A stretch of 64,000 bases of DNA from Motilimonas eburnea (GTDB taxonomy: Bacteria > Pseudomonadota > Gammaproteobacteria > Enterobacterales > CBDFNC01): positions 62,001 through 126,000 of the forward strand of contig NZ_JAIMJB010000004.1 of NCBI RefSeq assembly GCF_021295345.1, written 5' to 3'. A program made the translations under genes and the position numbers. Numbering within the stretch: position 1 is the first letter of the stretch; each line of letters starts with the position of its first letter. The notes below the pieces were generated by a model, which was not told where the DNA came from, searched no databases, and was given only the letters and a program-made list of their open reading frames with translations. Below are positions 1 to 64,000 of the stretch, in pieces.

Positions 1-548
1 CACTTTGCTGGCTTGCTTGGCAAACTTATACGGAGCAATTAGGCGGCGATCCGGTGCAATACTTAACCCATTTCACCGGTAAAGGCGGCCTTAACTTACT
101 CTTAATAACCCTGTGCGTTAGCCCATTAGCAAAAGCAATGAAATGGGGCTTTTTACTGCAAACACGGCGTCTATTAGGATTGTGGTGTTTAGCCTATGCC
201 CTTATCCATGTCGGCATTTTTTGGTGGCTGGACTTGATTGGTCGAGTGGATTTGCTGCTCAGTGAAGTAATTAAGCGCCCCTATATTAGTTTGGGTGCGT
301 TAGCGCTGATGATTCTTATCGCTTTAGGGATCACCTCATTTAATCACTTAAGGCGACGCATGGGCCGACATTGGCAACGTTTGCACAACTGGGTTTATTT
401 GGTTGCCATCCTAGTGCCAGTCCATTACTACTGGTCGGTTAGATCTGGCCTCACTGAGCCCAGCATCTATATTTTGTTGGCCCTGCTACTCTTGCTGCTA
501 CGCTATAGAAAGCTGTTGCACTGGCCCTTAACCAAAGGTATCGGCTAA
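1..548 (+). CDS. msrQ: MsrQ, heme-binding membrane subunit of the MsrPQ methionine sulfoxide reductase (5'-truncated)
   Basis: The reading frame is open from base 3 at the left edge to the stop at 548, so the gene starts outside the window. The visible part contains the family-typical stretch [19 protein letters not shown], four to five hydrophobic helices and a histidine in [17 protein letters not shown], as expected for the YedZ/MsrQ cytochrome fold. MsrQ passes electrons from the quinone pool to the periplasmic molybdoenzyme MsrP, which repairs oxidised methionines in envelope proteins. By family habit msrP should lie just upstream, outside the window. A GTG codon at 54 is internal, not the start. 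The last 21 bases overlap the 3' end of the opposite-strand chemoreceptor gene. Confidence 0.9.
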
Positions 549-2072
549 CTGGGTGAGTTTTTTCGCACTTAACTTCAGGCCAGCTAGGCTTTCATTCACC
601 TCATTGGCTAGTTTCACATTCTCATTGGCGCCATCATTTAGGTTATTAATATTGCGATTAACCTCTTCAATGGTCGCGCCTTGTTGCTCACTCGCGGCCG
701 ATATTTGCATGGCCAGATCCGAAAGCGCATTCATCTGCTCGCCAATTTCTTCTATCATTTGTTTGTTCGATCCACTGGTTTCCAGAGCCTGCTGCGCCGC
801 TTGTGCGCCGGCTGACATATCTTGCTGCCATTGATGAAGTTTCTTTTGCATCAGTTGAATTGAGCTGCCGATTTCTTCCGTGACCTTATGAGTTCGTGTG
901 CTTAAGTTTCTTACTTCATCGGCCACCACAGCAAAACCTCGGCCCTGCTCACCCGCTCTTGCCGCCTCAATCGAGGCATTCAATGCGAGCAGATTAGTTT
1001 GATCCGCGATCCCTAAGATTTCATTCATTAAATCACTGACTTTATCGGCTTCGGCTACCAGAGTGGGTGCAGAATCAGCTGATGCAGCCATTTGATCCGC
1101 AAGGGAGCTTATTGTGGTATTGGTTTGCTCCACTTGGATTTGAGTGCCTTGACAATGCTGATTAACTACTGCGATACGCTCACCACTGCTCACTATGGTC
1201 TGAGTAATTTCCGCCGTTGCCGTGGACATTTGGTTCATGGCGGCGGCCACTTGCTGCAGTTCAAACGATTGTTTTTCGATTGACTGGGCACTGTGCTGTG
1301 CGGTGTTAGATAAGGCATCGGCAACGGATCTTACCTGTTTGGCCGAATCGGCAGTACGACCTAATATGGTGCGCACTTTGGCGGCCAGCAAACCTAAGCT
1401 AAATTCGATCACCGACACAGGGCCAAAGCCAGCAAAGACATGACGGGAAACGCTGTCATTTTGCCGCTTTAACTGCGCTATAAACGTCGGCGTATCGACT
1501 AACTCAGCCTTGAGGGTAAGGGCCAGCAGCAAGATAAGCACCAAGTTGACGCCACTTAGACTCGCGCCAGATAACCACAGGGGTAAAGTCAATAACGCCA
1601 ACAAGAGTAGAGTCAAAATAGACCATTTTACTTTGGCGTGCTCAGATAGGTGCCAAGGCAAGGCTTTACCTTCATTGATCCTTTGGTATAACCGGTTGGC
1701 TGATGCTTTTTGTTGCTGAGTGGGTAATACCCTTACCGACTGATATCCCGTTACCTTACCCTGCTCTATTATGGGGGTAACATAAGCATCCACCCAATAA
1801 AAGTCACCGTTTTTACAACGGTTTTTCACCATGCCTCGCCAATGCTTACCTGCTTTTAAATTCCCCCATAAGTCGGCAAATGCCGCTGAGGGCATATCAG
1901 GATGACGCACAATATTGTGGTTTTTCTGATTAAGCTCTTGAGCGCTAAAGCCAGCCACCTCACAAAAGATAGGGTTTGCGTAAGTGATCACGCCTCTGAG
2001 ATCCGTTGTCGACACTAACTGTTCATCAGCGCCGAACGTCACTTCAGCACCCGCAATTTTAGGCTCTGCCAT
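528..2072 (-). CDS. Aer-like PAS-domain methyl-accepting chemotaxis protein (energy taxis receptor)
   Basis: This 514-residue receptor has an N-terminal PAS domain (about residues 10-115) with the Aer-type FAD-pocket stretches [15 protein letters not shown] and [12 protein letters not shown] hydrophobic hairpin follows (about 148-188). The rest is a cytoplasmic signalling helix bundle whose conserved tip reads [20 protein letters not shown]. There is no periplasmic ligand domain, so the likely input is the redox state of the electron transport chain, as in E. coli Aer, relayed through CheW and CheA. The gene is transcribed alone and converges on msrQ with a 21-bp tail overlap. The start at 2072 leaves a 125-bp gap to the RND genes, which contains their terminator. 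The general role is well supported; FAD binding is inferred. Confidence 0.88.
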
Positions 2073-2147
2073 AGTCCACCCTCGTCAAAACACGCGTTCC
2101 TAGATAAAGCATAGACCTAATTTAGTTAATGTTGATACTTTAAACGA

Positions 2148-2174
2148 TAAAGCCCAGCATCGGCTGGGCTTTGT
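2148..2174 (-). terminator. Terminator of the RND efflux operon
   Basis: A 10-bp inverted repeat (AAAGCCCAGC / GCTGGGCTTT, 2149-2158 and 2163-2172) with a 4-base loop lies just downstream of the RND permease stop on the minus strand. It is followed on that strand by the T-rich sequence ATCGTTT. It separates the pump operon from the chemoreceptor promoter. Confidence 0.7.
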
Positions 2175-2197
2175 GGTGTTACGCATTTAACACATGA

Positions 2198-5100
2198 CTA
2201 AGGCGTAGTTTTTTGTCTTTCGCGTTTACTAAAGATTTTTTCCACTATGACAAAGAACAATGGCACAAAGAAGATGCCTAAGAAGGTAGAGCTCATCATC
2301 CCCCCTAACACCGCGGTACCGATGGCGTTTTGGCTACCTGAGCCAACGCCGCTACTGATAGCTAAAGGCACAACCCCTAAACCAAAGGCGAGAGATGTCA
2401 TCAAAATAGGACGCAAACGAACGCGCACTGCGTGTAAGGTCGCTTCGATTAATCCTGCGCCTTTTTCATAGAATTCCTTAGCAAATTCCACAATCAAGAT
2501 GGCGTTTTTAGTGGCAAGGCCGACCGTGGTTAACAAGCCGACTTGGAAGAATACGTCGTTAGGTAACCCCCGCCCTTGCATCGCCAATAGCGCCCCAATG
2601 ATACCTAAAGGCACAACCAAAATAACCGAGAAGGGTACCGACCAACTCTCGTAGAGTGCTGCTAAGACTAAGAACACCACGAGGATCGAAAGGGCGTATA
2701 GAAATGGCGCTTGGTTACCCGACAGCCGCTCTTCATATGATAAGCCATTCCATTCAATGCCAAAGCCCGGTGGCAACTGCTGTACCATTTCTTCAAGGAT
2801 TGCCATCGCATCACCTGTGCTGTAGCCCGGCGCGGTGCCACCTTGAATGTTCATGGCCGGTAAGCCGTTAAAACGCTCGAGACGAGGTGAGCCAAAGTCC
2901 CATTGTCCGGTGGCAAAGGCAGAAAATGGTACCATTTCGTTGTTACTGTTACGCACATACCAAGAGTCTAAGTCCTCTGGCTGCATGCGATACTGTGCCT
3001 CACCTTGCATGTAGACTTTTTTGACGCGACCGCGATCAATAAAGTCATTCACATAAGCACCGCCCCATGCCGTACCAAGCACACTGTTAACATCGTTGAT
3101 ATTGATGCCCAGAGCACGAAGCTTAGCGTGATCCACATTTATTTCGTACATGGGCGCATCTTCCTGACCATTAGGACGCACACCCACTAGATTTGGGTTT
3201 TGCATCGCCATGCCCAGTAATTGATTACGCGCGGCCAGTAAAGCATCGTGACCTTGGCCGTTTTTATCTTGCAGATAAAAATCAAAACCGTTAGCCGTGC
3301 CTAACTCAATCACCGCAGGCGGCACAAAAGCAAATACAAAGGCTTCTTTAATTTGTGAAAAGCTCGCCATTGCTCGCCCTGCAACTGACTTAACGTCTAA
3401 TCCAGGAGCATCACGCTCTGCCCAATCTTTCAAGTTAACAAACGACAGGCCCATGTTTTGACCGCTACCCGCAAAACTAAAACCTGCGACACTGAACACC
3501 GACTCCACACTGGCAGCTTCATCTTCAAGAAACACCTTATCAATCTTCTTCAGCACGTCGATGGTGCTTTCTTGAGTCGAGTTAGTCGGCAAGATCACCT
3601 GAGTAAACAATACCCCTTGGTCTTCATCCGGCAAGAAAGCGGTGGGCATGCGCAAAAACAGCCACGCCACCACCCCAACAAAGGCCAAGTACAACAGCAT
3701 CACACGTAGTGAACGCTTGAGGATCCCGGCAACCGTCGACTCATAACGGGCAGTTAACTTATCAAAGCTGCGGTTAAACCAACCAAAAAAGCCGGTTTGA
3801 ATATGACCATGACCTTTTGGAATGGGTTTTAACATGGTGGCACACAAAGCCGGTGTTAAGACCATGGCGACAAACACCGACAAGGCCATTGCAGATACGA
3901 TTGTAATCGAGAACTGACGGTAAATAACCCCGGTCGAGCCTGTCATAAAGGCCATAGGCACAAACACGGCCGATAAGGTTAAACCTATGCCCACCAAGGC
4001 ACCGGTTATTTGGTCCATGGATTTACGCGTGGCTTCCAAAGGGGGGAGCCCTTCTTCTTGCATTACCCGCTCCACGTTTTCCACTACCACGATGGCATCA
4101 TCAACCAGTAAGCCGATGGCCAATACCATGGCAAACATAGTCAAGGTGTTAATGGAAAAGCCCGTTGCCGACAAAATGGCAAACGTACCCAGCAAAACCA
4201 CAGGTACCGCGATGGTTGGGATCAAGGTGGCGCGGAAATTTTGAAGGAACAAGTACATGATGATAAACACCAGTACGACCGCCTCAATTAAGGTGTGCAC
4301 AACCCCTTCAATGGACTTTTCCACAAACGGGGTGGTGTCATAGGGGTATTTTACCTCTAGGCCTTGCGGGAAGAACGGCTTCATTTCTGCTAATTTGGCT
4401 TTTACCAGTTCAGCCGTATCAAGGGCGTTAGCACCGGTTGCCAATTTAACCGCCAAGCCTGACGCTGGCATACCGTTATAGTATGACTCTACGGCATAGC
4501 TCTCTGCGCCTAATTCAACGCGTGCCACATCACGTAAGTAAACCTTAGCCCCAGAAGTGTCCGCTTTTACAATGATTTGTTCAAATTGCTCAACCGTTTG
4601 TAACCGGCTTTGCGCTGACACAGTGGCGTTCAATTCTTGGCCCGGTAACGAAGGTGAGCCCCCTAGCTGACCCGCTGACACCTGAGCATTTTGCTCACGA
4701 ATAGAGGCCATGATATCTAGGCTAGTTAGGTTATATTGGGTTAGCTTTAACGGGTCTAACCATATACGCATCGCATATTGGGCGCCAAATAGCTGTAATT
4801 CACCGACCCCAGCCACACGGCTTAGTGGATCTTGAATATTGGAGGCCACGTAGTCCGAGACGTCATTTTTATCCATCGATCCATCGGCAGACACAAACGC
4901 CGCGACCATCAAAAAGCCCGAGCTGGATTTGGCTACATCTACCCCTTGGCTTTGCACCTCTTGAGGTAACAAAGGCATGGCTAAGGACAGCTTATTTTGC
5001 ACTTGTACTTGCGCAATGTCGGCATCCGCCTCGGCGTTAAACGTTAAGGTAATTTGCGCATTACCGAAGCTATCACTGGTGGAAGAGATATAACGTAAAT

Positions 5101-5320
5101 GGTCTAACCCTGTCATCCTTTGTTCGATAACTTGGGTTACCGTGTCTTCCATGGTCTTTGCCGATGCACCGGGATAAAACGCACTGATAACAATCGTCGG
5201 CGGCGCAATACTCGGGTATTGAGAGACTGGTAATCCCTTAATGGCTAAAATACCCGCCAGCATGATTAAAATTGAGATCACCCAAGCAAAGATGGGGCGA
5301 TCGATAAAAAATCGAGCCAT
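2198..5320 (-). CDS. RND (HAE1 family) multidrug efflux permease, AcrB/MexB type
   Basis: The 1040-residue protein has the full length and layout of HAE1 inner-membrane pumps: an N-terminal helix ([20 protein letters not shown]), a large periplasmic loop, a central helix block carrying the proton-relay motif [12 protein letters not shown], a second periplasmic loop, and a C-terminal helix block with [18 protein letters not shown]. It should work as a proton-driven trimer exporting drugs, detergents or bile-like compounds through the adaptor encoded just upstream and an outer-membrane channel. No TolC/OprM gene is adjacent, so the channel is probably encoded elsewhere. The gene starts 12 bp after the adaptor stop, with an AAGG ribosome-binding site, so the two are co-transcribed. 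Substrate specificity cannot be read from the sequence. Confidence 0.95.
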
Positions 5321-5332
5321 GATATAACCTTA

Positions 5333-6478
5333 TTATTGGGCAACTGAATCAGAGAGAGGCGTTGGATTGACCACTGCGCCAGGGCGAATTTTTTGTAGCC
5401 CTTCCACAATAAGTTTATCGCCCGCATTTAAACCACTGGTAATACGCCACTCGTTATTGATAGCCTCGGCCGTGGTAACAACGCGAGGCTCAACCTTGTT
5501 ATCGGCCCCTACGACCATAGCAACCGCTTGCCCCTTCGAATTACGGGTGATGGCTTTTTGTGGCACCATAATCGCCTGCGGATCACTGCCCGTATTTAAG
5601 ATGGCGCGAACATACATACCGGGCAATAAAATCCCATCTGGGTTTGGAAACTCAGCGCGTAATGTCACTGAGCCGGTATTTTCATCAACACTCACTTCCG
5701 CAAATTGCAAGGTACCAGCATGATCATAAGTACTGCCATCCTCTAGCACTAATGTCACGCTCGCGTTATCCGTTGCTTTTAATTGACCTTCTTTAAGCTT
5801 GGCTTTCAAGCGCAACAACTGGGCACTGGATTGGACGATATCCACATTAATCGGGTCGAGCTGTTGTATGGTTGCTAAGGTTTGCGTTTGGTTGGCCGTG
5901 ACTAACGCACCCGCCGTGACATTAGATTTGCCAATGCGTCCTGAAATCGGCGCTTTCACCTTAGTATATTCAAGGTTGATTTGAGCCGTATTAATGGCCG
6001 CTTTCGCTACCGTCACATCGGCTAACGCTTCTTTATAGGCCGCTTGTGCTTCGTCATAGTCTTGCTTACTGATCGAGTTTTTCTTTACTAGGGCCTGATA
6101 GCGCGCCGCTTTAGCTTTTGCAGATGCAAGCTTGGCATTGGCTCTCGTTAAATCGGCCTCTGCGCTCACTAGCTCGGCATTATATGTAGCTGAATCAATT
6201 TGATATAAAGATTGTCCCGCTGTAACGTTTGACCCTTCCTCAAACGAGCGTTCAATAATGATCCCGCTTACTTGTGGTCTCACTTCTGCAACTAAAAAAG
6301 CCTTACTGCGACCGGGTAATTCAACACTAATATCTTGTTCAATCGCCACAATATCAAGCACACTGACGGCAACAGGTGGAACGTCTTTCGGTGTTTCCTG
6401 GGTGGCGTTACTTTTATCACAAGCACTCAGCACCACAGTCAAGCCGAGGGCGAAGGCAACTTTAGCTATTTGCCACAT
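5333..6478 (-). CDS. RND efflux periplasmic adaptor (AcrA/MexA family membrane fusion protein)
   Basis: This 381-residue lipoprotein adaptor begins with a signal peptide ending in a lipobox-like LSAC (Cys20), so it is probably acylated and membrane-anchored. It then shows the lipoyl/barrel-sandwich stretch (VRPQVSGIIIERSFEEGSNV), a long coiled-coil hairpin rich in Ala and Lys (about residues 100-170), the second lipoyl half (KAPISGRIGKSNVTAGALV), and C-terminal beta-barrel and membrane-proximal domains. It links the RND permease to the outer-membrane channel. The start is supported by AGGAG six bases upstream. It is the first gene of a two-gene operon, and no TetR-type repressor lies beside it, so regulation is probably from elsewhere. 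Confidence 0.94.
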   Translation of the reverse strand: MWQIAKVAFALGLTVVLSACDKSNATQETPKDVPPVAVSVLDIVAIEQDISVELPGRSKAFLVAEVRPQVSGIIIERSFEEGSNVTAGQSLYQIDSATYNAELVSAEADLTRANAKLASAKAKAARYQALVKKNSISKQDYDEAQAAYKEALADVTVAKAAINTAQINLEYTKVKAPISGRIGKSNVTAGALVTANQTQTLATIQQLDPINVDIVQSSAQLLRLKAKLKEGQLKATDNASVTLVLEDGSTYDHAGTLQFAEVSVDENTGSVTLRAEFPNPDGILLPGMYVRAILNTGSDPQAIMVPQKAITRNSKGQAVAMVVGADNKVEPRVVTTAEAINNEWRITSGLNAGDKLIVEGLQKIRPGAVVNPTPLSDSVAQ

Positions 6479-6861
6479 AAATACTCCTAGGGAAAATGAT
6501 AAATAAAATCAAAAAGAAATAATGAATTTAAAAACGATTATATTCCTCATTAATGCCAATATCTACAGTACAAAGCACTATAAAACACCTCATTTTCGTA
6601 CTAGATATTTAAGTTCCGCGATTATGGCTAGTCGATTACAAATAAATATCCTAGCTGTGTCGTAAAATGTCGCCATCAAGGATGTAAACGCAGACATCAT
6701 AGAGAGATGATCACCGCGCTTTACCGAAAATTCATCGGGCAAGATGACGACAGTGATCAGATAAAAGCTTCACTCAATGATAATTTAACGGGATAAAGAA
6801 AAATGGGGTCGTTTGTAGCACTCGTTTTCATCTTTAATCGCTAAAGTACGGATAACCAGAA
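6479..6861. other. Intergenic region upstream of the RND operon
   Basis: This AT-rich 383-bp stretch must hold the leftward promoter of the pump operon (6480-6620 is especially AT-rich). I found no convincing operator. The only reading frame is a 29-codon ATG frame at 6707-6796 on the plus strand, without family resemblance. It may be chance or a gene remnant. Confidence 0.4.
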
Positions 6862-7347
6862 TTAAACTAGGCTCTTTTGCCAAAATAAGGCATCCCCCAT
6901 TTCTGGGTCTAATTGATAACCAGCAAAGCCCGCCTTAAGATATGCATTTTGCGCAACGGTATTGCCCTGCAATACTTCGAGCGTCACCTTACAACAGCCT
7001 TTTTGGCGCGCGATGTCCTCTAACTTAGCTAGCATACGTTGGCTGATCCCTAATCCACGAAACGTCGATTTTACTGTAATATCATGGATGTTAATCAAAG
7101 GCTTGGCCTTAAATGTAGAAAAGCCATAAAAAGCATTGGTTAACCCTGCAGGTTGACCGTCTACATAACAGATCAAGCTTACAGCATGATCCAGCTCTGC
7201 CAACCTAGCGACCAAGTTTGCAGTCACATCGCCAGCTAAAGGCTCGCCTCCCCCCATCGCATCAAGGGCATAATCATTTAATAAGGCCACTAAATCTTGG
7301 CCCTGTTGAGGGTCGTGGTAATCCACAACTTGTACTTCTATTTTCAT
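6862..7347 (-). CDS. GNAT-family N-acetyltransferase
   Basis: The 161-residue protein has the GNAT fold order: an N-terminal strand-helix region, the beta-strand NIHDITVKSTFRGLGISQRML with the acetyl-CoA pyrophosphate-binding loop RGLGIS (motif A), and the C-terminal TLEVLQGNTVAQNAYLKAGF (motif B). It should transfer an acetyl group from acetyl-CoA to an amine; the substrate is unknown. The start at 7347 has an AGG-type ribosome-binding site and lies 16 bp after the membrane-protein gene, so the two probably form an operon. Confidence 0.85.
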   Translation of the reverse strand: MKIEVQVVDYHDPQQGQDLVALLNDYALDAMGGGEPLAGDVTANLVARLAELDHAVSLICYVDGQPAGLTNAFYGFSTFKAKPLINIHDITVKSTFRGLGISQRMLAKLEDIARQKGCCKVTLEVLQGNTVAQNAYLKAGFAGYQLDPEMGDALFWQKSLV

Positions 7348-7363
7348 TACTAAACCTATTCAA

Positions 7364-8434
7364 TTAGTCGATATGTTTGCTACGTAAGGGCGGTAATTTG
7401 TCACACCAAGCACGAGGAAACATTAACAGAGCCATGTGTCGACAAGGCGCCCAAAATGCCGAGAGCAATAACAGTCCAGCCCCAATTAACAATGCTGTGG
7501 TAGCAAACCCTGTACTGATCCCGCCTTGATTTGATAACAAGTTTGATAAGGCATAAATCACATAACCTAATGCCGATACCATCAGCGCACGCCTGTCTAT
7601 GGCCAAAGACACGAAGCCAATAAACAAATAAACAGCAATGATGATAAACGGCTGGCTTTGTTCACTCATCCCATCAAATGTGCCAAGTAGAGCAAATACG
7701 GGGTGAACCATTAACGGTGCCGCTAACAAATGTAACCAAAAAGCCACATCTGCACGACGCGTTTCGCGTAACGGATCCGTGCTATCCCAATACAAGGCAA
7801 AAGCAAATACGCCTAGCCCAGAAAGAAGCAAGAGTAACAGCCACAACGCGTGGGCCTTTGGAAAAAAGCCCAATATCAAGCTCAATACCAGCGCCACAAG
7901 TGAAGCCGTGATGGCAGCAATCGTAATGGGCACAGCAAAGCGACGCCAATGTAGCCAGGCACAAAAAGCCGTGACGAGGCAAGTTATCGCAACATTAAGT
8001 GCCACATAAAGCGCCATATGATGTAACGCTCCAGCCCCTAACAAGTCCAGATCATTGGGCAAGCCAAGCATAGGCAACCAGTCAAACGTCGCTCTGGCGG
8101 CCCCCAACACAAAACAAAACATCAGTACAATGGCGGGCAGTGCCATCCGGCGCTTGCGAATAAAGAACTCACTGAGCCCCCAAGCTAGGATAGCAACCAC
8201 GAATGGCCCCAACCCAGCCGCAAACTGAGCGGCAATATAATTTGCCGAGACCAATAATAAGCAGCAAGCAATGACAACAAAAATGTCATTGAATCCTGTC
8301 ACTAACCGAAACTGCTCTTCGTCGGCATGAGCACTGTGTTGACGCTGCGCCACGTGTTCACGAAACGCGCGTGCCGTTTCATTGTTAAATATCCCGGCTG
8401 CAACGGCCGAGTTCACATCATCGTCACTATACAA
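7364..8434 (-). CDS. Multi-pass membrane protein of unknown function (DUF2157/DUF4401-like)
   Basis: About 70 polar N-terminal residues are followed by roughly ten hydrophobic helices with short loops, ending in a basic tail. The overall design resembles the DUF2157/DUF4401 group of integral membrane proteins; the match is by general architecture only. The chosen start is a TTG codon preceded by GGGAAG at seven bases, which fits better than any internal ATG. The gene is followed by the GNAT gene after 16 bp. No catalytic motif or transporter signature is visible. The function is unknown. Confidence 0.7.
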   Translation of the reverse strand: MYSDDDVNSAVAAGIFNNETARAFREHVAQRQHSAHADEEQFRLVTGFNDIFVVIACCLLLVSANYIAAQFAAGLGPFVVAILAWGLSEFFIRKRRMALPAIVLMFCFVLGAARATFDWLPMLGLPNDLDLLGAGALHHMALYVALNVAITCLVTAFCAWLHWRRFAVPITIAAITASLVALVLSLILGFFPKAHALWLLLLLLSGLGVFAFALYWDSTDPLRETRRADVAFWLHLLAAPLMVHPVFALLGTFDGMSEQSQPFIIIAVYLFIGFVSLAIDRRALMVSALGYVIYALSNLLSNQGGISTGFATTALLIGAGLLLLSAFWAPCRHMALLMFPRAWCDKLPPLRSKHID

Positions 8435-8580
8435 TGTTACGCTTCCCTAACAATTTAATTGTGATTGACATTATCCATTCCCCCATAGGGCTGCAAGCCC
8501 ATTTATTGCCTTTGTCTGTGTTCATGATTTTGGCAAGCACATGTTATAGTGCCCTAAAGTCAACCTAAACGAGAATTATC

Positions 8581-8919
8581 ATGGCCAATATCCCCCACAA
8601 TTACGCCCAATTTGAGCAAGGCTACCGAGACAAGGCCCTTAAACTATTCCCTTGGATCTGCGGCCGCTGTGCACGCGAATTCACGTTTTCCAATTTACGT
8701 GAGTTGACCGTACACCATATCGATCACGACCATAATAATAACCCCAATGATGGCTCGAACTGGGAGTTATTATGCTTATATTGCCACGATAATGAGCATG
8801 CCAAATACACCGAAGCAAGGGAATACGGTTCAAGTGTCGAAGCTGGGGCTGATTTAAAACAAGATCATGCCACCAATAACCCATTTGCCAATTTACGCGA
8901 AATGATGAATAAAAAATAA
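8581..8919 (+). CDS. yajD: YajD family HNH nuclease
   Basis: The 112-residue protein matches E. coli YajD along its length (from memory: NYAxxExGYRxKAL, PWxCGRC, NLRELTVHHIDHDH, NPFANLREMMNKK). The zinc-site cysteines lie in CGRC and CLYC, and the HNH-type catalytic core is in VHHIDHDHNNNPNDGSNWELLCLYCHDNEH. It is predicted to be a metal-dependent nuclease; its biological role is not established in any species I know. It is monocistronic and faces a DUF1127 gene across two strong hairpins. Confidence 0.92.
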   Translation: MANIPHNYAQFEQGYRDKALKLFPWICGRCAREFTFSNLRELTVHHIDHDHNNNPNDGSNWELLCLYCHDNEHAKYTEAREYGSSVEAGADLKQDHATNNPFANLREMMNKK

Positions 8920-8961
8920 ACATAACCATTCATCATTATTATTGATGACCTGTTGCAATTT

Positions 8962-9035
8962 ACTCTCCGTTTAATACACGCTAACGGAGAGTGGACTTAT
9001 TAATTAGCGTGCTGATTTGAAATCACCAGCACGCT
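8962..9035. terminator. Two tandem hairpins between convergent yajD and the DUF1127 gene
   Basis: The first is a perfect 10-bp stem, ACTCTCCGTT / AACGGAGAGT (8962-8971 and 8983-8992), with an 11-base loop. The second is a 9-bp stem, AGCGTGCTG / CAGCACGCT (9006-9014 and 9027-9035). They sit exactly between two convergent genes and probably end transcription from both sides, although neither is followed by a long T run. Confidence 0.55.
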
Positions 9036-9039
9036 GTGG

Positions 9040-9282
9040 TCATCTGAAATGCTCATGCCGAGCCAAATAATTTGAACGAGAAAAAGGTTCAAGTGGGCGG
9101 CTGGAAGAGTATTGAGCCAAACGGCGTTGACTCGCCATTTCAACTAACCCTATATCTTTTAGCGTGTGTTCACTTAAATGAGCGTAATTTTCTATATTCA
9201 GCACTTTTGCACGTTTCTCGTTACGTCTTTCATCCAACTTGATCAACAAGTTTGCAAGCTTAATGTATATAGACTGTGACAC
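9040..9282 (-). CDS. Small basic DUF1127-domain protein (YjiS-like)
   Basis: The C-terminal half holds the DUF1127 hallmark LSEHTLKDIGL preceded by a basic helix (DERRNEKRAKVLNIENY). The start is placed at GTG 9282 because AAGGGA lies six bases upstream; the longer frame would need a TTG start without such a site. The 80-residue product is very basic. Some alphaproteobacterial DUF1127 proteins bind RNA and affect stress or phosphate responses; whether that holds here is unknown. The tail after the domain (about 30 residues, rich in Ser, Arg and His) is longer than in many relatives. Confidence 0.8.
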   Translation of the reverse strand: MSQSIYIKLANLLIKLDERRNEKRAKVLNIENYAHLSEHTLKDIGLVEMASQRRLAQYSSSRPLEPFSRSNYLARHEHFR

Positions 9283-9384
9283 TTTCGTTCCCTTTTTTAT
9301 CAAAGGGTCGAGGGAAAAACGAAGACAATAATAATGACTATTAAAGGTCGTTTATCCACGACCCAGAACAGTTAGGCAGTGAAT

Positions 9385-9588
9385 TTATTGTTTGTCTTGG
9401 CCTTGTTTGGTTAAGGCACAGCGTGCTTGTTTGGTTAAGGCACAGCGTGCTTGTTTGGTTAAGGCACAGCGTGCTTGTTTGGTTAAGGCACAGCGTGCTT
9501 GTTTGGTTAAGGCACAGCGTGCTTGTTTAACTCGAACAACAGACACAAGATCAGAGTGCAGCATTGGCATATAGACTGAAATATTCAT
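9385..9588 (-). CDS. Small protein built mainly of five in-frame KQARCALT repeats
   Basis: A 67-codon frame begins with ATG at 9588 behind an excellent ribosome-binding site (TAAGGAG, five bases upstream), so translation is likely. The unique N-terminus (MNISVYMPMLHSDLVSVVRV) is followed by five exact copies of the octapeptide KQARCALT and a short tail KQGQDKQ. Without the repeats it would be a peptide of about 30 residues. The N-terminus is weakly reminiscent of the first residues of DUF1127 proteins (a YMP motif followed by an arginine-rich helix), and a DUF1127 gene is next door, so it may be a truncated, repeat-expanded paralogue (inference). One cysteine per repeat is notable. The function is unknown. 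Confidence 0.55.
   Translation of the reverse strand: MNISVYMPMLHSDLVSVVRVKQARCALTKQARCALTKQARCALTKQARCALTKQARCALTKQGQDKQ
9401..9528. repeat. 24-bp tandem repeat, five copies plus a partial copy
   Basis: Copies begin at 9401, 9425, 9449, 9473 and 9497, with an 8-base partial copy at 9521. Copies 2-5 are identical; copy 1 differs at its first base. The unit length is a multiple of three, so the reading frame is kept. The lack of any spacer rules out CRISPR. Such identity points to recent slippage or recombination. Confidence 0.95.
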
Positions 9589-10039
9589 GCTGACTCCTTA
9601 TTCAAACAATAAATTCATGAGATAGATGGAGGGCCTAAAAAGCCAACCACAAGTGATATATTATTTATATTTTTACATAACACAAGCAATTATTTTATCT
9701 ATTTACATTTAATTTTAAATCCAATCTCTTTTATTTACTTGGAAGTATCTCCACCTTCATCTTGGATGAAATAAAATTCAAAAAAACCAATAAATATCGC
9801 ATATATAGACAAAAAAACATGCTTTTTAATCACGCAAACAAATTCAACAAACGGATATCAATTCGCCTTTAACAAGCAAAGCCAAATCATTAAACAAGTC
9901 AGTGATTAAGTGGTGCAAGCATGTGCTTGCGATTCATCCAGCGCCTACCCACCAGCACAAATAAAACATGGCGCGAAACTCACCCTCGTTTATTGATGCA
10001 CTGCTATACTTTGAGCAGTCTATTTATGCTAGTGACACC
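9589..10039. other. AT-rich intergenic region, no gene seen
   Basis: This 451-bp region separates the leftward repeat gene from the rightward binding-protein gene. It is strongly AT-rich (9650-9850), with stops in all frames. It should contain two divergent promoters, but I could not single out convincing -35/-10 pairs or operators. Confidence 0.5.
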
Positions 10040-10861
10040 ATGAACTTACTCTCACGCTTGGTTATCATTGCCAGCCTTTTTCTTACTTGGATCCCACTTG
10101 GATACACGCAAGTTCTCTTTTGCGTTGAGGCCACTGAATACCCGCCATTTAACTATCAGCAGCGTCATCAACAAACGTCTGACCAATGGGTGGGCTATGA
10201 TATTGATGTATTAAAACGCGTTTTTATACCCGCAAAGGTTGACTATCGGATCATCCCTCTACCTTGGTTGCGCTGCCTTAAAGAAGTTGAGAGAGGGGAA
10301 ATCGACGGTGCCATGAGCGCATCATTAAATCCAAGGCGTCAATCCCTCTACCTAGCGACGCAGCCTTACTATCACCTTACACCGAGTTACTATTACTTAA
10401 AGTCTGCATTTCCTCATGGCGTGAACATCAAACAAGCGAGGGATTTGCTCAACTTGGGGTCAGTATGTGGCATCGATGGATTTAACTACGACAATTTCGG
10501 ATTTTCACCTTCTGACGCCATATATCGGATCAAAGCTTTGTTCCAACTTCCGAAAATGCTAGAGCAAGGCCGCTGTCATTTTTTTCTGGCGCGGCAAGAA
10601 GTATTCAGTGCCACCTTAGTATTAAACCGGCTCACCCACCTTGAAGATAAGCTAGCTGCTCAGGTAATGCCTGACACCAAGCCAGAGCCGTTTCACATTC
10701 TGATATCTCGTCAGTCAAGGCACAAGGAGCAGCTGTTGTCATTACTTAACAGTAAAATAGAAGCCATGAGGCAATCTGGAAAGTTAAAGCGCTTACTGCA
10801 TTATCATCGCTACATCGTGACGCAATTTGAGCCTGTGACTCCCCTCCCTGGCAACCAGTAG
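10040..10861 (+). CDS. Periplasmic solute-binding protein, family 3 type (orphan)
   Basis: The 273-residue product starts at ATG 10040, which gives a clean signal peptide (MNLLSRLVIIASLFLTWIPLGYTQ); a frame extending upstream to 9968 would bury it. The mature part shows the PBPb two-lobe pattern: ATEYPPFNY, GYDIDVLKRVF, PLPWLRCLKEVERGEIDGAMSAS. Such proteins bind amino acids or other small polar compounds. No ABC permease or ATPase is near, and no sensor domain is fused, so it may serve a distant transporter or be one of the numerous orphan family-3 proteins of Shewanella-like genomes. The ligand is unknown. Confidence 0.8.
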   Translation: MNLLSRLVIIASLFLTWIPLGYTQVLFCVEATEYPPFNYQQRHQQTSDQWVGYDIDVLKRVFIPAKVDYRIIPLPWLRCLKEVERGEIDGAMSASLNPRRQSLYLATQPYYHLTPSYYYLKSAFPHGVNIKQARDLLNLGSVCGIDGFNYDNFGFSPSDAIYRIKALFQLPKMLEQGRCHFFLARQEVFSATLVLNRLTHLEDKLAAQVMPDTKPEPFHILISRQSRHKEQLLSLLNSKIEAMRQSGKLKRLLHYHRYIVTQFEPVTPLPGNQ

Positions 10862-10897
10862 TGCTCCACTTACCTTGTTTGCCTAATATTCAAGGGG

Positions 10898-10952
10898 TAT
10901 TCAACTAATATTTAACTAATGTTTAACTAATATTTATCTAACGTTTAGCTAG
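10898..10952 (+). repeat. Five 11-bp direct repeats in the glpK leader
   Basis: Units of the form TATTTAACTAA follow each other without gaps at 10898, 10909, 10920, 10931 and 10942 (five units, one to four differences between them), ending just before the glpK ribosome-binding site (AGGGGGGAG). The 11-bp period is about one helical turn. It could be a regulator array or slippage; no match to the E. coli GlpR operator is apparent. Confidence 0.75.
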
Positions 10953-10965
10953 GGGGGGAGCAAAA

Positions 10966-12477
10966 ATGACAACAAAAAACTACATCGTCGCGTTTGACCA
11001 AGGAACCACCAGCTCTCGCACCTTGATTTTTAACCATCAAGGTGAAATTGTGGCCATGGCTCAGCAAGGTATCAAGCAAATCTACCCGCATCCAGGCTGG
11101 ATCGAACATGATGCAAATGACATATTACAAAGCCAACTCAATACCCTATCAGCCGCACTGCAACAGGCTGACATCTCAGCCAATCAAATCCAAGGGTTGG
11201 GGATCACCAATCAAAGAGAAACCACGGTCATCTGGAACAAGCACACGGGCCAGCCCATCTACAACGCCATCGTTTGGCAATGCCGACGAACTACCGCATT
11301 TTGCGAACAATTAAAACAACAAGATCCTGAGCTTAACCGCTATATTAAAACGCACACAGGTTTAGTCCTCGACCCTTATTTTTGCGCCAGTAAAATAAAA
11401 TGGATTTTAGATAATGTAGCGAATGCCCGTGAGCAAGCCGAAGCTGGGGATTTACTCTTTGGCACAATAGATACTTGGTTACTTTGGCAACTCACCGAGG
11501 GCCAAGTCCACGCGACCGACTACACCAATGCCTCGCGCACCCTCTTGTTTAATATTGATACCTTAAGCTGGGATCCCTATTTGCTCGACAAGTTTGGTAT
11601 TGCGGCCAGTTTATTGCCTGAGGTGAAGCCCTCCTCTGGTTTTTTCGGGGAATTTAAATATCGACAACACCGCATCCCAATTACCAGCCTAGTCGGCGAT
11701 CAACAAGCCGCTTTGTTTGGTCACCTTGGGGTCAAAGCTGGACAGCTAAAGAATACCTACGGCACGGGTTGCTTTTTACTCATGCACACAGGAGCCAGCA
11801 AAGTGCAATCAGATCATGGGTTATTAACTACCCTAGCCTGTGGTCCAAAAGGTGAGCCGCAATATGCTTTAGAGGGCTCGGTGTTTATGGGCGGTGCAAC
11901 CATGCAATGGTTGAGGGACGAAATGCAGCTATTTGAGGATGTTAGTCAGACGTCAGAGATGGCCAAACAAGCTGCCAGTGCGAACAAGGTGTACATGGTG
12001 CCGGCTTTTACCGGCATTGGCGCGCCTTATTGGCAACCCAATGCCCGAGGCACACTCGTAGGCTTGACGCGTGGTACTCAAGCAAAGCATATCGTTAGGG
12101 CCAGTTTAGAGAGTATCGCTTATCAAACTTATGATGTGTTATGTGCAATGCAAAGTGATGCCAACCTGACCTTAAAGCAAATGAAGGTAGATGGCGGCGC
12201 TAGCAGTAATGATTTTCTGATGCAATTTCAGGCCGACTTACTGAATATTCCCGTATTAAAGCCTAATCAGACCGAAGTGACCGCCTTAGGCGCTGCTTAC
12301 TTGGCTGGACTCGCAGTCGGTTTTTGGTCGTCATTTAACGCATTAGAAAAACTAAATGTAACGAATGAGGTGTTTATCCCTCACCGAGATCCACAAAAAA
12401 GAACAGCGCGGCTCAAGGGCTGGCATAACGCTATTCAGTGCGCTCAGCTATGGGCTCAACTTAATCAAGCTGATTAA
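10966..12477 (+). CDS. glpK: Glycerol kinase
   Basis: This full-length 503-residue FGGY-family kinase phosphorylates glycerol to sn-glycerol-3-phosphate with ATP. Diagnostic stretches are the N-terminal [13 protein letters not shown] phosphate loop, [12 protein letters not shown], the substrate region [25 protein letters not shown], and [18 protein letters not shown] in the ATP lobe. It is the first gene of a glpK-glpD pair, 20 bp before glpD. No glycerol facilitator (glpF) or glpR repressor is adjacent. The upstream 11-bp repeats may matter for control. In enterobacteria the enzyme is inhibited by fructose-1,6-bisphosphate and IIA-Glc; whether this one is cannot be told here. Confidence 0.97.
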
Positions 12478-12497
12478 GCTGTGGCTAAGGAGTTGCC

Positions 12498-14084
12498 ATG
12501 GTCATACCCGCAACCAAACTTTCTATTGCCCCGTTGCCCGAGCAGCAAACGGTATTGGACCTTATTGTCATTGGCGCTGGCATTAATGGGGCAGGCATTG
12601 CCGCCGATGCTGCGGGACAAGGTTTAACAGTAGGCCTTTATGATGCTAAAGATATCGCGGGCGCCACTTCATCAGCCAGCTCTAAGTTGATCCACGGCGG
12701 CCTGCGCTACTTAGAACAAGGCGACTTTGCATTAGTGGCCAGTGCGCTCGCCGAAAGAGAAATTATTAGCCAAGTCGCACGTCACTTGGTCACCCCAATT
12801 CGCTTTGTATTGCCCCATCAACCAACACTTAGGCCAGCTTGGTTGATCCGTTTAGGCTTGTTCTTATACGACCGCCTCTATTGGCACAATCGTTTTCCAC
12901 CCAGCCAGCAGATACACTTGTCAGCGAACAATCCCCTTAAAGATGAATTTAACATCGCCTTTGAATACAGTGATTGCTGGGTAGATGATGCCCGCTTGGT
13001 CATCAGTAATGGCCTAAGAGTGTTAGAGCACCAAGGCGAAGTGGCTAATTACTGCGCAGTCACGCAAATCACTACCTGTGATGTGGGTTGGCAGCTGACC
13101 TTGTATGATCAGCGCCAGCAGCGCACTATCACGCGCCAAGCTAAGGCCATCGTCAACGCCACCGGCCCTTGGGTCAATCAATTACTCGATAAAGCCATGG
13201 CACAACCTATGCCAGAGCCCATAGCAGCCAAATCAACTAACTCAACAAAGGCAACTAGGCTGCGCTTAGTCAAAGGCTCACACCTAGTGGTGCGCAAAAT
13301 GTATCCGGGCTCGCAAGCCTATATTTTGCAACACAGCGACAAACGTATTGTGTTTGTGATCCCCTTTATGAGTGATTTTACCCTGATTGGTACCACGGAT
13401 GTGGATTACCAAGGCGATCCTCGACATGCCAGTTTAGATGAAAATGAACGCACCTATTTGCTGCAAGTCGTCAATCAGCATTTTAAGCAAGGCCTCGACG
13501 AACAAGACATTGTTTGGCACTTTAGCGGCGTCCGTCCCCTGTTTGACAGCGGGGACACCAGTGCCCAAAACGCATCGCGAGATTATCAAATCGACTTGAA
13601 ACTGGCGGCCAATCAAGCCCCGATCGTGACCATCTACGGCGGTAAAATCACCACCTACCGCAAGCTCGCCTTGCGCTGTATGGAAAAATTACAACCCTTT
13701 TTTGGCCAGCTGCTCAGCCAAACAAAACGCAATTGGACAGCCCGCGCGCCCTTGCCCGGCTCAGAAGGCGATTTAGCCCAGCTCCACCAGACCTTATTGG
13801 CCCACCACCCTTATTTACCTGAAACCTTACTAACGCGCTACCAGCATCAATACGGTCAAACCACATTGAAAATGTTAGCTAAAGTAGAAAAATTAGCCGA
13901 TCTTGGTCACTGCTTTGGCCATGATCTGTATCAGCGTGAAGTAGATCACCTCATTGAGCACGAATGGGCATTTCAAGTCGATGATATATTATGGCGGCGC
14001 ACCAAGCTTGGTTTGTATTTATCTAAAGGTGAACAGCAAGCTCTTGCCCTGTATTTGTTTCGTCAAACAGGGCAAGTGAGCTAA
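12498..14084 (+). CDS. glpD: Aerobic glycerol-3-phosphate dehydrogenase
   Basis: The 528-residue FAD enzyme oxidises glycerol-3-phosphate to dihydroxyacetone phosphate and reduces the quinone pool at the inner membrane. Seen: the FAD-binding dinucleotide fold LIVIGAGINGAGIAADAAGQG, the family motif SSKLIHGGLRYLEQGDFALV, the substrate-side region TLIGTTDVDYQGDP, and GGKITTYRKLA near the end of the DAO domain, then the helical C-terminal domain. It is slightly longer than E. coli GlpD (501 residues, from memory), partly through an N-terminal extension of about 15 residues and an Ala/Ser/Thr-rich loop near residue 245. AAGGAG precedes the start. Together with glpK it feeds glycerol into glycolysis. 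Confidence 0.96.
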   Translation: MVIPATKLSIAPLPEQQTVLDLIVIGAGINGAGIAADAAGQGLTVGLYDAKDIAGATSSASSKLIHGGLRYLEQGDFALVASALAEREIISQVARHLVTPIRFVLPHQPTLRPAWLIRLGLFLYDRLYWHNRFPPSQQIHLSANNPLKDEFNIAFEYSDCWVDDARLVISNGLRVLEHQGEVANYCAVTQITTCDVGWQLTLYDQRQQRTITRQAKAIVNATGPWVNQLLDKAMAQPMPEPIAAKSTNSTKATRLRLVKGSHLVVRKMYPGSQAYILQHSDKRIVFVIPFMSDFTLIGTTDVDYQGDPRHASLDENERTYLLQVVNQHFKQGLDEQDIVWHFSGVRPLFDSGDTSAQNASRDYQIDLKLAANQAPIVTIYGGKITTYRKLALRCMEKLQPFFGQLLSQTKRNWTARAPLPGSEGDLAQLHQTLLAHHPYLPETLLTRYQHQYGQTTLKMLAKVEKLADLGHCFGHDLYQREVDHLIEHEWAFQVDDILWRRTKLGLYLSKGEQQALALYLFRQTGQVS

Positions 14085-14156
14085 GTACCTAAGTTCAAGT
14101 TAACTATGCACGGTTGTTAGCATGCTCAAGAAAGGTGTTTATAAATATCAGTTGTG

Positions 14157-14236
14157 TTATTCGCCGAGCAAGCTCGCCTCCCACAGGACAGAGCTTGAGT
14201 GCAATCGGGAGCTTGTGGAACCTGAGCTTGCCCAGA
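14157..14236. repeat. REP-like palindromic element
   Basis: The CGAGCAAGCTCG palindrome (14165-14176) followed by CCTCCCACAGG closely resembles, from memory, the Pseudomonas-type REP core (GCGAGCAAGCTCGCTCCCACA). A related stretch, GGGAGCTTGTGG, lies at 14207-14218 in roughly inverted sense. It sits between convergent glpD and the PaiB-like gene, a usual REP position. I saw only this one copy in the window. Confidence 0.4.
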
Positions 14237-14258
14237 GAAGACATTTTTAAATATGAGT

Positions 14259-14903
14259 TTACTTCATCGCCTCTTCAACCATGGTGGCAACTTGCTGAGA
14301 CTGAGGCGTCAGCGCATTAAGGCCATTAATAACCCCTTGTTGATTCACTCGAGGCTGATTTTGACTCAATTTCCACTTGCCTTGGATCCCTGTGATCTCA
14401 ATCTCTATCCCCACAATGGCAGGTAGCATACGCTCTATATAACCCGGTGGTGCTTCATCAAAGGTCCAAGGGGTGGCGGAGTCGGCTTCATGAATCGAAG
14501 TTAAATCTTGGATACAAGTCATGATCCAATCAGGATCGCGAGTGAAATTTATCTTGCCTTGGACATGCACCACAGCATAGTTCCAAGTCGGCACGGCGCG
14601 GCCATCTTCTGCTTTAGTGGGGTAATGATTGGGTGAGATATAACAGTTTGGGCCATTGAAAATGACTTGTACTTGAGTACCTGATGCCACTTTTTGCCAC
14701 AAGGGGTTGGCCTTAGCAATATGTCCTTGCAACAACCCACTTTCTCCGTTTGGCTTTAGCACCATAGGCAAGTGATAAACTTCTATGCCTTCATCGCTCT
14801 GCGCAACTAAGGTCGCAAACGGATACGCTTGCATCAAAGCCAAGCAGGCTTGGATATTTTCTTGGCGAAACGCCTTTGGAATAAACACTGAATCACCCTG
14901 CAT
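14259..14903 (-). CDS. PaiB-family FMN-binding protein
   Basis: This 214-residue protein has the PaiB split-barrel pattern: VFIPKAFRQEN at the start, the FATLVAQSDEGIEVYHLPMVL strand region, PNHYPTKAEDGRAVPTWNYAVVHVQG in the middle, and GIQGKWKLSQNQP near the end. In Bacillus, PaiB affects sporulation and protease genes; many homologues are annotated as FMN-binding negative regulators, but direct biochemical evidence is scarce. It stands alone, converging with glpD. Flavin or heme binding is likely by family, the role unknown. Confidence 0.85.
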   Translation of the reverse strand: MQGDSVFIPKAFRQENIQACLALMQAYPFATLVAQSDEGIEVYHLPMVLKPNGESGLLQGHIAKANPLWQKVASGTQVQVIFNGPNCYISPNHYPTKAEDGRAVPTWNYAVVHVQGKINFTRDPDWIMTCIQDLTSIHEADSATPWTFDEAPPGYIERMLPAIVGIEIEITGIQGKWKLSQNQPRVNQQGVINGLNALTPQSQQVATMVEEAMK

Positions 14904-14952
14904 CTGTAAAAAGACAGTGTAACTTATCAGGGAAACGACATGACAACAATCA

Positions 14953-15201
14953 TTAAACCACTACTTTTAGGCTCAAATAGGGCACCACAAAAAAGCATAA
15001 GGTAATGAGCTTATAGGCACTTAAATATTTAAAATAAAGAATCGTTAATTGCGTTTCTTCAATCTCAAATAAACGACTATGTAGCTTCACGATAGATGAT
15101 CTCAATACAACCACAGCTAACGTTGATGCAGTCAAAACGAGTATGTTAATCAAACTGCACCACCCTAAAACAGTCGCAACCGTGTCTAATTCAGTCATCA
15201 C
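14953..15201 (-). CDS. Small two-helix membrane protein, DUF6868-like
   Basis: The 82-residue protein has two hydrophobic segments (about residues 10-35 and 55-80) flanking a short amphipathic stretch with LHSRLFEIEE. Length and layout match the DUF6868 group seen in Shewanella and Vibrio (from memory). The start has AGGGAGAAATGTGATG-type spacing. It lies upstream of the PaiB-like gene with a 49-bp gap, but no function is known. Confidence 0.6.
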   Translation of the reverse strand: MMTELDTVATVLGWCSLINILVLTASTLAVVVLRSSIVKLHSRLFEIEETQLTILYFKYLSAYKLITLCFFVVPYLSLKVVV

Positions 15202-15416
15202 ATTTCTCCCTTAGTCACTGATCTTAAAGCAATACATAACAGACAAAGATAAACCCAACAATTGGAAAAAATCCGCACTTTGAGTCAGATTTCTGATATC
15301 GAATAAGGTATTTTGTCTTGCAACAACACAAACTAGCATCAGTTGCTTCAAAAATTTAAATTCAAAGCATTATTCACTACCAAATTATGTAATATACTTA
15401 TTAATGAGAAACCAAC

Positions 15417-16949
15417 GTGCCACTTTGTCATTGTAATTTAAACCATAGGCCATCTGGCAATAAACCGTTAGTCAGTTGCAAACAACTTAGGCTGTTTGTC
15501 TTGTTGCTAAGCTTAGTTGCTAACGCAATCACTAGCCTGGTCGCGAATGCAACCAGCCAGTTCGATAACATTGACCAAGTCTTGCAAGAACATGCCCAAA
15601 GGTATGATATTCCCGCTCTAAGTGTGGTTATTCGCCAAGGCGACAAGATCATTTATGACCAAACTCATGGTCAAGCAGCACTGTCTGGACCTGATAATCC
15701 CATCGATAGTCATACCCCCATGTTTATCGGCTCAGTTTCTAAGCCCATTACGGCCAGTGCGCTGATGTTACTTGTCGCACAGGGGAAAATTGACCTCAAC
15801 GCGCCGGTGACTGATTACCTTCGCGAATTGAAATTTAAACACGGCGGGGAAGGCAAGGTAAAAGTGAAACACTTACTCAATCACACCTCTGGGTTATCAT
15901 CGCTTAATTACAAATACCAAGCCAATCAACGGTTTGAGACTAGCGATATCATCAAGGATTTAGCCCAAGTCAAACTCGCAACCATACCCGGTGAGCACTT
16001 TTCTTATAGTAATACAGGCTATCATTTACTGGGTGAAATTATCGAACGAGTCAGTGGCCAACCCTTCGACAGATTTGTTCATGAAGCGCTGTTTACTCCA
16101 TTAGGCATGAGCCAATCTGCCACCATAGCCAGCAAGCATGTGACTCACTCGGGCTACAGTGCGTTTATGGGGTTTAATCTCAAACGACAAGAATTGACTC
16201 ATAACCTAAGTGAAATACCAGCAGGATTTATTCTCAGTAGTGCCCAAGATCTTTCCCGCTTTATGCAGTTTCAGCTCACCGGATTAGATAAAGAAGGTAA
16301 GCCATTGCTAAGCCAGTCTCAGCTCGCTATGTTGCGCCCACCATTAAACTCACAAGCAGATAATGGCTTAAGCTGGTTTAACTACTCCAATGGCGACATG
16401 TCAGCCTTTGGTCACGATGGTGTGTTGGCGAACCATATGGCAGAGGTGATCGCCATGCCCGAGCAAGAACTGAGCATAGTGCTCCTTGCCAATAAATCAG
16501 GATTGCCGCTGGTTTATTTTGCTCATCCACAGTTAATCGCTGCGCTAAAGGCCGAGTTACAAGGTAAGCCACATGCGGGAAATGGCCTAGTTACTTGGCT
16601 TATCTTGCTCTATCCCCTGTTGATCTTAGCCGATGTTATCAGTCATATTTTTTCGACCAGAAAGTACTATCTAAAATATCTAGTCCAAGGAAATGTCAGC
16701 CAGCAATCAACAAGGCGTGATTTAGTAGGAATCGTTATCCTGCTTGTCTTTATCCTTGCCCTGCCGTATTTAGTCCAGCTGCTATTAGGCCGTGGTATGA
16801 CTTACTACATGCTTTGGTATATGGCGCCAGATCTGGTGGTCTGGCTAGGGATCATAGGGTTACTCACCCTCATCAAGCTGGGCATATTGATTAAAGGCCA
16901 AGCTAATAGAGCTCAGTCGGTAACAAAAGGAAAAACACAGATAGCTTGA
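15417..16949 (+). CDS. Serine hydrolase of the beta-lactamase/D-aminopeptidase family with a C-terminal membrane domain
   Basis: Residues about 50-380 form a class C beta-lactamase-like domain (PF00144 type): the nucleophile motif SVSK within FIGSVSKPITASAL, the second motif YSN in FSYSNTGYHLLGEI, and a third motif HDG in FGHDGVLANHM. A signal peptide-like segment (RLFVLLLSLVANAITSLVANA) precedes it. The last 130 residues carry three hydrophobic helices, so the enzyme is probably anchored with its catalytic domain in the periplasm. Members act as peptidases or esterases on cell wall or other small substrates; few are antibiotic-resistance enzymes. The GTG start is the best in-frame choice but has only a weak ribosome-binding site. 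Confidence 0.82.
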   Translation: MPLCHCNLNHRPSGNKPLVSCKQLRLFVLLLSLVANAITSLVANATSQFDNIDQVLQEHAQRYDIPALSVVIRQGDKIIYDQTHGQAALSGPDNPIDSHTPMFIGSVSKPITASALMLLVAQGKIDLNAPVTDYLRELKFKHGGEGKVKVKHLLNHTSGLSSLNYKYQANQRFETSDIIKDLAQVKLATIPGEHFSYSNTGYHLLGEIIERVSGQPFDRFVHEALFTPLGMSQSATIASKHVTHSGYSAFMGFNLKRQELTHNLSEIPAGFILSSAQDLSRFMQFQLTGLDKEGKPLLSQSQLAMLRPPLNSQADNGLSWFNYSNGDMSAFGHDGVLANHMAEVIAMPEQELSIVLLANKSGLPLVYFAHPQLIAALKAELQGKPHAGNGLVTWLILLYPLLILADVISHIFSTRKYYLKYLVQGNVSQQSTRRDLVGIVILLVFILALPYLVQLLLGRGMTYYMLWYMAPDLVVWLGIIGLLTLIKLGILIKGQANRAQSVTKGKTQIA

Positions 16950-16955
16950 TAAATA

Positions 16956-16982
16956 CGCCTTTTGAGGCAAACCCAAAAGGCG
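16956..16982. terminator. Hairpin between convergent genes
   Basis: A 9-bp stem, CGCCTTTTG / CAAAAGGCG (16956-16964 and 16974-16982), lies between the serine hydrolase and yiaA-like genes, which converge. There is no strong T run. It probably works as a bidirectional terminator. Confidence 0.5.
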
Positions 16983-17001
16983 CAACAGGGACATGGGGAT
17001 A

Positions 17002-17487
17002 CTAGGGAATAAGCTCGCCAGCCTTGATTGCGGCATCAATTTTCGAAGCCGATTTTGGAAAAGCGGAAGAGTCGGTTTGCCCTAACTCATTGGTTAAATC
17101 TCGGGTATTTTTTTGCGCTGTGATCACGGCAAACAAGGCCAGCAAAAACGAGATGCCGTAAAACCCTTTTTCACTGAGTAAAATATCCGCATTAATTAAA
17201 CCGATGACCAACAAGGCAACGGCCGAGGCAAACGCAACCCAGCACATGCCGAAAAAAATCTTAGTTACCGGCAAGCCTTCTTCCTGGTCCCGAACACTTT
17301 TTTGCAGGGTCACCGCGGCAAACATTGCTAACAAAAACACGGCAAAATAATAACCTTTTTCATTGAGCTCAAAGGAGGCGTTCCATAAACCAATTAAATA
17401 ACTCAATACACCGATCACAAGTGCAGCCCATGTCGCCATTATATAAGCGGTAGAAGGTTTGTTTAACTTGGCTTGGTTTAGCTTCAT
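17002..17487 (-). CDS. YiaA/YiaB family inner membrane protein
   Basis: This is a duplicated two-helix unit: GLWNASFELNEKGYYFAVFLLAMFAAVTLQKSVRD and later GLINADILLSEKGFYGISFLLALFAVITAQKNTRD, the signature of YiaA (from memory of the E. coli protein). Four transmembrane helices are predicted. I place the start at ATG 17487 because AAGGA lies seven bases upstream; a longer frame to 17604 has no such support. The product has 161 residues, slightly longer than E. coli YiaA because of a hydrophilic C-terminal tail. The function of the family is unknown. Confidence 0.85.
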   Translation of the reverse strand: MKLNQAKLNKPSTAYIMATWAALVIGVLSYLIGLWNASFELNEKGYYFAVFLLAMFAAVTLQKSVRDQEEGLPVTKIFFGMCWVAFASAVALLVIGLINADILLSEKGFYGISFLLALFAVITAQKNTRDLTNELGQTDSSAFPKSASKIDAAIKAGELIP

Positions 17488-17742
17488 AGCAATATCCTTA
17501 TTCGACATTAATGAGAGTCCGTAACGCGTTGCCTTAGAAACATACCTTAAGGCCGATAAATAGATGCTGTTGATTAAAAGCATTAACTTCCTCGAGTGAA
17601 CCATACAGCGATGGAGTTGATCTGATTTCGCTGATACGATTGGCCAAAACGAACCTAATTACAACAAGGTATGAAATGTTGAAAGGATACATTAACCGCC
17701 ACCTATAAAAACATATTTATCATTAAAAAGCGACTTAACTCA

Positions 17743-18066
17743 CTATTTATGTCGTGATGCCTTAACGGATAAGTTTAATGCTTCACCCGCTTCAGCAAAA
17801 ACTTGCTCTAATAGGGCGTAACCTTCCAGCTGCATAATAAGCTCGGCTTTTTGGGATTTCGCTATGGTCAGCCAATGCTCGCCTTCTAACGCGCCAACTA
17901 AGGCATACAATAAATTTAAACTGGGGGTTACCCCGCTGGCTTGTTTGACCTTGATAAAAGCAGCAATGGCGCCTAGCGCGTTTAACTGCTCAACGCTGGT
18001 GATCCCAGCTTGATGCAACATTTGCTCTGATTTTGGCCCAAGCCCGGGTAAGTCTCTTAGCTTCAT
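17743..18066 (-). CDS. TfoX C-terminal domain protein
   Basis: The 107-residue protein begins MKLRDLPGLGPKSEQMLHQAGI, the helix-hairpin-helix-like start of the TfoX C-terminal domain, and continues with the NLLYALVGALEG stretch. It lacks the N-terminal TfoX domain, so it is not a full Sxy/TfoX competence regulator. Stand-alone TfoX-C proteins are common; their role is unclear. It starts 7 bp after the HAD gene, so the two are probably co-transcribed. Confidence 0.85.
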   Translation of the reverse strand: MKLRDLPGLGPKSEQMLHQAGITSVEQLNALGAIAAFIKVKQASGVTPSLNLLYALVGALEGEHWLTIAKSQKAELIMQLEGYALLEQVFAEAGEALNLSVKASRHK

Positions 18067-18073
18067 GTGAACC

Positions 18074-18550
18074 TCAAGACTTAACCAGCTCAGTTAACGC
18101 ATTAATTTGCTTTATCCTTGCAAGAGGCTCTAAGTCTTCCCTTCTAGGATTAAACCAAATCCCTTGAAGGCCTGCTGCGATAGCGGGTAAGACATCGTTT
18201 TGCAGTGAATCGCCCACCATGAGTACAGTATGAGGTGCAACATTAAGTTGCTTAATTATCCGATGAAAAAACTCAGGCGTGCCTTTTGCTACGCCTAAAT
18301 TGGCACGGCAAAAATAACCCGATAGATACTTATCTAGCCCGACGCGGGCAAAGGCCGCTTGGATCTCAGACTCACTGGAATCAGCCGCATTGGTCGCTAT
18401 ATAGACAGGATAACACTGAGATAACTGAGCCAAGGTTGCGACCGCGCCGTCTACCGCTGCCACATTTGGCCAATCACACATCTTGCCCGACTGATTTGGA
18501 AAATCCGCCATCAAGGTATCACCCCAATCAAATAGATAGACTTGCTGCAT
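18074..18550 (-). CDS. HAD-superfamily hydrolase
   Basis: The 158-residue protein carries the HAD motifs: I, FDWGDTLM (the usual second Asp of DxD is Gly, so DWGDT); II, VYIATNA; III, the lysine in GVAKGTPEF; IV, VGDSLQNDV. Thus the nucleophile Asp8 and the acid-base Asp11 (DxxD spacing) are arranged differently from the standard DxDxT, a variant found in some HAD subfamilies. It is likely a small-molecule phosphatase of unknown substrate. It sits between a small exported-protein gene and the TfoX-C gene in a leftward cluster. Confidence 0.82.
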   Translation of the reverse strand: MQQVYLFDWGDTLMADFPNQSGKMCDWPNVAAVDGAVATLAQLSQCYPVYIATNAADSSESEIQAAFARVGLDKYLSGYFCRANLGVAKGTPEFFHRIIKQLNVAPHTVLMVGDSLQNDVLPAIAAGLQGIWFNPRREDLEPLARIKQINALTELVKS

Positions 18551-18568
18551 ATTGTTTTTCTCCGAGCC

Positions 18569-18877
18569 TTACTCTATCGCAACGATGTGATTTGCTTCAT
18601 CGAGCTTCATACAAACTTGCCCAGCCCACAAACAACCTTCTTTAATGCGGAGGTCAGAGTTATAAACATCCTGACCAATCAAATGTTGCGCTTCATCTGC
18701 GCTCAGGCCAATTAAATTTAAGTTAGCCAAATGAGTTAACTGTTGATGTGAGCGCGCTAGGGTTTCATAACTCGCCTCAAGATAAGTAAAGCTAATACCT
18801 TGATCGAGAGCAGCAAAAAACCAAAATACATTGCTAGCAAAGAGCAACACAAATAGCACAATACAGATAAGTTTCAT
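18569..18877 (-). CDS. Small exported or membrane-anchored hypothetical protein
   Basis: The 102-residue protein has an N-terminal hydrophobic segment (MKLICIVLFVLLFASNVFWF) and a soluble remainder with two cysteines in EGCLWAGQVC that could form a periplasmic disulfide. It starts 9 bp after the DUF1287 gene, indicating an operon. No family is recognised. Confidence 0.65.
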   Translation of the reverse strand: MKLICIVLFVLLFASNVFWFFAALDQGISFTYLEASYETLARSHQQLTHLANLNLIGLSADEAQHLIGQDVYNSDLRIKEGCLWAGQVCMKLDEANHIVAIE

Positions 18878-18886
18878 TATTTGACC

Positions 18887-19561
18887 TTAATTCACGGGCT
18901 GATAACGATAATGCCCTGTGATGGGGTAACTAAATAGCATATCTTCACGCACCGGCCCCGCGCCAATATTGTGAACCACCCAAGGTGAGTTTGATGAAGC
19001 CTCCCCCTCTGGCGGCGGCACTAAAATGCCAATATGAGGCAGGTTGCCCGGTAACATCCAGGTGACGATATCACCCACTTGATAAGTATCGCCTTGGTCA
19101 GAAACGGGCAATACCTCGCCATGGCGAGAAAAATACGCCTGCAGGTTAGGTACGCGACGATGATCGATATTGCGATCGGGGCGAGTTAATCCCCAAATAC
19201 GTTTAGAGGGATAAGCACTAAAGTGCTTGGCCATATCCTGATGCACCCGTTGTTGTAAATCTATGCCTAAGGCGCGATAACTGCGCACAATCACATCGGT
19301 ACAGACACCAATATAGGCAGGAACATCGCCATTAGGATAGGCAATGGCAATATAGCGACCATCGTAACGCACGTTTTGCGTGGTGCGGTATAACGCGGCC
19401 GTCACTAGTTGTTGCTTAACATCACTCGATGCCAGCTCACTGGGTGTAGAAGCTGGTGCAGCCATGGTTAAGCTCGGCACTAGCACCATTATTGGCCATA
19501 ACGCAAAACCCAAAACCAGACCTCTGCAAGTCAGTTTCCTAATTATCTGACACATTGCCAT
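18887..19561 (-). CDS. DUF1287 family periplasmic protein
   Basis: This 224-residue protein has a signal peptide (hydrophobic segment about residues 12-33 ending ...TMAAPAS). The DUF1287 core contains YDGRYIAIAYPNGDVPAYIGVC, TDVIVRSYRALGIDLQQRVHQD and YQVGDIVTWMLPGNLPHIGI. The conserved Cys, His and Asp pattern resembles an NlpC/P60-like fold, hence the common guess of a cell-wall-related amidase or peptidase (inference). Its 5' end overlaps the 3' end of the preceding small gene by 19 bp, so the two are probably translationally coupled. Confidence 0.85.
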   Translation of the reverse strand: MAMCQIIRKLTCRGLVLGFALWPIMVLVPSLTMAAPASTPSELASSDVKQQLVTAALYRTTQNVRYDGRYIAIAYPNGDVPAYIGVCTDVIVRSYRALGIDLQQRVHQDMAKHFSAYPSKRIWGLTRPDRNIDHRRVPNLQAYFSRHGEVLPVSDQGDTYQVGDIVTWMLPGNLPHIGILVPPPEGEASSNSPWVVHNIGAGPVREDMLFSYPITGHYRYQPVN

Positions 19562-19719
19562 TTTACTTTATCCTTGTTACGCACTCTGGCCCATAGATCG
19601 CTGATCTTAGCTTCACGCCAATATGCCTGTTCAGGATCTTGTTGATACTCTTGTACTTCCACCGAGACCGCAAATTGCGCTAAGGTTAAGCGCCATTTCC
19701 CCGTGAGTTTTTTCATCAT
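19543..19719 (-). CDS. Small hypothetical protein (58 residues) upstream of the DUF1287 gene
   Basis: A frame of 58 codons starts with two ATGs (19719, 19716), beginning MMKKLTGKWRLTLAQFAVSV and ending in WARVRNKDKVKWQCVR, and overlaps the DUF1287 start by 19 bp. The composition (tryptophans, balanced charges, no low-complexity runs) looks like a real small protein. Part of its upstream region is a 19-bp tandem repeat, so its ribosome-binding site is only a weak GAG. No family is recognised. Confidence 0.5.
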   Translation of the reverse strand: MMKKLTGKWRLTLAQFAVSVEVQEYQQDPEQAYWREAKISDLWARVRNKDKVKWQCVR

Positions 19720-19721
19720 AA

Positions 19722-19797
19722 TTACTCGCTTCGCTTTTAGTTACTCGCTTCGCTTTTAGTTACTCGCTTCGCATTTAGTTACTCGCTGCGCTTTTAG
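19722..19797. repeat. 19-bp tandem repeat, four copies
   Basis: Copies of TTACTCGCTTCGCTTTTAG start at 19722, 19741, 19760 and 19779; copies 3 and 4 each differ by one base, and a degenerate stub follows into the ynbB stop. Read on the minus strand, each unit contains GCGAAGCGAGTAA. The array fills the whole gap between the CdsA-like gene and the small gene downstream. Confidence 0.9.
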
Positions 19798-19804
19798 TTA
19801 CCGC

Positions 19805-20764
19805 TTAAGTCCACCAATATCGCACCAAATGAAAGAACACCGGCGCGGCAAAACAGACCGAATCAATGCGATCAAACATGCCGCCGTGACCTTCTATCAT
19901 ATGGCCCCAGTCTTTCACCTTGCAATCACGTTTAATGGCCGACATCACTATGCCACCGGCAAAACCAAGTAGATTAACCAGCAAGGCGATCAGAGCCGCT
20001 TGCCAAGGTGCAAAAGGCGTTAAATGATAAAGAGCCGCCCCCACAACCATGGATAGCAAGATCCCACCGACAAAACCTTCAACGGTTTTTGATGGTGACA
20101 AGGTCGGGGCAATTTTCGTTTTACCGAACAACTTGCCACAAACATATTGCAATACATCCGACAGCTGTACCACCAAGATAAACCACGCGATCAGTAACAG
20201 ATTTCGCCCCGCAAAGCCTTCTATGTCTAGCAATAGCAAGGCAGGAATAGCCGAAACACAATACACGGCGATCATCAGCCCCCATTGCACCTTACTGGTC
20301 CGCTCTAAATAACGCGTAGTATCGCCGCCTAGCGCGGCCAAAATGGGCAAAAGCAAGAATAAATAAACCGGAATAAAAATAACCAACAAGCTATACCAGT
20401 CAATCGCAATTAAAAAATACTGCATCGGCAAGGCAAAATAAAACGCGGCAAACAAGGCCGGATAATCGCTATGACGAGTGGGCACTAAGGTTAAAAACTC
20501 CCGTAAGGCATAAAACGATACCAAGAAAAACAACACGATCACGCCCAAGTCGCCAAAATAAAAAGCAATGGCCAGCACGATGATCATGCCCCACCACGCC
20601 TTGATCCTAGCGGTTAAGTTTTCCAACACCGGCGATGCCGATGGCGGCTGTCCCGCTCGTTTTTGCCCTTGAGCATGGTGATACTGTAAGGCTTTAGCTA
20701 TCACACTGGCGAGGGTTAAAAACAGTCCTAGACCTAAGAACAACATCTGCATATCTTGGCTCAT
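19805..20764 (-). CDS. ynbB: CdsA-like phosphatidate cytidylyltransferase (YnbB)
   Basis: The 319-residue polytopic protein ends with the CDP-diglyceride synthase signature: SPSKTVEGFVGG and KRDCKVKDWGHMIEGHGG followed by FDRIDS, holding the metal-binding aspartates. CdsA enzymes make CDP-diacylglycerol from phosphatidate and CTP. The gene neighbourhood (YnbA, YnbC, YnbD homologues) identifies it as the YnbB branch rather than housekeeping CdsA; E. coli YnbB has, from memory, been connected with synthesis of the glycolipid MPIase. Its ATG overlaps the acyltransferase stop by 4 bp (ATGA), so the two are translationally coupled. It is the last core gene of the cluster. Confidence 0.88.
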   Translation of the reverse strand: MSQDMQMLFLGLGLFLTLASVIAKALQYHHAQGQKRAGQPPSASPVLENLTARIKAWWGMIIVLAIAFYFGDLGVIVLFFLVSFYALREFLTLVPTRHSDYPALFAAFYFALPMQYFLIAIDWYSLLVIFIPVYLFLLLPILAALGGDTTRYLERTSKVQWGLMIAVYCVSAIPALLLLDIEGFAGRNLLLIAWFILVVQLSDVLQYVCGKLFGKTKIAPTLSPSKTVEGFVGGILLSMVVGAALYHLTPFAPWQAALIALLVNLLGFAGGIVMSAIKRDCKVKDWGHMIEGHGGMFDRIDSVCFAAPVFFHLVRYWWT

Positions 20765-21450
20765 TGGGCCTCCCCCGGCGCTTGGCCAAGTAAAGCTTGC
20801 TCTGCGCGCTGGAGAAAAGCGAGCTTGTCTTCACCATGCTGCAATAAAAGCGGCGGCGCAAAGTTAAGAGTACAAAGCAAAGGTAATGGCAGGCTACGCC
20901 CTTTAGGCATCACGCGATTCAAATTAGCTATCCACACCGGCACACATGGCACATGAGGGGCTCGGTTTAACAAATGGTACAAGCCAGATTTAAATGGCAA
21001 CAGAGGTGTGTAACCCAGCTCTGGATTTGGCTCTGCCAAATTGCGGGTGCCTTCGGGGAAAAAGATAAGTGAATCCCCCTGCTTTAACGCATCTAACATG
21101 GGGGCTAACGGGTCGTCAGCATTAGGCTCATGCTTATTACGGCGCGCAATCAGTACGCCATTAAACACATGATGAATAATAAAACGGCGCAGCGGCCCTG
21201 CTTGCCAATAGTCAGCGCCAGCCACGGGACGCACGCGTTTGCGCAGCGCAGGGTGTAACGCTGCCCAGAGCAGTACAAAATCACCATGGCTGGTGTGGTT
21301 AGCGATATAAACGCGAGGCTGACCATAGGTATCCAAACTGGGCACTTGACCCAAGGCTTTAGCGCCTGTTATCAATTTAGCCGCAACAATAATCACAAGC
21401 CGAACCAAGGCCGCCGCCATACTAACAAACCATTTCACGCGATAGACCAC
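20761..21450 (-). CDS. 1-acyl-sn-glycerol-3-phosphate acyltransferase-like protein (PlsC family)
   Basis: This 229-residue protein has the acyltransferase motifs in order: NHTSHGD (HX4D catalytic pair) near residue 52, GVLIARRNK, FFPEGTRN (glycerol-3-phosphate binding) and VPVWIANLNRVMPKG. A hydrophobic N-terminal helix anchors it. It should acylate lysophosphatidate or a related lipid to give the phosphatidate used by the adjacent CdsA-like enzyme. As I recall, E. coli ynbABCD lacks this gene, so it extends the pathway here. The GTG start at 21450 is uncertain; ATG 21420 is an alternative. Confidence 0.87.
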   Translation of the reverse strand: MVYRVKWFVSMAAALVRLVIIVAAKLITGAKALGQVPSLDTYGQPRVYIANHTSHGDFVLLWAALHPALRKRVRPVAGADYWQAGPLRRFIIHHVFNGVLIARRNKHEPNADDPLAPMLDALKQGDSLIFFPEGTRNLAEPNPELGYTPLLPFKSGLYHLLNRAPHVPCVPVWIANLNRVMPKGRSLPLPLLCTLNFAPPLLLQHGEDKLAFLQRAEQALLGQAPGEAQ

Positions 21451-21479
21451 TCCATATTCGTATTTATACCGCCAAGCAA

Positions 21480-21965
21480 TTAGGCAAAGTGAGCCAAACT
21501 AGTCATGATGATCAGCACTAGCATCATCGCCAGTTGGCCAAATAAGTAAATCATTTGACGTTTTAACAAGCGCTTTGCCCCTAGACAGCGCTGCGCCAGT
21601 GTGCGCGTTTTAGTTGGGCGCTTGATAAGTCCTTGTTCAGCCAAGGCGAGATCTAATCTGGCCAAAGCATGGGTTAACGCCTTTTCATCAATGTCTGTTT
21701 CGCTTTTGCTCATTTGCGTTAGCTCACTGGCTAAGTTACTAAACAGCTCGGCATCCAAACTGACACGCAGCGCATAATATTTCTGCAATAACCCCAGCAA
21801 AACACCAGTCATTAAACAAATCACTTGCCATAAAGCGAAGTTCAACCATGGCTGCACTATCAGCAAAAGTAAGGCTAACAAGGTTAATTTAACCGAAAAA
21901 CGATCAAGCTCGGCACCTTGACGTAATAGGCTGACTTGCAATTGTAATTGGCTAAACCCCGTCAT
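21480..21965 (-). CDS. Small membrane protein in the ynb-like cluster
   Basis: The 161-residue protein has a hydrophobic pair at about residues 26-63, a polar middle section of about 65 residues and a C-terminal hydrophobic helix (residues 138-158). It overlaps the PAP2-phosphatase gene by 4 bp, so it is coupled to it. No family is recognised. Its position between the phosphatase and the acyltransferase suggests a scaffold or accessory role in the same lipid pathway (inference only). Confidence 0.7.
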   Translation of the reverse strand: MTGFSQLQLQVSLLRQGAELDRFSVKLTLLALLLLIVQPWLNFALWQVICLMTGVLLGLLQKYYALRVSLDAELFSNLASELTQMSKSETDIDEKALTHALARLDLALAEQGLIKRPTKTRTLAQRCLGAKRLLKRQMIYLFGQLAMMLVLIIMTSLAHFA

Positions 21966-23383
21966 GCTTGCACCGCGCTCATTTTTCTTTGCTGCTGATT
22001 TTGCTGACTAACATGACTGCGATGGCGCTGATACGCCTTAAAATCAGCTGTTGTGATCAGCTCTGCTAAAGCCTGTAAGTGATGGGGTTTAATCACCACT
22101 TGCGGCCTTGCTTTAGCCACCAAGGCATAAGCCTGCTCGACACTGCTGGCATGGCCAGCTAATAGCAGCCACGCCATTAGCGCCACACTGCTGCGTGAAT
22201 AACCTAAGGCGCAAAATACCAACAAAGGAGAATGACAATGTGGATTTAAACTATCAATCGCCTTGGCTGCTGACCAACATTGCTCAGGCGTTAGAGGCGT
22301 TAAGTCCAATACATCTAACTGTTTATAATGACAATGTGAGCTTAGGGTAACAGGAAGCTCGGGACATAAGTCCACTAACCCCAAATAGCGTTGAATTTCA
22401 TGGCGATTCGGTTTTCGTCCTAAAAATACACCGGGCACAACTTCATTGGCCGCCACTTGATTGGCCGTCCATAGCTTGTGATTAACCCAAGCGGCTAAGG
22501 TATAAGGCGCAAATAAAATCTTAGCCGCCCAACTTAGCCGGCCATCACCTTGTTTTTGAAAACCCGTTGCGCCAACAAAGGCATAATTCAATGCCACCAA
22601 AAACAAAGCTAAACTGGGCCAAAACAGCAGTAAGCTCAGGCCCGTATTGGGCTCAAATCCATACCAGCCCAAACAGCCAAATAGCGCACTGCCAATCAGG
22701 TACAAACAAGCTAACTTAAGCTGTGGCTTAATACGACCTTGCCACAACAATAACGGGCTGGGACGCTGCTGCGGCCAGCACCATAAACACAAGGCCCCGG
22801 CTAAAATGCCGGTGGGCACATCAATAAAATGATGCTGCCATGTGGTCAGCACCGAAATACCAATCAGCGCCATCCAAACATGCATCACATAGCGCCAAGG
22901 CCCACGTAAATGGGCGGCAAAACAAGCCCATAAAACAATCAACAAGGTAATGTGTAGCGAAGGGGCTTGATTAAAGGGCTTATCAAAGCCCATTAACAAA
23001 TCGAACAGGCTACCAAAGACGCCCGTTAACTCAGGCCGCTCTAAACTAAACTTTAACGGCCAAATCAAAAAGCAGCTGATGCAAATCAGCTGAGCGGTCA
23101 GCAGCCTTAATCCCAAACGGTCAACGCCGCGTCGACTGCGAGGCAATAAAAAAGCCAAGCCATAGAGTAAATCTATCGACCAATAAGGAATTATGGTCCA
23201 AGGCAGCAAAGGAATCGCTGATTCCCAGCTCAGCATCAAGCTAGGCACCTGCGCCTGATTGGCCGCATATTGATTAGCAAAGTTATAGCTAATAAAAAAT
23301 AGCGGCGCTAATAAGGCCAACCAGCCTAGACTGCGTCGCCATAAAATCGGCCCGGTTTCGCGTGCTAACTCGGCGGGTTTCAT
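21962..23383 (-). CDS. ynbD: PAP2 phosphatase - dual-specificity phosphatase fusion (YnbD)
   Basis: This 473-residue protein has an N-terminal six-helix PAP2-type domain (residues about 15-225; catalytic-region stretches NQAPSLHITLLIVLW and TTWQHHFIDVPTGILAG with the His-x3-Asp pair). It then has further helices and a C-terminal cysteine phosphatase domain with the P-loop VFCALGYSRSSVA (CX5R). The domain order matches E. coli YnbD. PAP2 enzymes dephosphorylate phosphatidate-like lipids or isoprenoid pyrophosphates; the cytoplasmic phosphatase domain may act on a lipid head group such as phosphatidylglycerol phosphate (inference). It starts 3 bp after the ynbC stop. Confidence 0.9.
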   Translation of the reverse strand: MKPAELARETGPILWRRSLGWLALLAPLFFISYNFANQYAANQAQVPSLMLSWESAIPLLPWTIIPYWSIDLLYGLAFLLPRSRRGVDRLGLRLLTAQLICISCFLIWPLKFSLERPELTGVFGSLFDLLMGFDKPFNQAPSLHITLLIVLWACFAAHLRGPWRYVMHVWMALIGISVLTTWQHHFIDVPTGILAGALCLWCWPQQRPSPLLLWQGRIKPQLKLACLYLIGSALFGCLGWYGFEPNTGLSLLLFWPSLALFLVALNYAFVGATGFQKQGDGRLSWAAKILFAPYTLAAWVNHKLWTANQVAANEVVPGVFLGRKPNRHEIQRYLGLVDLCPELPVTLSSHCHYKQLDVLDLTPLTPEQCWSAAKAIDSLNPHCHSPLLVFCALGYSRSSVALMAWLLLAGHASSVEQAYALVAKARPQVVIKPHHLQALAELITTADFKAYQRHRSHVSQQNQQQRKMSAVQA

Positions 23384-23386
23384 TGG

Positions 23387-25210
23387 CTAGCTATCCTGTT
23401 TTTGTGCGATCGATACGGTAAAAATACCCATTTCATCAATGCGCTGCTCTATTTTGGTAAAGCCTGCGGCGGCAACCAGCTGATCCATTTCTTGCTGACT
23501 ACGACGGCGCATCACCCAAGCTTGCCCCTCTCGATGGCTGGTTAAGGCACGGGCAATCAGCTCTAGTTGCGGATGCCAAGGTTGGCCGGTATAAACCAAA
23601 TAGCCGCCCGGCTCGATGGCTTGCGCAACCCCAGCAAGGGAGCGACTCACTAGCTCATTATCGCCAAATAACTCATATAACCCCGACACCACTGCTAAAT
23701 TTGGTTTGGGCTCAATCCCTGCCAAACTGCTTTGGTCAAACGCATCCCCTTGCACAAACTGAGCAATATCACCTAGCCCCATGGCTTCAATCAAGGCTTG
23801 ACCATCACGCACATTAATATCGCTATAGTCGCGTAGCAGCACAGAACTTGGCTTCACCTTGGCCTGTGCGATGGCTTCAAGAATATAACGGCCATGGCCG
23901 GCCGCAATATCGAGCATACGCACATCGCCCTGCTCTGCTTGCAGCTTTGTCATCGCCTTAGCCAATAGCTCTTCAAGGTGCAACTTACGTTGGCGAATAC
24001 CGCGCCACCCCACAGAGTTAAGGTAATTTTTGTCAACGAGCTTACCAAATTCATTGGTGCCGGTGGGCTGGTTACGATAGACATAATCTAAGGTACTGCC
24101 CGAGTCAAAACCGGTATCAAAGCCAAGCTTGATCCCCGCACTAAAGCGACCAGCAAAGGCAAGGATTTGACGGTAACCACGCCAAGCAAGATCGCGCAGC
24201 GAAGAATGGGGTAAAGGTGTCGCTAAGGCTTCAGCCTCGGCGCAAAAATGGCCTTCTTTATCGGCATTAAGTCGGCTTTGCTCTTGATAAGGCTGAGCAA
24301 AACGCTGCTCCACAAAACGTTTAATGCGAACCAAGGCATATGCTCGGTCACGCTCGCCTAAGGTATCATGATAAAAACCGGGTAGTTCATGTAATTCCTT
24401 ACACTCGGTGCCAAGGTTGGCAAAAAAGGTCCGCTGCGGCGCCTTGCGCACCACATAATCCGCGCCCGAGATAAACATCTGAGTAGGCACAGAAATGGCC
24501 GCTGCATCAGCGACAATGCGTTTTGCCGTATCATGTAATCCCAATAGCATATTGACCGAAATAGGCCGAGCAATAAGTGGATCTTGTTCAAAAGAAGCAA
24601 TTCGCTTGGGATCATGGGTTAGGAGCTTGGCCTTAACATAGCTATTAACAAAAAAGTTGCCCTTTAACTGATGCAGTAATCGTAATCCGGGAATGGCAAA
24701 GGGCACATACAATTTGATGCTAAACGCCGGTGATGCCAGCACTAAACCGCGCAGCTTAGGCGCATAATCATGCACCCAAGTGGCCGCAAGCACCGCCCCA
24801 ACACTTTGGGCGATCACCACGGTTTGCTCCATTTCTAGTTGATGCTTCGCACTTAAATGCGCCATAAAGGTTTGGATATCGCGTACGCTGGTGCCAAAAC
24901 TAGGACTTTCACCCCGCTTACCCGGTGATAAACCATGGCCTCTGGCATCCCAAGCAAAAAAGTCACAGTCATCTAAACCAAGCTCATCCACCAAGTGCTC
25001 CATGCGACCACTGTGCTCATGACCACGGTGAAACATCACGATGCTTTTTTTCTGTTTCACTGACGCATACTTTGCCGGCCAATAGCGGTATTTCAATTCC
25101 GTGCCATCATGGCAAGTAAAACTCAAAAGCTGTGGGCTGGTTGGTAATGATTCCGACACGACTAAATCATCTTTTGCCTTTGAGCTGACAACGTTCGCAG
25201 TCATATCCAT
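23387..25210 (-). CDS. ynbC: Bifunctional alpha/beta hydrolase - class I methyltransferase (YnbC)
   Basis: Residues about 30-320 are a lysophospholipase-like alpha/beta hydrolase: FHRGHEHSGRM (oxyanion region), nucleophile elbow AQSVGAV, a late Asp in SGADYVV and catalytic His in GFYHDTLGE. Residues about 340-600 are a Rossmann methyltransferase with the SAM motif LDIAAGHGRYILEA and a downstream acidic residue (LLRDYSD). This fusion matches E. coli YnbC. The hydrolase could remove an acyl group while the methyltransferase modifies the head group or product; no substrate is established. The start at 25210 has AGGAG seven bases upstream. Confidence 0.9.
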   Translation of the reverse strand: MDMTANVVSSKAKDDLVVSESLPTSPQLLSFTCHDGTELKYRYWPAKYASVKQKKSIVMFHRGHEHSGRMEHLVDELGLDDCDFFAWDARGHGLSPGKRGESPSFGTSVRDIQTFMAHLSAKHQLEMEQTVVIAQSVGAVLAATWVHDYAPKLRGLVLASPAFSIKLYVPFAIPGLRLLHQLKGNFFVNSYVKAKLLTHDPKRIASFEQDPLIARPISVNMLLGLHDTAKRIVADAAAISVPTQMFISGADYVVRKAPQRTFFANLGTECKELHELPGFYHDTLGERDRAYALVRIKRFVEQRFAQPYQEQSRLNADKEGHFCAEAEALATPLPHSSLRDLAWRGYRQILAFAGRFSAGIKLGFDTGFDSGSTLDYVYRNQPTGTNEFGKLVDKNYLNSVGWRGIRQRKLHLEELLAKAMTKLQAEQGDVRMLDIAAGHGRYILEAIAQAKVKPSSVLLRDYSDINVRDGQALIEAMGLGDIAQFVQGDAFDQSSLAGIEPKPNLAVVSGLYELFGDNELVSRSLAGVAQAIEPGGYLVYTGQPWHPQLELIARALTSHREGQAWVMRRRSQQEMDQLVAAAGFTKIEQRIDEMGIFTVSIAQKQDS

Positions 25211-25254
25211 GTAAAGCTCCTAAAAAGGTTATTCGCAAATTTGCGGTAATTAAT

Positions 25255-25857
25255 TCACTTTAACTCGGCTAAACCGCCACGTACGCGATTGACCAAGGTC
25301 GGCAGCAGTAATAACAAGGTAAAAATCAAAATGGCGTTAAACCAAGGCTCAGAAATAACATCTAGCCCCCATAACAGGGCTAACAAACCAAACACAAAAG
25401 CCCTGTCACTTTTGCCCATAGGGCCATCATAACGCCTTGACGCACCGACCATTAAACCCAATACCCCCGCCATTTCCGTCAAGGTGGCGAAAAAGATAAT
25501 GGCCAGCACCCAAACGGGATCGACTAAAGGGATAAAGACAAAGGGAAGCAGTAAGGCCGCATCGGCTAGTACATCACTGAGCTCATTCAGATAGGCGCCC
25601 AAAGGCGATTGCTGGCCAAATTCACGCGCCAACATGCCATCGATGGCATTAAAGGCCATGCGTAAAAACATCCAAACGGGCACGAGTAAAAACCAAGCTT
25701 GGCTGACACTAGCCAAGCACAGGAAAGCACCTAACAAGGCAGAGATAATCATGGCCAGCAAGGTCACCTGATTAGCCGTTACCTTATGCTGATACAGCCA
25801 AGCAACCAGTGGACGAAGACAAGTTTGAAAACGGGACTTGAGCAAATAAATAGACAA
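25255..25857 (-). CDS. ynbA: CDP-alcohol phosphatidyltransferase-like membrane protein (YnbA)
   Basis: I place the start at TTG 25857 because GAGGGAG lies five bases upstream and the resulting N-terminus (SIYLLKSRFQTCLRPLVAWLYQHKVTAN) lines up with E. coli YnbA; the frame also opens with ATG at 25884. About six membrane helices are predicted. The CDP-OH-P motif is present but altered: NAIDGMLAR and GAYLNELSD, so the first and third metal-binding aspartates of DxxDGxxAR...GxxxDxxxD are Asn. E. coli YnbA has the same changes (from memory), so this is a subfamily trait. It is the first gene of the ynb-like cluster. Enzymatic activity is uncertain. Confidence 0.88.
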   Translation of the reverse strand: MSIYLLKSRFQTCLRPLVAWLYQHKVTANQVTLLAMIISALLGAFLCLASVSQAWFLLVPVWMFLRMAFNAIDGMLAREFGQQSPLGAYLNELSDVLADAALLLPFVFIPLVDPVWVLAIIFFATLTEMAGVLGLMVGASRRYDGPMGKSDRAFVFGLLALLWGLDVISEPWFNAILIFTLLLLLPTLVNRVRGGLAELK

Positions 25858-25964
25858 GCCAACTCCCTCAGCGTAAAGACGCAAAAGTTGATTAAAAGCA
25901 GGAGCTTATCAAAAACGATTAAACAGTCAATTTAGCCATCACAATTTTGTGAACACAAATTAAA

Positions 25965-26921
25965 CTAGTTTAACCCCGCCATCACTAAAAACCCCGACAA
26001 GGACACCACACTCAGCAAAGTTGATATGACAATCGAAGAAGCGACAAGAGCCGCCACCTGTTCCCCCTTTGGCTCATTCATATAACGCTGCGCAAAACCA
26101 TAACAGCTGATCCCAACGGGCAAGGAAGCCGCCATCACCGCCGTCGTCGACCAAAGCGGGTCTAGCTCAAAACAAATGAAGACAAGTAACGCAACCAATA
26201 AAGGGAAAATCCCCATTTTAAGTATTACCAGATAGAGCGCAGGGGCTAATTTGGCCTGAATTTGGTATTGGCTTAATGACATACCTAACACAACCAAAGC
26301 CAGCGGGATGGCCAACTCACCAAGCCACCCCAACCCTTGAAGTAAGGTAGGAAAGAGCTCAACACCAAACAAGTTACACAGCAAGCCAAGTAATAAACTG
26401 GCGGTGATGGGGGTTTGAAGCAACTGCTTAATGATATACCAAACACTTTGCCCAAAACGCCGAAAAGACAGATGTTGCCATTGGACCGCCAATAAACCTA
26501 AAGTAAAAAGCACGAGGTTATGAATTGAAATAAGCATAAGTAAAGGCACCAGTGCAGCCTCGCCGAGTCCATACGCACAGATAGGAATGCCAATGATGGT
26601 GATGTTTGAATAGACACCAGTCATAGCAAATGCACCCAGCGCGCCTTGGCTAAATCCCCAATATCTGCGCGCTATTTTAATGGTCAGCAGAAATAGTGCG
26701 AGCACCACGCCATAATAACAACCTAAAAAAACCCACGGGACAGGTTGCGGAAATTGCGCTTTAGCCGCGCTAACGAATAACAAGGCAGGTAATCCAAGAT
26801 TAAACACGGCATAGCTTAAATATCGCGCATGAACTTGGCTCACCCAGGCTCGTTTGATCAGAAAAAAACCGAACAAACTTAACAACAATAAAGGGCATAT
26901 AACTTGAACAATAATCATCAA
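25965..26921 (-). CDS. AEC family transporter (auxin efflux carrier-like)
   Basis: The 318-residue protein has about ten transmembrane helices in two five-helix halves, with family-typical stretches FNLGLPALLFVSAAK and AMTGVYSNITIIGIPICAYG in the first half and AVMAASLPVGISCYGFAQRY in the second. Bacterial AEC transporters export malate, malonate or other organic acids; the substrate here is unknown. It lies 81 bp upstream of ynbA's coding frame on the same strand and may or may not share its transcript. Confidence 0.88.
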   Translation of the reverse strand: MMIIVQVICPLLLLSLFGFFLIKRAWVSQVHARYLSYAVFNLGLPALLFVSAAKAQFPQPVPWVFLGCYYGVVLALFLLTIKIARRYWGFSQGALGAFAMTGVYSNITIIGIPICAYGLGEAALVPLLMLISIHNLVLFTLGLLAVQWQHLSFRRFGQSVWYIIKQLLQTPITASLLLGLLCNLFGVELFPTLLQGLGWLGELAIPLALVVLGMSLSQYQIQAKLAPALYLVILKMGIFPLLVALLVFICFELDPLWSTTAVMAASLPVGISCYGFAQRYMNEPKGEQVAALVASSIVISTLLSVVSLSGFLVMAGLN

Positions 26922-27120
26922 TAAGACATCAAAATACAGGGCTCATCAAGGGTATCGCAAAGTTTAATGAAGTGCGATGGCTAGCGTGCGAGTGACATCG
27001 GCCAATATCACTAAAAAGGCAACTTAATTCTCTGTTCCCCCTGCCATTAAGGGGGCTCACCTGTTAACATACAGCGCAATCATGATCGTCACTTAGGTCA
27101 GGGAAGTCTCCTCTACAGCC

Positions 27121-30100
27121 ATGGAACAAGAGCAACGCGAACCAAGCCCTACTTTCTCAGTTAAGAGACTGATTAAATGGCTTTTAATTATTTTTATTCT
27201 TGTTGCAATTGCACTTGGGATTTATGAAGCCAAGACTTCACATTTGCAATCTGTGTTTATTTCAGACTATGCACGCACACTCAACTATCAACTTGAGCCA
27301 GGGCCCAGTGAGCAGCTTATTTTCCCAAGTGAAGGTCCTTTTGATGAGCGCTTAGGCTATGTTTCTCTGCCTAAGATTCAAGCCAGATTATTAACCCGAG
27401 GGTTTGAAGTATCACAACAAGTTCGGTTTTCACCGGCCCTGTATGACTACACCCAGCAAGGCTTTTTTGCTCCTTATACCGAGAAGGTACAAGCTGGGCT
27501 CACGTTAAAAGATTGCAGTGGGGCTCCTTTTTACCGGTTTAACTACCCCTATCACCATTACAGTGATTTTTCCGACATTCCCCCTTTAGTGATCCAGTCG
27601 TTGCTTTTCATTGAAAACCGTCACCTTTTGAGCAGCAAAAACCCCCTTGCCAACCCCGCTGTAGATTGGCCACGCTTAGGCATAGCGGCGATAAGTCAAG
27701 TGACAAAGGCTTTAGGCATGTCTGGGCAATCTTCTGGGGGCAGCACCCTCGCGACCCAAGTCGAAAAATATCGCCACTCTGCCGATGGATTAACCGACTC
27801 CCCGGTGGAAAAACTCAAACAAATGGTGTCAGCCAGCGTGAGGGCTTATTACCATGGTCCACAAACCTTAGCGGCAAGAAAATTGGTGGTATGGGCTTAC
27901 TTAAACTCAGTGCCTTTGTCTGCAGCACCGAGTTACGGAGAGGTACATGGCATTGGTGATGGCTTATGGGTTTGGTTCGGGGCCAATTTTCAAGAGGTTA
28001 ATCGTCTTTTAGACCCAAAGCGTAACCAAAATGACACCCTTAAAGATATCGGCTTAGCTCTGCGTCAAATTACAGCATTAATGATTGCCCATCGTCGCCC
28101 ATCTTTTTACCTTGCCCCGAAAGGCCGTGATGAGTTAGCCAGATTAACCGACAGTTACATACGCCTTTTTATGCAACAAGGCATGATCACAGGCCCCTTG
28201 ATGGCGGCGGCGCTCGAGGCAAAAACACAATTTCGTGATTTTAAAAGTAACCCAGCGTTAATGCGTGTCGCCAGTAGCAAGGGCTTACAATTAGCGAGAG
28301 GACGCCTGAGCCAATTGCTCGCCACTCAATTTTACGATCTTGACCGCATGGATTTGACGGCGAACACCAGTTTGAACATCCGACTGCAGCGTGCCGCTTC
28401 AACGTTTTTAGCCGAGCTAGCCGATCCCGCTATCGCGCAACAAGTGGGGCTTATCGGTCATCGATTATTGTCACCAGCGCATACCGCGCAGGTCAATTAC
28501 AGCTTTACCTTGCTGCAACAGTCTCCACAAGGCTTTAAGGTTCGGGTACAAACCGATAACACCAACCAACCTTTTGATATCAACGAGGGCAGCAAGCTTG
28601 AGTTGGGCTCTACGGCAAAAATTCGCGTATTAACCACCTATTTAGAAATTATTGCCGAATTACATCAAAAGTATGCCACCACCGAGCAAGGGGAATTAAA
28701 ACAACTGGCAAACCAGCAACAAGATAGCCTAACCCGTTGGTCAATCAATTACCTGCTCGCCAATCCTGAGCGAAGTTTGACCAAGATGCTCGATGCCGCC
28801 ATGGCACGTAAGTATTCAGCCAACCCATCGGAGCAATTTTTTACCGGTGGTGGCATTCACGTGTTTCATAACTTTAGCCCACAAGATAACAAGCTCAATG
28901 CCACCCTTACCGACTCACTCAGATTGTCATTAAACTTGCCATTTGTGCGATTACTGCGTGACATAGTGCGCTATAGCACTTATCAAGATATCAACCGAGC
29001 CCGCTTACTTAGCGACGATAAGCACCCTAAACGCCAAGAATACTTAAGTCGTTTTGCTGACCGTGAAGGCAAAGCCTTTTTGAGCCGTTTTTGGAAAAAA
29101 TATGCCGGCAAAACCGACACTGAGCAGTTGGATATCTTTTTAAATGGCTTAAAGCAAACACCGGTGAGACTCGCCGCCGTGCACCGCTATATTTTGCCTG
29201 ATGCTACTTTTGCCCAATTTCAGCAGTTCCTGCAGCAACGTTTAGGCTCGCAAACACCTGACAATAAAACCCTAAATCAGCTTTACCAACGTTATGCCCC
29301 AGGTAAGTATTCACTGCCCGATCAAGGTTATATTGCTCGTGTTCACCCGCTTGAGCTGTGGCTGCTGGCTTACCTGATGCAAACGGATCAAGTGACCTTC
29401 AACGATGCCATTCAAGCCAGCCAAGTACAACGTCAAGAAGTCTATGGTTGGCTCTTTAAAACTCGCCATCGTAATGCACGAGACTCGCGTATTCGCACCA
29501 TGTTAGAAGTTGAAGCCTTTTTGGATATCCACCAACGCTGGGTTAAATTAGGCTATCCATTTCAACATTTAGTGCCTTCCCTCGCCACCGCTCTAGGCAG
29601 CTCTGGCGATCGTCCACTGGCACTGGCTACCTTACTCGGCATCATTCAAAATGGCGGGGTAAAATACCCAACTGTTCGTATTCAAAGCTTAGCGTTTGCC
29701 CAAGATACCCCCTATGAAACCCACTTTAGCCCACAAATCATTGCCGGTGAGCGGGTGATGATGAAAGAAGTGGCCGATACCCTAAAACAGGCCCTTGCAC
29801 AGGTAGTTAACAACGGCACGGCAAGACGATTAGCTGGCGTGTTCCAATTGGACGATGGCACCCAACTCACGGTTGGGGGGAAAACCGGCACCGGTGATAA
29901 CCGCATAGAAAGCGTCAATAGCAGTGGTCAAGTGACCCGCTCGGTTGCACGTAACCGCACCGCAACCTTAGTCTTTTATATAGGTGAATCGTATTTTGGC
30001 ACCTTAACGGCTTATGTCGCCGGTAACGCGGCAGAGCAATTTAGTTTTACTTCCGCCTTACCATCACAAGTGCTTAAGGGCATGGCCCCGATGATAGCCC

Positions 30101-30159
30101 CGTATTTAGACGATGACGCCGCCGTTGCAGCGCAGCATCAAGGGCATTGTTTACATTAA
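27121..30159 (+). CDS. Divergent class A penicillin-binding protein (glycosyltransferase 51 + transpeptidase)
   Basis: This 1012-residue bitopic protein has one N-terminal membrane helix (residues 16-38). A GT51 region (about 165-320) contains IENRHLL (catalytic Glu kept, the rest of EDxxFxxHxG altered), SGGSTLATQVEK and VWAYLNSVPLS. The transpeptidase domain (about 470-990) has STAK (LGSTAKIRVL), SLN (RLSLNLPFV) and KTGTGDN. It should polymerise and cross-link peptidoglycan. The sequence differs clearly from PBP1a/1b/1c, and there are large insertions of about 150 residues inside the transpeptidase part. The gene is monocistronic or paired with the downstream LysE gene (13-bp gap). Confidence 0.85.
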   Translation: MEQEQREPSPTFSVKRLIKWLLIIFILVAIALGIYEAKTSHLQSVFISDYARTLNYQLEPGPSEQLIFPSEGPFDERLGYVSLPKIQARLLTRGFEVSQQVRFSPALYDYTQQGFFAPYTEKVQAGLTLKDCSGAPFYRFNYPYHHYSDFSDIPPLVIQSLLFIENRHLLSSKNPLANPAVDWPRLGIAAISQVTKALGMSGQSSGGSTLATQVEKYRHSADGLTDSPVEKLKQMVSASVRAYYHGPQTLAARKLVVWAYLNSVPLSAAPSYGEVHGIGDGLWVWFGANFQEVNRLLDPKRNQNDTLKDIGLALRQITALMIAHRRPSFYLAPKGRDELARLTDSYIRLFMQQGMITGPLMAAALEAKTQFRDFKSNPALMRVASSKGLQLARGRLSQLLATQFYDLDRMDLTANTSLNIRLQRAASTFLAELADPAIAQQVGLIGHRLLSPAHTAQVNYSFTLLQQSPQGFKVRVQTDNTNQPFDINEGSKLELGSTAKIRVLTTYLEIIAELHQKYATTEQGELKQLANQQQDSLTRWSINYLLANPERSLTKMLDAAMARKYSANPSEQFFTGGGIHVFHNFSPQDNKLNATLTDSLRLSLNLPFVRLLRDIVRYSTYQDINRARLLSDDKHPKRQEYLSRFADREGKAFLSRFWKKYAGKTDTEQLDIFLNGLKQTPVRLAAVHRYILPDATFAQFQQFLQQRLGSQTPDNKTLNQLYQRYAPGKYSLPDQGYIARVHPLELWLLAYLMQTDQVTFNDAIQASQVQRQEVYGWLFKTRHRNARDSRIRTMLEVEAFLDIHQRWVKLGYPFQHLVPSLATALGSSGDRPLALATLLGIIQNGGVKYPTVRIQSLAFAQDTPYETHFSPQIIAGERVMMKEVADTLKQALAQVVNNGTARRLAGVFQLDDGTQLTVGGKTGTGDNRIESVNSSGQVTRSVARNRTATLVFYIGESYFGTLTAYVAGNAAEQFSFTSALPSQVLKGMAPMIAPYLDDDAAVAAQHQGHCLH

Positions 30160-30172
30160 TGGGAGCGGTTCA

Positions 30173-30832
30173 ATGATAGTCAATTTTGAAGCCTTTATTA
30201 TTGCGATCACCTTGCTTACCTTAACTCCGGGATTGGATACTGCCCTCGTCATACGCAATACCAGCAAAGGCACAGGCCTCAGCGGATACGTTACCAGTTT
30301 AGGCATTTGCTGTGGTTTATTTGTCCACGCTCTTTGCTCTGCCATCGGTATCTCAGCAATCCTTGCTCAATCTGCCTATTGGTTTAATGTCATTAAGTGG
30401 GCGGGCGCTTTATATTTAATCTGGCTTGGGCTCAGCAGCTTGGTGAGTATCCTCAAAAATCGTGGGCGCAGGGCAGCAATCACTCCCCCCATTGACTCTG
30501 CGTCCTCCCTGCCCAAATTAACGCATCAACCTAGGCAATATTTTCAGCAAGGCTTTATCTCGAATGTGCTCAACCCCAAAACCGCCATTTTTTATCTGGC
30601 ATTTTTACCCCAATTTATTAACCCCGATTATTCCCCCCTTTGGCAGTCCTTCATCTTGGCAGGGATCCACTTTGTGATCGCCATGGTATGGCAATGTGCC
30701 ATTGCAGCCAGTCTCGAGACGAGCAAAAAGTGGTTCAATCAAGGTGGGTTCAGTACGTGGATGGAAGGCGTAACAGGCACTATCTTAATTGCATTGGGGA
30801 CGATGCTACTGGTCGACAATTCGCCGACTTAA
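30173..30832 (+). CDS. LysE family translocator (amino acid exporter)
   Basis: The 219-residue protein has five to six helices and the LysE/RhtB signature TLTPGLDTALVIRNTSKG near the N-terminus, and GFISNVLNPKTAIFYLAFLPQFI in the middle. The start ATG 30173 has GGGAG seven bases upstream; the frame runs further upstream into the penicillin-binding protein gene but is not needed. It exports amino acids or their derivatives; the substrate is unknown. It converges with the next gene after 17 bp. Confidence 0.88.
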   Translation: MIVNFEAFIIAITLLTLTPGLDTALVIRNTSKGTGLSGYVTSLGICCGLFVHALCSAIGISAILAQSAYWFNVIKWAGALYLIWLGLSSLVSILKNRGRRAAITPPIDSASSLPKLTHQPRQYFQQGFISNVLNPKTAIFYLAFLPQFINPDYSPLWQSFILAGIHFVIAMVWQCAIAASLETSKKWFNQGGFSTWMEGVTGTILIALGTMLLVDNSPT

Positions 30833-30849
30833 GAGCGTTTAACCTTCAG

Positions 30850-31188
30850 TTAACGGCCAAGGTGTTGGTCTATCAATTGCGATAACCTCTCATTAAGGTG
30901 CATTTCAAAATCATCTAACTCTTTGCCAAACAAGGCCATGTATTTACACGCTTGTTGGTAAGTTAACTGTTTACCTGCTAAAAGGTATTGCGTCTCCGGC
31001 AGGGATTTATCATAGCGGGGCACAATTTGCCAACGCACAAAGTCGGCATCAATATCGGCAAAAACCTTGCCTGCAAAAGCGCAAAAATCTTCTATATAGT
31101 CTTTACCTTGTGGCCCCAGGCAACCGGGTTCAACGCGAAACAACACGGTTAGTTTTTTGTCATCGGATAAGGGTGAAGCAAGGTTCAT
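30850..31188 (-). CDS. Hypothetical cytoplasmic protein
   Basis: I start it at ATG 31188 (MNLASPLSDDKKLTVLFRVE), giving 112 residues; the frame extends to a TTG at 31275, but that region has neither a good ribosome-binding site nor a typical N-terminus. The protein is soluble and mildly acidic, with VEPGCLGPQGKDYIEDFCAF and a C-terminal helix LNERLSQLIDQHLGR. I recognise no family. Composition suggests a genuine gene. Confidence 0.55.
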   Translation of the reverse strand: MNLASPLSDDKKLTVLFRVEPGCLGPQGKDYIEDFCAFAGKVFADIDADFVRWQIVPRYDKSLPETQYLLAGKQLTYQQACKYMALFGKELDDFEMHLNERLSQLIDQHLGR

Positions 31189-31421
31189 TGGCGTGGGTTT
31201 GTTGGCTTCAATTAACTTTAGTGTAGGCCAACTCAGGATTGAGTGAAAGCAATACTGATGGATGTCACTGGGCAAACTCGAGGAAGATCACTCATCTCAT
31301 ACTTAAGTTTTAACTATTCATGCGCTTTATCTCATTTTATAAACGATGTAATAACCAATACGGATTCTTAGCCTATACTTTTTATGATTTTTTTATCATA
31401 TAACAATTTGGAGATAACCAA

Positions 31422-34091
31422 ATGATGTATAGACGCTCTATTTTAGCCACCGTAATTTGTACCACCCTCGCCGCTTGTGGCGGCTCTAGCAGCTCCAGTG
31501 ATGTAACAACAGTCACCCCCGAGCCAACTATCGAACCGACCGTAGAGCCAACGCCAGAGCCATTAAGCTTTAGCGGTAAAGCAGCAGATGGTTATTTAGT
31601 TGATGCTAAAGCCTGTTTGGATTTGAACGCCAACAAACAATGTGATGACGATGAGCCCTTCGCTACCACAGGTGAAGGCGGTGTATTTACTATAGAAGGC
31701 GTCACTCAAGAGCAAATCGATTCTGCAGCCTTATTGGTAGAAGTCATCGAGAACGTCACCAAAGACGAAGATAACCTAGATGATGAAAACGGTGGCGTGA
31801 TTCAAAAGTCTTACAAACTCACAGCCCCAGCGGGATCTGACTTTGTCAGCCCGATTACCACATTAGTACAAAACGAAATTGAAAAAGGCAGCACGGCCGA
31901 GCAAGCCAAAGAAACCGTTAAGAAAAAACTCGGTACGACTAAAGACGTCAGTGAAGATTACGTTGCCGCGCAACAATCTGAAGAGCTAACGGAAGAAGAA
32001 AAACAAGAGTACGCCACCCTACATAAAATTGCACAAGTCACTGCAACCGTTATCGCAGATAACACGGAAACCTTAGAGCAAGTGGCGCAAAGTGCGGACA
32101 TTAGTGTTGAAGAGCTCACCGCTATCATTGTCGAAGAAGTCAATAAAGCCCTTGAAACCATTGTCGAAAAAGTGGCAGAAGCCGAACAAAATCAAGGTGA
32201 AGTAGGTGAAGGCGAAGAAGAGCCTGACTTCGACCCAACAACCATCGCAGCTGAAATTGACGAAGAGCATATCGATCTTGATGAAGAGAACCTAAAAGAC
32301 AAAATTGACGAAAACGAAGCAGAAAAATCGGCCACTGCTGCTGATTTAGGTGAGCTACTCAAAGGAGATGGCATTCACTGGTTCTACGGTGAAAAAGAAG
32401 CCGATCGTGAACTTGAACTCGAGTACGGTAACCTTCAACTGGATGATGAAGGCAACGCCATTGAAACCATCTATTACCTAAATGAAACAATGGATGGCTT
32501 TGAAATGGAAGTCATGGATGCCGATGGCGAAGAAGATGATTACTTGCAGCGCATGCTCACCGCTGATGGCTGGGTAACAGAAGACGATGATATTGTCAGC
32601 GTGAACATCAATGACGATGGCAGCATTGAACTCGTGATGCAAACGCCAGCGCTGAATGAAACAGCAACAGCGAAGCAAGTTAATATTGGTGACCTAAAAG
32701 TGGCCGTTGTCCTTGCAGAATCAGGCGGTAATGGTGCTTGGTCTAAGGTGTTACCAAAAGATGCCACCTTCCCAGCCGATACCATGGCGTATCGATTGAA
32801 AACCGAATCAAGTATCGAGCAATATTATAGCTTCCACGAAGGTGATTGGTGTGATGATGACCGTAAATCAAAACTTAACGGCATGTGTAATGGAGCAGAA
32901 ATTGTCGCTGCCGATGGCACACGCAGCTGGGCGCAAAGCTTAGATGAGTTTATTGGTCAAAAACATTATGTGATGGGTTTTGACCAAGCCGAAGGAGCGG
33001 TTGAGCTCAGCGAAGATGGCAAAGTGCATTTTTACAGCCAAAAATGGGGTGAAGCCGAATTTACTAAATTAGAAGCCGTAGGTACTTGGCAAGATATCAC
33101 AGTACACGGTGAAACCTTGCGTGAAATCGTCCTCCCTGACAGCATCGCAATGCGCGATGATATCCGCTGGAATAACTTTAACGAAGAAGATAACAAGCAA
33201 TACCTTACTGTGGTTGACAACTACGTACGTGTCACTTGGAGTGAAACACGGGACAGTGCGGATGGTGAATATGTATTCGATAAGGCGACCCAAGAATACA
33301 TAGTGAATAAATTCGATTTCGACCTCTATCATCCAAAAACCTTAGCCAGCTGTTTGGCGAGTTTGGCGGATAAAGGATATGTAGCAAAAGTCGGTGATGA
33401 GTTTGAGCAATATACCGAGATAACTCGTGCTTCAGGCGATTATTCAGATACATTCAAACGTTATGAAACCTTCAAAACAACAAGCCTTACTGGCTCTTGG
33501 TTGCAAAATACGAAAGACGTAACAGGGCTACCTAGCTGGGTTGAAGATATGACAGGGGATTTACAAGTTATTTTCTGGTCAGCAGTTTCTCCTGAAGGAG
33601 ACTCTTTTGGACATGTAAATATATACCAGTCCGATCACACTTATTACGGGGAAGAAATGGTTGATGGGGATGGCAACTTAGTTGTTGATGAGCAAGGAAA
33701 CTATAGTGGCTGGGGTATAGCCCGAGCAGGCTTATTTGAGCGAGTTCCTGAACAAATGGTGCTCAACCAACCTGTTCCCTTTAGCTATTCCAATTTCTCA
33801 ACCTATCCTCTGTATAACGCTGAGCCAGGCGCCGATGTAAAAGATTATATTACGGCAGAGTTCAATGGTGCAGAAGAGTATCTAGGTAAAGAGACAATAA
33901 GTATCCCAGCAGGCCAATTTGATGCCTGTAAGGTGCGTCACACCAGCCAACAAAAAGGCTATGATGGCCATACCTATGAAGAGACTTATTGGAAAATAAA
34001 TCGAGCAATGCTCAAGCTTGTAGCGCATGAAATGTCACCGGATTCAGAAATGAAAACAACAAAACATAAAACTCGCCTACCGCGCCACTAA
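31422..34091 (+). CDS. Large acidic surface or periplasmic lipoprotein
   Basis: The 889-residue protein has a lipoprotein signal (ATVICTTLAACGG, modified Cys at residue 19) and a linker of Ser, Thr, Pro and Glu. It then has a domain beginning GKAADGYLVDAKACLDLNAN and containing DDDEP, similar to the N-terminal calcium-site-like modules of many Shewanella lipoproteins. Residues 150-300 are a very acidic helical stretch. The C-terminal half is rich in beta strands and Trp/Tyr and ends with a basic tail. Asp/Glu-rich loops suggest calcium binding (inference). GGAG lies eight bases before the first of two ATGs. A strong terminator follows. The function is unknown. Confidence 0.72.
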   Translation: MMYRRSILATVICTTLAACGGSSSSSDVTTVTPEPTIEPTVEPTPEPLSFSGKAADGYLVDAKACLDLNANKQCDDDEPFATTGEGGVFTIEGVTQEQIDSAALLVEVIENVTKDEDNLDDENGGVIQKSYKLTAPAGSDFVSPITTLVQNEIEKGSTAEQAKETVKKKLGTTKDVSEDYVAAQQSEELTEEEKQEYATLHKIAQVTATVIADNTETLEQVAQSADISVEELTAIIVEEVNKALETIVEKVAEAEQNQGEVGEGEEEPDFDPTTIAAEIDEEHIDLDEENLKDKIDENEAEKSATAADLGELLKGDGIHWFYGEKEADRELELEYGNLQLDDEGNAIETIYYLNETMDGFEMEVMDADGEEDDYLQRMLTADGWVTEDDDIVSVNINDDGSIELVMQTPALNETATAKQVNIGDLKVAVVLAESGGNGAWSKVLPKDATFPADTMAYRLKTESSIEQYYSFHEGDWCDDDRKSKLNGMCNGAEIVAADGTRSWAQSLDEFIGQKHYVMGFDQAEGAVELSEDGKVHFYSQKWGEAEFTKLEAVGTWQDITVHGETLREIVLPDSIAMRDDIRWNNFNEEDNKQYLTVVDNYVRVTWSETRDSADGEYVFDKATQEYIVNKFDFDLYHPKTLASCLASLADKGYVAKVGDEFEQYTEITRASGDYSDTFKRYETFKTTSLTGSWLQNTKDVTGLPSWVEDMTGDLQVIFWSAVSPEGDSFGHVNIYQSDHTYYGEEMVDGDGNLVVDEQGNYSGWGIARAGLFERVPEQMVLNQPVPFSYSNFSTYPLYNAEPGADVKDYITAEFNGAEEYLGKETISIPAGQFDACKVRHTSQQKGYDGHTYEETYWKINRAMLKLVAHEMSPDSEMKTTKHKTRLPRH

Positions 34092-34110
34092 ATACAAATG
34101 AGTTAATTCT

Positions 34111-34137
34111 AATGCCGCCCTCGGGCGGCATTTTTTT
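34111..34137 (+). terminator. Rho-independent terminator of the lipoprotein gene
   Basis: The stem TGCCGCCC / GGGCGGCA closes a short TC loop and is followed by seven Ts (34131-34137). The T run overlaps the stop codon of the convergent glycosyltransferase gene. Confidence 0.88.
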
Positions 34138-35368
34138 ACTCGTCCATCTCGTTACGATTCTTCGCTTCAATCCACTGCGACATATACTGGGTACTTTTCA
34201 TGCTGTGGTGGAGTAGCATGGCGCCGATAAAGTTGCCTTGTCGGTGAGTCGCTAAATTCGCTTGCAGCGCTGCCAATCTAGCAACCAAGGCCTGCCCCAA
34301 TGTCTTAGCATCATACACTTGCGTTAATAACACCTGCCCTGCCTCACTGGCTTGTTGCCACGTTTGCTCATCTTGATACAAGGCGACGGCACCCGCAATA
34401 AATGCTTGCTCGGTCTCAGCCACCTTACCGGGCCACGGCAATTCGTCTGTCATACCTTCACTGCCAATGGGTGTGGTGACACTTGGTGTGCCCATTTGCA
34501 TGGCATCAATAAACTTCCCCTTAATGCCCGCGCCAAAGCGCAGCGGCGCAAGGCAAACTCGCGCACTGGCCATCACGGCATGGGCATCTTCGGCCCACCC
34601 TTTGACCATAAATCCCGTTTTGGGGTTATGTAGGGCCGTTGCCTTGGGCGGCGGATAAGAGCCATAAATATGCAGCTCAGCCTCTGGGCATTGGCGTCTT
34701 ATCTCTGGCCATAACTGACTTAACTGCAGCACCGCATCCCAATTCGGCGCATGGCGAAAATTACCAATGGAAACAAAGTGCTGACGCTGTGCATACGGTA
34801 CTGGGTTCACTTCTTTGGGCGCCACCATAAACGGCAAGAGATGCAAGATCTCCGGCGCCATATTAAAGTGCTGCTTAAGCAAGTGCATTTCATAACTTGA
34901 AATAATCAATGACAAATCACAGCGATAAATGGCGGCAATTTCACGCATGGCCAGATCGGACGTCATTAAATCGCTGATGGCAAACTCACGCTGCTGCTTT
35001 ACCGCTTGATGACGCGCTTGGCGCAGGCACTGTAAATCCTCTGTATCAAGCACCCGCATGGCATTAGGGCAGTTTTTTTCTACCCGCCAGCCAAATTGCT
35101 CTTCCATCATAAAGCGGTCAAACATCACCATATCGGGCTGCAACTCGCTAATAAACACATCAAACGAGCTGCAATTTAGCGCGATACTAACGCCGTCGAT
35201 GCCCTCTTGCGCCAGATCCACCATATGCTCGGTGCGCGCCGCGGGGCTAGCAAAGGTCACTTGCCAGTTTTGCTGTTTAAATAAGCGCAGTAACGACATC
35301 ATATGGCTGCCAGCCGCCGACGAATTGGGCTCTGGCCACACGTAGCCAATCACAAGAACTTTTTGCAT
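34136..35368 (-). CDS. Glycosyltransferase, GT4-like
   Basis: The 410-residue protein has two Rossmann-like halves. The N-terminal half starts MQKVLVIGYVWPEPNSSAAG. The C-terminal half contains FVSIGNFRHAPNWDAVL, the nucleotide-sugar region ELHIYGSYPP, and CLAPLRFGAGIKGKFIDAMQMG followed by TPSVTTPIGSEGM, typical of retaining GT4 enzymes. The donor and acceptor are unknown; it lies alone between the lipoprotein gene and recJ, not in a polysaccharide cluster, although its start is only 8 bp from the recJ stop, so it may be co-transcribed with recJ. Confidence 0.82.
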   Translation of the reverse strand: MQKVLVIGYVWPEPNSSAAGSHMMSLLRLFKQQNWQVTFASPAARTEHMVDLAQEGIDGVSIALNCSSFDVFISELQPDMVMFDRFMMEEQFGWRVEKNCPNAMRVLDTEDLQCLRQARHQAVKQQREFAISDLMTSDLAMREIAAIYRCDLSLIISSYEMHLLKQHFNMAPEILHLLPFMVAPKEVNPVPYAQRQHFVSIGNFRHAPNWDAVLQLSQLWPEIRRQCPEAELHIYGSYPPPKATALHNPKTGFMVKGWAEDAHAVMASARVCLAPLRFGAGIKGKFIDAMQMGTPSVTTPIGSEGMTDELPWPGKVAETEQAFIAGAVALYQDEQTWQQASEAGQVLLTQVYDAKTLGQALVARLAALQANLATHRQGNFIGAMLLHHSMKSTQYMSQWIEAKNRNEMDE

Positions 35369-35376
35369 AGAATGCC

Positions 35377-37098
35377 TTACAAAGGATTAATCAATTCAAC
35401 GATGAGTTGTACGCTACGATTGCCGCGAAACTCATTGATGTCTAACCGATAAGCCAGCTCAACCCAGCGGTTCATGGGGTTAGGCCAAAGGTTTAAGTCG
35501 ACATTAAAGGCAATAGCATCAATAGCAGCGCCGCCCGACTCCGGCTCCAGCACCATTTTTAAGTGCTTTTGCCCAACAAGACGCTGTTGCAACAGTTTAA
35601 ATTTACCGTCAAACATTGGCTCTGGGAACGCTTGGCCCCAAGGCGCAGCAAATTTCAGTTGTTGGGCGAGCTCAAGATTGAAATCCGATGGACTTAGCTC
35701 GCCATCGGTTAACAAGCTGCCCTGCAACACACTAGGGCTAATGTGTTGATTAACCACTTTATTGAGCGCTGCTTTAAAATCAGCAAAGTGCGCTAAAGGC
35801 AAAGACAATCCCGCCGCCATGGCATGGCCACCAAACTTAGTAATTAAGCCCGGATATTGGGTATCCACCGAATCCAGCATATCACGCATATGAATGCCGG
35901 GAATGGAGCGCGCCGAGCCTTTAATTTCTCCTTCACCCGCACTGGCAAACGCTAAGGTAGGACGGTAGTAGCGCTCCTTGATCCGTGAGGCCACCAAACC
36001 TATCACGCCCTGATGCCAATCTTCTTGATATAAACAAATCGCTGTCGGTAAATCGTCTTCATCCAGCTCAAGGCGCTCTAAGGTGCTGATGGCTTCTTGT
36101 TGCATTGCCCCTTCGATGTCGCGGCGATCGCGATTTAAGGCATCCAGTTCAACGGCGAGTGAGCGCGCTTGGGGCAGCTCCTCACATAACAAGAGCGACA
36201 CCCCTAAACTCATTTCATCAAGACGACCGGCCGCATTAATGCGCGGGCCTAGCGCAAAGCCCAAGTCGCTGGCTACCAGTTGCTGCTGGTTTCTGCCGGC
36301 CACTTCAATCAGGGCTTGTATGCCCGGACGACAATGTCCGGCGCGAATACGACTGATGCCTTGATGTACTAAGATGCGATTATTGGTATCAAGGGCGACC
36401 ACATCCGCGACCGTGCCAAGGGCGACAATATCGAGCAAACTGGCCAAGTTAGGTGGCGCACCATTAAAGCCGCCGCGCTCGTTTATATATTGGCGCAGGG
36501 CCAACATTAAATAAAAGGCAACCCCGACACCGGCAAGGTTTTTACTTGGGAAACCACAACCATGTTGATTGGGGTTTACGATGGCATCGGCCGGCGGCAG
36601 CTCATTACCCGGTAAATGGTGATCGGTAACCACAACGGTTAAGCCCAGTTGCTTGGCCGCCATCACACCTTGAATACTGGAAATACCGTTATCCACGGTA
36701 ACGATGACTTGCGCGCCCCTGTCTGCGGCTAACTGTACGGTTTCAGGACTTAAGCCATAGCCGTAATCAAACCGGTTGGGCACCAAAAAGTCGACATTGC
36801 GACAGCCGAGCATTTTGAGGGCCAGCACACATAAAGCGGTGCTGGTAGCGCCATCGGCGTCAAAGTCGCCGACAATAATAATGCGTTGCCCGGTGTTGAT
36901 GGCATCAAAAAGCAGCTGACAGGCACGCTCTATGCCTTGCATCGTACCAGGAGGGCATAAAGCGCTGGCGGCTGTGGCTAGCTCACTGGCACAAGTAATG
37001 CCGCGACTAGCATAAATTTGCCGTAACACGGCTGGGATCTCTGGGGGTAAAAAGCTGTCATCCACCCGCTCACGGCGCTGGATTGAAAATGTCGCCAT
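35377..37098 (-). CDS. recJ: Single-stranded-DNA-specific exonuclease RecJ
   Basis: This is a full-length 573-residue 5'-3' exonuclease acting in RecFOR recombination and mismatch repair. Motifs of the DHH superfamily: I, VGDFDADGATSTAL; III, VTVDNGIS; IV, VVTDHHLPG (DHH); then DIVALGTVADVV. In the DHHA1 domain, KGSARSIPGIHMRDML and GGHAMAAGLSL hold the GGHxxA motif. The order recJ-dsbC-xerD is the usual one in gammaproteobacteria. A terminator separates it from dsbC, so it probably also has its own promoter. Confidence 0.97.
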   Translation of the reverse strand: MATFSIQRRERVDDSFLPPEIPAVLRQIYASRGITCASELATAASALCPPGTMQGIERACQLLFDAINTGQRIIIVGDFDADGATSTALCVLALKMLGCRNVDFLVPNRFDYGYGLSPETVQLAADRGAQVIVTVDNGISSIQGVMAAKQLGLTVVVTDHHLPGNELPPADAIVNPNQHGCGFPSKNLAGVGVAFYLMLALRQYINERGGFNGAPPNLASLLDIVALGTVADVVALDTNNRILVHQGISRIRAGHCRPGIQALIEVAGRNQQQLVASDLGFALGPRINAAGRLDEMSLGVSLLLCEELPQARSLAVELDALNRDRRDIEGAMQQEAISTLERLELDEDDLPTAICLYQEDWHQGVIGLVASRIKERYYRPTLAFASAGEGEIKGSARSIPGIHMRDMLDSVDTQYPGLITKFGGHAMAAGLSLPLAHFADFKAALNKVVNQHISPSVLQGSLLTDGELSPSDFNLELAQQLKFAAPWGQAFPEPMFDGKFKLLQQRLVGQKHLKMVLEPESGGAAIDAIAFNVDLNLWPNPMNRWVELAYRLDINEFRGNRSVQLIVELINPL

Positions 37099-37119
37099 TA
37101 GCTAAACTGCCTCTTTTAA

Positions 37120-37149
37120 AAAAACAAAAGGCGACCTAGGCCGCCTTTG
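37120..37149 (-). terminator. Rho-independent terminator downstream of dsbC
   Basis: On the minus strand a near-palindrome with arms AAAGGCG and CGCCTTT around CCTAGG (37127-37148) is followed by TTTTGTTTTTTT. It lies between the dsbC stop and the recJ start. Confidence 0.8.
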
Positions 37150-37165
37150 CGATAAAATGATGAAA

Positions 37166-38092
37166 TTATTGCGCGGTATCAGCTTGCGCAGTCACTTTCT
37201 CTTTTTCCGCCATTTCAGCTAACAACGGAGCCAGACGCGCAGCAGGCACATAACCGGGTTGCATCGAGCCATCAGACAGCACCATAGCTGGTGTACCGTT
37301 AACGCCGAACATACCGCCTAACTCATATTGCTTTAACACGGTATTATCACAAGTCTTGGCCTGAATTGGCTGACGGCTTTTCGCTGCGTCCATGGTGGCT
37401 TTCTGATCTTCAGCACACCAGATCGACACCATGTCACGATAGGTTTGTGAGCGCTCACCACCACGTGGGAAGGCTAAATAGCGAATGGTGATGCCTTCTT
37501 TATGGTAATCCGCCATTTCACTGTGTAGCTTTTGACAGTAACCACAGTCGGTATCGGTGAATACGGTGACCACGTATTTCTCGTCTTTCGCTGGGTACAC
37601 TATCATGTCTGTTTCAAACGCTTTTAACTGCTCAGCGCGCAGCACAGATTGCGCTTGTTCGGTCAAGTTAGTCACTTCTTTATTCTCTACTTCGTAGAGG
37701 TTACCAAATATTAAATAACGACCCGTTGGGTTGCTGTATAAAATGCCGCGATTGGTTTTCACTTCATACATGCTTGGAATAATGCTGCGATCCATGGTGA
37801 AGGGCTCAATACCAATGGTCGCTAACTGCTCACGGATCATTTCAAAGTGCTGCGACTGTTCACGCGCCGCTTCCAGATCGGGGTGCTCCGCCTTCAGTGC
37901 ACGCAATTCGGTGGTCAAATCACTGTTCTTTTGGTTTTGCTCATTGAGCACCTGCTCCAACTCGGCAATACGTTGCTCAGCAGAGCTTAATTGAGCCTGT
38001 AATGCCTTGGTTTGACTGTCCGTAGTCTCAGCAATTACTGGGGCACTGATGGCGCCCATTAAAGCAACTGCTAGCAAGGTTTTCTTCCACAT
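37166..38092 (-). CDS. dsbC: Thiol:disulfide isomerase DsbC with an added N-terminal coiled coil
   Basis: The 308-residue periplasmic protein has a signal peptide (residues 1-21). Then comes a predicted coiled coil of about 55-65 residues (ALQAQLSSAEQRIAELEQVL and onward), then the DsbC dimerisation domain (IREQLATIGIEPF ... YLIFGNLYEV), and the thioredoxin domain with active site DCGYC and cis-Pro region NGTPAMVLSDG. It rearranges wrong disulfides. Usual DsbC precursors are near 236 residues (from memory), so the coiled coil is an insertion and could change the oligomeric state. It lies between xerD and recJ. Confidence 0.93.
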   Translation of the reverse strand: MWKKTLLAVALMGAISAPVIAETTDSQTKALQAQLSSAEQRIAELEQVLNEQNQKNSDLTTELRALKAEHPDLEAAREQSQHFEMIREQLATIGIEPFTMDRSIIPSMYEVKTNRGILYSNPTGRYLIFGNLYEVENKEVTNLTEQAQSVLRAEQLKAFETDMIVYPAKDEKYVVTVFTDTDCGYCQKLHSEMADYHKEGITIRYLAFPRGGERSQTYRDMVSIWCAEDQKATMDAAKSRQPIQAKTCDNTVLKQYELGGMFGVNGTPAMVLSDGSMQPGYVPAARLAPLLAEMAEKEKVTAQADTAQ

Positions 38093-38219
38093 AACAACTC
38101 CAAATACTGGTTGATTAGTCGCCTAATTATTCAGGCAACAAAAATGGCTATCGCCCAATTATGCACACCCTTTGCAAAAGCCCAAGTAGTTTATTCCTGT
38201 TTCTTGCATTGGCATTTCA

Positions 38220-39104
38220 TTAAGCCCGAGGATGATGAGCTTGATGTAAGCTTTTCAAGCGCTCACCTGCCACATGGGTATATATTTGCGTGGTAGATAA
38301 ATCACTGTGCCCCAATAACAATTGCACTACGCGTAAATCGGCACCATGGTTTAATAAGTGAGTCGCAAAGGCGTGACGCAAGGTATGAGGCGATAAATGT
38401 GTGTCAATTTGCGCCACTTGCGCATAATGCTTGATCCGGTGCCAAAAGGTTTGCCGAGTCATATACTGGCCGCGCCGGCTAGGAAACACCACATCTGAGC
38501 TGATTTGTTTCAACAGCGCACCGCGCGCCTCGTTAAAATAGCGCTGCAACCAATAGATGGCCTCTTCCCCCATGGGCACGAGTCGCTCTTTATTGCCTTT
38601 ACCCACTATGCGAATTACCCCTTGGCGTAGGCTAATGCGCTCGGTGCTTAGACCCACCAGCTCGGAGACGCGCAAACCCGTTGCGTATAATAGCTCTAAC
38701 ATGGCCTTGTCTCTCAGACCGATGGCATCTTCTAGATCCGGCGCCATCAGCAGCGCATCCACCTCAGACTCAGATAAATCGGCAGGCAGATATTTAGGTA
38801 ATTTAGGATTAACAATTAACGCGCTGGGATCGTCTTCACGGATTTTTTCACGGCACATATACTGGTAAAACCGGCGTACGGCGCTCAGTAATCGCGCACT
38901 GGAGGTGGCCTTATAACCCGCGTGTTGACGCGCCGCTAAGTAATCTTGCAAATCACTGCGGCTTAGGGTCAACAGGGCTAAGCCTTGCTCGTCACACCAA
39001 GTGGCAAGATGATTTAAATCATGACGATAAGAGCTGGTGGTGTTATCACTTAAGCCCCGCTCTAACCACATGGCATCTAAAAAATCATCGATTAATGTGT
39101 TCAT
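38220..39104 (-). CDS. xerD: Site-specific tyrosine recombinase XerD
   Basis: This 294-residue protein has an N-terminal SAM-like DNA-binding domain (SSYRHDLNHLATWC) and the catalytic domain with the RKHRH-Y set: Arg in ATGLRVSELV, Lys in GKGNKERLVP, HTLRHAFATHLL, and LLGHSDLSTTQIYTHV with the nucleophilic Tyr. Together with XerC it resolves chromosome dimers at dif under FtsK control. Gene context (fldB divergent, dsbC and recJ downstream) confirms XerD rather than a phage integrase. Confidence 0.97.
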   Translation of the reverse strand: MNTLIDDFLDAMWLERGLSDNTTSSYRHDLNHLATWCDEQGLALLTLSRSDLQDYLAARQHAGYKATSSARLLSAVRRFYQYMCREKIREDDPSALIVNPKLPKYLPADLSESEVDALLMAPDLEDAIGLRDKAMLELLYATGLRVSELVGLSTERISLRQGVIRIVGKGNKERLVPMGEEAIYWLQRYFNEARGALLKQISSDVVFPSRRGQYMTRQTFWHRIKHYAQVAQIDTHLSPHTLRHAFATHLLNHGADLRVVQLLLGHSDLSTTQIYTHVAGERLKSLHQAHHPRA

Positions 39105-39226
39105 TGCCTACCACTCTCAGTTCAGTTGGCCTGATTCTAAATCACTCCCCTACAAACTCAAGGCACGGCTCGCTTATCGACCTGATTCCTTGCTAGAATG
39201 CGACCAGTTTAACAAAGGGGACTGTA

Positions 39227-39748
39227 ATGAAAATTGGTTTATTTTATGGCTCAACCACCTGCTACACCGAAATCGCCGCCGAGAAAATCCGCGAGGCGAT
39301 TGGTCCCGAGTTGGTTGATATCTTTAATATAAAAGAAACCCCACTAAGTAAAACAAGCGACTATCAAGTGCTGATCTTGGGTATCTCCACTTGGGACTAT
39401 GGCGAGTTACAAGAAGATTGGGCTGAGCTGTGGCAACAAGTTAATGGCTTATCGGTGCAAGGTAAAATCATTGCTTTGTACGGCATGGGCGATCAAGAAG
39501 GCTATGGCCAATGGTTTCAAGATGCCCTGGGTATGCTTCATGATGAATTGCAGCCCCAACAGCCGACCTTTATTGGCTATACCAGTACCGACGGCTATCA
39601 ATTTGAAGCCTCTAAGGCCCTGACCCCAGATGGTGAACACTTTGTTGGCCTCGCCCTAGATGAAGATAACCAATACGATTTATCTGATCAGCGCATTCAA
39701 GATTGGGCAATTCAAATTTTAACCGAAATACAGGAACTGTCAGAGTAA
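39227..39748 (+). CDS. fldB: Flavodoxin FldB
   Basis: The 173-residue protein has the FMN phosphate loop [12 protein letters not shown], the isoalloxazine loop [14 protein letters not shown] and [15 protein letters not shown], and ends with an FldB-type C-terminus. It is a low-potential one-electron carrier. The divergent position to xerD is the same as in E. coli. AAAGGGG lies before the ATG. Reduction by ferredoxin/flavodoxin-NADP reductase is likely; the main partner is not evident here. Confidence 0.95.
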
Positions 39749-39867
39749 GTCGACTTTTTATGCCGTAAAAACGGGCCTTTGCTCAAGTTTTAGCCACTTA
39801 TCCATTAGCCCAGACCATTAACTAAGCTAGTATTGCAACAAATAGGCAAACAAAGGTAGAAGGTAAC

Positions 39868-40596
39868 ATGGTCAAAGCAACACTGAAAAAGGTTAGCCTA
39901 ATGAGTGGCCTGTTATGTTTATTTGGCTTTAGTAGCCATGGCCACAGCGCCGTATATAAGTGCCAAGTCAAAGGTAAAACCGTCTACCAATCAACTACCT
40001 GCTTTAACGGCAAGCAAACCGTATTACACCCTAGCAAACATGATACAGGCCTGCATGCATCTTGGTTTGCTCGCCCGAAAATGCTCCCTGATAGTGCCCG
40101 TTGTCAGCCCGAACAATGCCAATGCGGTGAACAAACCTTGCCTTTAGGCCAAAACCAGACAGAAAATGTGGCCGCGTCACTTAATGCCATTATCACCGAC
40201 TGGCAGCGCCACCAAAACGCATACCTTAGTTATCAAGCATTGTCTGATGAGGACAAATTTACCTCACCGTTACAAGATCAAGTGGCGACTTCTGCTTGCA
40301 GTATTGCCATGCATCAGGCGGTACTGAACCAAGCCTATTTAAGCGTACTCAATGATGACTTGAAGCCTGCCTTAACCGATGTTCAGCAACAAGAAATTAA
40401 GGCTAAATGTGAGTCTGAATCGCAAGAGAATAGTAGCGATGAGGCCAATTCGCGCCTTCAGGCTTGTATCACCCGTGCGCAAAATGAGGCAAGTAACAAT
40501 GCCCAAGCAAGGGATGAAAGAATAGCCCAAGCAAAGGCTAAGTTCGCCAAACCCGTGGCAGTGTTAAAACAAAAAAATCCCTACTTTAGCGAGTAA
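39868..40596 (+). CDS. Exported protein with DUF4124-like N-terminal domain
   Basis: The 242-residue protein has a signal peptide (cleavage near SSHGHSA) followed by VYKCQVKGKTVYQSTTC, the short beta motif typical of DUF4124. Six cysteines in the first half suggest periplasmic disulfides (CQPEQCQCG). The C-terminal half is helical, with Glu/Gln/Ala-rich stretches. The role is unknown. The gene lies behind fldB with a 119-bp gap and ends at a palindromic terminator. Confidence 0.7.
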   Translation: MVKATLKKVSLMSGLLCLFGFSSHGHSAVYKCQVKGKTVYQSTTCFNGKQTVLHPSKHDTGLHASWFARPKMLPDSARCQPEQCQCGEQTLPLGQNQTENVAASLNAIITDWQRHQNAYLSYQALSDEDKFTSPLQDQVATSACSIAMHQAVLNQAYLSVLNDDLKPALTDVQQQEIKAKCESESQENSSDEANSRLQACITRAQNEASNNAQARDERIAQAKAKFAKPVAVLKQKNPYFSE

Positions 40597-40600
40597 CGCA

Positions 40601-40622
40601 GGGAGCCTAGGCTCCCTTTATT
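40601..40622. terminator. Palindromic terminator between convergent genes
   Basis: The perfect palindrome GGGAGCCTAGGCTCCC is followed on the plus strand by TTTATTAT. It lies 4 bp after the exported-protein gene and 19 bp before the brnQ stop. Confidence 0.72.
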
Positions 40623-40640
40623 ATCACTTTATCGCTCAGC

Positions 40641-41954
40641 TCATCCTTTTGAGTATGCTGTAACATGGGTTGTCTTTTTAAAAGCAAACATGGCGATCAA
40701 TAAGGCGCCAGCCGTAGGCAACAGCCACGCCATGCCATTATTGAATAAGGGGAGATAGTTAAACGATTGCATATCCACCCCGGCCACTTTTAAACCGTCA
40801 AGCACTCCAAACATCAAGGCCACCGCAAGCACAAATTGATAGGATAACTTTTTATTTGCCAACTTATCGCTAACAAAGGTCAGGGCCACCAGCGCAATAG
40901 CAACAGGGTAAACCGCGAAAAGAACAGGAATCGAAATACTGATTAACTGGCTTAACCCCACGTTAGTCACAAGGGCGCAAATAGCACAATTGATTAATGC
41001 TAATTTGGTGTAATTCCAATGGGGCTGTAATTGAACTAAAAACGTCGTCAAGGCACTGACTAATCCCACCGCCGTGGTTAAACATGCCAGCATCACAACC
41101 AGCGCCAAGGCCATTAACCCTGTCTGCCCAAACATAGCAAACACATACTGAGCTAAAATATCCGTGCCTTGGGTCGCGCCTTGGGCAACCACCTGGCTGG
41201 TTGCGCCAAGATAAAAGAGTGCCACATAAACAAAAGCCAGTCCCGCTGCAGCAATGCAACCTGCAATCATTAAATACTTATAAATATAGGCTTTTTCACT
41301 TACACCTTTACTAATCAAAACATTGACGATCAACATGCCAAACACCAAGGCTCCGAAGGTATCCATGGTGTTATAGCCCTCTAAAAAGCCGTTAATAAAC
41401 GCCGAATCTTGATAACGTTCTGTTGGCACGCCTAACCCATCTAACGGCGCAACAAATACCGCAATGGCTAATGCCACGAGCAACATGACTAATAATGGAG
41501 TAATGAATTTTCCAATATAATCCAGTAATTTACCGGGGTTTATTGCAAGCCAAGCAACAATAGAAAAGAACACCACAGAGAATAAAGCCAAAGCAATCGC
41601 GCTATGTTCAATGAAGGGCTTTACGCCAATCTCATACGCTACCAAGCCCGTTCTTGGCGTGGCAAAGCTTGGCCCGATAATGATATACACTGCCAAGGCC
41701 AATACAGTGGCGACCTTAACCGGCAAATACCTTGCCATGGTGCTAATGCCGCCTCCCGCCTTTGCCACGGCAATCAAGGTGATTAATGGCAACCCGACCG
41801 CGGTAACCAAAAAGCCAAGCATAGCAGGAACCAGCTCGGTCCCTGCTTGAGCGCCAGCCAAAGGAGGAAAGATAATATTGCCCGCGCCAAGAAAGAAAGC
41901 GAAGGTCATCAAGCCTAACCCGAAGATATCCAGGCCAGTTAAGGGTTTTTTCAT
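40641..41954 (-). CDS. brnQ: Branched-chain amino acid transporter BrnQ (LIVCS family)
   Basis: This 437-residue protein has about 12 helices. It begins with the family-typical LDIFGLGLMTFAFFLGAGNIIFPP and later contains GPSFATPRTGLVAYEIG and MDTFGALVFGMLIVNVL. It is a sodium- or proton-coupled importer of Leu, Ile and Val. It is monocistronic, with a 200-bp AT-rich upstream region shared with the next leftward gene; no leucine-response site could be identified by eye. Confidence 0.95.
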   Translation of the reverse strand: MKKPLTGLDIFGLGLMTFAFFLGAGNIIFPPLAGAQAGTELVPAMLGFLVTAVGLPLITLIAVAKAGGGISTMARYLPVKVATVLALAVYIIIGPSFATPRTGLVAYEIGVKPFIEHSAIALALFSVVFFSIVAWLAINPGKLLDYIGKFITPLLVMLLVALAIAVFVAPLDGLGVPTERYQDSAFINGFLEGYNTMDTFGALVFGMLIVNVLISKGVSEKAYIYKYLMIAGCIAAAGLAFVYVALFYLGATSQVVAQGATQGTDILAQYVFAMFGQTGLMALALVVMLACLTTAVGLVSALTTFLVQLQPHWNYTKLALINCAICALVTNVGLSQLISISIPVLFAVYPVAIALVALTFVSDKLANKKLSYQFVLAVALMFGVLDGLKVAGVDMQSFNYLPLFNNGMAWLLPTAGALLIAMFAFKKTTHVTAYSKG

Positions 41955-42156
41955 GTTGTGTGTCCTGTTTTATATGAAACAACAGGGCTAACACCCAATA
42001 ATTAACCACAAAAAGATTAAAAAACTAGAGCATTAGGCTATTGTTTTATTTTTTTTGCAACAGGATAAAGCAAGGGAGCAGCTGAGAAAATACCTAGTTT
42101 CACCTAGACCTAACAAAACATAATCAAGATCAAAGTGTCGAGACATATACCTAGTA

Positions 42157-42879
42157 TTAAGTCATTTTTAAATAAAAGTCTCTGGTTAGAGCAACATAGT
42201 CAGACGAATACTCGCCAGCTTGATGGTGTATCGTCAATGTTGAACTATCGCAGCCTTGTGCCGTTTTAGCCAGACTGAGCAGCATGCGATGAGGGGGCTT
42301 ATTGCTTAGCGTGTGAACGTCAACGCGCTTAACTAAAAAAAGACCTATCTTCTTTGCGGCATCGATATATTCAAGGGCGACATCAAAAGGAAGCACCAGA
42401 TCGCAACGGCCATTAGCGCTAAGTAATTGCATGATTGCCGTTAATAAATCCATTTTGCCTAAACTGCCCGTATGTCGTGCGGTCGCTCTAGCTTGGGAGG
42501 CCAGCGCTTGTCCCGCAGGAAAATACGGTGGATTAGAGACAATCAAATCATATTGCTGGCAAGCTGTTGCGGCAAATTGCTGAATGCTTTGCTCAACCAC
42601 CTTTACTTTATTAGGCCATGGGCTGGCGGCCACATTTTGCTTAGCTTGCAAAGCCGCGTTGGAGTCAATTTCGACAGCCGTAATATGACAAGCACCGTGG
42701 CTGCGCTGAGCAAGTTGGAGTGCGATCAACCCCGATCCCGTCCCCATATCCAGCACCTGCTCTGCCGAGCCAACATCGGCCCAAGCGCCCAATAAAATCC
42801 CGTCCGTGCCCACTTTCATGGCACATAAATCATGATTGATATGAAAGCGTTTAAAGGTAAAGCCTGCTTTGCTTGCCAT
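42157..42879 (-). CDS. trmN6: tRNA1(Val) (adenine(37)-N6)-methyltransferase TrmN6 (YfiC)
   Basis: The 240-residue SAM-dependent methyltransferase has motif I in VLDMGTGSGLIALQLAQ, motif IV NPPYFPAGQ (the NPPY motif of N6-adenine methylation) and the N-terminal FHINHDLCAMKVGTDGILLGAWA typical of YfiC. It methylates A37 of tRNA1-Val. It is divergent from srmB, as in E. coli, which supports the assignment. Confidence 0.95.
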   Translation of the reverse strand: MASKAGFTFKRFHINHDLCAMKVGTDGILLGAWADVGSAEQVLDMGTGSGLIALQLAQRSHGACHITAVEIDSNAALQAKQNVAASPWPNKVKVVEQSIQQFAATACQQYDLIVSNPPYFPAGQALASQARATARHTGSLGKMDLLTAIMQLLSANGRCDLVLPFDVALEYIDAAKKIGLFLVKRVDVHTLSNKPPHRMLLSLAKTAQGCDSSTLTIHHQAGEYSSDYVALTRDFYLKMT

Positions 42880-43019
42880 GATTTTTCCTAAACTCGATCA
42901 AAAGTGGCCACTATACCTTTTACAAAGTGAAATACCACCTCAGCCATACCCAAGGCTGAGGTTATCCTCTATAATCCCACGCTAATTTAGTTACTCACTC
43001 AGTTACACTGGAAAACATT

Positions 43020-44294
43020 ATGTCTTTTGCCGATCTAGAGTTAGATCCCACCCTCGTTGATGCATTGACCCGTATGGGTTTGGAAAAGCCAACCACCATT
43101 CAACAAGAAGCCATCCCACCCGCACTTGATGGCCGAGATCTAATGGCAAGCTCACCGACGGGGACAGGTAAAACCCTCGCGTTTTTACTGCCTGCTATCG
43201 AGCACATGTTGAATTTTCCACGCCGTAAACCTGGCTCACCTCGGGTATTGATCCTAACCCCAACACGAGAGCTCGCGGTGCAAATCCAAGTGGAAGCGAC
43301 CAAGTTATGCCAAGACACGCCACTAAAAGTCGGCGCGATCATTGGCGGCATTAGCTACCAAACCCAAGAAGAAGTGCTCACTAAAAATATGGATCTGGTG
43401 GTCGCCACACCCGGTCGACTCATGGAATACATAGAGCAAGAAGCCTTTGACTGTCGAGAAATTGAAATCCTAACCTTAGATGAAGCCGATCGCATGTTGG
43501 ATATGGGCTTTATTAGCACCATGGAGCGTATCGCCGAAGAAGCGCGCTGGCGTAAACAAACCTTTTTATTCTCGGCGACCCTTGAGGGTAAAGGGCTATC
43601 TCAGTTTGCCGCCAAGGTACTCAAAGAGCCTGTTGCCATTTCTGCCGCCGCGCCACGCAGTGAGCGAGGCAAGATCCTGCAATGGATACACCTAGCAGAC
43701 AACGCCGAGCACAAGTTTGAGCTGTTAAAAGCCACCCTGAAAAAACCAGAGGTCAGCCATGCTATCGTGTTTGTGAAAACCCGTGACCGCCTAACAAACT
43801 TGGTAACCCAGCTAGAAGAAGCGGGGATTAAATGCTGTTTTTTACGTGGTGAAATGGAGCAAGCCAAGCGCACAACCGCCATCATGCGGTTTAAAACCGG
43901 TAAGGTAAATGTGTTAGTCGCGACCGACGTCGCGGCTCGCGGCATCGATGTCCCCGAAATTAGCCACGTGATCAACTATGATATGCCAAGAACAGCGGAT
44001 ATTTATTTACACCGCATTGGCCGTACTGCGCGTGGAGGCCGTAAAGGCACCGCCATTTCCTTGATTGAAGCCCATGATATGGAAATACTGGGCAAAGTTG
44101 AGCGCTATATGAAAGAGCCACTAAAACGTCGCGTGATCGACTCACTGCGCCCAAAAAACAAAGAAGCGACCATCCCCGCCAAGAAAAAGCGCCCCACTGC
44201 CAAGGCCGATAACAAAAAATCCGCGCCTAAGCAAAAAGTCAAAGCCAAGAAAAATAAAGGCAAACCCAATTGGGCTAAAAAAGCCAAAAAATAA
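43020..44294 (+). CDS. srmB: DEAD-box RNA helicase SrmB
   Basis: This 424-residue helicase carries all DEAD-box motifs: Q motif (KPTTIQQEAIP), I SSPTGTGKT, Ia PTRELA, II DEAD, III SAT, V VLVATDVAARGID and VI HRIGRTARGG. The C-terminal tail of about 55 residues is Lys-rich and should bind RNA. SrmB assists early 50S ribosome assembly. Divergence from trmN6 supports srmB rather than another paralogue. A long structured terminator follows. Confidence 0.94.
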   Translation: MSFADLELDPTLVDALTRMGLEKPTTIQQEAIPPALDGRDLMASSPTGTGKTLAFLLPAIEHMLNFPRRKPGSPRVLILTPTRELAVQIQVEATKLCQDTPLKVGAIIGGISYQTQEEVLTKNMDLVVATPGRLMEYIEQEAFDCREIEILTLDEADRMLDMGFISTMERIAEEARWRKQTFLFSATLEGKGLSQFAAKVLKEPVAISAAAPRSERGKILQWIHLADNAEHKFELLKATLKKPEVSHAIVFVKTRDRLTNLVTQLEEAGIKCCFLRGEMEQAKRTTAIMRFKTGKVNVLVATDVAARGIDVPEISHVINYDMPRTADIYLHRIGRTARGGRKGTAISLIEAHDMEILGKVERYMKEPLKRRVIDSLRPKNKEATIPAKKKRPTAKADNKKSAPKQKVKAKKNKGKPNWAKKAKK

Positions 44295-44300
44295 TTGGCT

Positions 44301-44384
44301 AACACCACCTCAGGGTCAAGGTAACCCCATGGATGTGTTTTGAGCGTTCATTCGCTCGCACTGACCTAGGGGTGGTGTTTTTAT
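44301..44384 (+). terminator. Long-stem structured element/terminator after srmB
   Basis: Arms AACACCACCTCAGGGTCA (44301-44318) and TGACCTAGGGGTGGTGTT (44362-44379) pair at 17 of 18 positions (two G-U pairs, one A-A mismatch) around a 43-base loop. The loop itself holds a smaller hairpin GAGCG/CGCTC (44342-44346, 44353-44357). A TTTTTATTT run follows. It certainly can terminate srmB transcription, but the stem is much longer than usual. Confidence 0.75.
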
Positions 44385-44504
44385 TTGCCCCGCCACATCA
44401 TCACGCTTCTAATGCGATTAACCTCTTGGTTTACTATCAATAATTCCATCTTTTAATAATCTCAGGCTAAACTAAACAGGAGCCCCACACGACAGGAGCA
44501 CTGG

Positions 44505-47500
44505 ATGTTAAATGTGGACGATTATTTCTCACCATCCATACTGGATCGCCCACTTGATGCACTGTGGCATAACCTCGCAGAGCATTACCTTTGCCAAGAG
44601 CACCCCCTTATATTACAAATGCAAAACTATGCCTGCATTAGTAGCTGGGAAATGTCCAAAACCACTCAGTTAGCGGCCAATATTATTGCCAGAGTGAGAG
44701 CAGATAAAAGCCAAAAGAGCTTAGCGCAAGCTTTCCTTGAGGAGTACAACCTCAGTAGTCAGGAAGGCATATTGCTTTTGTGCTTAGCAGAATCGTTAAT
44801 GCGTGTTTCAGATGCTGACACCTTAGACAGCATACTACGGGATAGGCTCAGCCAAATAAACTGGGCTAAGCATGTCAAACATTCCGACTCCTTTCTTGTT
44901 AATGCGTCAACTTGGGCATTATTACTGACCGGGCGATTAACCCCACAACCTGAACAGAAAATGACGGTAAAGCAAGGGGTTAAACATCTCATCAGCCAAC
45001 TAACAGAGCCCATTGTCCGCAAAGCCTTACACAAGGCCATCAACATGATTGCCGAACAATACATTATCGGTAGTACCATAGAGCAAGCATTGGCGACGAG
45101 TGTAACCCAAGCACAGCCTAAGGAACTCTCAACTGAGCTGGCGTTTTCATTTGATTATTTAGCCGAAGCGGCCCTGATCAACGAGCAAGTACAACAGGCA
45201 AAACACCAATATATTCAAGCCATTCATCATATTGCTCATCACAACCGCCAGCATCAGCGACACGACAATATTTCAATCAGACTCTCGGTGTTGCAACCCC
45301 AATTTGACTATCGCTATCGACAACATGCTATCAGTGAATTAATGGCAACTTTACTCCCCCTCCTTGAGCTAGCCCAGGCATTAGATGTAGGGGTGTATTT
45401 AGACGGAGAAACGGCCACGCGATTGGAATTGTGTTTAACCGTGTTTGAGCGCTTAATTAGCCATTCATCCCTACGCGGTTGGGGCAAACTCGGGATCGCC
45501 ATACAAGCCTATTCCAAGCGCAGCTTAGCCAGTCTATGTTGGTTAGCCGCCTTGGCCAAAAAGCAACAAACAAGTATTCCCATCCGCTTGGTTAAAGGGG
45601 CTTATTGGCGTGAAGACATGCGTCAAGCCCAGCTTAACCACCTGAGCGACTTCCCTGTTTTTACCAGTCAAGCGGCCACGGATATCAGTTTTCTATGTAA
45701 TGCACGCTGGCTGCTGTCGCACTATGTTACTCCCTATCTCAAGGCTGAATTTGCTACCCATAACCCCCATACGGTGGCCGCACTGGAAGTGATGGCGGCG
45801 CAGCACCCCATTAAAATGCAAAAAGTGTACGGCATGGGTGAGCCTCTTTATACTATTCACCCTCAGCCCAGCTTGTGTGTGTTAGCGGCATTTGGCCCCC
45901 ATCATCAATTGGTGCCATTTATTTTAAGGCGCTTGCTTGATTTTGCTGCTCAACCTGGCTTTGTGCCACAGTTGCAGTCAAAACAACAACCTTTAAGTGA
46001 GCTTATAGAGCACCCGATTGATAAATATGCCACACTTTCGCCAGCAGAGCGCCCTGCGCCCTCGGCAAAAGAGACGCTTTTTAGTATCAATCTTCCTTGC
46101 CAACATACTCTCAACCATTGGCTACAAGCTTGTGCTCCCTTTCTCAGTCAGGTTGAAGAGTGCCGCTCAATCATTCATCACTCTGGGACGTTAAATCCAG
46201 CGCACGAGACACAGGCGAACGCGGCATCAATGGGCCAACTAGCTTGCCCCCACGCCATAGATACCCGTTACGCTCACCTACATTTCGCCAGCAAAGCCGA
46301 TTGTGAGCTAGCCGTGAGCGCAGCCCAACAAGGTTTTGATAGCGGGCAAAAGCCGCCCCTAGAGCAACGTAAACACATGTTAATCGAGTTTAGCTCTACC
46401 TTAGTTAACCATGCTCCCTTACTACTTGCTCGATACATGGCAAGCACAGGGCAGCCTATCTTTGCCGCTGAAACAGAGCTTAGGTTAGCCATTAAACTGT
46501 TTAAACAAACCCTAGAGCAAGGCATCCACCTATTTGACGAACAAGAAGTCAGCCTAGCCGATCCCACGCCTTATCACTGGCAACGCCAAGGCCGAGGTGT
46601 ATGGCTTTGTTGCCCAGAGCCCACCCATCCACTGATCACTTTATTAACCCAACTCGCGGGGGCGCTGATTTGCGCCAACAGTGTCATTGTTGCCTGCTGC
46701 CCGACAAGCGCGAGCATTTGCTCACAGCTTGTGCGCTTATTGCAACAACAAGGGTTAGCCGAAAACGGTTTACAATTGATTATCAGCGACCCTAGTTGGA
46801 CATTGCCTTTACCTGGCTCTTGTATGGCTAAACTCAATGGTATCAGTGGCTCATTCACTCAAGAACAACGCCAACAACTGAATCAGATTAATCAAGACGT
46901 TAACAACAAGCAGCAACAAGCCATCAAACACAACGTCATGAACATGATGATCATTGACAACTCAACGGCATTTGAAGATCTTATCAGCGTCATCTTAACT
47001 TTGGCCTTTGACTTAGCGGGCCAATCTCCCACCAGTTTAAAGCTGATTTGTGTTGAGCAAGACATTGCCGACGAGTTTATATACCTACTTAGCAATGCCA
47101 TGATTGAATTAGATATTGCCAATCATGATCTTAGTCAGGGCTGTGTTGGGCCCTTACTCAATGCCGCTCGATTAGACATGTTCAACCAGCATGCCAAGCA
47201 GTTGAGCCAACAGGCAAGCTTATTACGTCAAACGCCGATGGCACATGATCTGAACGGGTATTATGCCCCCCCCTATTTGTTTCAGGTTGACGACTTACAA
47301 CAAATTAACGCCGAAATTAAAGGGCCTGTATTGCACCTCTATCGGTATTCAAACTCAACGTTGCAACCGCTGTTAGATGAGCTCAATCGTATTCAAGCGA
47401 AAGGTTACTGCTCAATCCACAGTCGACATCAAACACGGTTACGTCAATTAGAGCATGGCATATTAGGCCGCCAACTTATTATCAATCAAAACCACAGTCT

Positions 47501-47612
47501 GCCCTTAGCTGCCTACTATGCAACCTTTGATGATCAGCAAGCAGGTATCACCTATAGCCAATTGGAGGCGACCCTATGCCAAAACGCTGGCAAACCCTTA
47601 ACCAATCACTAA
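44505..47612 (+). CDS. PutA-like protein: proline dehydrogenase domain fused to a degenerate aldehyde dehydrogenase domain
   Basis: This 1035-residue protein has the PutA layout without the N-terminal DNA-binding domain. The helical arm is at about residues 1-230. The proline dehydrogenase barrel (about 235-490) has its flavin and substrate residues: AIQAYSKR, RLVKGAYWREDM, EFATHNPHT, GMGEPLY and LRRLL. The C-terminal half aligns with the P5C dehydrogenase domain of PutA but lacks its catalysts: the usual GQRCSA is AGQSPTS (no Cys), the ETGG glutamate is gone, and the NAD-site lysine and the glycine-rich end are changed. So it may oxidise proline to P5C but not P5C to glutamate. AGGAG lies six bases before the ATG. 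The next gene overlaps it by 37 bp. Confidence 0.85.
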   Translation: MLNVDDYFSPSILDRPLDALWHNLAEHYLCQEHPLILQMQNYACISSWEMSKTTQLAANIIARVRADKSQKSLAQAFLEEYNLSSQEGILLLCLAESLMRVSDADTLDSILRDRLSQINWAKHVKHSDSFLVNASTWALLLTGRLTPQPEQKMTVKQGVKHLISQLTEPIVRKALHKAINMIAEQYIIGSTIEQALATSVTQAQPKELSTELAFSFDYLAEAALINEQVQQAKHQYIQAIHHIAHHNRQHQRHDNISIRLSVLQPQFDYRYRQHAISELMATLLPLLELAQALDVGVYLDGETATRLELCLTVFERLISHSSLRGWGKLGIAIQAYSKRSLASLCWLAALAKKQQTSIPIRLVKGAYWREDMRQAQLNHLSDFPVFTSQAATDISFLCNARWLLSHYVTPYLKAEFATHNPHTVAALEVMAAQHPIKMQKVYGMGEPLYTIHPQPSLCVLAAFGPHHQLVPFILRRLLDFAAQPGFVPQLQSKQQPLSELIEHPIDKYATLSPAERPAPSAKETLFSINLPCQHTLNHWLQACAPFLSQVEECRSIIHHSGTLNPAHETQANAASMGQLACPHAIDTRYAHLHFASKADCELAVSAAQQGFDSGQKPPLEQRKHMLIEFSSTLVNHAPLLLARYMASTGQPIFAAETELRLAIKLFKQTLEQGIHLFDEQEVSLADPTPYHWQRQGRGVWLCCPEPTHPLITLLTQLAGALICANSVIVACCPTSASICSQLVRLLQQQGLAENGLQLIISDPSWTLPLPGSCMAKLNGISGSFTQEQRQQLNQINQDVNNKQQQAIKHNVMNMMIIDNSTAFEDLISVILTLAFDLAGQSPTSLKLICVEQDIADEFIYLLSNAMIELDIANHDLSQGCVGPLLNAARLDMFNQHAKQLSQQASLLRQTPMAHDLNGYYAPPYLFQVDDLQQINAEIKGPVLHLYRYSNSTLQPLLDELNRIQAKGYCSIHSRHQTRLRQLEHGILGRQLIINQNHSLPLAAYYATFDDQQAGITYSQLEATLCQNAGKPLTNH

Positions 47613-48328
47613 GCGATTGGCGCAATCAACCACAGCTAGAAAGGTGCCACATTTTTCGCCATTGGATGAGTGAAATCCCCGACCACTTAACCAAGCTACC
47701 ACTCACACAAACAGAGTGGCAAGCCATAGATCAAATCAGCCGAGCATGTGATTATTTCTGCACTATGGCGGAAATCAAGCTCATTCCCCGCTTAACCCAT
47801 CACCATGAGCTCATCACAACGCGTCACTATTACCAAGGTAAAGGGGTCTACTGTCTTGGTGAAATCCCACTACCCGAACAGCACCAAGGCAAACCTGCAT
47901 CCATTGAATTAGCCCCAGCTAAAATAACGCATTTCACCCTATTGGTGGCCAGTGCTATCGCTATTTTACTGTGTGGAAACGGGGTCTTTATGCATGCTTA
48001 TCACCCATTAACTAAGTGGCAAAAGTCTTTACTTATCTCTTTATTTCGGGCCTTACCCAGCAACCTATTCCAACTCACCTCTAGCCTAAGTTGGCACACC
48101 ATCCACCAACAGCCAGAAATTGTTGGGTCTGTGTATATTCCCCATGCTGAGCAGCAAGTTACCCAAGCCTTTCAGCGCACGTTATTGGCCCGTCAAGAGA
48201 CCTTAGTACAACAAGTCTGCTTAGCCCCCAAACAAGCTTTAGCCCAAGTATTCCACCCCGATTGGCTGTATCAGTTCTGTGTTGCTGTCAGTGTCAGCCA
48301 CACCAACCAAGATCACCCGTGTAGATAA
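47576..48328 (+). CDS. Hypothetical protein coupled to the PutA-like gene, weakly aldehyde-dehydrogenase-like
   Basis: The 250-residue protein starts inside the PutA-like gene (37-bp overlap, different frame) with GGAGG seven bases upstream, so the two are translationally coupled. Residues about 118-170 (LLVASAIAILLCGNGVFMHA ... SNLFQL) resemble by pattern the N-terminal cofactor-fold segment of aldehyde dehydrogenases (AAxLAAGNxV ... GVFQL), but no catalytic motif is present. From memory, Vibrio genomes carry a similar-sized gene after putA, often annotated as a P5C dehydrogenase. It may be an accessory or structural partner (inference). No putP symporter follows. Confidence 0.55.
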   Translation: MPKRWQTLNQSLSDWRNQPQLERCHIFRHWMSEIPDHLTKLPLTQTEWQAIDQISRACDYFCTMAEIKLIPRLTHHHELITTRHYYQGKGVYCLGEIPLPEQHQGKPASIELAPAKITHFTLLVASAIAILLCGNGVFMHAYHPLTKWQKSLLISLFRALPSNLFQLTSSLSWHTIHQQPEIVGSVYIPHAEQQVTQAFQRTLLARQETLVQQVCLAPKQALAQVFHPDWLYQFCVAVSVSHTNQDHPCR

Positions 48329-48476
48329 ATGACCCTAGAGCGAACAAGAAATACAAAATAGCCCCCGTAAAGTGAGCTGATCATAGGTTCCCTTCGTTAA
48401 ATCATGTTAGATTGATTAAAAAGACATTAACTCTTACTTTATTTATTGAATTTAATGACTCACAAGGATGTTTCCT

Positions 48477-49478
48477 ATGCTACACCCGTCAACAAAACTG
48501 GCCGCTCTGTTGGCCTGTGCGAGTTTTTTACCCCCCTCTTTCGCGCGCCCAATGGCGGACGAAGCGGGCTGGCAATTTACCCTAAACGTGAATGCTGGAT
48601 TTATGCAATCCCAATCACAAATAAGTACCGACAGTGATAACAAGGTAACCGAAGATCTGAATAACAAGGGTAAACAAGTGGATTCCGCCATTGTGTTTCC
48701 CCTTGCCAGGTTGGACTACACCTTTGACGACTTAAAAACACAACTCTTCATCGGTAATAGCCTTGAAAACGTCTCCCAAGGCCAGTTCCAATTAGAAGTG
48801 GGAGGCAAGCATCAATTGGCCAGTGGCAGTACCATCACCTTGGCTTGGATCCCCTTACTGCCCAGTTTTCAAAAAACCTGGCAAGATCCTTACTTACAAA
48901 ACCAACACCGCGATAAAACCGATCAAGATACACAAGGGTTACGATTTGCTTGGGAGAACATTGCAGGCAGCTTGTTTAGTGTTAAATATGGCTATGCCAA
49001 AAACGACCTCGATCATGAGCGTAGCGGCCAGAGCTTAGGGCTTTCAGCGCCTGAACTACGCTCGCTGGATCGCAACAGTGACTACCACAGAGGCAGCCTA
49101 GAAATGTTAGTGCCACTAGGCAATGGCTTATTCTTTGAGCCGGCCCTGACTTATACCCGTGGTGACGCCAAAGGGGATGCCATGAGTTATGACGAATATG
49201 GCACCCGACTGAGTTTAGTCAAACTGTATAACAAGCATAGGATCGCCGGGAACCTGTTCTACAGCCGCGCTGAATACGATCAAACCAATCCCGTGTTTAA
49301 CCGCAAGCAAAAAGACGACAATTGGGGTGCATTTGCATTTTACAGTTACAAAGCCCCCTTTAATTGGCAGAACGCGAGTTTCACCTTGTTTGGCGTATGG
49401 ACTGACACTCATTCCAACATTCGTTTTTATGAATCCGACATGTTTAGCCTAGCTGCGGGTATGGCCTACACATTTTAG
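48477..49478 (+). CDS. DUF2860 outer-membrane protein (copy A)
   Basis: This 333-residue beta-rich protein has a signal peptide (LHPSTKLAALLACASFLPPSFA) and a C-terminal phenylalanine (GMAYTF), as in outer-membrane barrels. DUF2860 landmarks are FIGNSLENVSQGQF, AWIPLLPSFQKTWQDPYL, KNDLDHERSGQ and FAFYSYKAPFNWQN. The start is ATG 48477 because AAGGA lies eight bases upstream; the ATG at 48468 overlaps that site. It converges with the kinase gene, overlapping by 4 bp. Its paralogue B lies at 53.0 kb. The function of the family is unknown; porin-like or channel activity is possible. Confidence 0.86.
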   Translation: MLHPSTKLAALLACASFLPPSFARPMADEAGWQFTLNVNAGFMQSQSQISTDSDNKVTEDLNNKGKQVDSAIVFPLARLDYTFDDLKTQLFIGNSLENVSQGQFQLEVGGKHQLASGSTITLAWIPLLPSFQKTWQDPYLQNQHRDKTDQDTQGLRFAWENIAGSLFSVKYGYAKNDLDHERSGQSLGLSAPELRSLDRNSDYHRGSLEMLVPLGNGLFFEPALTYTRGDAKGDAMSYDEYGTRLSLVKLYNKHRIAGNLFYSRAEYDQTNPVFNRKQKDDNWGAFAFYSYKAPFNWQNASFTLFGVWTDTHSNIRFYESDMFSLAAGMAYTF

Positions 49479-50770
49479 GCTTGAATTGGAATGGTTAAGC
49501 AAAAGCAGCAGCCAGATAATTGAATGGGCTGCTGTAGTTTGATTTCGCCATCATGCCATTCGCAAACCTTTTGCGCGATGGCCAAGCCCAAGCCATAATG
49601 CCCCTGCTCTCGGTTTCTACTGGCTTCTAATCGCACAAAAGGCTTAAATACATGCTGCCAATTGGCAACGGCGATCCCCGGCCCATCATCTTCTATGGTT
49701 AAGACCAAATGTGCACCTCGAACATAGAAGGTTAATCCAACTTGTTGCTTGGCAAAACGGACGCCATTAGCCACTATGTTCAGAACAGCGCGAGTGAGCC
49801 ACACCTTGTCGGCCATCAACTCAACTCCGTGAGTGTGGTTTATCACGACAAAATCCTTATTTTGCTGCTTTGCCAGAACCTGAGCTTGGCGTTCAATATC
49901 AACGATAAGTTCATTCAATGTTAATCGCGTTTGCTGCAGTTGATCACGCTTCTTCTCTAAACCGGCAAAATCCAAAAATGCCGTCACCATTTGCTCCATT
50001 TGATCTAAATCTTGCTCCATACGAAGCAGCATGTTGTCCTTTTGCTCAGGTGTCGGCGCATCAAGAGCGGCATCTACGCCAAAGCGTAAACAAGCTAATG
50101 GAGTCCTTAAATCATGGGACAGGCCACTGGCTAACATGCGATTCTCGGCGATTAACTGCTCTATTTGCGCCGCCATGCGATTAAAACTGCCTTCAATCCA
50201 ATGGATATATGAAAACCGGCTTTGCGGCACTCGGCTGGCTAGATTGCCTTTACCAAATTCCGTGGCCATCTTGTGGATCAAACTCAAGCGCCGAGTCAGT
50301 GGCAACAGCCACAACGCCATCAATAAGCCCGCGCCAATATAAAAAGCCAAGGTTAAGCCCAGATCTAAGGTGGAATGGCTGGCAATCTTGGGCAAATCTA
50401 GGTACAGCTGATGCTCTGGGTGGGCCACTAAGGATCGAACTAAATAAGGGCGTTGATCCGACTCTAACAACAAGCCCCCATCACCTTGTAACGCTTGCTC
50501 TAATTCCGGGGGCAAGGCGAGTTCATTAATATGGTGTAAGGTGATAGGCAATTGATAAAGCCGTTGCCAAGTGCTCACTTGCTCGGCTAATTTTAGCGTC
50601 GACAATCCCTCAGCTTGTTGAGCAAAGCCTTCCATTAAATCAAAATAAATTTGATACTCATTTTGATGGCTCGGCTCAGCGTCACTGTCTTGAAACTGAT
50701 CTAACGTCCAGCCCAAAAAGAACAAGGACGCCAGCGCCATCAGCACTAAACTTAAATAGAGACGGCGCAT
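49475..50770 (-). CDS. Sensor histidine kinase (HAMP type)
   Basis: The 431-residue kinase has two membrane helices (about residues 3-21 and 145-165) enclosing a periplasmic sensor domain of about 120 residues, a HAMP region, the H-box SHDLRTPLACLRFG with the phospho-accepting His, an N-box (NIVANGVRFAK), a G1 box (DDGPGI) and HYGLGLAI. It pairs with the regulator encoded directly upstream (2-bp gap; start at ATG 50770 behind GGGA). The neighbouring MipA/OmpV and DUF3019 genes suggest an envelope-related stimulus. Confidence 0.92.
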   Translation of the reverse strand: MRRLYLSLVLMALASLFFLGWTLDQFQDSDAEPSHQNEYQIYFDLMEGFAQQAEGLSTLKLAEQVSTWQRLYQLPITLHHINELALPPELEQALQGDGGLLLESDQRPYLVRSLVAHPEHQLYLDLPKIASHSTLDLGLTLAFYIGAGLLMALWLLPLTRRLSLIHKMATEFGKGNLASRVPQSRFSYIHWIEGSFNRMAAQIEQLIAENRMLASGLSHDLRTPLACLRFGVDAALDAPTPEQKDNMLLRMEQDLDQMEQMVTAFLDFAGLEKKRDQLQQTRLTLNELIVDIERQAQVLAKQQNKDFVVINHTHGVELMADKVWLTRAVLNIVANGVRFAKQQVGLTFYVRGAHLVLTIEDDGPGIAVANWQHVFKPFVRLEASRNREQGHYGLGLAIAQKVCEWHDGEIKLQQPIQLSGCCFCLTIPIQA

Positions 50771-50772
50771 GA

Positions 50773-51498
50773 CTATTCCCATGCATCAGCAACAAAGAGA
50801 TACCCCTTACCCCATACCGTCTTGATACGCTTTGCTTTTCCTTGGCTATCGCCTACCTTACGGCGTAAACTTGATACCAGCACATCGATACGCCGATCTA
50901 GGCCGTCATACTCCCACCCTTTCATGGTTTTAAACACGGTATCACGATCAAGGACTTGCCCAGCTGAACTAGCCAGCAGCCAAAGTAGCTCAAACTCGGT
51001 TGTAGTTAAATTCAGCTCCTTGGCTGCTAACTCGGCACGCTGTGATGCGGCATCGAGCACTAACGAACCAAAAATTAGTTGCGATTGATTCGTCTGCGCT
51101 GCGGGTTGTTCTGGACTTAATTGAATTTGCTGATGCTTTTGTAGCTCAGAGCGAATACGGGTCAGTAATGCACGGGGCCTAACGGGTTTCAACAGATAAT
51201 CATTGGCACCTAATTCTAAACCCAGCACTTCATCAAACTCATCATCGCGAGCCGTTAACATAATGATGGGCGCAGTAAAAAAGGTCCTTAATTGCTTACA
51301 CACCTGATGCCCATCTAAGCCAGGTAACATTAAGTCGAGCAATACCAAGTCAACTTGATGCTGTTGAATATAGGCCACAACTTGATCACCTCGTCCTAGG
51401 TGAGCAGTACTAAAACCTTGATTATCTAAATATTCAATAATCCATTGCGCCAATGAAATATCATCTTCTACTACCAAGATATGCGTTTTGTTGTCCAT
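50773..51498 (-). CDS. OmpR-family response regulator
   Basis: This 241-residue protein has a receiver domain with the acidic pair in ILVVEDDISLAQWI, phospho-acceptor Asp in LVLLDLMLPGLDG, Thr in IMLTARDDEFD and Lys in NDYLLKPVRP. A winged-helix output domain follows (TTTEFELLWLLASSAGQVLDRD, RRIDVLVSSLRRKVG and the wing KTVWGKGYLF). It is co-transcribed with the kinase downstream and with DUF3019 and MipA/OmpV upstream. Such regulators bind direct repeats about 11 bp apart; a matching array lies at 52881-52913. Confidence 0.94.
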   Translation of the reverse strand: MDNKTHILVVEDDISLAQWIIEYLDNQGFSTAHLGRGDQVVAYIQQHQVDLVLLDLMLPGLDGHQVCKQLRTFFTAPIIMLTARDDEFDEVLGLELGANDYLLKPVRPRALLTRIRSELQKHQQIQLSPEQPAAQTNQSQLIFGSLVLDAASQRAELAAKELNLTTTEFELLWLLASSAGQVLDRDTVFKTMKGWEYDGLDRRIDVLVSSLRRKVGDSQGKAKRIKTVWGKGYLFVADAWE

Positions 51499-51506
51499 GG
51501 CTCCCC

Positions 51507-51914
51507 CTAAAACAAGCGCCAGCGGCGCTTCTTATTCTTGGTTTTATACACCCAACTCACTTCCACCTGAGTGGATACCAAGGTATTGCGCTGGCCGTTT
51601 TTTATTAGGCTATATTGTGTGGTTTGTTGGCCCGTAAATTTAAACTTGTGCTCACCTTGCTGGCTATGCTGCCAACATTTCAGCACCTTCTCACTGCCTT
51701 GCTCAATGAGGCAATAATCCCCTTGCACCTTAGCCTGCCACTTAAACGTTAATTCAGCCAAACAGTCCCGGCCTTCACGCAGAGCCACACACTTCTCTGG
51801 TGTGACTTGTAGGTGGGGCTCATCATTTAATGACTGCGCGAGCGTCAACACGGGCACTAACCAAATCAATACGGAAAAGCCGGTTAACAACAGGGCTAGC
51901 GGGTTAAAAAACAT
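51507..51914 (-). CDS. DUF3019 exported protein
   Basis: The 135-residue product has a signal peptide-like hydrophobic N-terminus (FFNPLALLLTGFSVLIWLVPVLTLAQ) and the DUF3019 core LQVTPEKCVALREGRDC with three further cysteines downstream (YCLIEQ, KCWQ), so a disulfide-bonded periplasmic fold is likely. I start it at ATG 51914, overlapping the MipA/OmpV stop by 11 bp, with GGGG upstream; the frame extends to 51950, but that would add residues before the signal peptide. This family regularly sits between MipA/OmpV and an OmpR-type regulator in Shewanella (from memory). The function is unknown. Confidence 0.83.
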   Translation of the reverse strand: MFFNPLALLLTGFSVLIWLVPVLTLAQSLNDEPHLQVTPEKCVALREGRDCLAELTFKWQAKVQGDYCLIEQGSEKVLKCWQHSQQGEHKFKFTGQQTTQYSLIKNGQRNTLVSTQVEVSWVYKTKNKKRRWRLF

Positions 51915-52764
51915 ACTTAACCCCCATATAACCGACACTTCTAACCGCACTGCTGGTTAACGGGCTGTTATAAATACTGGGCGAGGCCACGCCCAATAAA
52001 GCACCACCATTAAACACCCAGTCTTCAGTGATGGGGTATTCCGCCACCAGCATAACATAACCACCAAAAGAGGTGCCCGGCTGGTATTGGGGGCGATAAG
52101 CATTGGCTTCCCCAGCGCTAACGCCGTAATAGTAATTGGCTAATCGGGCAGAGTAGAGATCGATACCTACGCCCCCGCGCATATCCCAGTTACCAAGGGG
52201 AATAGCCTTACTGACCACACTACGCCACATCCAAGCGCCATGAGCGGAGCCAACATCATTGACGAGCTCGGAACTAAAATCGACATATTGAAATTGACGC
52301 GCTATCTTCAGCCCGACATTAAAATCATCATCTCGTCGGGTGATCCCTGCTAACCACGGGCCGCTTGTTTTGGTATAGAGGTTACCGTTTTCATCAAAGC
52401 CCGAAATGTAGGTGCCACCGACCAGATCGAGCTGCCAGTCTTCTCCCTGCCACAACTGATAGCCCAAAAAGGCGCCACCGGGCAAGTTGCTGCGTTGCAC
52501 ATCGAAATAAAAGTTCTTGTACTCTAAAGAAAAATTAACATCAAAAAAGGGGGTTAGATTACGCTCTTCGGCAACCGCGAGGATATCATGACTGAAATCG
52601 ATACCCACACCGATACTCATATCCCAACGTAAATCATCCCAAAATGATGACTCCGTTTCAGGAGATTCAGGCGGGCTCTCTGCCTGCGCCAGCGCGGGCA
52701 ATATCAGCACGGCCAGCAACACGATAAGCTTGCTAAAGGGGGTTGCCATTGACTTCCATTTCAT
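51904..52764 (-). CDS. MipA/OmpV family outer-membrane protein
   Basis: The 286-residue protein has a signal peptide (KLIVLLAVLILPALAQA), an acidic linker and about twelve amphipathic strands. It ends in VGYMGVKYVF with the C-terminal Phe of outer-membrane barrels. MipA/OmpV relatives act as scaffolds for murein enzymes or as osmolarity-, drug- or antimicrobial-peptide-linked porins. It is the promoter-proximal gene of a four-gene operon ending with the two-component system, which may control it. Confidence 0.88.
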   Translation of the reverse strand: MKWKSMATPFSKLIVLLAVLILPALAQAESPPESPETESSFWDDLRWDMSIGVGIDFSHDILAVAEERNLTPFFDVNFSLEYKNFYFDVQRSNLPGGAFLGYQLWQGEDWQLDLVGGTYISGFDENGNLYTKTSGPWLAGITRRDDDFNVGLKIARQFQYVDFSSELVNDVGSAHGAWMWRSVVSKAIPLGNWDMRGGVGIDLYSARLANYYYGVSAGEANAYRPQYQPGTSFGGYVMLVAEYPITEDWVFNGGALLGVASPSIYNSPLTSSAVRSVGYMGVKYVF

Positions 52765-52880
52765 TTGGTAACTTCTGTGACAAGGATTATATGTTAATGA
52801 AATAATTTAATCAGGCAGTGAGCGGGGATAAATTGTAATAATTTGTAATGACCTCGACTCAATCAAACCAACATACGTAT

Positions 52881-52913
52881 GCGTTACCTACGCGTTACCT
52901 ACGCGTTGCGCGA
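52881..52913. promoter_or_regulatory. Candidate response-regulator operator: 11-bp direct repeats
   Basis: GCGTTACCTAC is repeated exactly at 52881-52891 and 52892-52902, and a third partial unit (GCGTTGCG) follows. It lies in the divergent promoter region between the MipA/OmpV operon and DUF2860 copy B. Head-to-tail repeats with an 11-bp period suit dimers of OmpR/PhoB-type regulators such as the one encoded at 50773. Inference only. Confidence 0.5.
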
Positions 52914-53026
52914 TTAGAGAACCTTTACTTACAATTATTGACGTTTTTCCCTAACTCTATGACAGATTTCTCCCTGTCCTTGCGTCATCTTAATCAACAA
53001 GAATGACACCATTAAAGGGAATAATC

Positions 53027-54109
53027 ATGGTTAGGCTAGCGAAATCAACAATCACTTCAACACCCGTTTTACCGACTGTTTCAACAGCTGTTTCAACAAC
53101 TGTTCAGCGCCACTCAAGATGGAAAACCCTCACCATTGGCGCATTACTGTTAGCGCCAACGGGGGCATATGCAGATTTAGCACAAGAACCAGGGTTTGAT
53201 TTTATTTTGAATCTTAACGTCGGAGTTGGCGAAGTCACGTCACAACAGAACACCAGTAAAGACAATGCGAGAACGGCTAGCCTTCAGAGCAATGGCAAAC
53301 GAGAAAGTGGCCTCAGCGCCTTTGTATTAGGTCGACTTTCCTACACCTTATCTAACAACAAAACGCAATTTTTCTTTGGTAACAGCGAAGACGATGTGGT
53401 GCTCGGAGATTTTAAGGCTGAGCTGGGTGTCAGCCAAGAATTTGATGATGGCACTGTGTTTACCCTCGCCTACATTCCACTGTTAGCGAAAACGCAAGCG
53501 TGGCGAGACCCTTTCTTGGTTAATCAGAAACGACGTAAAACCGACGTAACATCTCAAGGCTTAAGAATGCGCTTTGACAACTTGTTTGATCTGCCATTAA
53601 AGCTGCAATACACCTGGGCCCAAGCCAAATACGATAATGAGCGTAGCGGCCATAATAAACAATTAGATCTCAGCCGTGAGCAACAAGCCTTATTAGTGCG
53701 CGATAGTCACTTACATCAAGCCTATATAGAATATGCGTTTGAGCTAAGTGAAGGCCTTGTTATTCAACCTGGGCTGACGTACACCTTAGGCGACGCCAAG
53801 GGAAAGGCCATGAAATACGACTACATTGAAATGCAATTACCCCTGCTCACCCTGATCAACGAACGAAGCCACCTCACCACCAGTGTGTTTGCGGGTCAAG
53901 CTAACTATGACGCTCGCCACCCTGTATTTGATAAGGTACGCAAAGATAACAGCCTCGGTGTATTTGCCTTTTACAGTTACCGCGCGCCATTTGATTGGCA
54001 AAATACCACCTTCACGGCCATGGCGACCTACAATGAGGTTGACTCCAACATTAACTTCTATGACGAGCAAGGCATGGCTGCCTCTATCGGCCTGGCTTAC
54101 GCTTTTTAG
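53027..54109 (+). CDS. DUF2860 outer-membrane protein (copy B)
   Basis: This 360-residue paralogue of copy A has the same landmarks (FFGNSEDDVVLGDF, AYIPLLAKTQAWRDPFL, YDNERSGHNKQ, FAFYSYRAPFDWQN) and ends in GLAYAF. The start is ATG 53027 with AAGGGA upstream. The N-terminus is longer than in copy A: about 25 Ser/Thr-rich residues precede the hydrophobic signal segment (LTIGALLLAPTGAYA). It is divergent from the MipA/OmpV operon and shares its regulatory region, so co-regulation by the two-component system is plausible. It ends 7 bp before the convergent gene. Confidence 0.85.
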   Translation: MVRLAKSTITSTPVLPTVSTAVSTTVQRHSRWKTLTIGALLLAPTGAYADLAQEPGFDFILNLNVGVGEVTSQQNTSKDNARTASLQSNGKRESGLSAFVLGRLSYTLSNNKTQFFFGNSEDDVVLGDFKAELGVSQEFDDGTVFTLAYIPLLAKTQAWRDPFLVNQKRRKTDVTSQGLRMRFDNLFDLPLKLQYTWAQAKYDNERSGHNKQLDLSREQQALLVRDSHLHQAYIEYAFELSEGLVIQPGLTYTLGDAKGKAMKYDYIEMQLPLLTLINERSHLTTSVFAGQANYDARHPVFDKVRKDNSLGVFAFYSYRAPFDWQNTTFTAMATYNEVDSNINFYDEQGMAASIGLAYAF

Positions 54110-54116
54110 CCAGTGA

Positions 54117-55760
54117 CTAAAACTCGGTGCGAGCGTTAAAGGCGCGCACCGACTCTTGGTAACACTGCCATAACACCAAGCACAAGGCACTAATATCCTG
54201 GTTTTGCCGATGCTGCGCGACCAACTCGCGCGCGACTAAGGCTAACATGGGCAAAGCTAACTGCTCACTTAGCTGGATCAGGGTTTCACTATTTTCCATG
54301 ACCCCTTGCTGCTTGGTTAAGGCTTCTGCGGCAGCGGCAAGATCAAACAAAGCTTGGGGCACTTGCGGCATCAAATGTTGCTCTTGATCTAAAATCTGTT
54401 TTTGTTGCATCACCTCATTACTGGCAAGTAAAGTGAATGCTTGCTCGCTGGGTAATTGCGTCTGCAGTAAATGCTCCAATTGAGCCACACTGTCTTCGTC
54501 AGCTGGCATCGATATGCAAGGCAGGCAGCGTAACACGTCAAATAGCCCTACAGGATAAACGAGCAGCCCATCAACACGAGCTTGAAATGAGTGTACGTCA
54601 TGCCAAGACCAATGCTGACTGACAGCGAGCAATAAGGTATCCGGCTCTAATACGCCATCTAGGTTACTCAAGTGCGCTAAGCGTTCATCATCAGGGATTT
54701 GTTTTGGCCCGTGAAGACGCATGTCGCAATCTACCACCACACATAATGAGGCAGACTGGGCCTTATCTGCTTTTATTCTATCAGCCAGCCCTCCCTCATC
54801 CGCGACAAGCTCTGCATTAAAGCCCTGCTGAGTCAATTGTGCCAGCAAGCCATTAAGCTCCGCTCCGAGCAAAACAAATTGCCACTGATGTGCTTGCGCC
54901 CTGCCCAGCTGTTGCAGATAGCCAGCGTGAGAAGTCGACATCACACTGGGCATCTGCCACTGAGGTGTCACGGCTTGCTCGGGGCAAATATCAAAATAAC
55001 TGACCAAGGTATCCAGCTCTTCTTCAAGCTGGCTTTTCAACCTTTTAGCTAACATGGCATGATTTGGCAGCTGACTTTCTAGATACAGGTATTGGCTGTT
55101 TTCTATCATTTTAGGCAACAACTTAGCCCAATGTTGATAGGTGCTGGTGCGTAATTCTCGATAATAACTCAAGCGCTCTTTCAAGGCGGCCAGTTCGTCA
55201 GCAAAACAAAACTTAAGATGGCTTATCTGCTCACATCTTTGCTTATCGATTTCTTTTATTTCCAACAATGAAAGGCTGAGTTTGCGTTTGTCCTGCTCTA
55301 GCTGAGCCTTAGCTTTTCTTTCATGTGCTAAGTTTTTTTCAAGCTGAGATTGTTTATGCTGCAACGCCGTTAACTGCTGCTGTTGCCAGTACAGGGCGTC
55401 CACTACAGGCTTATACTCAACCGTTTTCATTCCCCTTTCAAACAAGGGCTTGCCTTCATAAACTTGAGCTTCAAGTTGCTGATAAGCCCTACGGCGGGCT
55501 TGTTGCGATTGTTGATATTGACGTTTCTCACCCTTCGCTTGATGCCAAGTCGCCCACTGCAGTACGAGGAGTAAAACGATAACCACAGGTTGCCAAGGCG
55601 CTAGCCACTGCCAAAGGGAATGCAAGCCACTGGCGGGCCAGATCGCTAATTCCAAGGAAACGCCCAAAGCCTGCCAAGGCTGGGGGTAAACCACAATCAA
55701 TAAGCCAATCAATACAGCGTAGATAGCGCGAAAAAAAACCACTCTTGCAAATGCTGCCAT
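54117..55760 (-). CDS. Membrane coiled-coil protein with a degenerate receiver-like region
   Basis: The 547-residue protein has two N-terminal membrane helices (about 8-30 and 56-75) and a long coiled coil (about 80-190, Gln/Lys/Glu-rich). Residues about 295-410 look like a response-regulator receiver: WQFVLLGAELNG in place of the acidic-pair strand, CVVVDCDMRLHGP at the phospho-acceptor strand (Asp kept), LLLAVSQHW at the Ser/Thr strand and LLVYPVGL where KP is expected (Lys lost). The C-terminal helical part could mimic an HPt domain but has no phospho-His motif. It resembles a hybrid kinase stripped of its catalytic core. AAGGA lies before the start. The function is unknown. Confidence 0.65.
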   Translation of the reverse strand: MAAFARVVFFRAIYAVLIGLLIVVYPQPWQALGVSLELAIWPASGLHSLWQWLAPWQPVVIVLLLVLQWATWHQAKGEKRQYQQSQQARRRAYQQLEAQVYEGKPLFERGMKTVEYKPVVDALYWQQQQLTALQHKQSQLEKNLAHERKAKAQLEQDKRKLSLSLLEIKEIDKQRCEQISHLKFCFADELAALKERLSYYRELRTSTYQHWAKLLPKMIENSQYLYLESQLPNHAMLAKRLKSQLEEELDTLVSYFDICPEQAVTPQWQMPSVMSTSHAGYLQQLGRAQAHQWQFVLLGAELNGLLAQLTQQGFNAELVADEGGLADRIKADKAQSASLCVVVDCDMRLHGPKQIPDDERLAHLSNLDGVLEPDTLLLAVSQHWSWHDVHSFQARVDGLLVYPVGLFDVLRCLPCISMPADEDSVAQLEHLLQTQLPSEQAFTLLASNEVMQQKQILDQEQHLMPQVPQALFDLAAAAEALTKQQGVMENSETLIQLSEQLALPMLALVARELVAQHRQNQDISALCLVLWQCYQESVRAFNARTEF

Positions 55761-56054
55761 AGCGAGCTTCCTTGACGAGGACTGACGGGTATCAGGGGGC
55801 TTATCACTATAGTATAGACCCTGTTTTACTGGTCGTTGTGAGCGCCCTTGTTGCCGTCTGCTTCTAAGCTGAAACTTACTAAGATATTCTTTTTAAATAA
55901 ATTAAAAAGATATTATGACATGGCGCAAGAAATAGAAGCATGGCAAAAGGGAAACGAGGCATTTGTGAACAGATTGGAATTTTTGTGGTTAAATGATTGC
56001 GTTCAAGCGTGATCCGCTGCATGTTGAGCTCAACAAGGTTCAAAGGAGTTGAGC

Positions 56055-56249
56055 ATGTTTTTACTATTTGTCGTCATGTCACTGATTGCCATTATGGTAT
56101 TAATCCACCGCAACTGGGTGTTCGAAAAAAAGCTTAAACCACTGAGTTTATTTCAATTTTGGCTGGTTGCCGTCACCAATTTTGTTAACGTGTTGTGCTT
56201 TAAAGATCCCATTAGCTTTGCTCAAGCCTACCCCAGCCGAGTACGTTAA
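56055..56249 (+). CDS. Small membrane protein of unknown function
   Basis: The 64-residue frame starts at ATG 56055 with AAGGAG seven bases upstream. It has one clear membrane helix at the N-terminus (FLLFVVMSLIAIMVLI), a basic patch (HRNWVFEKKLK), a second hydrophobic stretch (LFQFWLVAVTNFVNVLCF) and a polar end. The good ribosome-binding site and amphipathic layout support a real gene. No family is recognised and it is flanked by long noncoding regions. Confidence 0.6.
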   Translation: MFLLFVVMSLIAIMVLIHRNWVFEKKLKPLSLFQFWLVAVTNFVNVLCFKDPISFAQAYPSRVR

Positions 56250-56993
56250 TTCCTTCGCGGATCCCATTGACTCATCGAGTTCACTCTTTGTGCTTACTCT
56301 TTGTGCTTACTTGTTGAGTTTGTTCGTTGACCTTGCTCGCTGACCTTTCTCGATTAACGCTTTACCTTGGATAACAAGCGAGCCGACCGAACGCCCCCTT
56401 TGCCAACGGTCTCAAACCCACCGAAGTTGTAATCCAATTACAGTATTAATACTCAAACTCAGCTTGGTTTATGCTTTGGACTTGCATTTACATCAAATAG
56501 CCCCTTGATTATTCCCACTCAATGGCCTGATAGGCAAAAAACCACCCAATAGAAGTTGTTGCTCTCTTTCAATCTAATGAGAGCCACATCTCATAAATTA
56601 GAAATAATGCAACAACATATTCCACCATTACCAATAAATATAAACCGCCCTCAAAATACATCAAAAAACAATATACCCCTAGATATAGCAATATGTTAGA
56701 AGCGCTCCTCGCGCTTCTCCCCCTGAAAAAACACCTCAAAAACCACAACAAAAAACCAACATAAAAATAACATTTAAATACTCACACAGAAAATAATATC
56801 AAGATAGATTCGATTATCAGCATATAACTCCATTTGAGATAGCAAACGCTTATATCGCTCATAAGAAAAATTAATACATGAATCTGATTTAGATCAGTAA
56901 ACTAAATAGCAAAGCCATTTTAAATGCACTCCAAAGGATGTCCGTCAAACGGATACAAGACGCATTAATTTTTTAGGGATATAGAGGGAAGAT
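56250..56993. other. Long noncoding region upstream of the DUF3360 gene
   Basis: The 744-bp stretch contains a 13-bp direct repeat (ACTCTTTGTGCTT, twice at 56284-56309) and an AT-rich zone. A perfect hairpin AGAAGCGC-TCCTC-GCGCTTCT (56698-56718) has no adjacent T run. An FNR-like palindrome lies at 56884. I see no convincing gene; a 60-codon hydrophobic minus-strand frame at 56569-56751 begins with TTG and lacks a ribosome-binding site. Confidence 0.5.
56884..56897. promoter_or_regulatory. Candidate FNR/CRP-type site upstream of the DUF3360 gene
   Basis: CTGATTTAGATCAG is a 14-bp near-perfect palindrome that matches the FNR consensus TTGAT-N4-ATCAA except at the two outermost bases. It lies about 97 bp before the DUF3360 start, a possible activator position. 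It is a single site seen by eye. Confidence 0.4.
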
Positions 56994-58478
56994 ATGAATT
57001 CACCAAATCACCCAGTGGAATCACAACCACCTGCAGAGCAAAGTAGCTACCAACAAAAGCACAGACCCGCCAGTGAATTTAATAGCCGTAATGAATATCT
57101 CGAGCACGAGCTTGAGATCATGGATCTCAAACGTTGGAAATTAAATTTACCCGTTCGTGATTACCGCATCGAAGTGGAAGACTGGGTGCCCGCCTTCGCC
57201 GCCACCATAGGTAAAATCGTGATGGTAACGGCCATGGTGGCCGCGTTTGCTGCCCAATTTAACCTTTCTCCTGAATTTATTGTTGAAAACGTACGCTACG
57301 AGCTATTAATAGCCGGCGTGCTGTTCGTGGTGTTATTTTCCGCATTAATCAACCCATTAACTAACTTGGCCGGTACCCACGGGCCAATGATCCCCCTCAT
57401 ACCTTTAATCGCCGCGGCCGGCGGTCATCCCCTTGCCTTGGGTATTATGGTGGGTGTATTTGGTTTGCTTCTCAGTGCCAGTAAAGGCGGCTCTAAACTC
57501 GTTACCTTAACGGGTGAAGGGGTACGTGGCGGCTTGTTGATTTACCTTGGTGCCATGGGGCTAGTAGGTCAAATCAAGAAATTTGACGAATGGTCTGTCA
57601 GTATCGACCAAGAGCCTGTTTTCTTTGTGGTTATCTTCGCCACTATCGTCATTTACGCCTACCTTGCTAAAGTGCAAAAGCGTTGGCTAGCCATTCCTCT
57701 GTGTTCTGCTTTAGCCGGTATTATCGCTTACGCCATGGGCACACCGTTTAGCTTTGTTACCGAGCCAGGCCTGCCTAATATGAGCCCGTTCTACTGGTGG
57801 GGTGAAGACACAGGTTGGCAAATGGGCTGGCCAGAGCTACACCACTACATTGCCGTTATTCCTTTTGCCATCTTAGCGGTGGCTATGTGGTCGCCAGATT
57901 TTCTTGGTCACCGCGTATTCCAAGAACTGAACTACCCACGTAAAGCCAACAAGGTACTGATGAACGTGGATGACACCATGGCCGTGTGTTCGGTACGCCA
58001 AATTATCGGTGCCGGCTTAGGTGGTGGTAACTTAGCCTCATCTTGGGGTACCTACATGATCCCAGCGGCCATCGCAAAACGTCCTATCCCAGGTGGCGCG
58101 GTATTAACCGGTTTAGTGTGTGTACTGGCCTCTATTATTGGTTACCCGATGGATCTCGCCATGTGGGAGCCTGTGCTTCGCGTAGCCCTATTGGTAGGCG
58201 TATTCCTACCTCTACTTGAAGCCGGTATGCAAATGGTACGCAGCGCGCAAAACTCACAAAGCGCGGGTATCTGTATGTTCTCTTGTGCCCTAGTTAACCC
58301 AGTATTTGGTTGGGCGCTGGCTATGCTACTGGATAACCTAGGCCTAACCGGTGACAAAGAGCGCGCCGAGTCGCTATCTTGGACCGACAAGCTAACCATT
58401 CCACTGATCACCTTCATTATCTGTGTAGGTTCATTGGCGTTGGTTGGTCAATTACCCGGCTTCCCAGCACTGCTGTAG
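56994..58478 (+). CDS. DUF3360 family putative transporter
   Basis: The 494-residue protein has a hydrophilic N-terminus of about 60 residues and then 11-13 helices. Typical segments are NPLTNLAGTHGPMIPLIPLI, MVGVFGLLLSASKGGSKLV and AGLGGGNLASSWGTYMIPAA. The repeated GTHGP/GGG motifs in membrane-embedded regions recall the UraA/SLC26 fold, so it is probably a secondary transporter of an anion or nucleobase; the substrate is unknown. GAGGGAAG precedes the start, and a strong terminator follows, so it is monocistronic. The 500-bp upstream region suggests elaborate regulation. Confidence 0.85.
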   Translation: MNSPNHPVESQPPAEQSSYQQKHRPASEFNSRNEYLEHELEIMDLKRWKLNLPVRDYRIEVEDWVPAFAATIGKIVMVTAMVAAFAAQFNLSPEFIVENVRYELLIAGVLFVVLFSALINPLTNLAGTHGPMIPLIPLIAAAGGHPLALGIMVGVFGLLLSASKGGSKLVTLTGEGVRGGLLIYLGAMGLVGQIKKFDEWSVSIDQEPVFFVVIFATIVIYAYLAKVQKRWLAIPLCSALAGIIAYAMGTPFSFVTEPGLPNMSPFYWWGEDTGWQMGWPELHHYIAVIPFAILAVAMWSPDFLGHRVFQELNYPRKANKVLMNVDDTMAVCSVRQIIGAGLGGGNLASSWGTYMIPAAIAKRPIPGGAVLTGLVCVLASIIGYPMDLAMWEPVLRVALLVGVFLPLLEAGMQMVRSAQNSQSAGICMFSCALVNPVFGWALAMLLDNLGLTGDKERAESLSWTDKLTIPLITFIICVGSLALVGQLPGFPALL

Positions 58479-58503
58479 CCGGCCCTTTGGGTTATCTCAT
58501 CAC

Positions 58504-58534
58504 CAAACCGAGGCTAAGACCTCGGTTTTTTTTT
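58504..58534 (+). terminator. Rho-independent terminator of the DUF3360 gene
   Basis: The stem ACCGAGG / CCTCGGT with a CTAAGA loop is followed by an uninterrupted T run (about nine bases). Confidence 0.9.
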
Positions 58535-58751
58535 ACCACTGACCTTTCAATACTGGCTATTTACTTGCCTAGCTAGACCAAGCTACGCCACTTAAACAAA
58601 CCGCTTCAACACCATGGGCCGACCTAAATCAAAGCTTAATAAGGTACCGGTTAAAAAATAATCAACAAATCAATTAAAGGTTAACTTTTCAGCTAATCTT
58701 ATTATTACTTGTCCCATTCAAATGCCTTGATACTTGGTAATGGAGCCACTC

Positions 58752-60047
58752 ATGGAAGCCGCCAATTTAGCCCGTGACGAAGCCTTTTCTGTTGATTTAA
58801 AGCACGCGTTAATTTGGGTTGCCCGGGCGCTGGATTACGTCGGCATTGATGATGTCCATCATGGCCACCGAGTGGCCTATATTGCTTATGAAGTGGCCAA
58901 AGAAATGGGGTGGGACAAACAGAAACAAGAGTTTTGCTTTTTGGCCGGGTTGTTGCACGATTGCGGGGTATCAAGATCGGAAGAGCACCTCGCCTTGGTC
59001 AGTGAAATGTCACCGAGTATCAGCGAGCGTCATTGTATTGCTGGTTACCACGCCCTGCGCCAGTGCAGTCTTCTTTCTCGCTTTGCTAATATCGTGCTGT
59101 ACCATCATAGTCCTTGGTCAGAGCTCATTCACTTCGAACTGCCTACCTTTGAAAAAGAGGTTTGCGCCTTGATCTTTCTCGCTGATCGGCTCGACTTCAT
59201 TCGCGCTAGCCACCTGGCCGATGTGGATAGTCATCTCATCACATTAAAAAAAGACCAAATGGCAGCTGAGTTAGCGCAGCATAAAGGCAGCTTGTTTAAT
59301 CCCGTGTTTGTTGATGCCCTCGTCAAGCGCACCGCGAAGGATGGCTTTTGGTATTCCATGGTGCCCGAGCACATTGAAAACCTGCCGCACCAGTTTCAAG
59401 CCCTTGATTGGTTACAAGTACACTTATCCCTGAATTCATTAATCGAGCTAGCGCGCTTTATTGCGTTGATTGTGGATGCAAAAAGTCCGTTTACCTATCA
59501 GCACTCCCTAAAAGTGGCGCACCTTGCTGAGCGATTAGCCACCAAACTGCACCTGCCAAGTAAAACCTGCAAAATGTTGTATGTAGCAGGCTTAGTCCAC
59601 GATATTGGCAAACTGCGTACCCCTGACGCGATTTTGCATAAACAAGGTAGCTTAAGCCAAGCAGAATATGCTCACATCAAAAAGCACACGGTCGACACCG
59701 AAATCGCGCTCTATATGGTGTTTCCAAATTCTAAAATAGGGGAATGGGCCGCGAATCACCATGAAAGGCTCAATGGTAGCGGTTACCCATACAATAAAAA
59801 GGGCAATGAACTGGATTTACCTTCACGCATTATTGCCGTTGCCGACGTGTTTCAGGCCCTATCCCAAGACAGGCCCTATCGAGGCAAGATGAGTAAGCAA
59901 CAGATCCAAACCATAATGCAACCTATGATAGACAAGCATTTACTGGATAAACACGTTTATCTTTGCCTGTGTCAGCACCTTGACGAATGCTATGCCTTAT
60001 CGACCTCACAAGAGCAGATAAACGAAGTTGCCGACATTCATTGTTAA
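58752..60047 (+). CDS. Double-HD protein with a C-terminal HD-GYP domain (putative c-di-GMP phosphodiesterase)
   Basis: The start is ATG 58752, with GGAG six bases upstream; ATG 58740 lacks this. Residues about 25-180 form a first HD domain (HGHRVAYIAYEVA ... GLLHDCG ... YHHSPW). Residues about 240-400 form a canonical HD-GYP domain: HSLKVAHLAERLA, GLVHDIGKLRTPDAILHKQG, HTVDTEIAL, NHHERLNGSGYP and ADVFQALSQDRPYR. The first domain lacks the GYP stretch. The second should hydrolyse cyclic di-GMP to GMP at a metal centre. There is no sensor or receiver domain, so the first HD domain may be regulatory. It is monocistronic. Confidence 0.9.
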   Translation: MEAANLARDEAFSVDLKHALIWVARALDYVGIDDVHHGHRVAYIAYEVAKEMGWDKQKQEFCFLAGLLHDCGVSRSEEHLALVSEMSPSISERHCIAGYHALRQCSLLSRFANIVLYHHSPWSELIHFELPTFEKEVCALIFLADRLDFIRASHLADVDSHLITLKKDQMAAELAQHKGSLFNPVFVDALVKRTAKDGFWYSMVPEHIENLPHQFQALDWLQVHLSLNSLIELARFIALIVDAKSPFTYQHSLKVAHLAERLATKLHLPSKTCKMLYVAGLVHDIGKLRTPDAILHKQGSLSQAEYAHIKKHTVDTEIALYMVFPNSKIGEWAANHHERLNGSGYPYNKKGNELDLPSRIIAVADVFQALSQDRPYRGKMSKQQIQTIMQPMIDKHLLDKHVYLCLCQHLDECYALSTSQEQINEVADIHC

Positions 60048-60104
60048 ATCGTTCATAGGTGATTAAGCCTAGCTCATCAGGCACCAAGGCTTAATTGTTT
60101 GTGA

Positions 60105-60147
60105 CAACGAGATAACCCTTTTACTTTCGTTTAGCTGTCGCTCTATT
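60105..60147. repeat. Junction repeat B, copy 1
   Basis: About 43 bp (CAACGAGATAACCCTTTTAC ... CGCTCTATT) reappear at 61392-61433 with a few changes. The two copies bracket the DUF7660 remnant and the first ankyrin gene. Confidence 0.8.
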
Positions 60148-60188
60148 TCACCTCAAACACCGACTTTGACTTGTTATGTGTTTTGAGT

Positions 60189-60430
60189 TTATTCATATAT
60201 TGTTGCTGCCTGCAAAGCATCTGCGAACAGCTGCCAACTTGGTTTTTCAGAGCTGGTTTCCCGATTGAAATTTTTATAAAAGCAATCCGCACTTTCGAGC
60301 CATGCAGCAAGGGCACCAAGGAAATCTGAAGTAGATACATTTTCCCACTTTCCAGCGTCTTCTGAGCTCAACTTTGAATCAGTGATATTAGAGCTTCTTT
60401 GCTCTCTATATTCTTATAATCTATTTCCAT
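60189..60430 (-). pseudogene. Frameshifted DUF7660-domain gene
   Basis: From ATG 60430 a first frame reads MEIDYKNIESKEALISLIQS and then stops. Reading on after a shift of one base continues as SSEDAGKWENVSTSDFLGAL, then LAAWLESADCFYKN and SWQLFADALQAATIYE. The joined sequence matches the DUF7660 pattern (a short N-terminal helix, WEN...FLEALAAWLED, then SWQ.FADAL.AA.IYE at the end; from memory). No slippery heptamer is evident at the shift, so decay or a base-calling error is more likely than programmed frameshifting. It lies 41 bp downstream of ankyrin gene 1 on the same strand. Confidence 0.65.
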
Positions 60431-60471
60431 GGCTATACTCGGTAGGACACATAACATGGTTATAGGGTGCC

Positions 60472-61260
60472 TTATTCTTCCGGCGCTAACGGGTCTCTCG
60501 GGTATACTTCCACATCACGGTCACGCAAAAACGCAATGACCTTATCTCGCCAGTATGCCTTCTCACTTTCACCCACAATATTTTGCTGCTCTAAGGCAGT
60601 GATGATTCGAGGTCGATTTTGCAACTTGCTGTTGCCCGTATAGTCCACGCCCGCTTCCAGCATCATATACACGATTTGCCACTGGTTGCTTGATGCCGCA
60701 AAATCCGCAACCGTTTCACGCTTCCAGTTTCTTAGGTTTAAATTGGCTCCCGCTGCCATCAGTATTTTGACATTCTCCAGTCTTGTCGCCACGACAGCAT
60801 CAAAAATAGGAGTAATTTGAATATTATTCTTTCCGTGGCGTAGATTTGGATCCCCCCCATAAGCAAGGGCTAAACGCAAAAAGTCACTGTCATTAACCAC
60901 TGAGCTAACACTCATGACAGATTCACCATATTCAGTGAGCTGAATATTTGGATCGGCCCCTGCCTCCAGTAACGCTTGATAGCCCTTTTTGTTAAGCGCG
61001 GTTAAACTCCAAAGTAAAGGGGTTTCTCCGCCCTTACCCCGCACATTCACATCAACCCCGCTTGCCAGCATTTTGTTAATGAGCTTTACATCCCCGCGCA
61101 TGGCAGCCCGTGATAGGGTAATGGCAGATTTATCGCTATAAGCGTTATCTAAATCTAACCTAATCGCACCTAGGTATTGACCACTGGCACAGCCAAGCAG
61201 GCTAACCCAGCACAATATCAGAGTGATTTTTTTTACCCATTTAAATCGCATTTCCAGCAT
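60472..61260 (-). CDS. Ankyrin-repeat lipoprotein, copy 1
   Basis: The 262-residue protein has a lipoprotein signal (KKITLILCWVSLLGC, acylated Cys24; Ala follows, so outer-membrane sorting is expected). Four to five ankyrin repeats come next (SRAAMRGDVKLINKMLASGV, ETPLLWSLTALNKKGYQALL, PIFDAVVATRLENVKILMAAGA, FAASSNQWQIVYMMLEAGVD) and a charged C-terminus. The mature protein would sit in the periplasm. It is 94% identical (15 differences in 262) to copy 2, with ten differences in residues 106-123. Periplasmic ankyrin lipoproteins in duplicated clusters often are immunity proteins against type VI effectors; that is an inference here, since no effector is present. Confidence 0.85.
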   Translation of the reverse strand: MLEMRFKWVKKITLILCWVSLLGCASGQYLGAIRLDLDNAYSDKSAITLSRAAMRGDVKLINKMLASGVDVNVRGKGGETPLLWSLTALNKKGYQALLEAGADPNIQLTEYGESVMSVSSVVNDSDFLRLALAYGGDPNLRHGKNNIQITPIFDAVVATRLENVKILMAAGANLNLRNWKRETVADFAASSNQWQIVYMMLEAGVDYTGNSKLQNRPRIITALEQQNIVGESEKAYWRDKVIAFLRDRDVEVYPRDPLAPEE

Positions 61261-61391
61261 CCCTGTTTATCCTAAATCAAGCGCAATCTCAGGCGCCATA
61301 GCTCCTAGCCTTACGCAGCATGTTCCACGCCATAGAGGTGGTGTTGTAATAACCTTAAGCCATCCTAACCAAGATAGGCATAAGCGCATAG

Positions 61392-61433
61392 CAACGAGAT
61401 AACCCTTTCACTTCGTTTGGCTATCGCTCTATT
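61392..61433. repeat. Junction repeat B, copy 2, followed by short TCTATGGT repeats
   Basis: This is a near-copy of 60105-60147. Directly after it, 61433-61470 holds an imperfect tandem of TCTATGGT-like 8-mers (four to five units) before the stop of ankyrin gene 2. Confidence 0.75.
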
Positions 61434-61475
61434 CTATGGTTCTATGGTTCTATTGTTCTGGGTTCTATGGTGGCC

Positions 61476-62264
61476 TTATTCTTCCGGCGCTAACGGGTCT
61501 CTCGGGTATACTTCCACATCACGGTCACGCAAAAACGCAATGACCTTATCTCGCCAGTATGCCTTCTCACTTTCACCCACAATATTTTGCTGCTCTAAGG
61601 CAGTGATTATTCTAGGTCGATTTTGCAACTTGCTGTTGCCCGTATAGTCCACGCCCGCTTCCAGCATCATATACACGATTTGCCACTGGTTGCTCGATGC
61701 CGCAAAATCCGCAACCGTTTCACGCTTCCAGTTTCTTAGGTTTAAATGGGCTCCCGCTGCCATCAGTATCTTTACGTTTTCCAGTCTTGACGCGACGACG
61801 GCATCAAAAATGGGGGTGATTTGAATATTATTTTTGCCGTGGCGTAGATTTGGATTACCCCCATAAGCAAGGGCTAAACGCAAAAAGTCACTGTCATCCA
61901 TCCTCGCACTGATACTTGTTGCCGAGGTACCATATTCATAAAGCTGAAGGTTTGGGTCTGCCCCTGCCTCCAGTAACGCTTGATAGCCCGCTTTGTTAAG
62001 CGCGGTTAAACTCCAAAGTAAAGGGGTTTCTCCGCCCTTACCCCGCACATTCACATCAACGCCGCTTGCCAGCATTTTGTTAATGAGCTTTACATCACCA
62101 CGCATGGCTGCCCGTGATAGGGTAATGGCAGATTTATCGCTATAGGCGTTATCTAAATCCAACCTAATCGCACCTAGGTATTGACCACTGGCACAGCCAA
62201 GCAGGCTAACCCAGCACAATATCAGAGTGATTTTTTTTACCCAGTTAAATCGCATTTCCAGCAT
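61476..62264 (-). CDS. Ankyrin-repeat lipoprotein, copy 2
   Basis: This 262-residue paralogue has the same signal, lipobox and ankyrin layout as copy 1. Changes from copy 1 are K7N, K92A, ten substitutions between residues 106 and 123 (for example T109Y, E113T, V121R), D-to-N in GGDPN, T-to-S in VVATR and N-to-H in AGANLN. The last 80 residues are identical. The concentration of changes in one loop, with an otherwise frozen sequence, suggests selection on a binding surface or local gene conversion. AGGA lies nine bases before the ATG in both copies. Confidence 0.85.
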   Translation of the reverse strand: MLEMRFNWVKKITLILCWVSLLGCASGQYLGAIRLDLDNAYSDKSAITLSRAAMRGDVKLINKMLASGVDVNVRGKGGETPLLWSLTALNKAGYQALLEAGADPNLQLYEYGTSATSISARMDDSDFLRLALAYGGNPNLRHGKNNIQITPIFDAVVASRLENVKILMAAGAHLNLRNWKRETVADFAASSNQWQIVYMMLEAGVDYTGNSKLQNRPRIITALEQQNIVGESEKAYWRDKVIAFLRDRDVEVYPRDPLAPEE

Positions 62265-62403
62265 CCCTGTTTATCCTAAATCAAACGCAATCTCAGGCGC
62301 CATAGCTCCTAGCCTTACGCAGCATACTCCACACCATAGAGGTGGTGTTGTAATAACCTTACGCCATCCTAACCAAGATAGGCATAAGCGCATAGCAACG
62401 AAG

Positions 62404-62680
62404 GCAACAGGATTACATTTTTGTGACTTATTTTCCGTTGTAAACTCGCCATAGCAAGTGCTTAAGATAAAAACCACCCAGGATCCCGCGAATATCCCCC
62501 ATGATGATTGCACCCACCTAGAAACAAAGTAGAATAACGCCATTATCGCGATTGATAGGCTAAGTTACTGCGCTGGCAAAACAAAGCATTGATGCTTTAC
62601 TGCCATCTGCAATGACTTGCACTAATATTTAGCCGACGCATTTTGAATCATTATTAACGGGTTATTTAAAGGACATTTTA
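62404..62680. other. Intergenic region upstream of ettA
   Basis: Together with the copy-2 upstream repeat, this 277-bp region holds the divergent promoters of ankyrin gene 2 and ettA. No regulatory motif stood out. A 90-codon minus-strand frame at 62271-62543 runs into the repeat; I do not regard it as a gene. Confidence 0.45.
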
Positions 62681-64000
62681 ATGGCGCAATTTATTTACAC
62701 CATGAACCGCGTGAGCAAGGTCGTCCCGCCTAAGCGCACGATTTTGAAAGACATTTCTTTAAGTTTCTTCCCGGGCGCTAAGATTGGCGTATTGGGTTTA
62801 AACGGTGCGGGTAAATCCACTTTATTACGCATCATGGCGGGCGTGGACACGGAAATTGAGGGTGAAGCGCGCCCTATGCCGGGCATTAAAATTGGTTACT
62901 TACCGCAAGAGCCAAAACTAGATTTAGAAAAATCGGTGCGCGAAGTGGTAGAAGAAGCCGTCGCCGAAGTAAAAAATGCGCTGGTGCGTCTGGATGAAGT
63001 GTACAACGAGTATGCTTTAGAAGACGCTGATTTTGACGCCCTTGCCAAAGAGCAAGGTGAATTAGAAGCCATTATTCAAGCCCATGATGGTCATAACCTA
63101 GACAACCAACTTGAGCGCGCCGCCGATGCCCTGCGTTTGCCTGAGTGGGATGCAAAAGTGAAGCACTTATCAGGTGGTGAACGTCGCCGTGTTGCCATTT
63201 GTCGCTTGTTACTTGAAAAGCCAGACATGCTGCTCTTAGACGAGCCAACCAACCACTTGGACGCCGAATCTGTTGCTTGGCTTGAGCGCTTCTTACACGA
63301 TTACGAAGGCACCGTAGTGGCCATTACCCATGACCGTTACTTCCTTGATAACGTGGCTGGTTGGATCTTAGAGCTTGACCGTGGTGAAGGTATTCCATGG
63401 GAAGGTAACTACTCTTCTTGGCTAGAGCAAAAAGATGCCCGTTTACAACAAGAAGCATCGCAAGAAAAAGCACGTAAGAAGTCGATTGAAAAAGAATTGG
63501 AATGGGTTCGCTCCAATGCCAAGGGTCGTCAATCGAAAAGTAAAGCCCGTATGGCGCGCTTTGAAGAGCTTAATAACCAAGATTTTGCCAAACGTAACGA
63601 GACCAACGAGTTATTTATTCCAACGGGTCAGCGTTTGGGCGATCAAGTTATCGAAGTAAACAACCTTAAAAAATCATTCAATGGCCGTGTGTTGATTGAT
63701 GATCTGTCTTTTGCCATTCCTAAGGGAGCCATTGTTGGGATTATCGGCCCTAACGGTGCAGGTAAATCGACCCTGTTTAAGATGATCAGCGGCCAAGAGC
63801 AGCCCGATTCAGGTGAAATCAAAATTGGTGAAACGGTGCAATTGTCGAGTGTGGATCAGTTCCGTGATGCCATGGACGACAGCAAAACCGTGTTCCAAGA
63901 AGTCACCGGCGGTGGCGACATGATGCAAGTGGGTAATATCCAAATTCCTAGCCGTGCGTATGTTAGCCGTTTTAACTTTAAAGGCACCGACCAGCAAAAA
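62681..64000 (+). CDS. ettA: Energy-dependent translational throttle protein EttA (3'-truncated at the window edge)
   Basis: 440 codons are visible; the full protein is about 555 residues, so the last fifth lies outside. The first ABC domain has Walker A GLNGAGKS, signature LSGGERRR and Walker B MLLLDEP. The linker (PtIM) region includes SNAKGRQSKSKARMARFEEL. The second ABC domain has Walker A GPNGAGKS. The EttA-specific N-terminus AQFIYTMNRVSKVVPPKR is present. EttA binds the ribosomal E site and lets translation proceed according to ATP/ADP level. The start has AAAGGA before the ATG. Confidence 0.97.
   Translation, partial: MAQFIYTMNRVSKVVPPKRTILKDISLSFFPGAKIGVLGLNGAGKSTLLRIMAGVDTEIEGEARPMPGIKIGYLPQEPKLDLEKSVREVVEEAVAEVKNALVRLDEVYNEYALEDADFDALAKEQGELEAIIQAHDGHNLDNQLERAADALRLPEWDAKVKHLSGGERRRVAICRLLLEKPDMLLLDEPTNHLDAESVAWLERFLHDYEGTVVAITHDRYFLDNVAGWILELDRGEGIPWEGNYSSWLEQKDARLQQEASQEKARKKSIEKELEWVRSNAKGRQSKSKARMARFEELNNQDFAKRNETNELFIPTGQRLGDQVIEVNNLKKSFNGRVLIDDLSFAIPKGAIVGIIGPNGAGKSTLFKMISGQEQPDSGEIKIGETVQLSSVDQFRDAMDDSKTVFQEVTGGGDMMQVGNIQIPSRAYVSRFNFKGTDQQK

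Follow-up and report, generated by a model that had tools for sequence, protein, structure and literature searches.

Architecture and predicted fold of PutA2

Does a PutA-like gene whose active sites have degenerated still encode a working protein, or is it a relic that has by chance escaped a stop codon? The locus that raises this question, here called putA2, lies in a window of 64,000 nucleotides of Motilimonas eburnea (assembly GCF_021295345.1, contig NZ_JAIMJB010000004.1, positions 62,001 to 126,000). An earlier sequence-only reading had placed an open frame at positions 44505 to 47612 of the window, and we confirmed these coordinates for a protein of 1035 aa. The frame is uninterrupted, with no stop, frameshift, or truncation by which a pseudogene would be recognized. 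Its 3' end overlaps a second open reading frame, orfB2, that the earlier reading did not report. The main features of the locus are listed below.

44494..44498, + strand: Shine-Dalgarno-like AGGAG upstream of putA2
44505..47612, + strand: putA2, PutA-like protein of 1035 aa with both active sites degenerate (open reading frame, Pfam, alignment, model)
44505..44744, + strand: N-terminal arm of PutA2 (residues 1-80), relatively its best conserved part
44745..45104, + strand: alpha domain (residues 81-200; Pfam and regional identity)
45105..46049, + strand: proline dehydrogenase (PRODH) barrel (residues 201-515), 64/105 near-invariant positions kept
46245..47609, + strand: aldehyde dehydrogenase (ALDH)-like half (residues 581-1035), 46/137 near-invariant positions kept
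47564..47568, + strand: Shine-Dalgarno-like GGAGG upstream of orfB2 and within putA2 (sequence)
47576..48328, + strand: orfB2, stand-alone PutA C-terminal (ALDH-superfamily) domain of 250 aa, overlapping the end of putA2, terminal GGNAxLL motif lost

Consistent with the earlier alignment of the second half with the PutA ALDH domain, Pfam detected Pro_dh-DNA_bdg (residues 75-186), Pro_dh (210-487), and Aldedh (585-995) in that order, and the protein is PutA-like from end to end. The arm, alpha domain, PRODH barrel, and ALDH domain lie in a single chain with a predicted PutA fold, and PutAs are its best relatives of known structure both by sequence and by AlphaFold2 model. In this model (mean pLDDT 75.9, pTM 0.78), the PutA fold is retained with a TM-score of ~0.77 to SmPutA, confidence is high for most of the barrel, and pLDDT falls below 50 across most of the last 40 residues of the chain. 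PutA2 is thus like bifunctional PutAs of the type A architecture (PDB 3HAZ and 5KF6; PRK11904) in domain order, predicted fold, and full-length similarity, but it differs from them in that both active sites are degenerate and in scoring 663 bits against NCBIfam PRK11904, below the curated cut-off of 747 bits. Its orthologues in three other species of the genus pass this cut-off (1183 bits in G001, 1220 in G002, and 1314 in G003). The motif GGAGCACTG ahead of the putA2 start is common to the window copy, G001, and G002. Promoter and terminator scans gave matches no more frequent than in shuffles.

Loss of the ALDH active site

We aligned PutA2 to E. coli PutA and 56 other PutAs and tabulated the residues that were invariant in 57/57 of these references; the Glu883 motif was instead read from alignment blocks. 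In SmPutA, ALDH residue roles have been assigned to Cys844 and Glu810, and a C844S substitution disables ALDH activity (PMC12398946). The ALDH half of PutA2 showed the following replacements.

46623..46625, + strand: T707 at the position of the oxyanion Asn779
46692..46694, + strand: A730 at the position of the NAD-site Lys802
46911..46937, + strand: former ETGG stretch (residues 803-811), without Glu (Glu883 site)
47028..47030, + strand: P842 at the position of the catalytic Cys917 of E. coli PutA, within GQSPTS
47490..47609, + strand: C-terminus, aldehyde anchor loop gone through substitution and deletion

Further changes included Arg916 to Ser, Ser856 to Gln, and Phe1020 to Lys, with Glu1018 being kept. 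The sequence-only reading had called this half dead because of the missing Cys and Glu, the Lys-to-Ala change, and the destruction of the glycine-rich C-terminus, and each of these losses held up in our comparison. We also considered a catalytic Cys/Glu pair that was displaced but in place, and the sequence alignment contained none: the sole Cys in residues 775-870, C849, aligns with a Cys in both E. coli PutA and the intact G003 copy, and there is no Glu within ~12 residues of the lost one. A frameshift behind the scrambled C-terminus was ruled out, as the other frames show no homology. Judged by its sequence, the ALDH half of PutA2 is catalytically dead.

Damage to the PRODH half

In contrast to the earlier description of an intact proline dehydrogenase, the PRODH half also has altered catalytic positions, with 64/105 near-invariant barrel positions kept. 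Lys329 is the PRODH catalytic base, and Tyr540, Tyr552, and Leu513 surround proline (PMC10651016). The base and one of these pocket residues are replaced in PutA2 at the following positions.

45279..45281, + strand: R259 at the position of the catalytic base Lys329
45882..45884, + strand: L460 at the position of Tyr540

Other replacements are Leu513 to V441, Tyr552 to F472, and Glu559 to D479, and every one of these changed residues is invariant in 57/57 references. The PRODH half is thus damaged as well, and these replacements suggest that both activities have been lost. Alternatively, PutA2 might still be an enzyme whose barrel holds FAD and either oxidizes proline slowly or, with its pocket reshaped, acts on a different amino acid, the product being released without channelling to an ALDH site. 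The retention of Asp370, Arg431, Tyr437, and the carboxylate-binding pair Arg555/Arg556, the confident prediction of most of the barrel, and an identity to G002 of 0.49 in the barrel versus 0.29 in the ALDH half are in line with such residual activity. We nevertheless consider it improbable, given that the catalytic base has become Arg, that the equivalent K110A substitution abolished activity of M. tuberculosis PRODH (PMC10651016), and that Tyr540, Leu513, Tyr552, and Glu559 have all changed. Of the three roles earlier offered for this protein, damage to the PRODH half makes that of a P5C-releasing enzyme the least likely, and a proline sensor or a partner of a canonical PutA are roles it could still have.

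A second, canonical PutA in the same genome

A search for a second, canonical putA, as the sequence-only reading had proposed, identified a complete gene elsewhere in the genome. This gene, putA1, encodes a PutA of 1049 aa with all catalytic residues present and ~32% identity to PutA2. The locus consists, in order, of an AraC-type regulator gene (putR-like), putA1, orfB1, and putP; we assigned the putR and putP names presumptively, from the gene order and from how the locus resembles the known put locus of Vibrio.

PutA1 clusters with Vibrio sequences in our tree with a support of 1.0, within a cluster whose inner order is not resolved. For PutA1 of the window genome, identity is 75% with the PutA of a Vibrio-like family (f21) and 78% with PutA1 in the genus; the corresponding SrmB values are 58-59% and 89-90%. 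The neighbours of putA1 also differ between the window genome and G001/G002. Since the likeness of PutA1 to the Vibrio-like family is near the own-genus level, unlike that of SrmB, and since its neighbours differ, horizontal acquisition is the straightforward reading, and putA1 was probably acquired, once or twice, from a Vibrio-like donor.

Graded loss of PutA2 across the genus

The gene order srmB-putA2-orfB2-DUF2860 is conserved in 4/4 species of the genus examined (the window species, G001, G002, and G003), and putA1 is present in 3/4, with G003 lacking a second PutA. We scored loss at 272 near-invariant positions (30 + 105 + 137), of which the PutA1 copies keep 271-272. G003 PutA2 keeps 243 and has no tabulated catalytic residue changed, leaving it catalytically complete by sequence. 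G002 PutA2 (227 kept) is without Asn779 and Ser856, with Cys917 still there, and G001 PutA2 (220 kept) is without Asn779, Ser856, Cys917, Arg916, Glu1018, and Asp370. The window copy keeps 135 and has the losses of Asn779 and Ser856 in common with G001 and G002. Because G002 retains Cys917 while sharing these two losses, Cys917 would most simply have been lost twice. The three species with putA1 therefore show graded loss of PutA2, deepest in the window species, and the putA1-free G003 is complete; the comparison comprises four genomes, and the contrast with a putA1-free species is one genome.

The PutA2 copies form a deep clade in the tree, and identity to other PutAs amounts to only ~50% even for G003 PutA2. 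We found no PutA2-like copy above 33% identity outside the genus among 394 sampled genomes of the order (E 1e-150). A deep clade and low identity are what one would expect if putA2 were a paralogue or foreign gene with a long separate function and putA1 were the vertical copy, lost in G003. Such a history appears quite unlikely to us, as G003 PutA2 is catalytically complete and the sole PutA of that genome, putA2 is syntenic in 4/4 species while the neighbours of putA1 differ between the window genome and G001/G002, and PutA1 is far more Vibrio-like than SrmB.

Elsewhere in the window, a 547-aa open reading frame at 54117-55760 (- strand) had no Pfam match at E 1e-5. Two DUF2860 genes (48468-49478 and 53003-54109), ~3.5 kb apart, flank a block that includes a histidine kinase, a response regulator, and a MipA-family gene.

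Selection on putA2 or decay

The sequence-only reading had argued that a frame without a stop means that selection maintains the fold and had proposed dN/dS analysis across close relatives. For G001 and G002 this argument was borne out, as putA2 in these species is under purifying selection, with an omega of 0.116 over the whole gene (dS 0.78; p = 1.6e-49 versus omega = 1) and of 0.050 for residues 1-200, 0.124 for the barrel, and 0.127 for the ALDH half, each far from 1. Because the ALDH half has an omega of 0.127 though the oxyanion Asn is gone in both species, it must still be constrained there. Between the window putA2 and its orthologues, dS is saturated and dN/dS of the window lineage is uninterpretable, leaving indirect support for the argument in the window species.

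This indirect support came from the frame, the fold, and the distribution of change. In neutral simulations, a first stop appeared within ~66 substitutions in 95% of runs, with ~32 stops at 42% identity, indicating that putA2 would be unlikely to drift neutrally by more than ~2% and still lack a stop. Conserved hydrophobic columns are still hydrophobic in the window PutA2 at 90/97 positions in the barrel and 95/117 in the ALDH half. Compared with G002, the window PutA2 has regional identities of 0.59 (arm), 0.55 (alpha domain), 0.49 (barrel), and 0.29 (ALDH half); the corresponding values for PutA1 between the window genome and G001 are 0.74, 0.83, 0.83, and 0.76. In 861/861 reference pairs (<60% identity outside the arm), conservation of the arm falls below that of the remaining protein; in the window PutA2 it lies above, with an arm log-odds difference of +0.80 versus at most -0.48 among the 861 pairs. 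The PutA2 arm does not change more slowly than the PutA1 arm; rather, the remainder of PutA2 changes faster. This uneven conservation argues against a plain pseudogene and points to assembly or another N-terminal function. Together, the open frame and the spared N-terminal arm speak against plain neutral decay of the window putA2, and selection on putA2 has presumably continued in this species.

A less favourable reading is that putA2 is a functionless late pseudogene that is without a stop by chance, its frame having been kept by past selection on a weak residual activity. The deep losses at both active sites and the C-terminus, a partner frame without its C-terminal motif, and the difference of 58% of PutA2 residues from the sister species versus ~10% in SrmB are compatible with a dying gene, as are the 46/137 near-invariant positions kept by the ALDH half and the low pLDDT (<50) of most of the last 40 residues, which would also fit slow decay. 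We view this reading as unlikely, considering the 1035 open codons, the open overlapping partner and retained ribosome-binding sites, the improbability of more than ~2% neutral divergence without a stop, the sparing of the arm and alpha domain, and the purifying selection on sister copies with a crippled ALDH site.

Proposed history and role of PutA2

We favour the reading, to which we assign a probability of roughly 55%, that PutA2 is a displaced native PutA that has turned into a double pseudoenzyme and is kept as a full-length protein. PutA2 would be the native PutA of the genus, and a Vibrio-type put operon (putR-like gene, putA1, orfB1, and putP) would have entered the lineage and taken over proline catabolism, after which putA2 would have been released from catalytic selection. 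The ALDH site would have been lost first, with the oxyanion Asn and the dinucleotide-site Ser disappearing before the three species split and the catalytic Cys later and separately, and the PRODH catalytic base and pocket would have been lost next, in the window species. The gene was not discarded: putA2 keeps an open frame, ribosome-binding sites, and its overlapping partner, and PutA2 keeps its predicted fold, with the N-terminal arm and alpha domain preserved most of all. We infer this direction and order of events, as well as the displacement of PutA2 by PutA1.

Given the retention of the frame, ribosome-binding sites, partner gene, fold, and arm, PutA2 most likely works as a non-catalytic protein, possibly one that assembles or binds a ligand, such as a structural or regulatory subunit. 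Its molecular role as a subunit or regulator is our guess; a non-catalytic subunit or sensor would put the retained arm, and the barrel with its carboxylate-binding Arg pair, to the most economical use. In having lost catalytic residues and kept the predicted fold, PutA2 resembles a pseudoenzyme, and a literature search of partial coverage found no earlier report of a PutA pseudoenzyme. The losses at this one locus fall into a series over the four species, beginning with an intact enzyme and ending with a copy in which both sites are lost, with partial loss in between, and the series is associated with a replacement operon having arrived. This series allows tests of the order in which activities are lost in a bifunctional substrate-channelling enzyme and of which part selection still needs.

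The overlapping partner gene and split PutA

A profile built from OrfB2 and related proteins hits PutA in its ALDH region and in its C-terminal region (SmPutA 1085-1234 and BjPutA 970-998). The OrfB2 model (pLDDT 79.7) has an ALDH fold; compared with BjPutA, it reached a Z score of 18.6 and 3.2 A over 224 residues, and other ALDHs scored equally well. OrfB2 and its relatives therefore resemble the C-terminal domain of type B/C PutAs (SmPutA 1085-1234 and the E. coli PutA C-terminus) by profile and by an ALDH-like predicted fold, but OrfB2 differs in being encoded by a separate gene and, in the window copy, in lacking the terminal GGNAxLL. The window OrfB2 instead ends in SVSHTNQDHPCR, whereas the partners of PutA1 keep GGNAxLL and the sister OrfB2 copies keep the motif or a near form; the partner in the window species has thus decayed too.

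PutA2 and this separate C-terminal subunit might together have become a non-catalytic complex, with proline, P5C, or flavin state as its signal or the incoming PutA1 as its assembly partner, an idea that we regard as a long shot. If true, the replaced native enzyme would now regulate its replacement. The T. brucei AdoMetDC prozyme is reported to be a pseudoenzyme paired with an active paralogue (PMC6221367). PutA2 is similar in that a dead homologue coexists with an active copy but differs in that the active PutA1 looks horizontally acquired and the PutA2 complex is hypothetical.

Stand-alone counterparts also occur after putA in Vibrio, Photobacterium, Neptunomonas, Marinomonas, Psychrobacter, and others, and no orfB2 homologues were found in plasmids. 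In several marine gammaproteobacterial genera, we observed such a split PutA, with a separate C-terminal ALDH-superfamily gene ending in GGNAxLL directly 3' of putA (L044:8143-8841, L045:8144-8851, L042:8181-8891, L040:8147-8848, L050:8148-8837, L082:8228-8920, and L039:7613-8317). Where the PutA chain of these genera was scored, it contained no match to the terminal motif. The available portion of the paper on the three-type PutA classification (PMC5293562) does not mention the split arrangement. Finally, orfB1 (L037:5260-5964 and L039:7613-8317) is ~51-52% identical between the window genome and the sister species, compared with 77-78% for putA1 and 83-84% for putP, a low identity that could stem from acquisition on separate occasions or from rapid evolution of the split domain.
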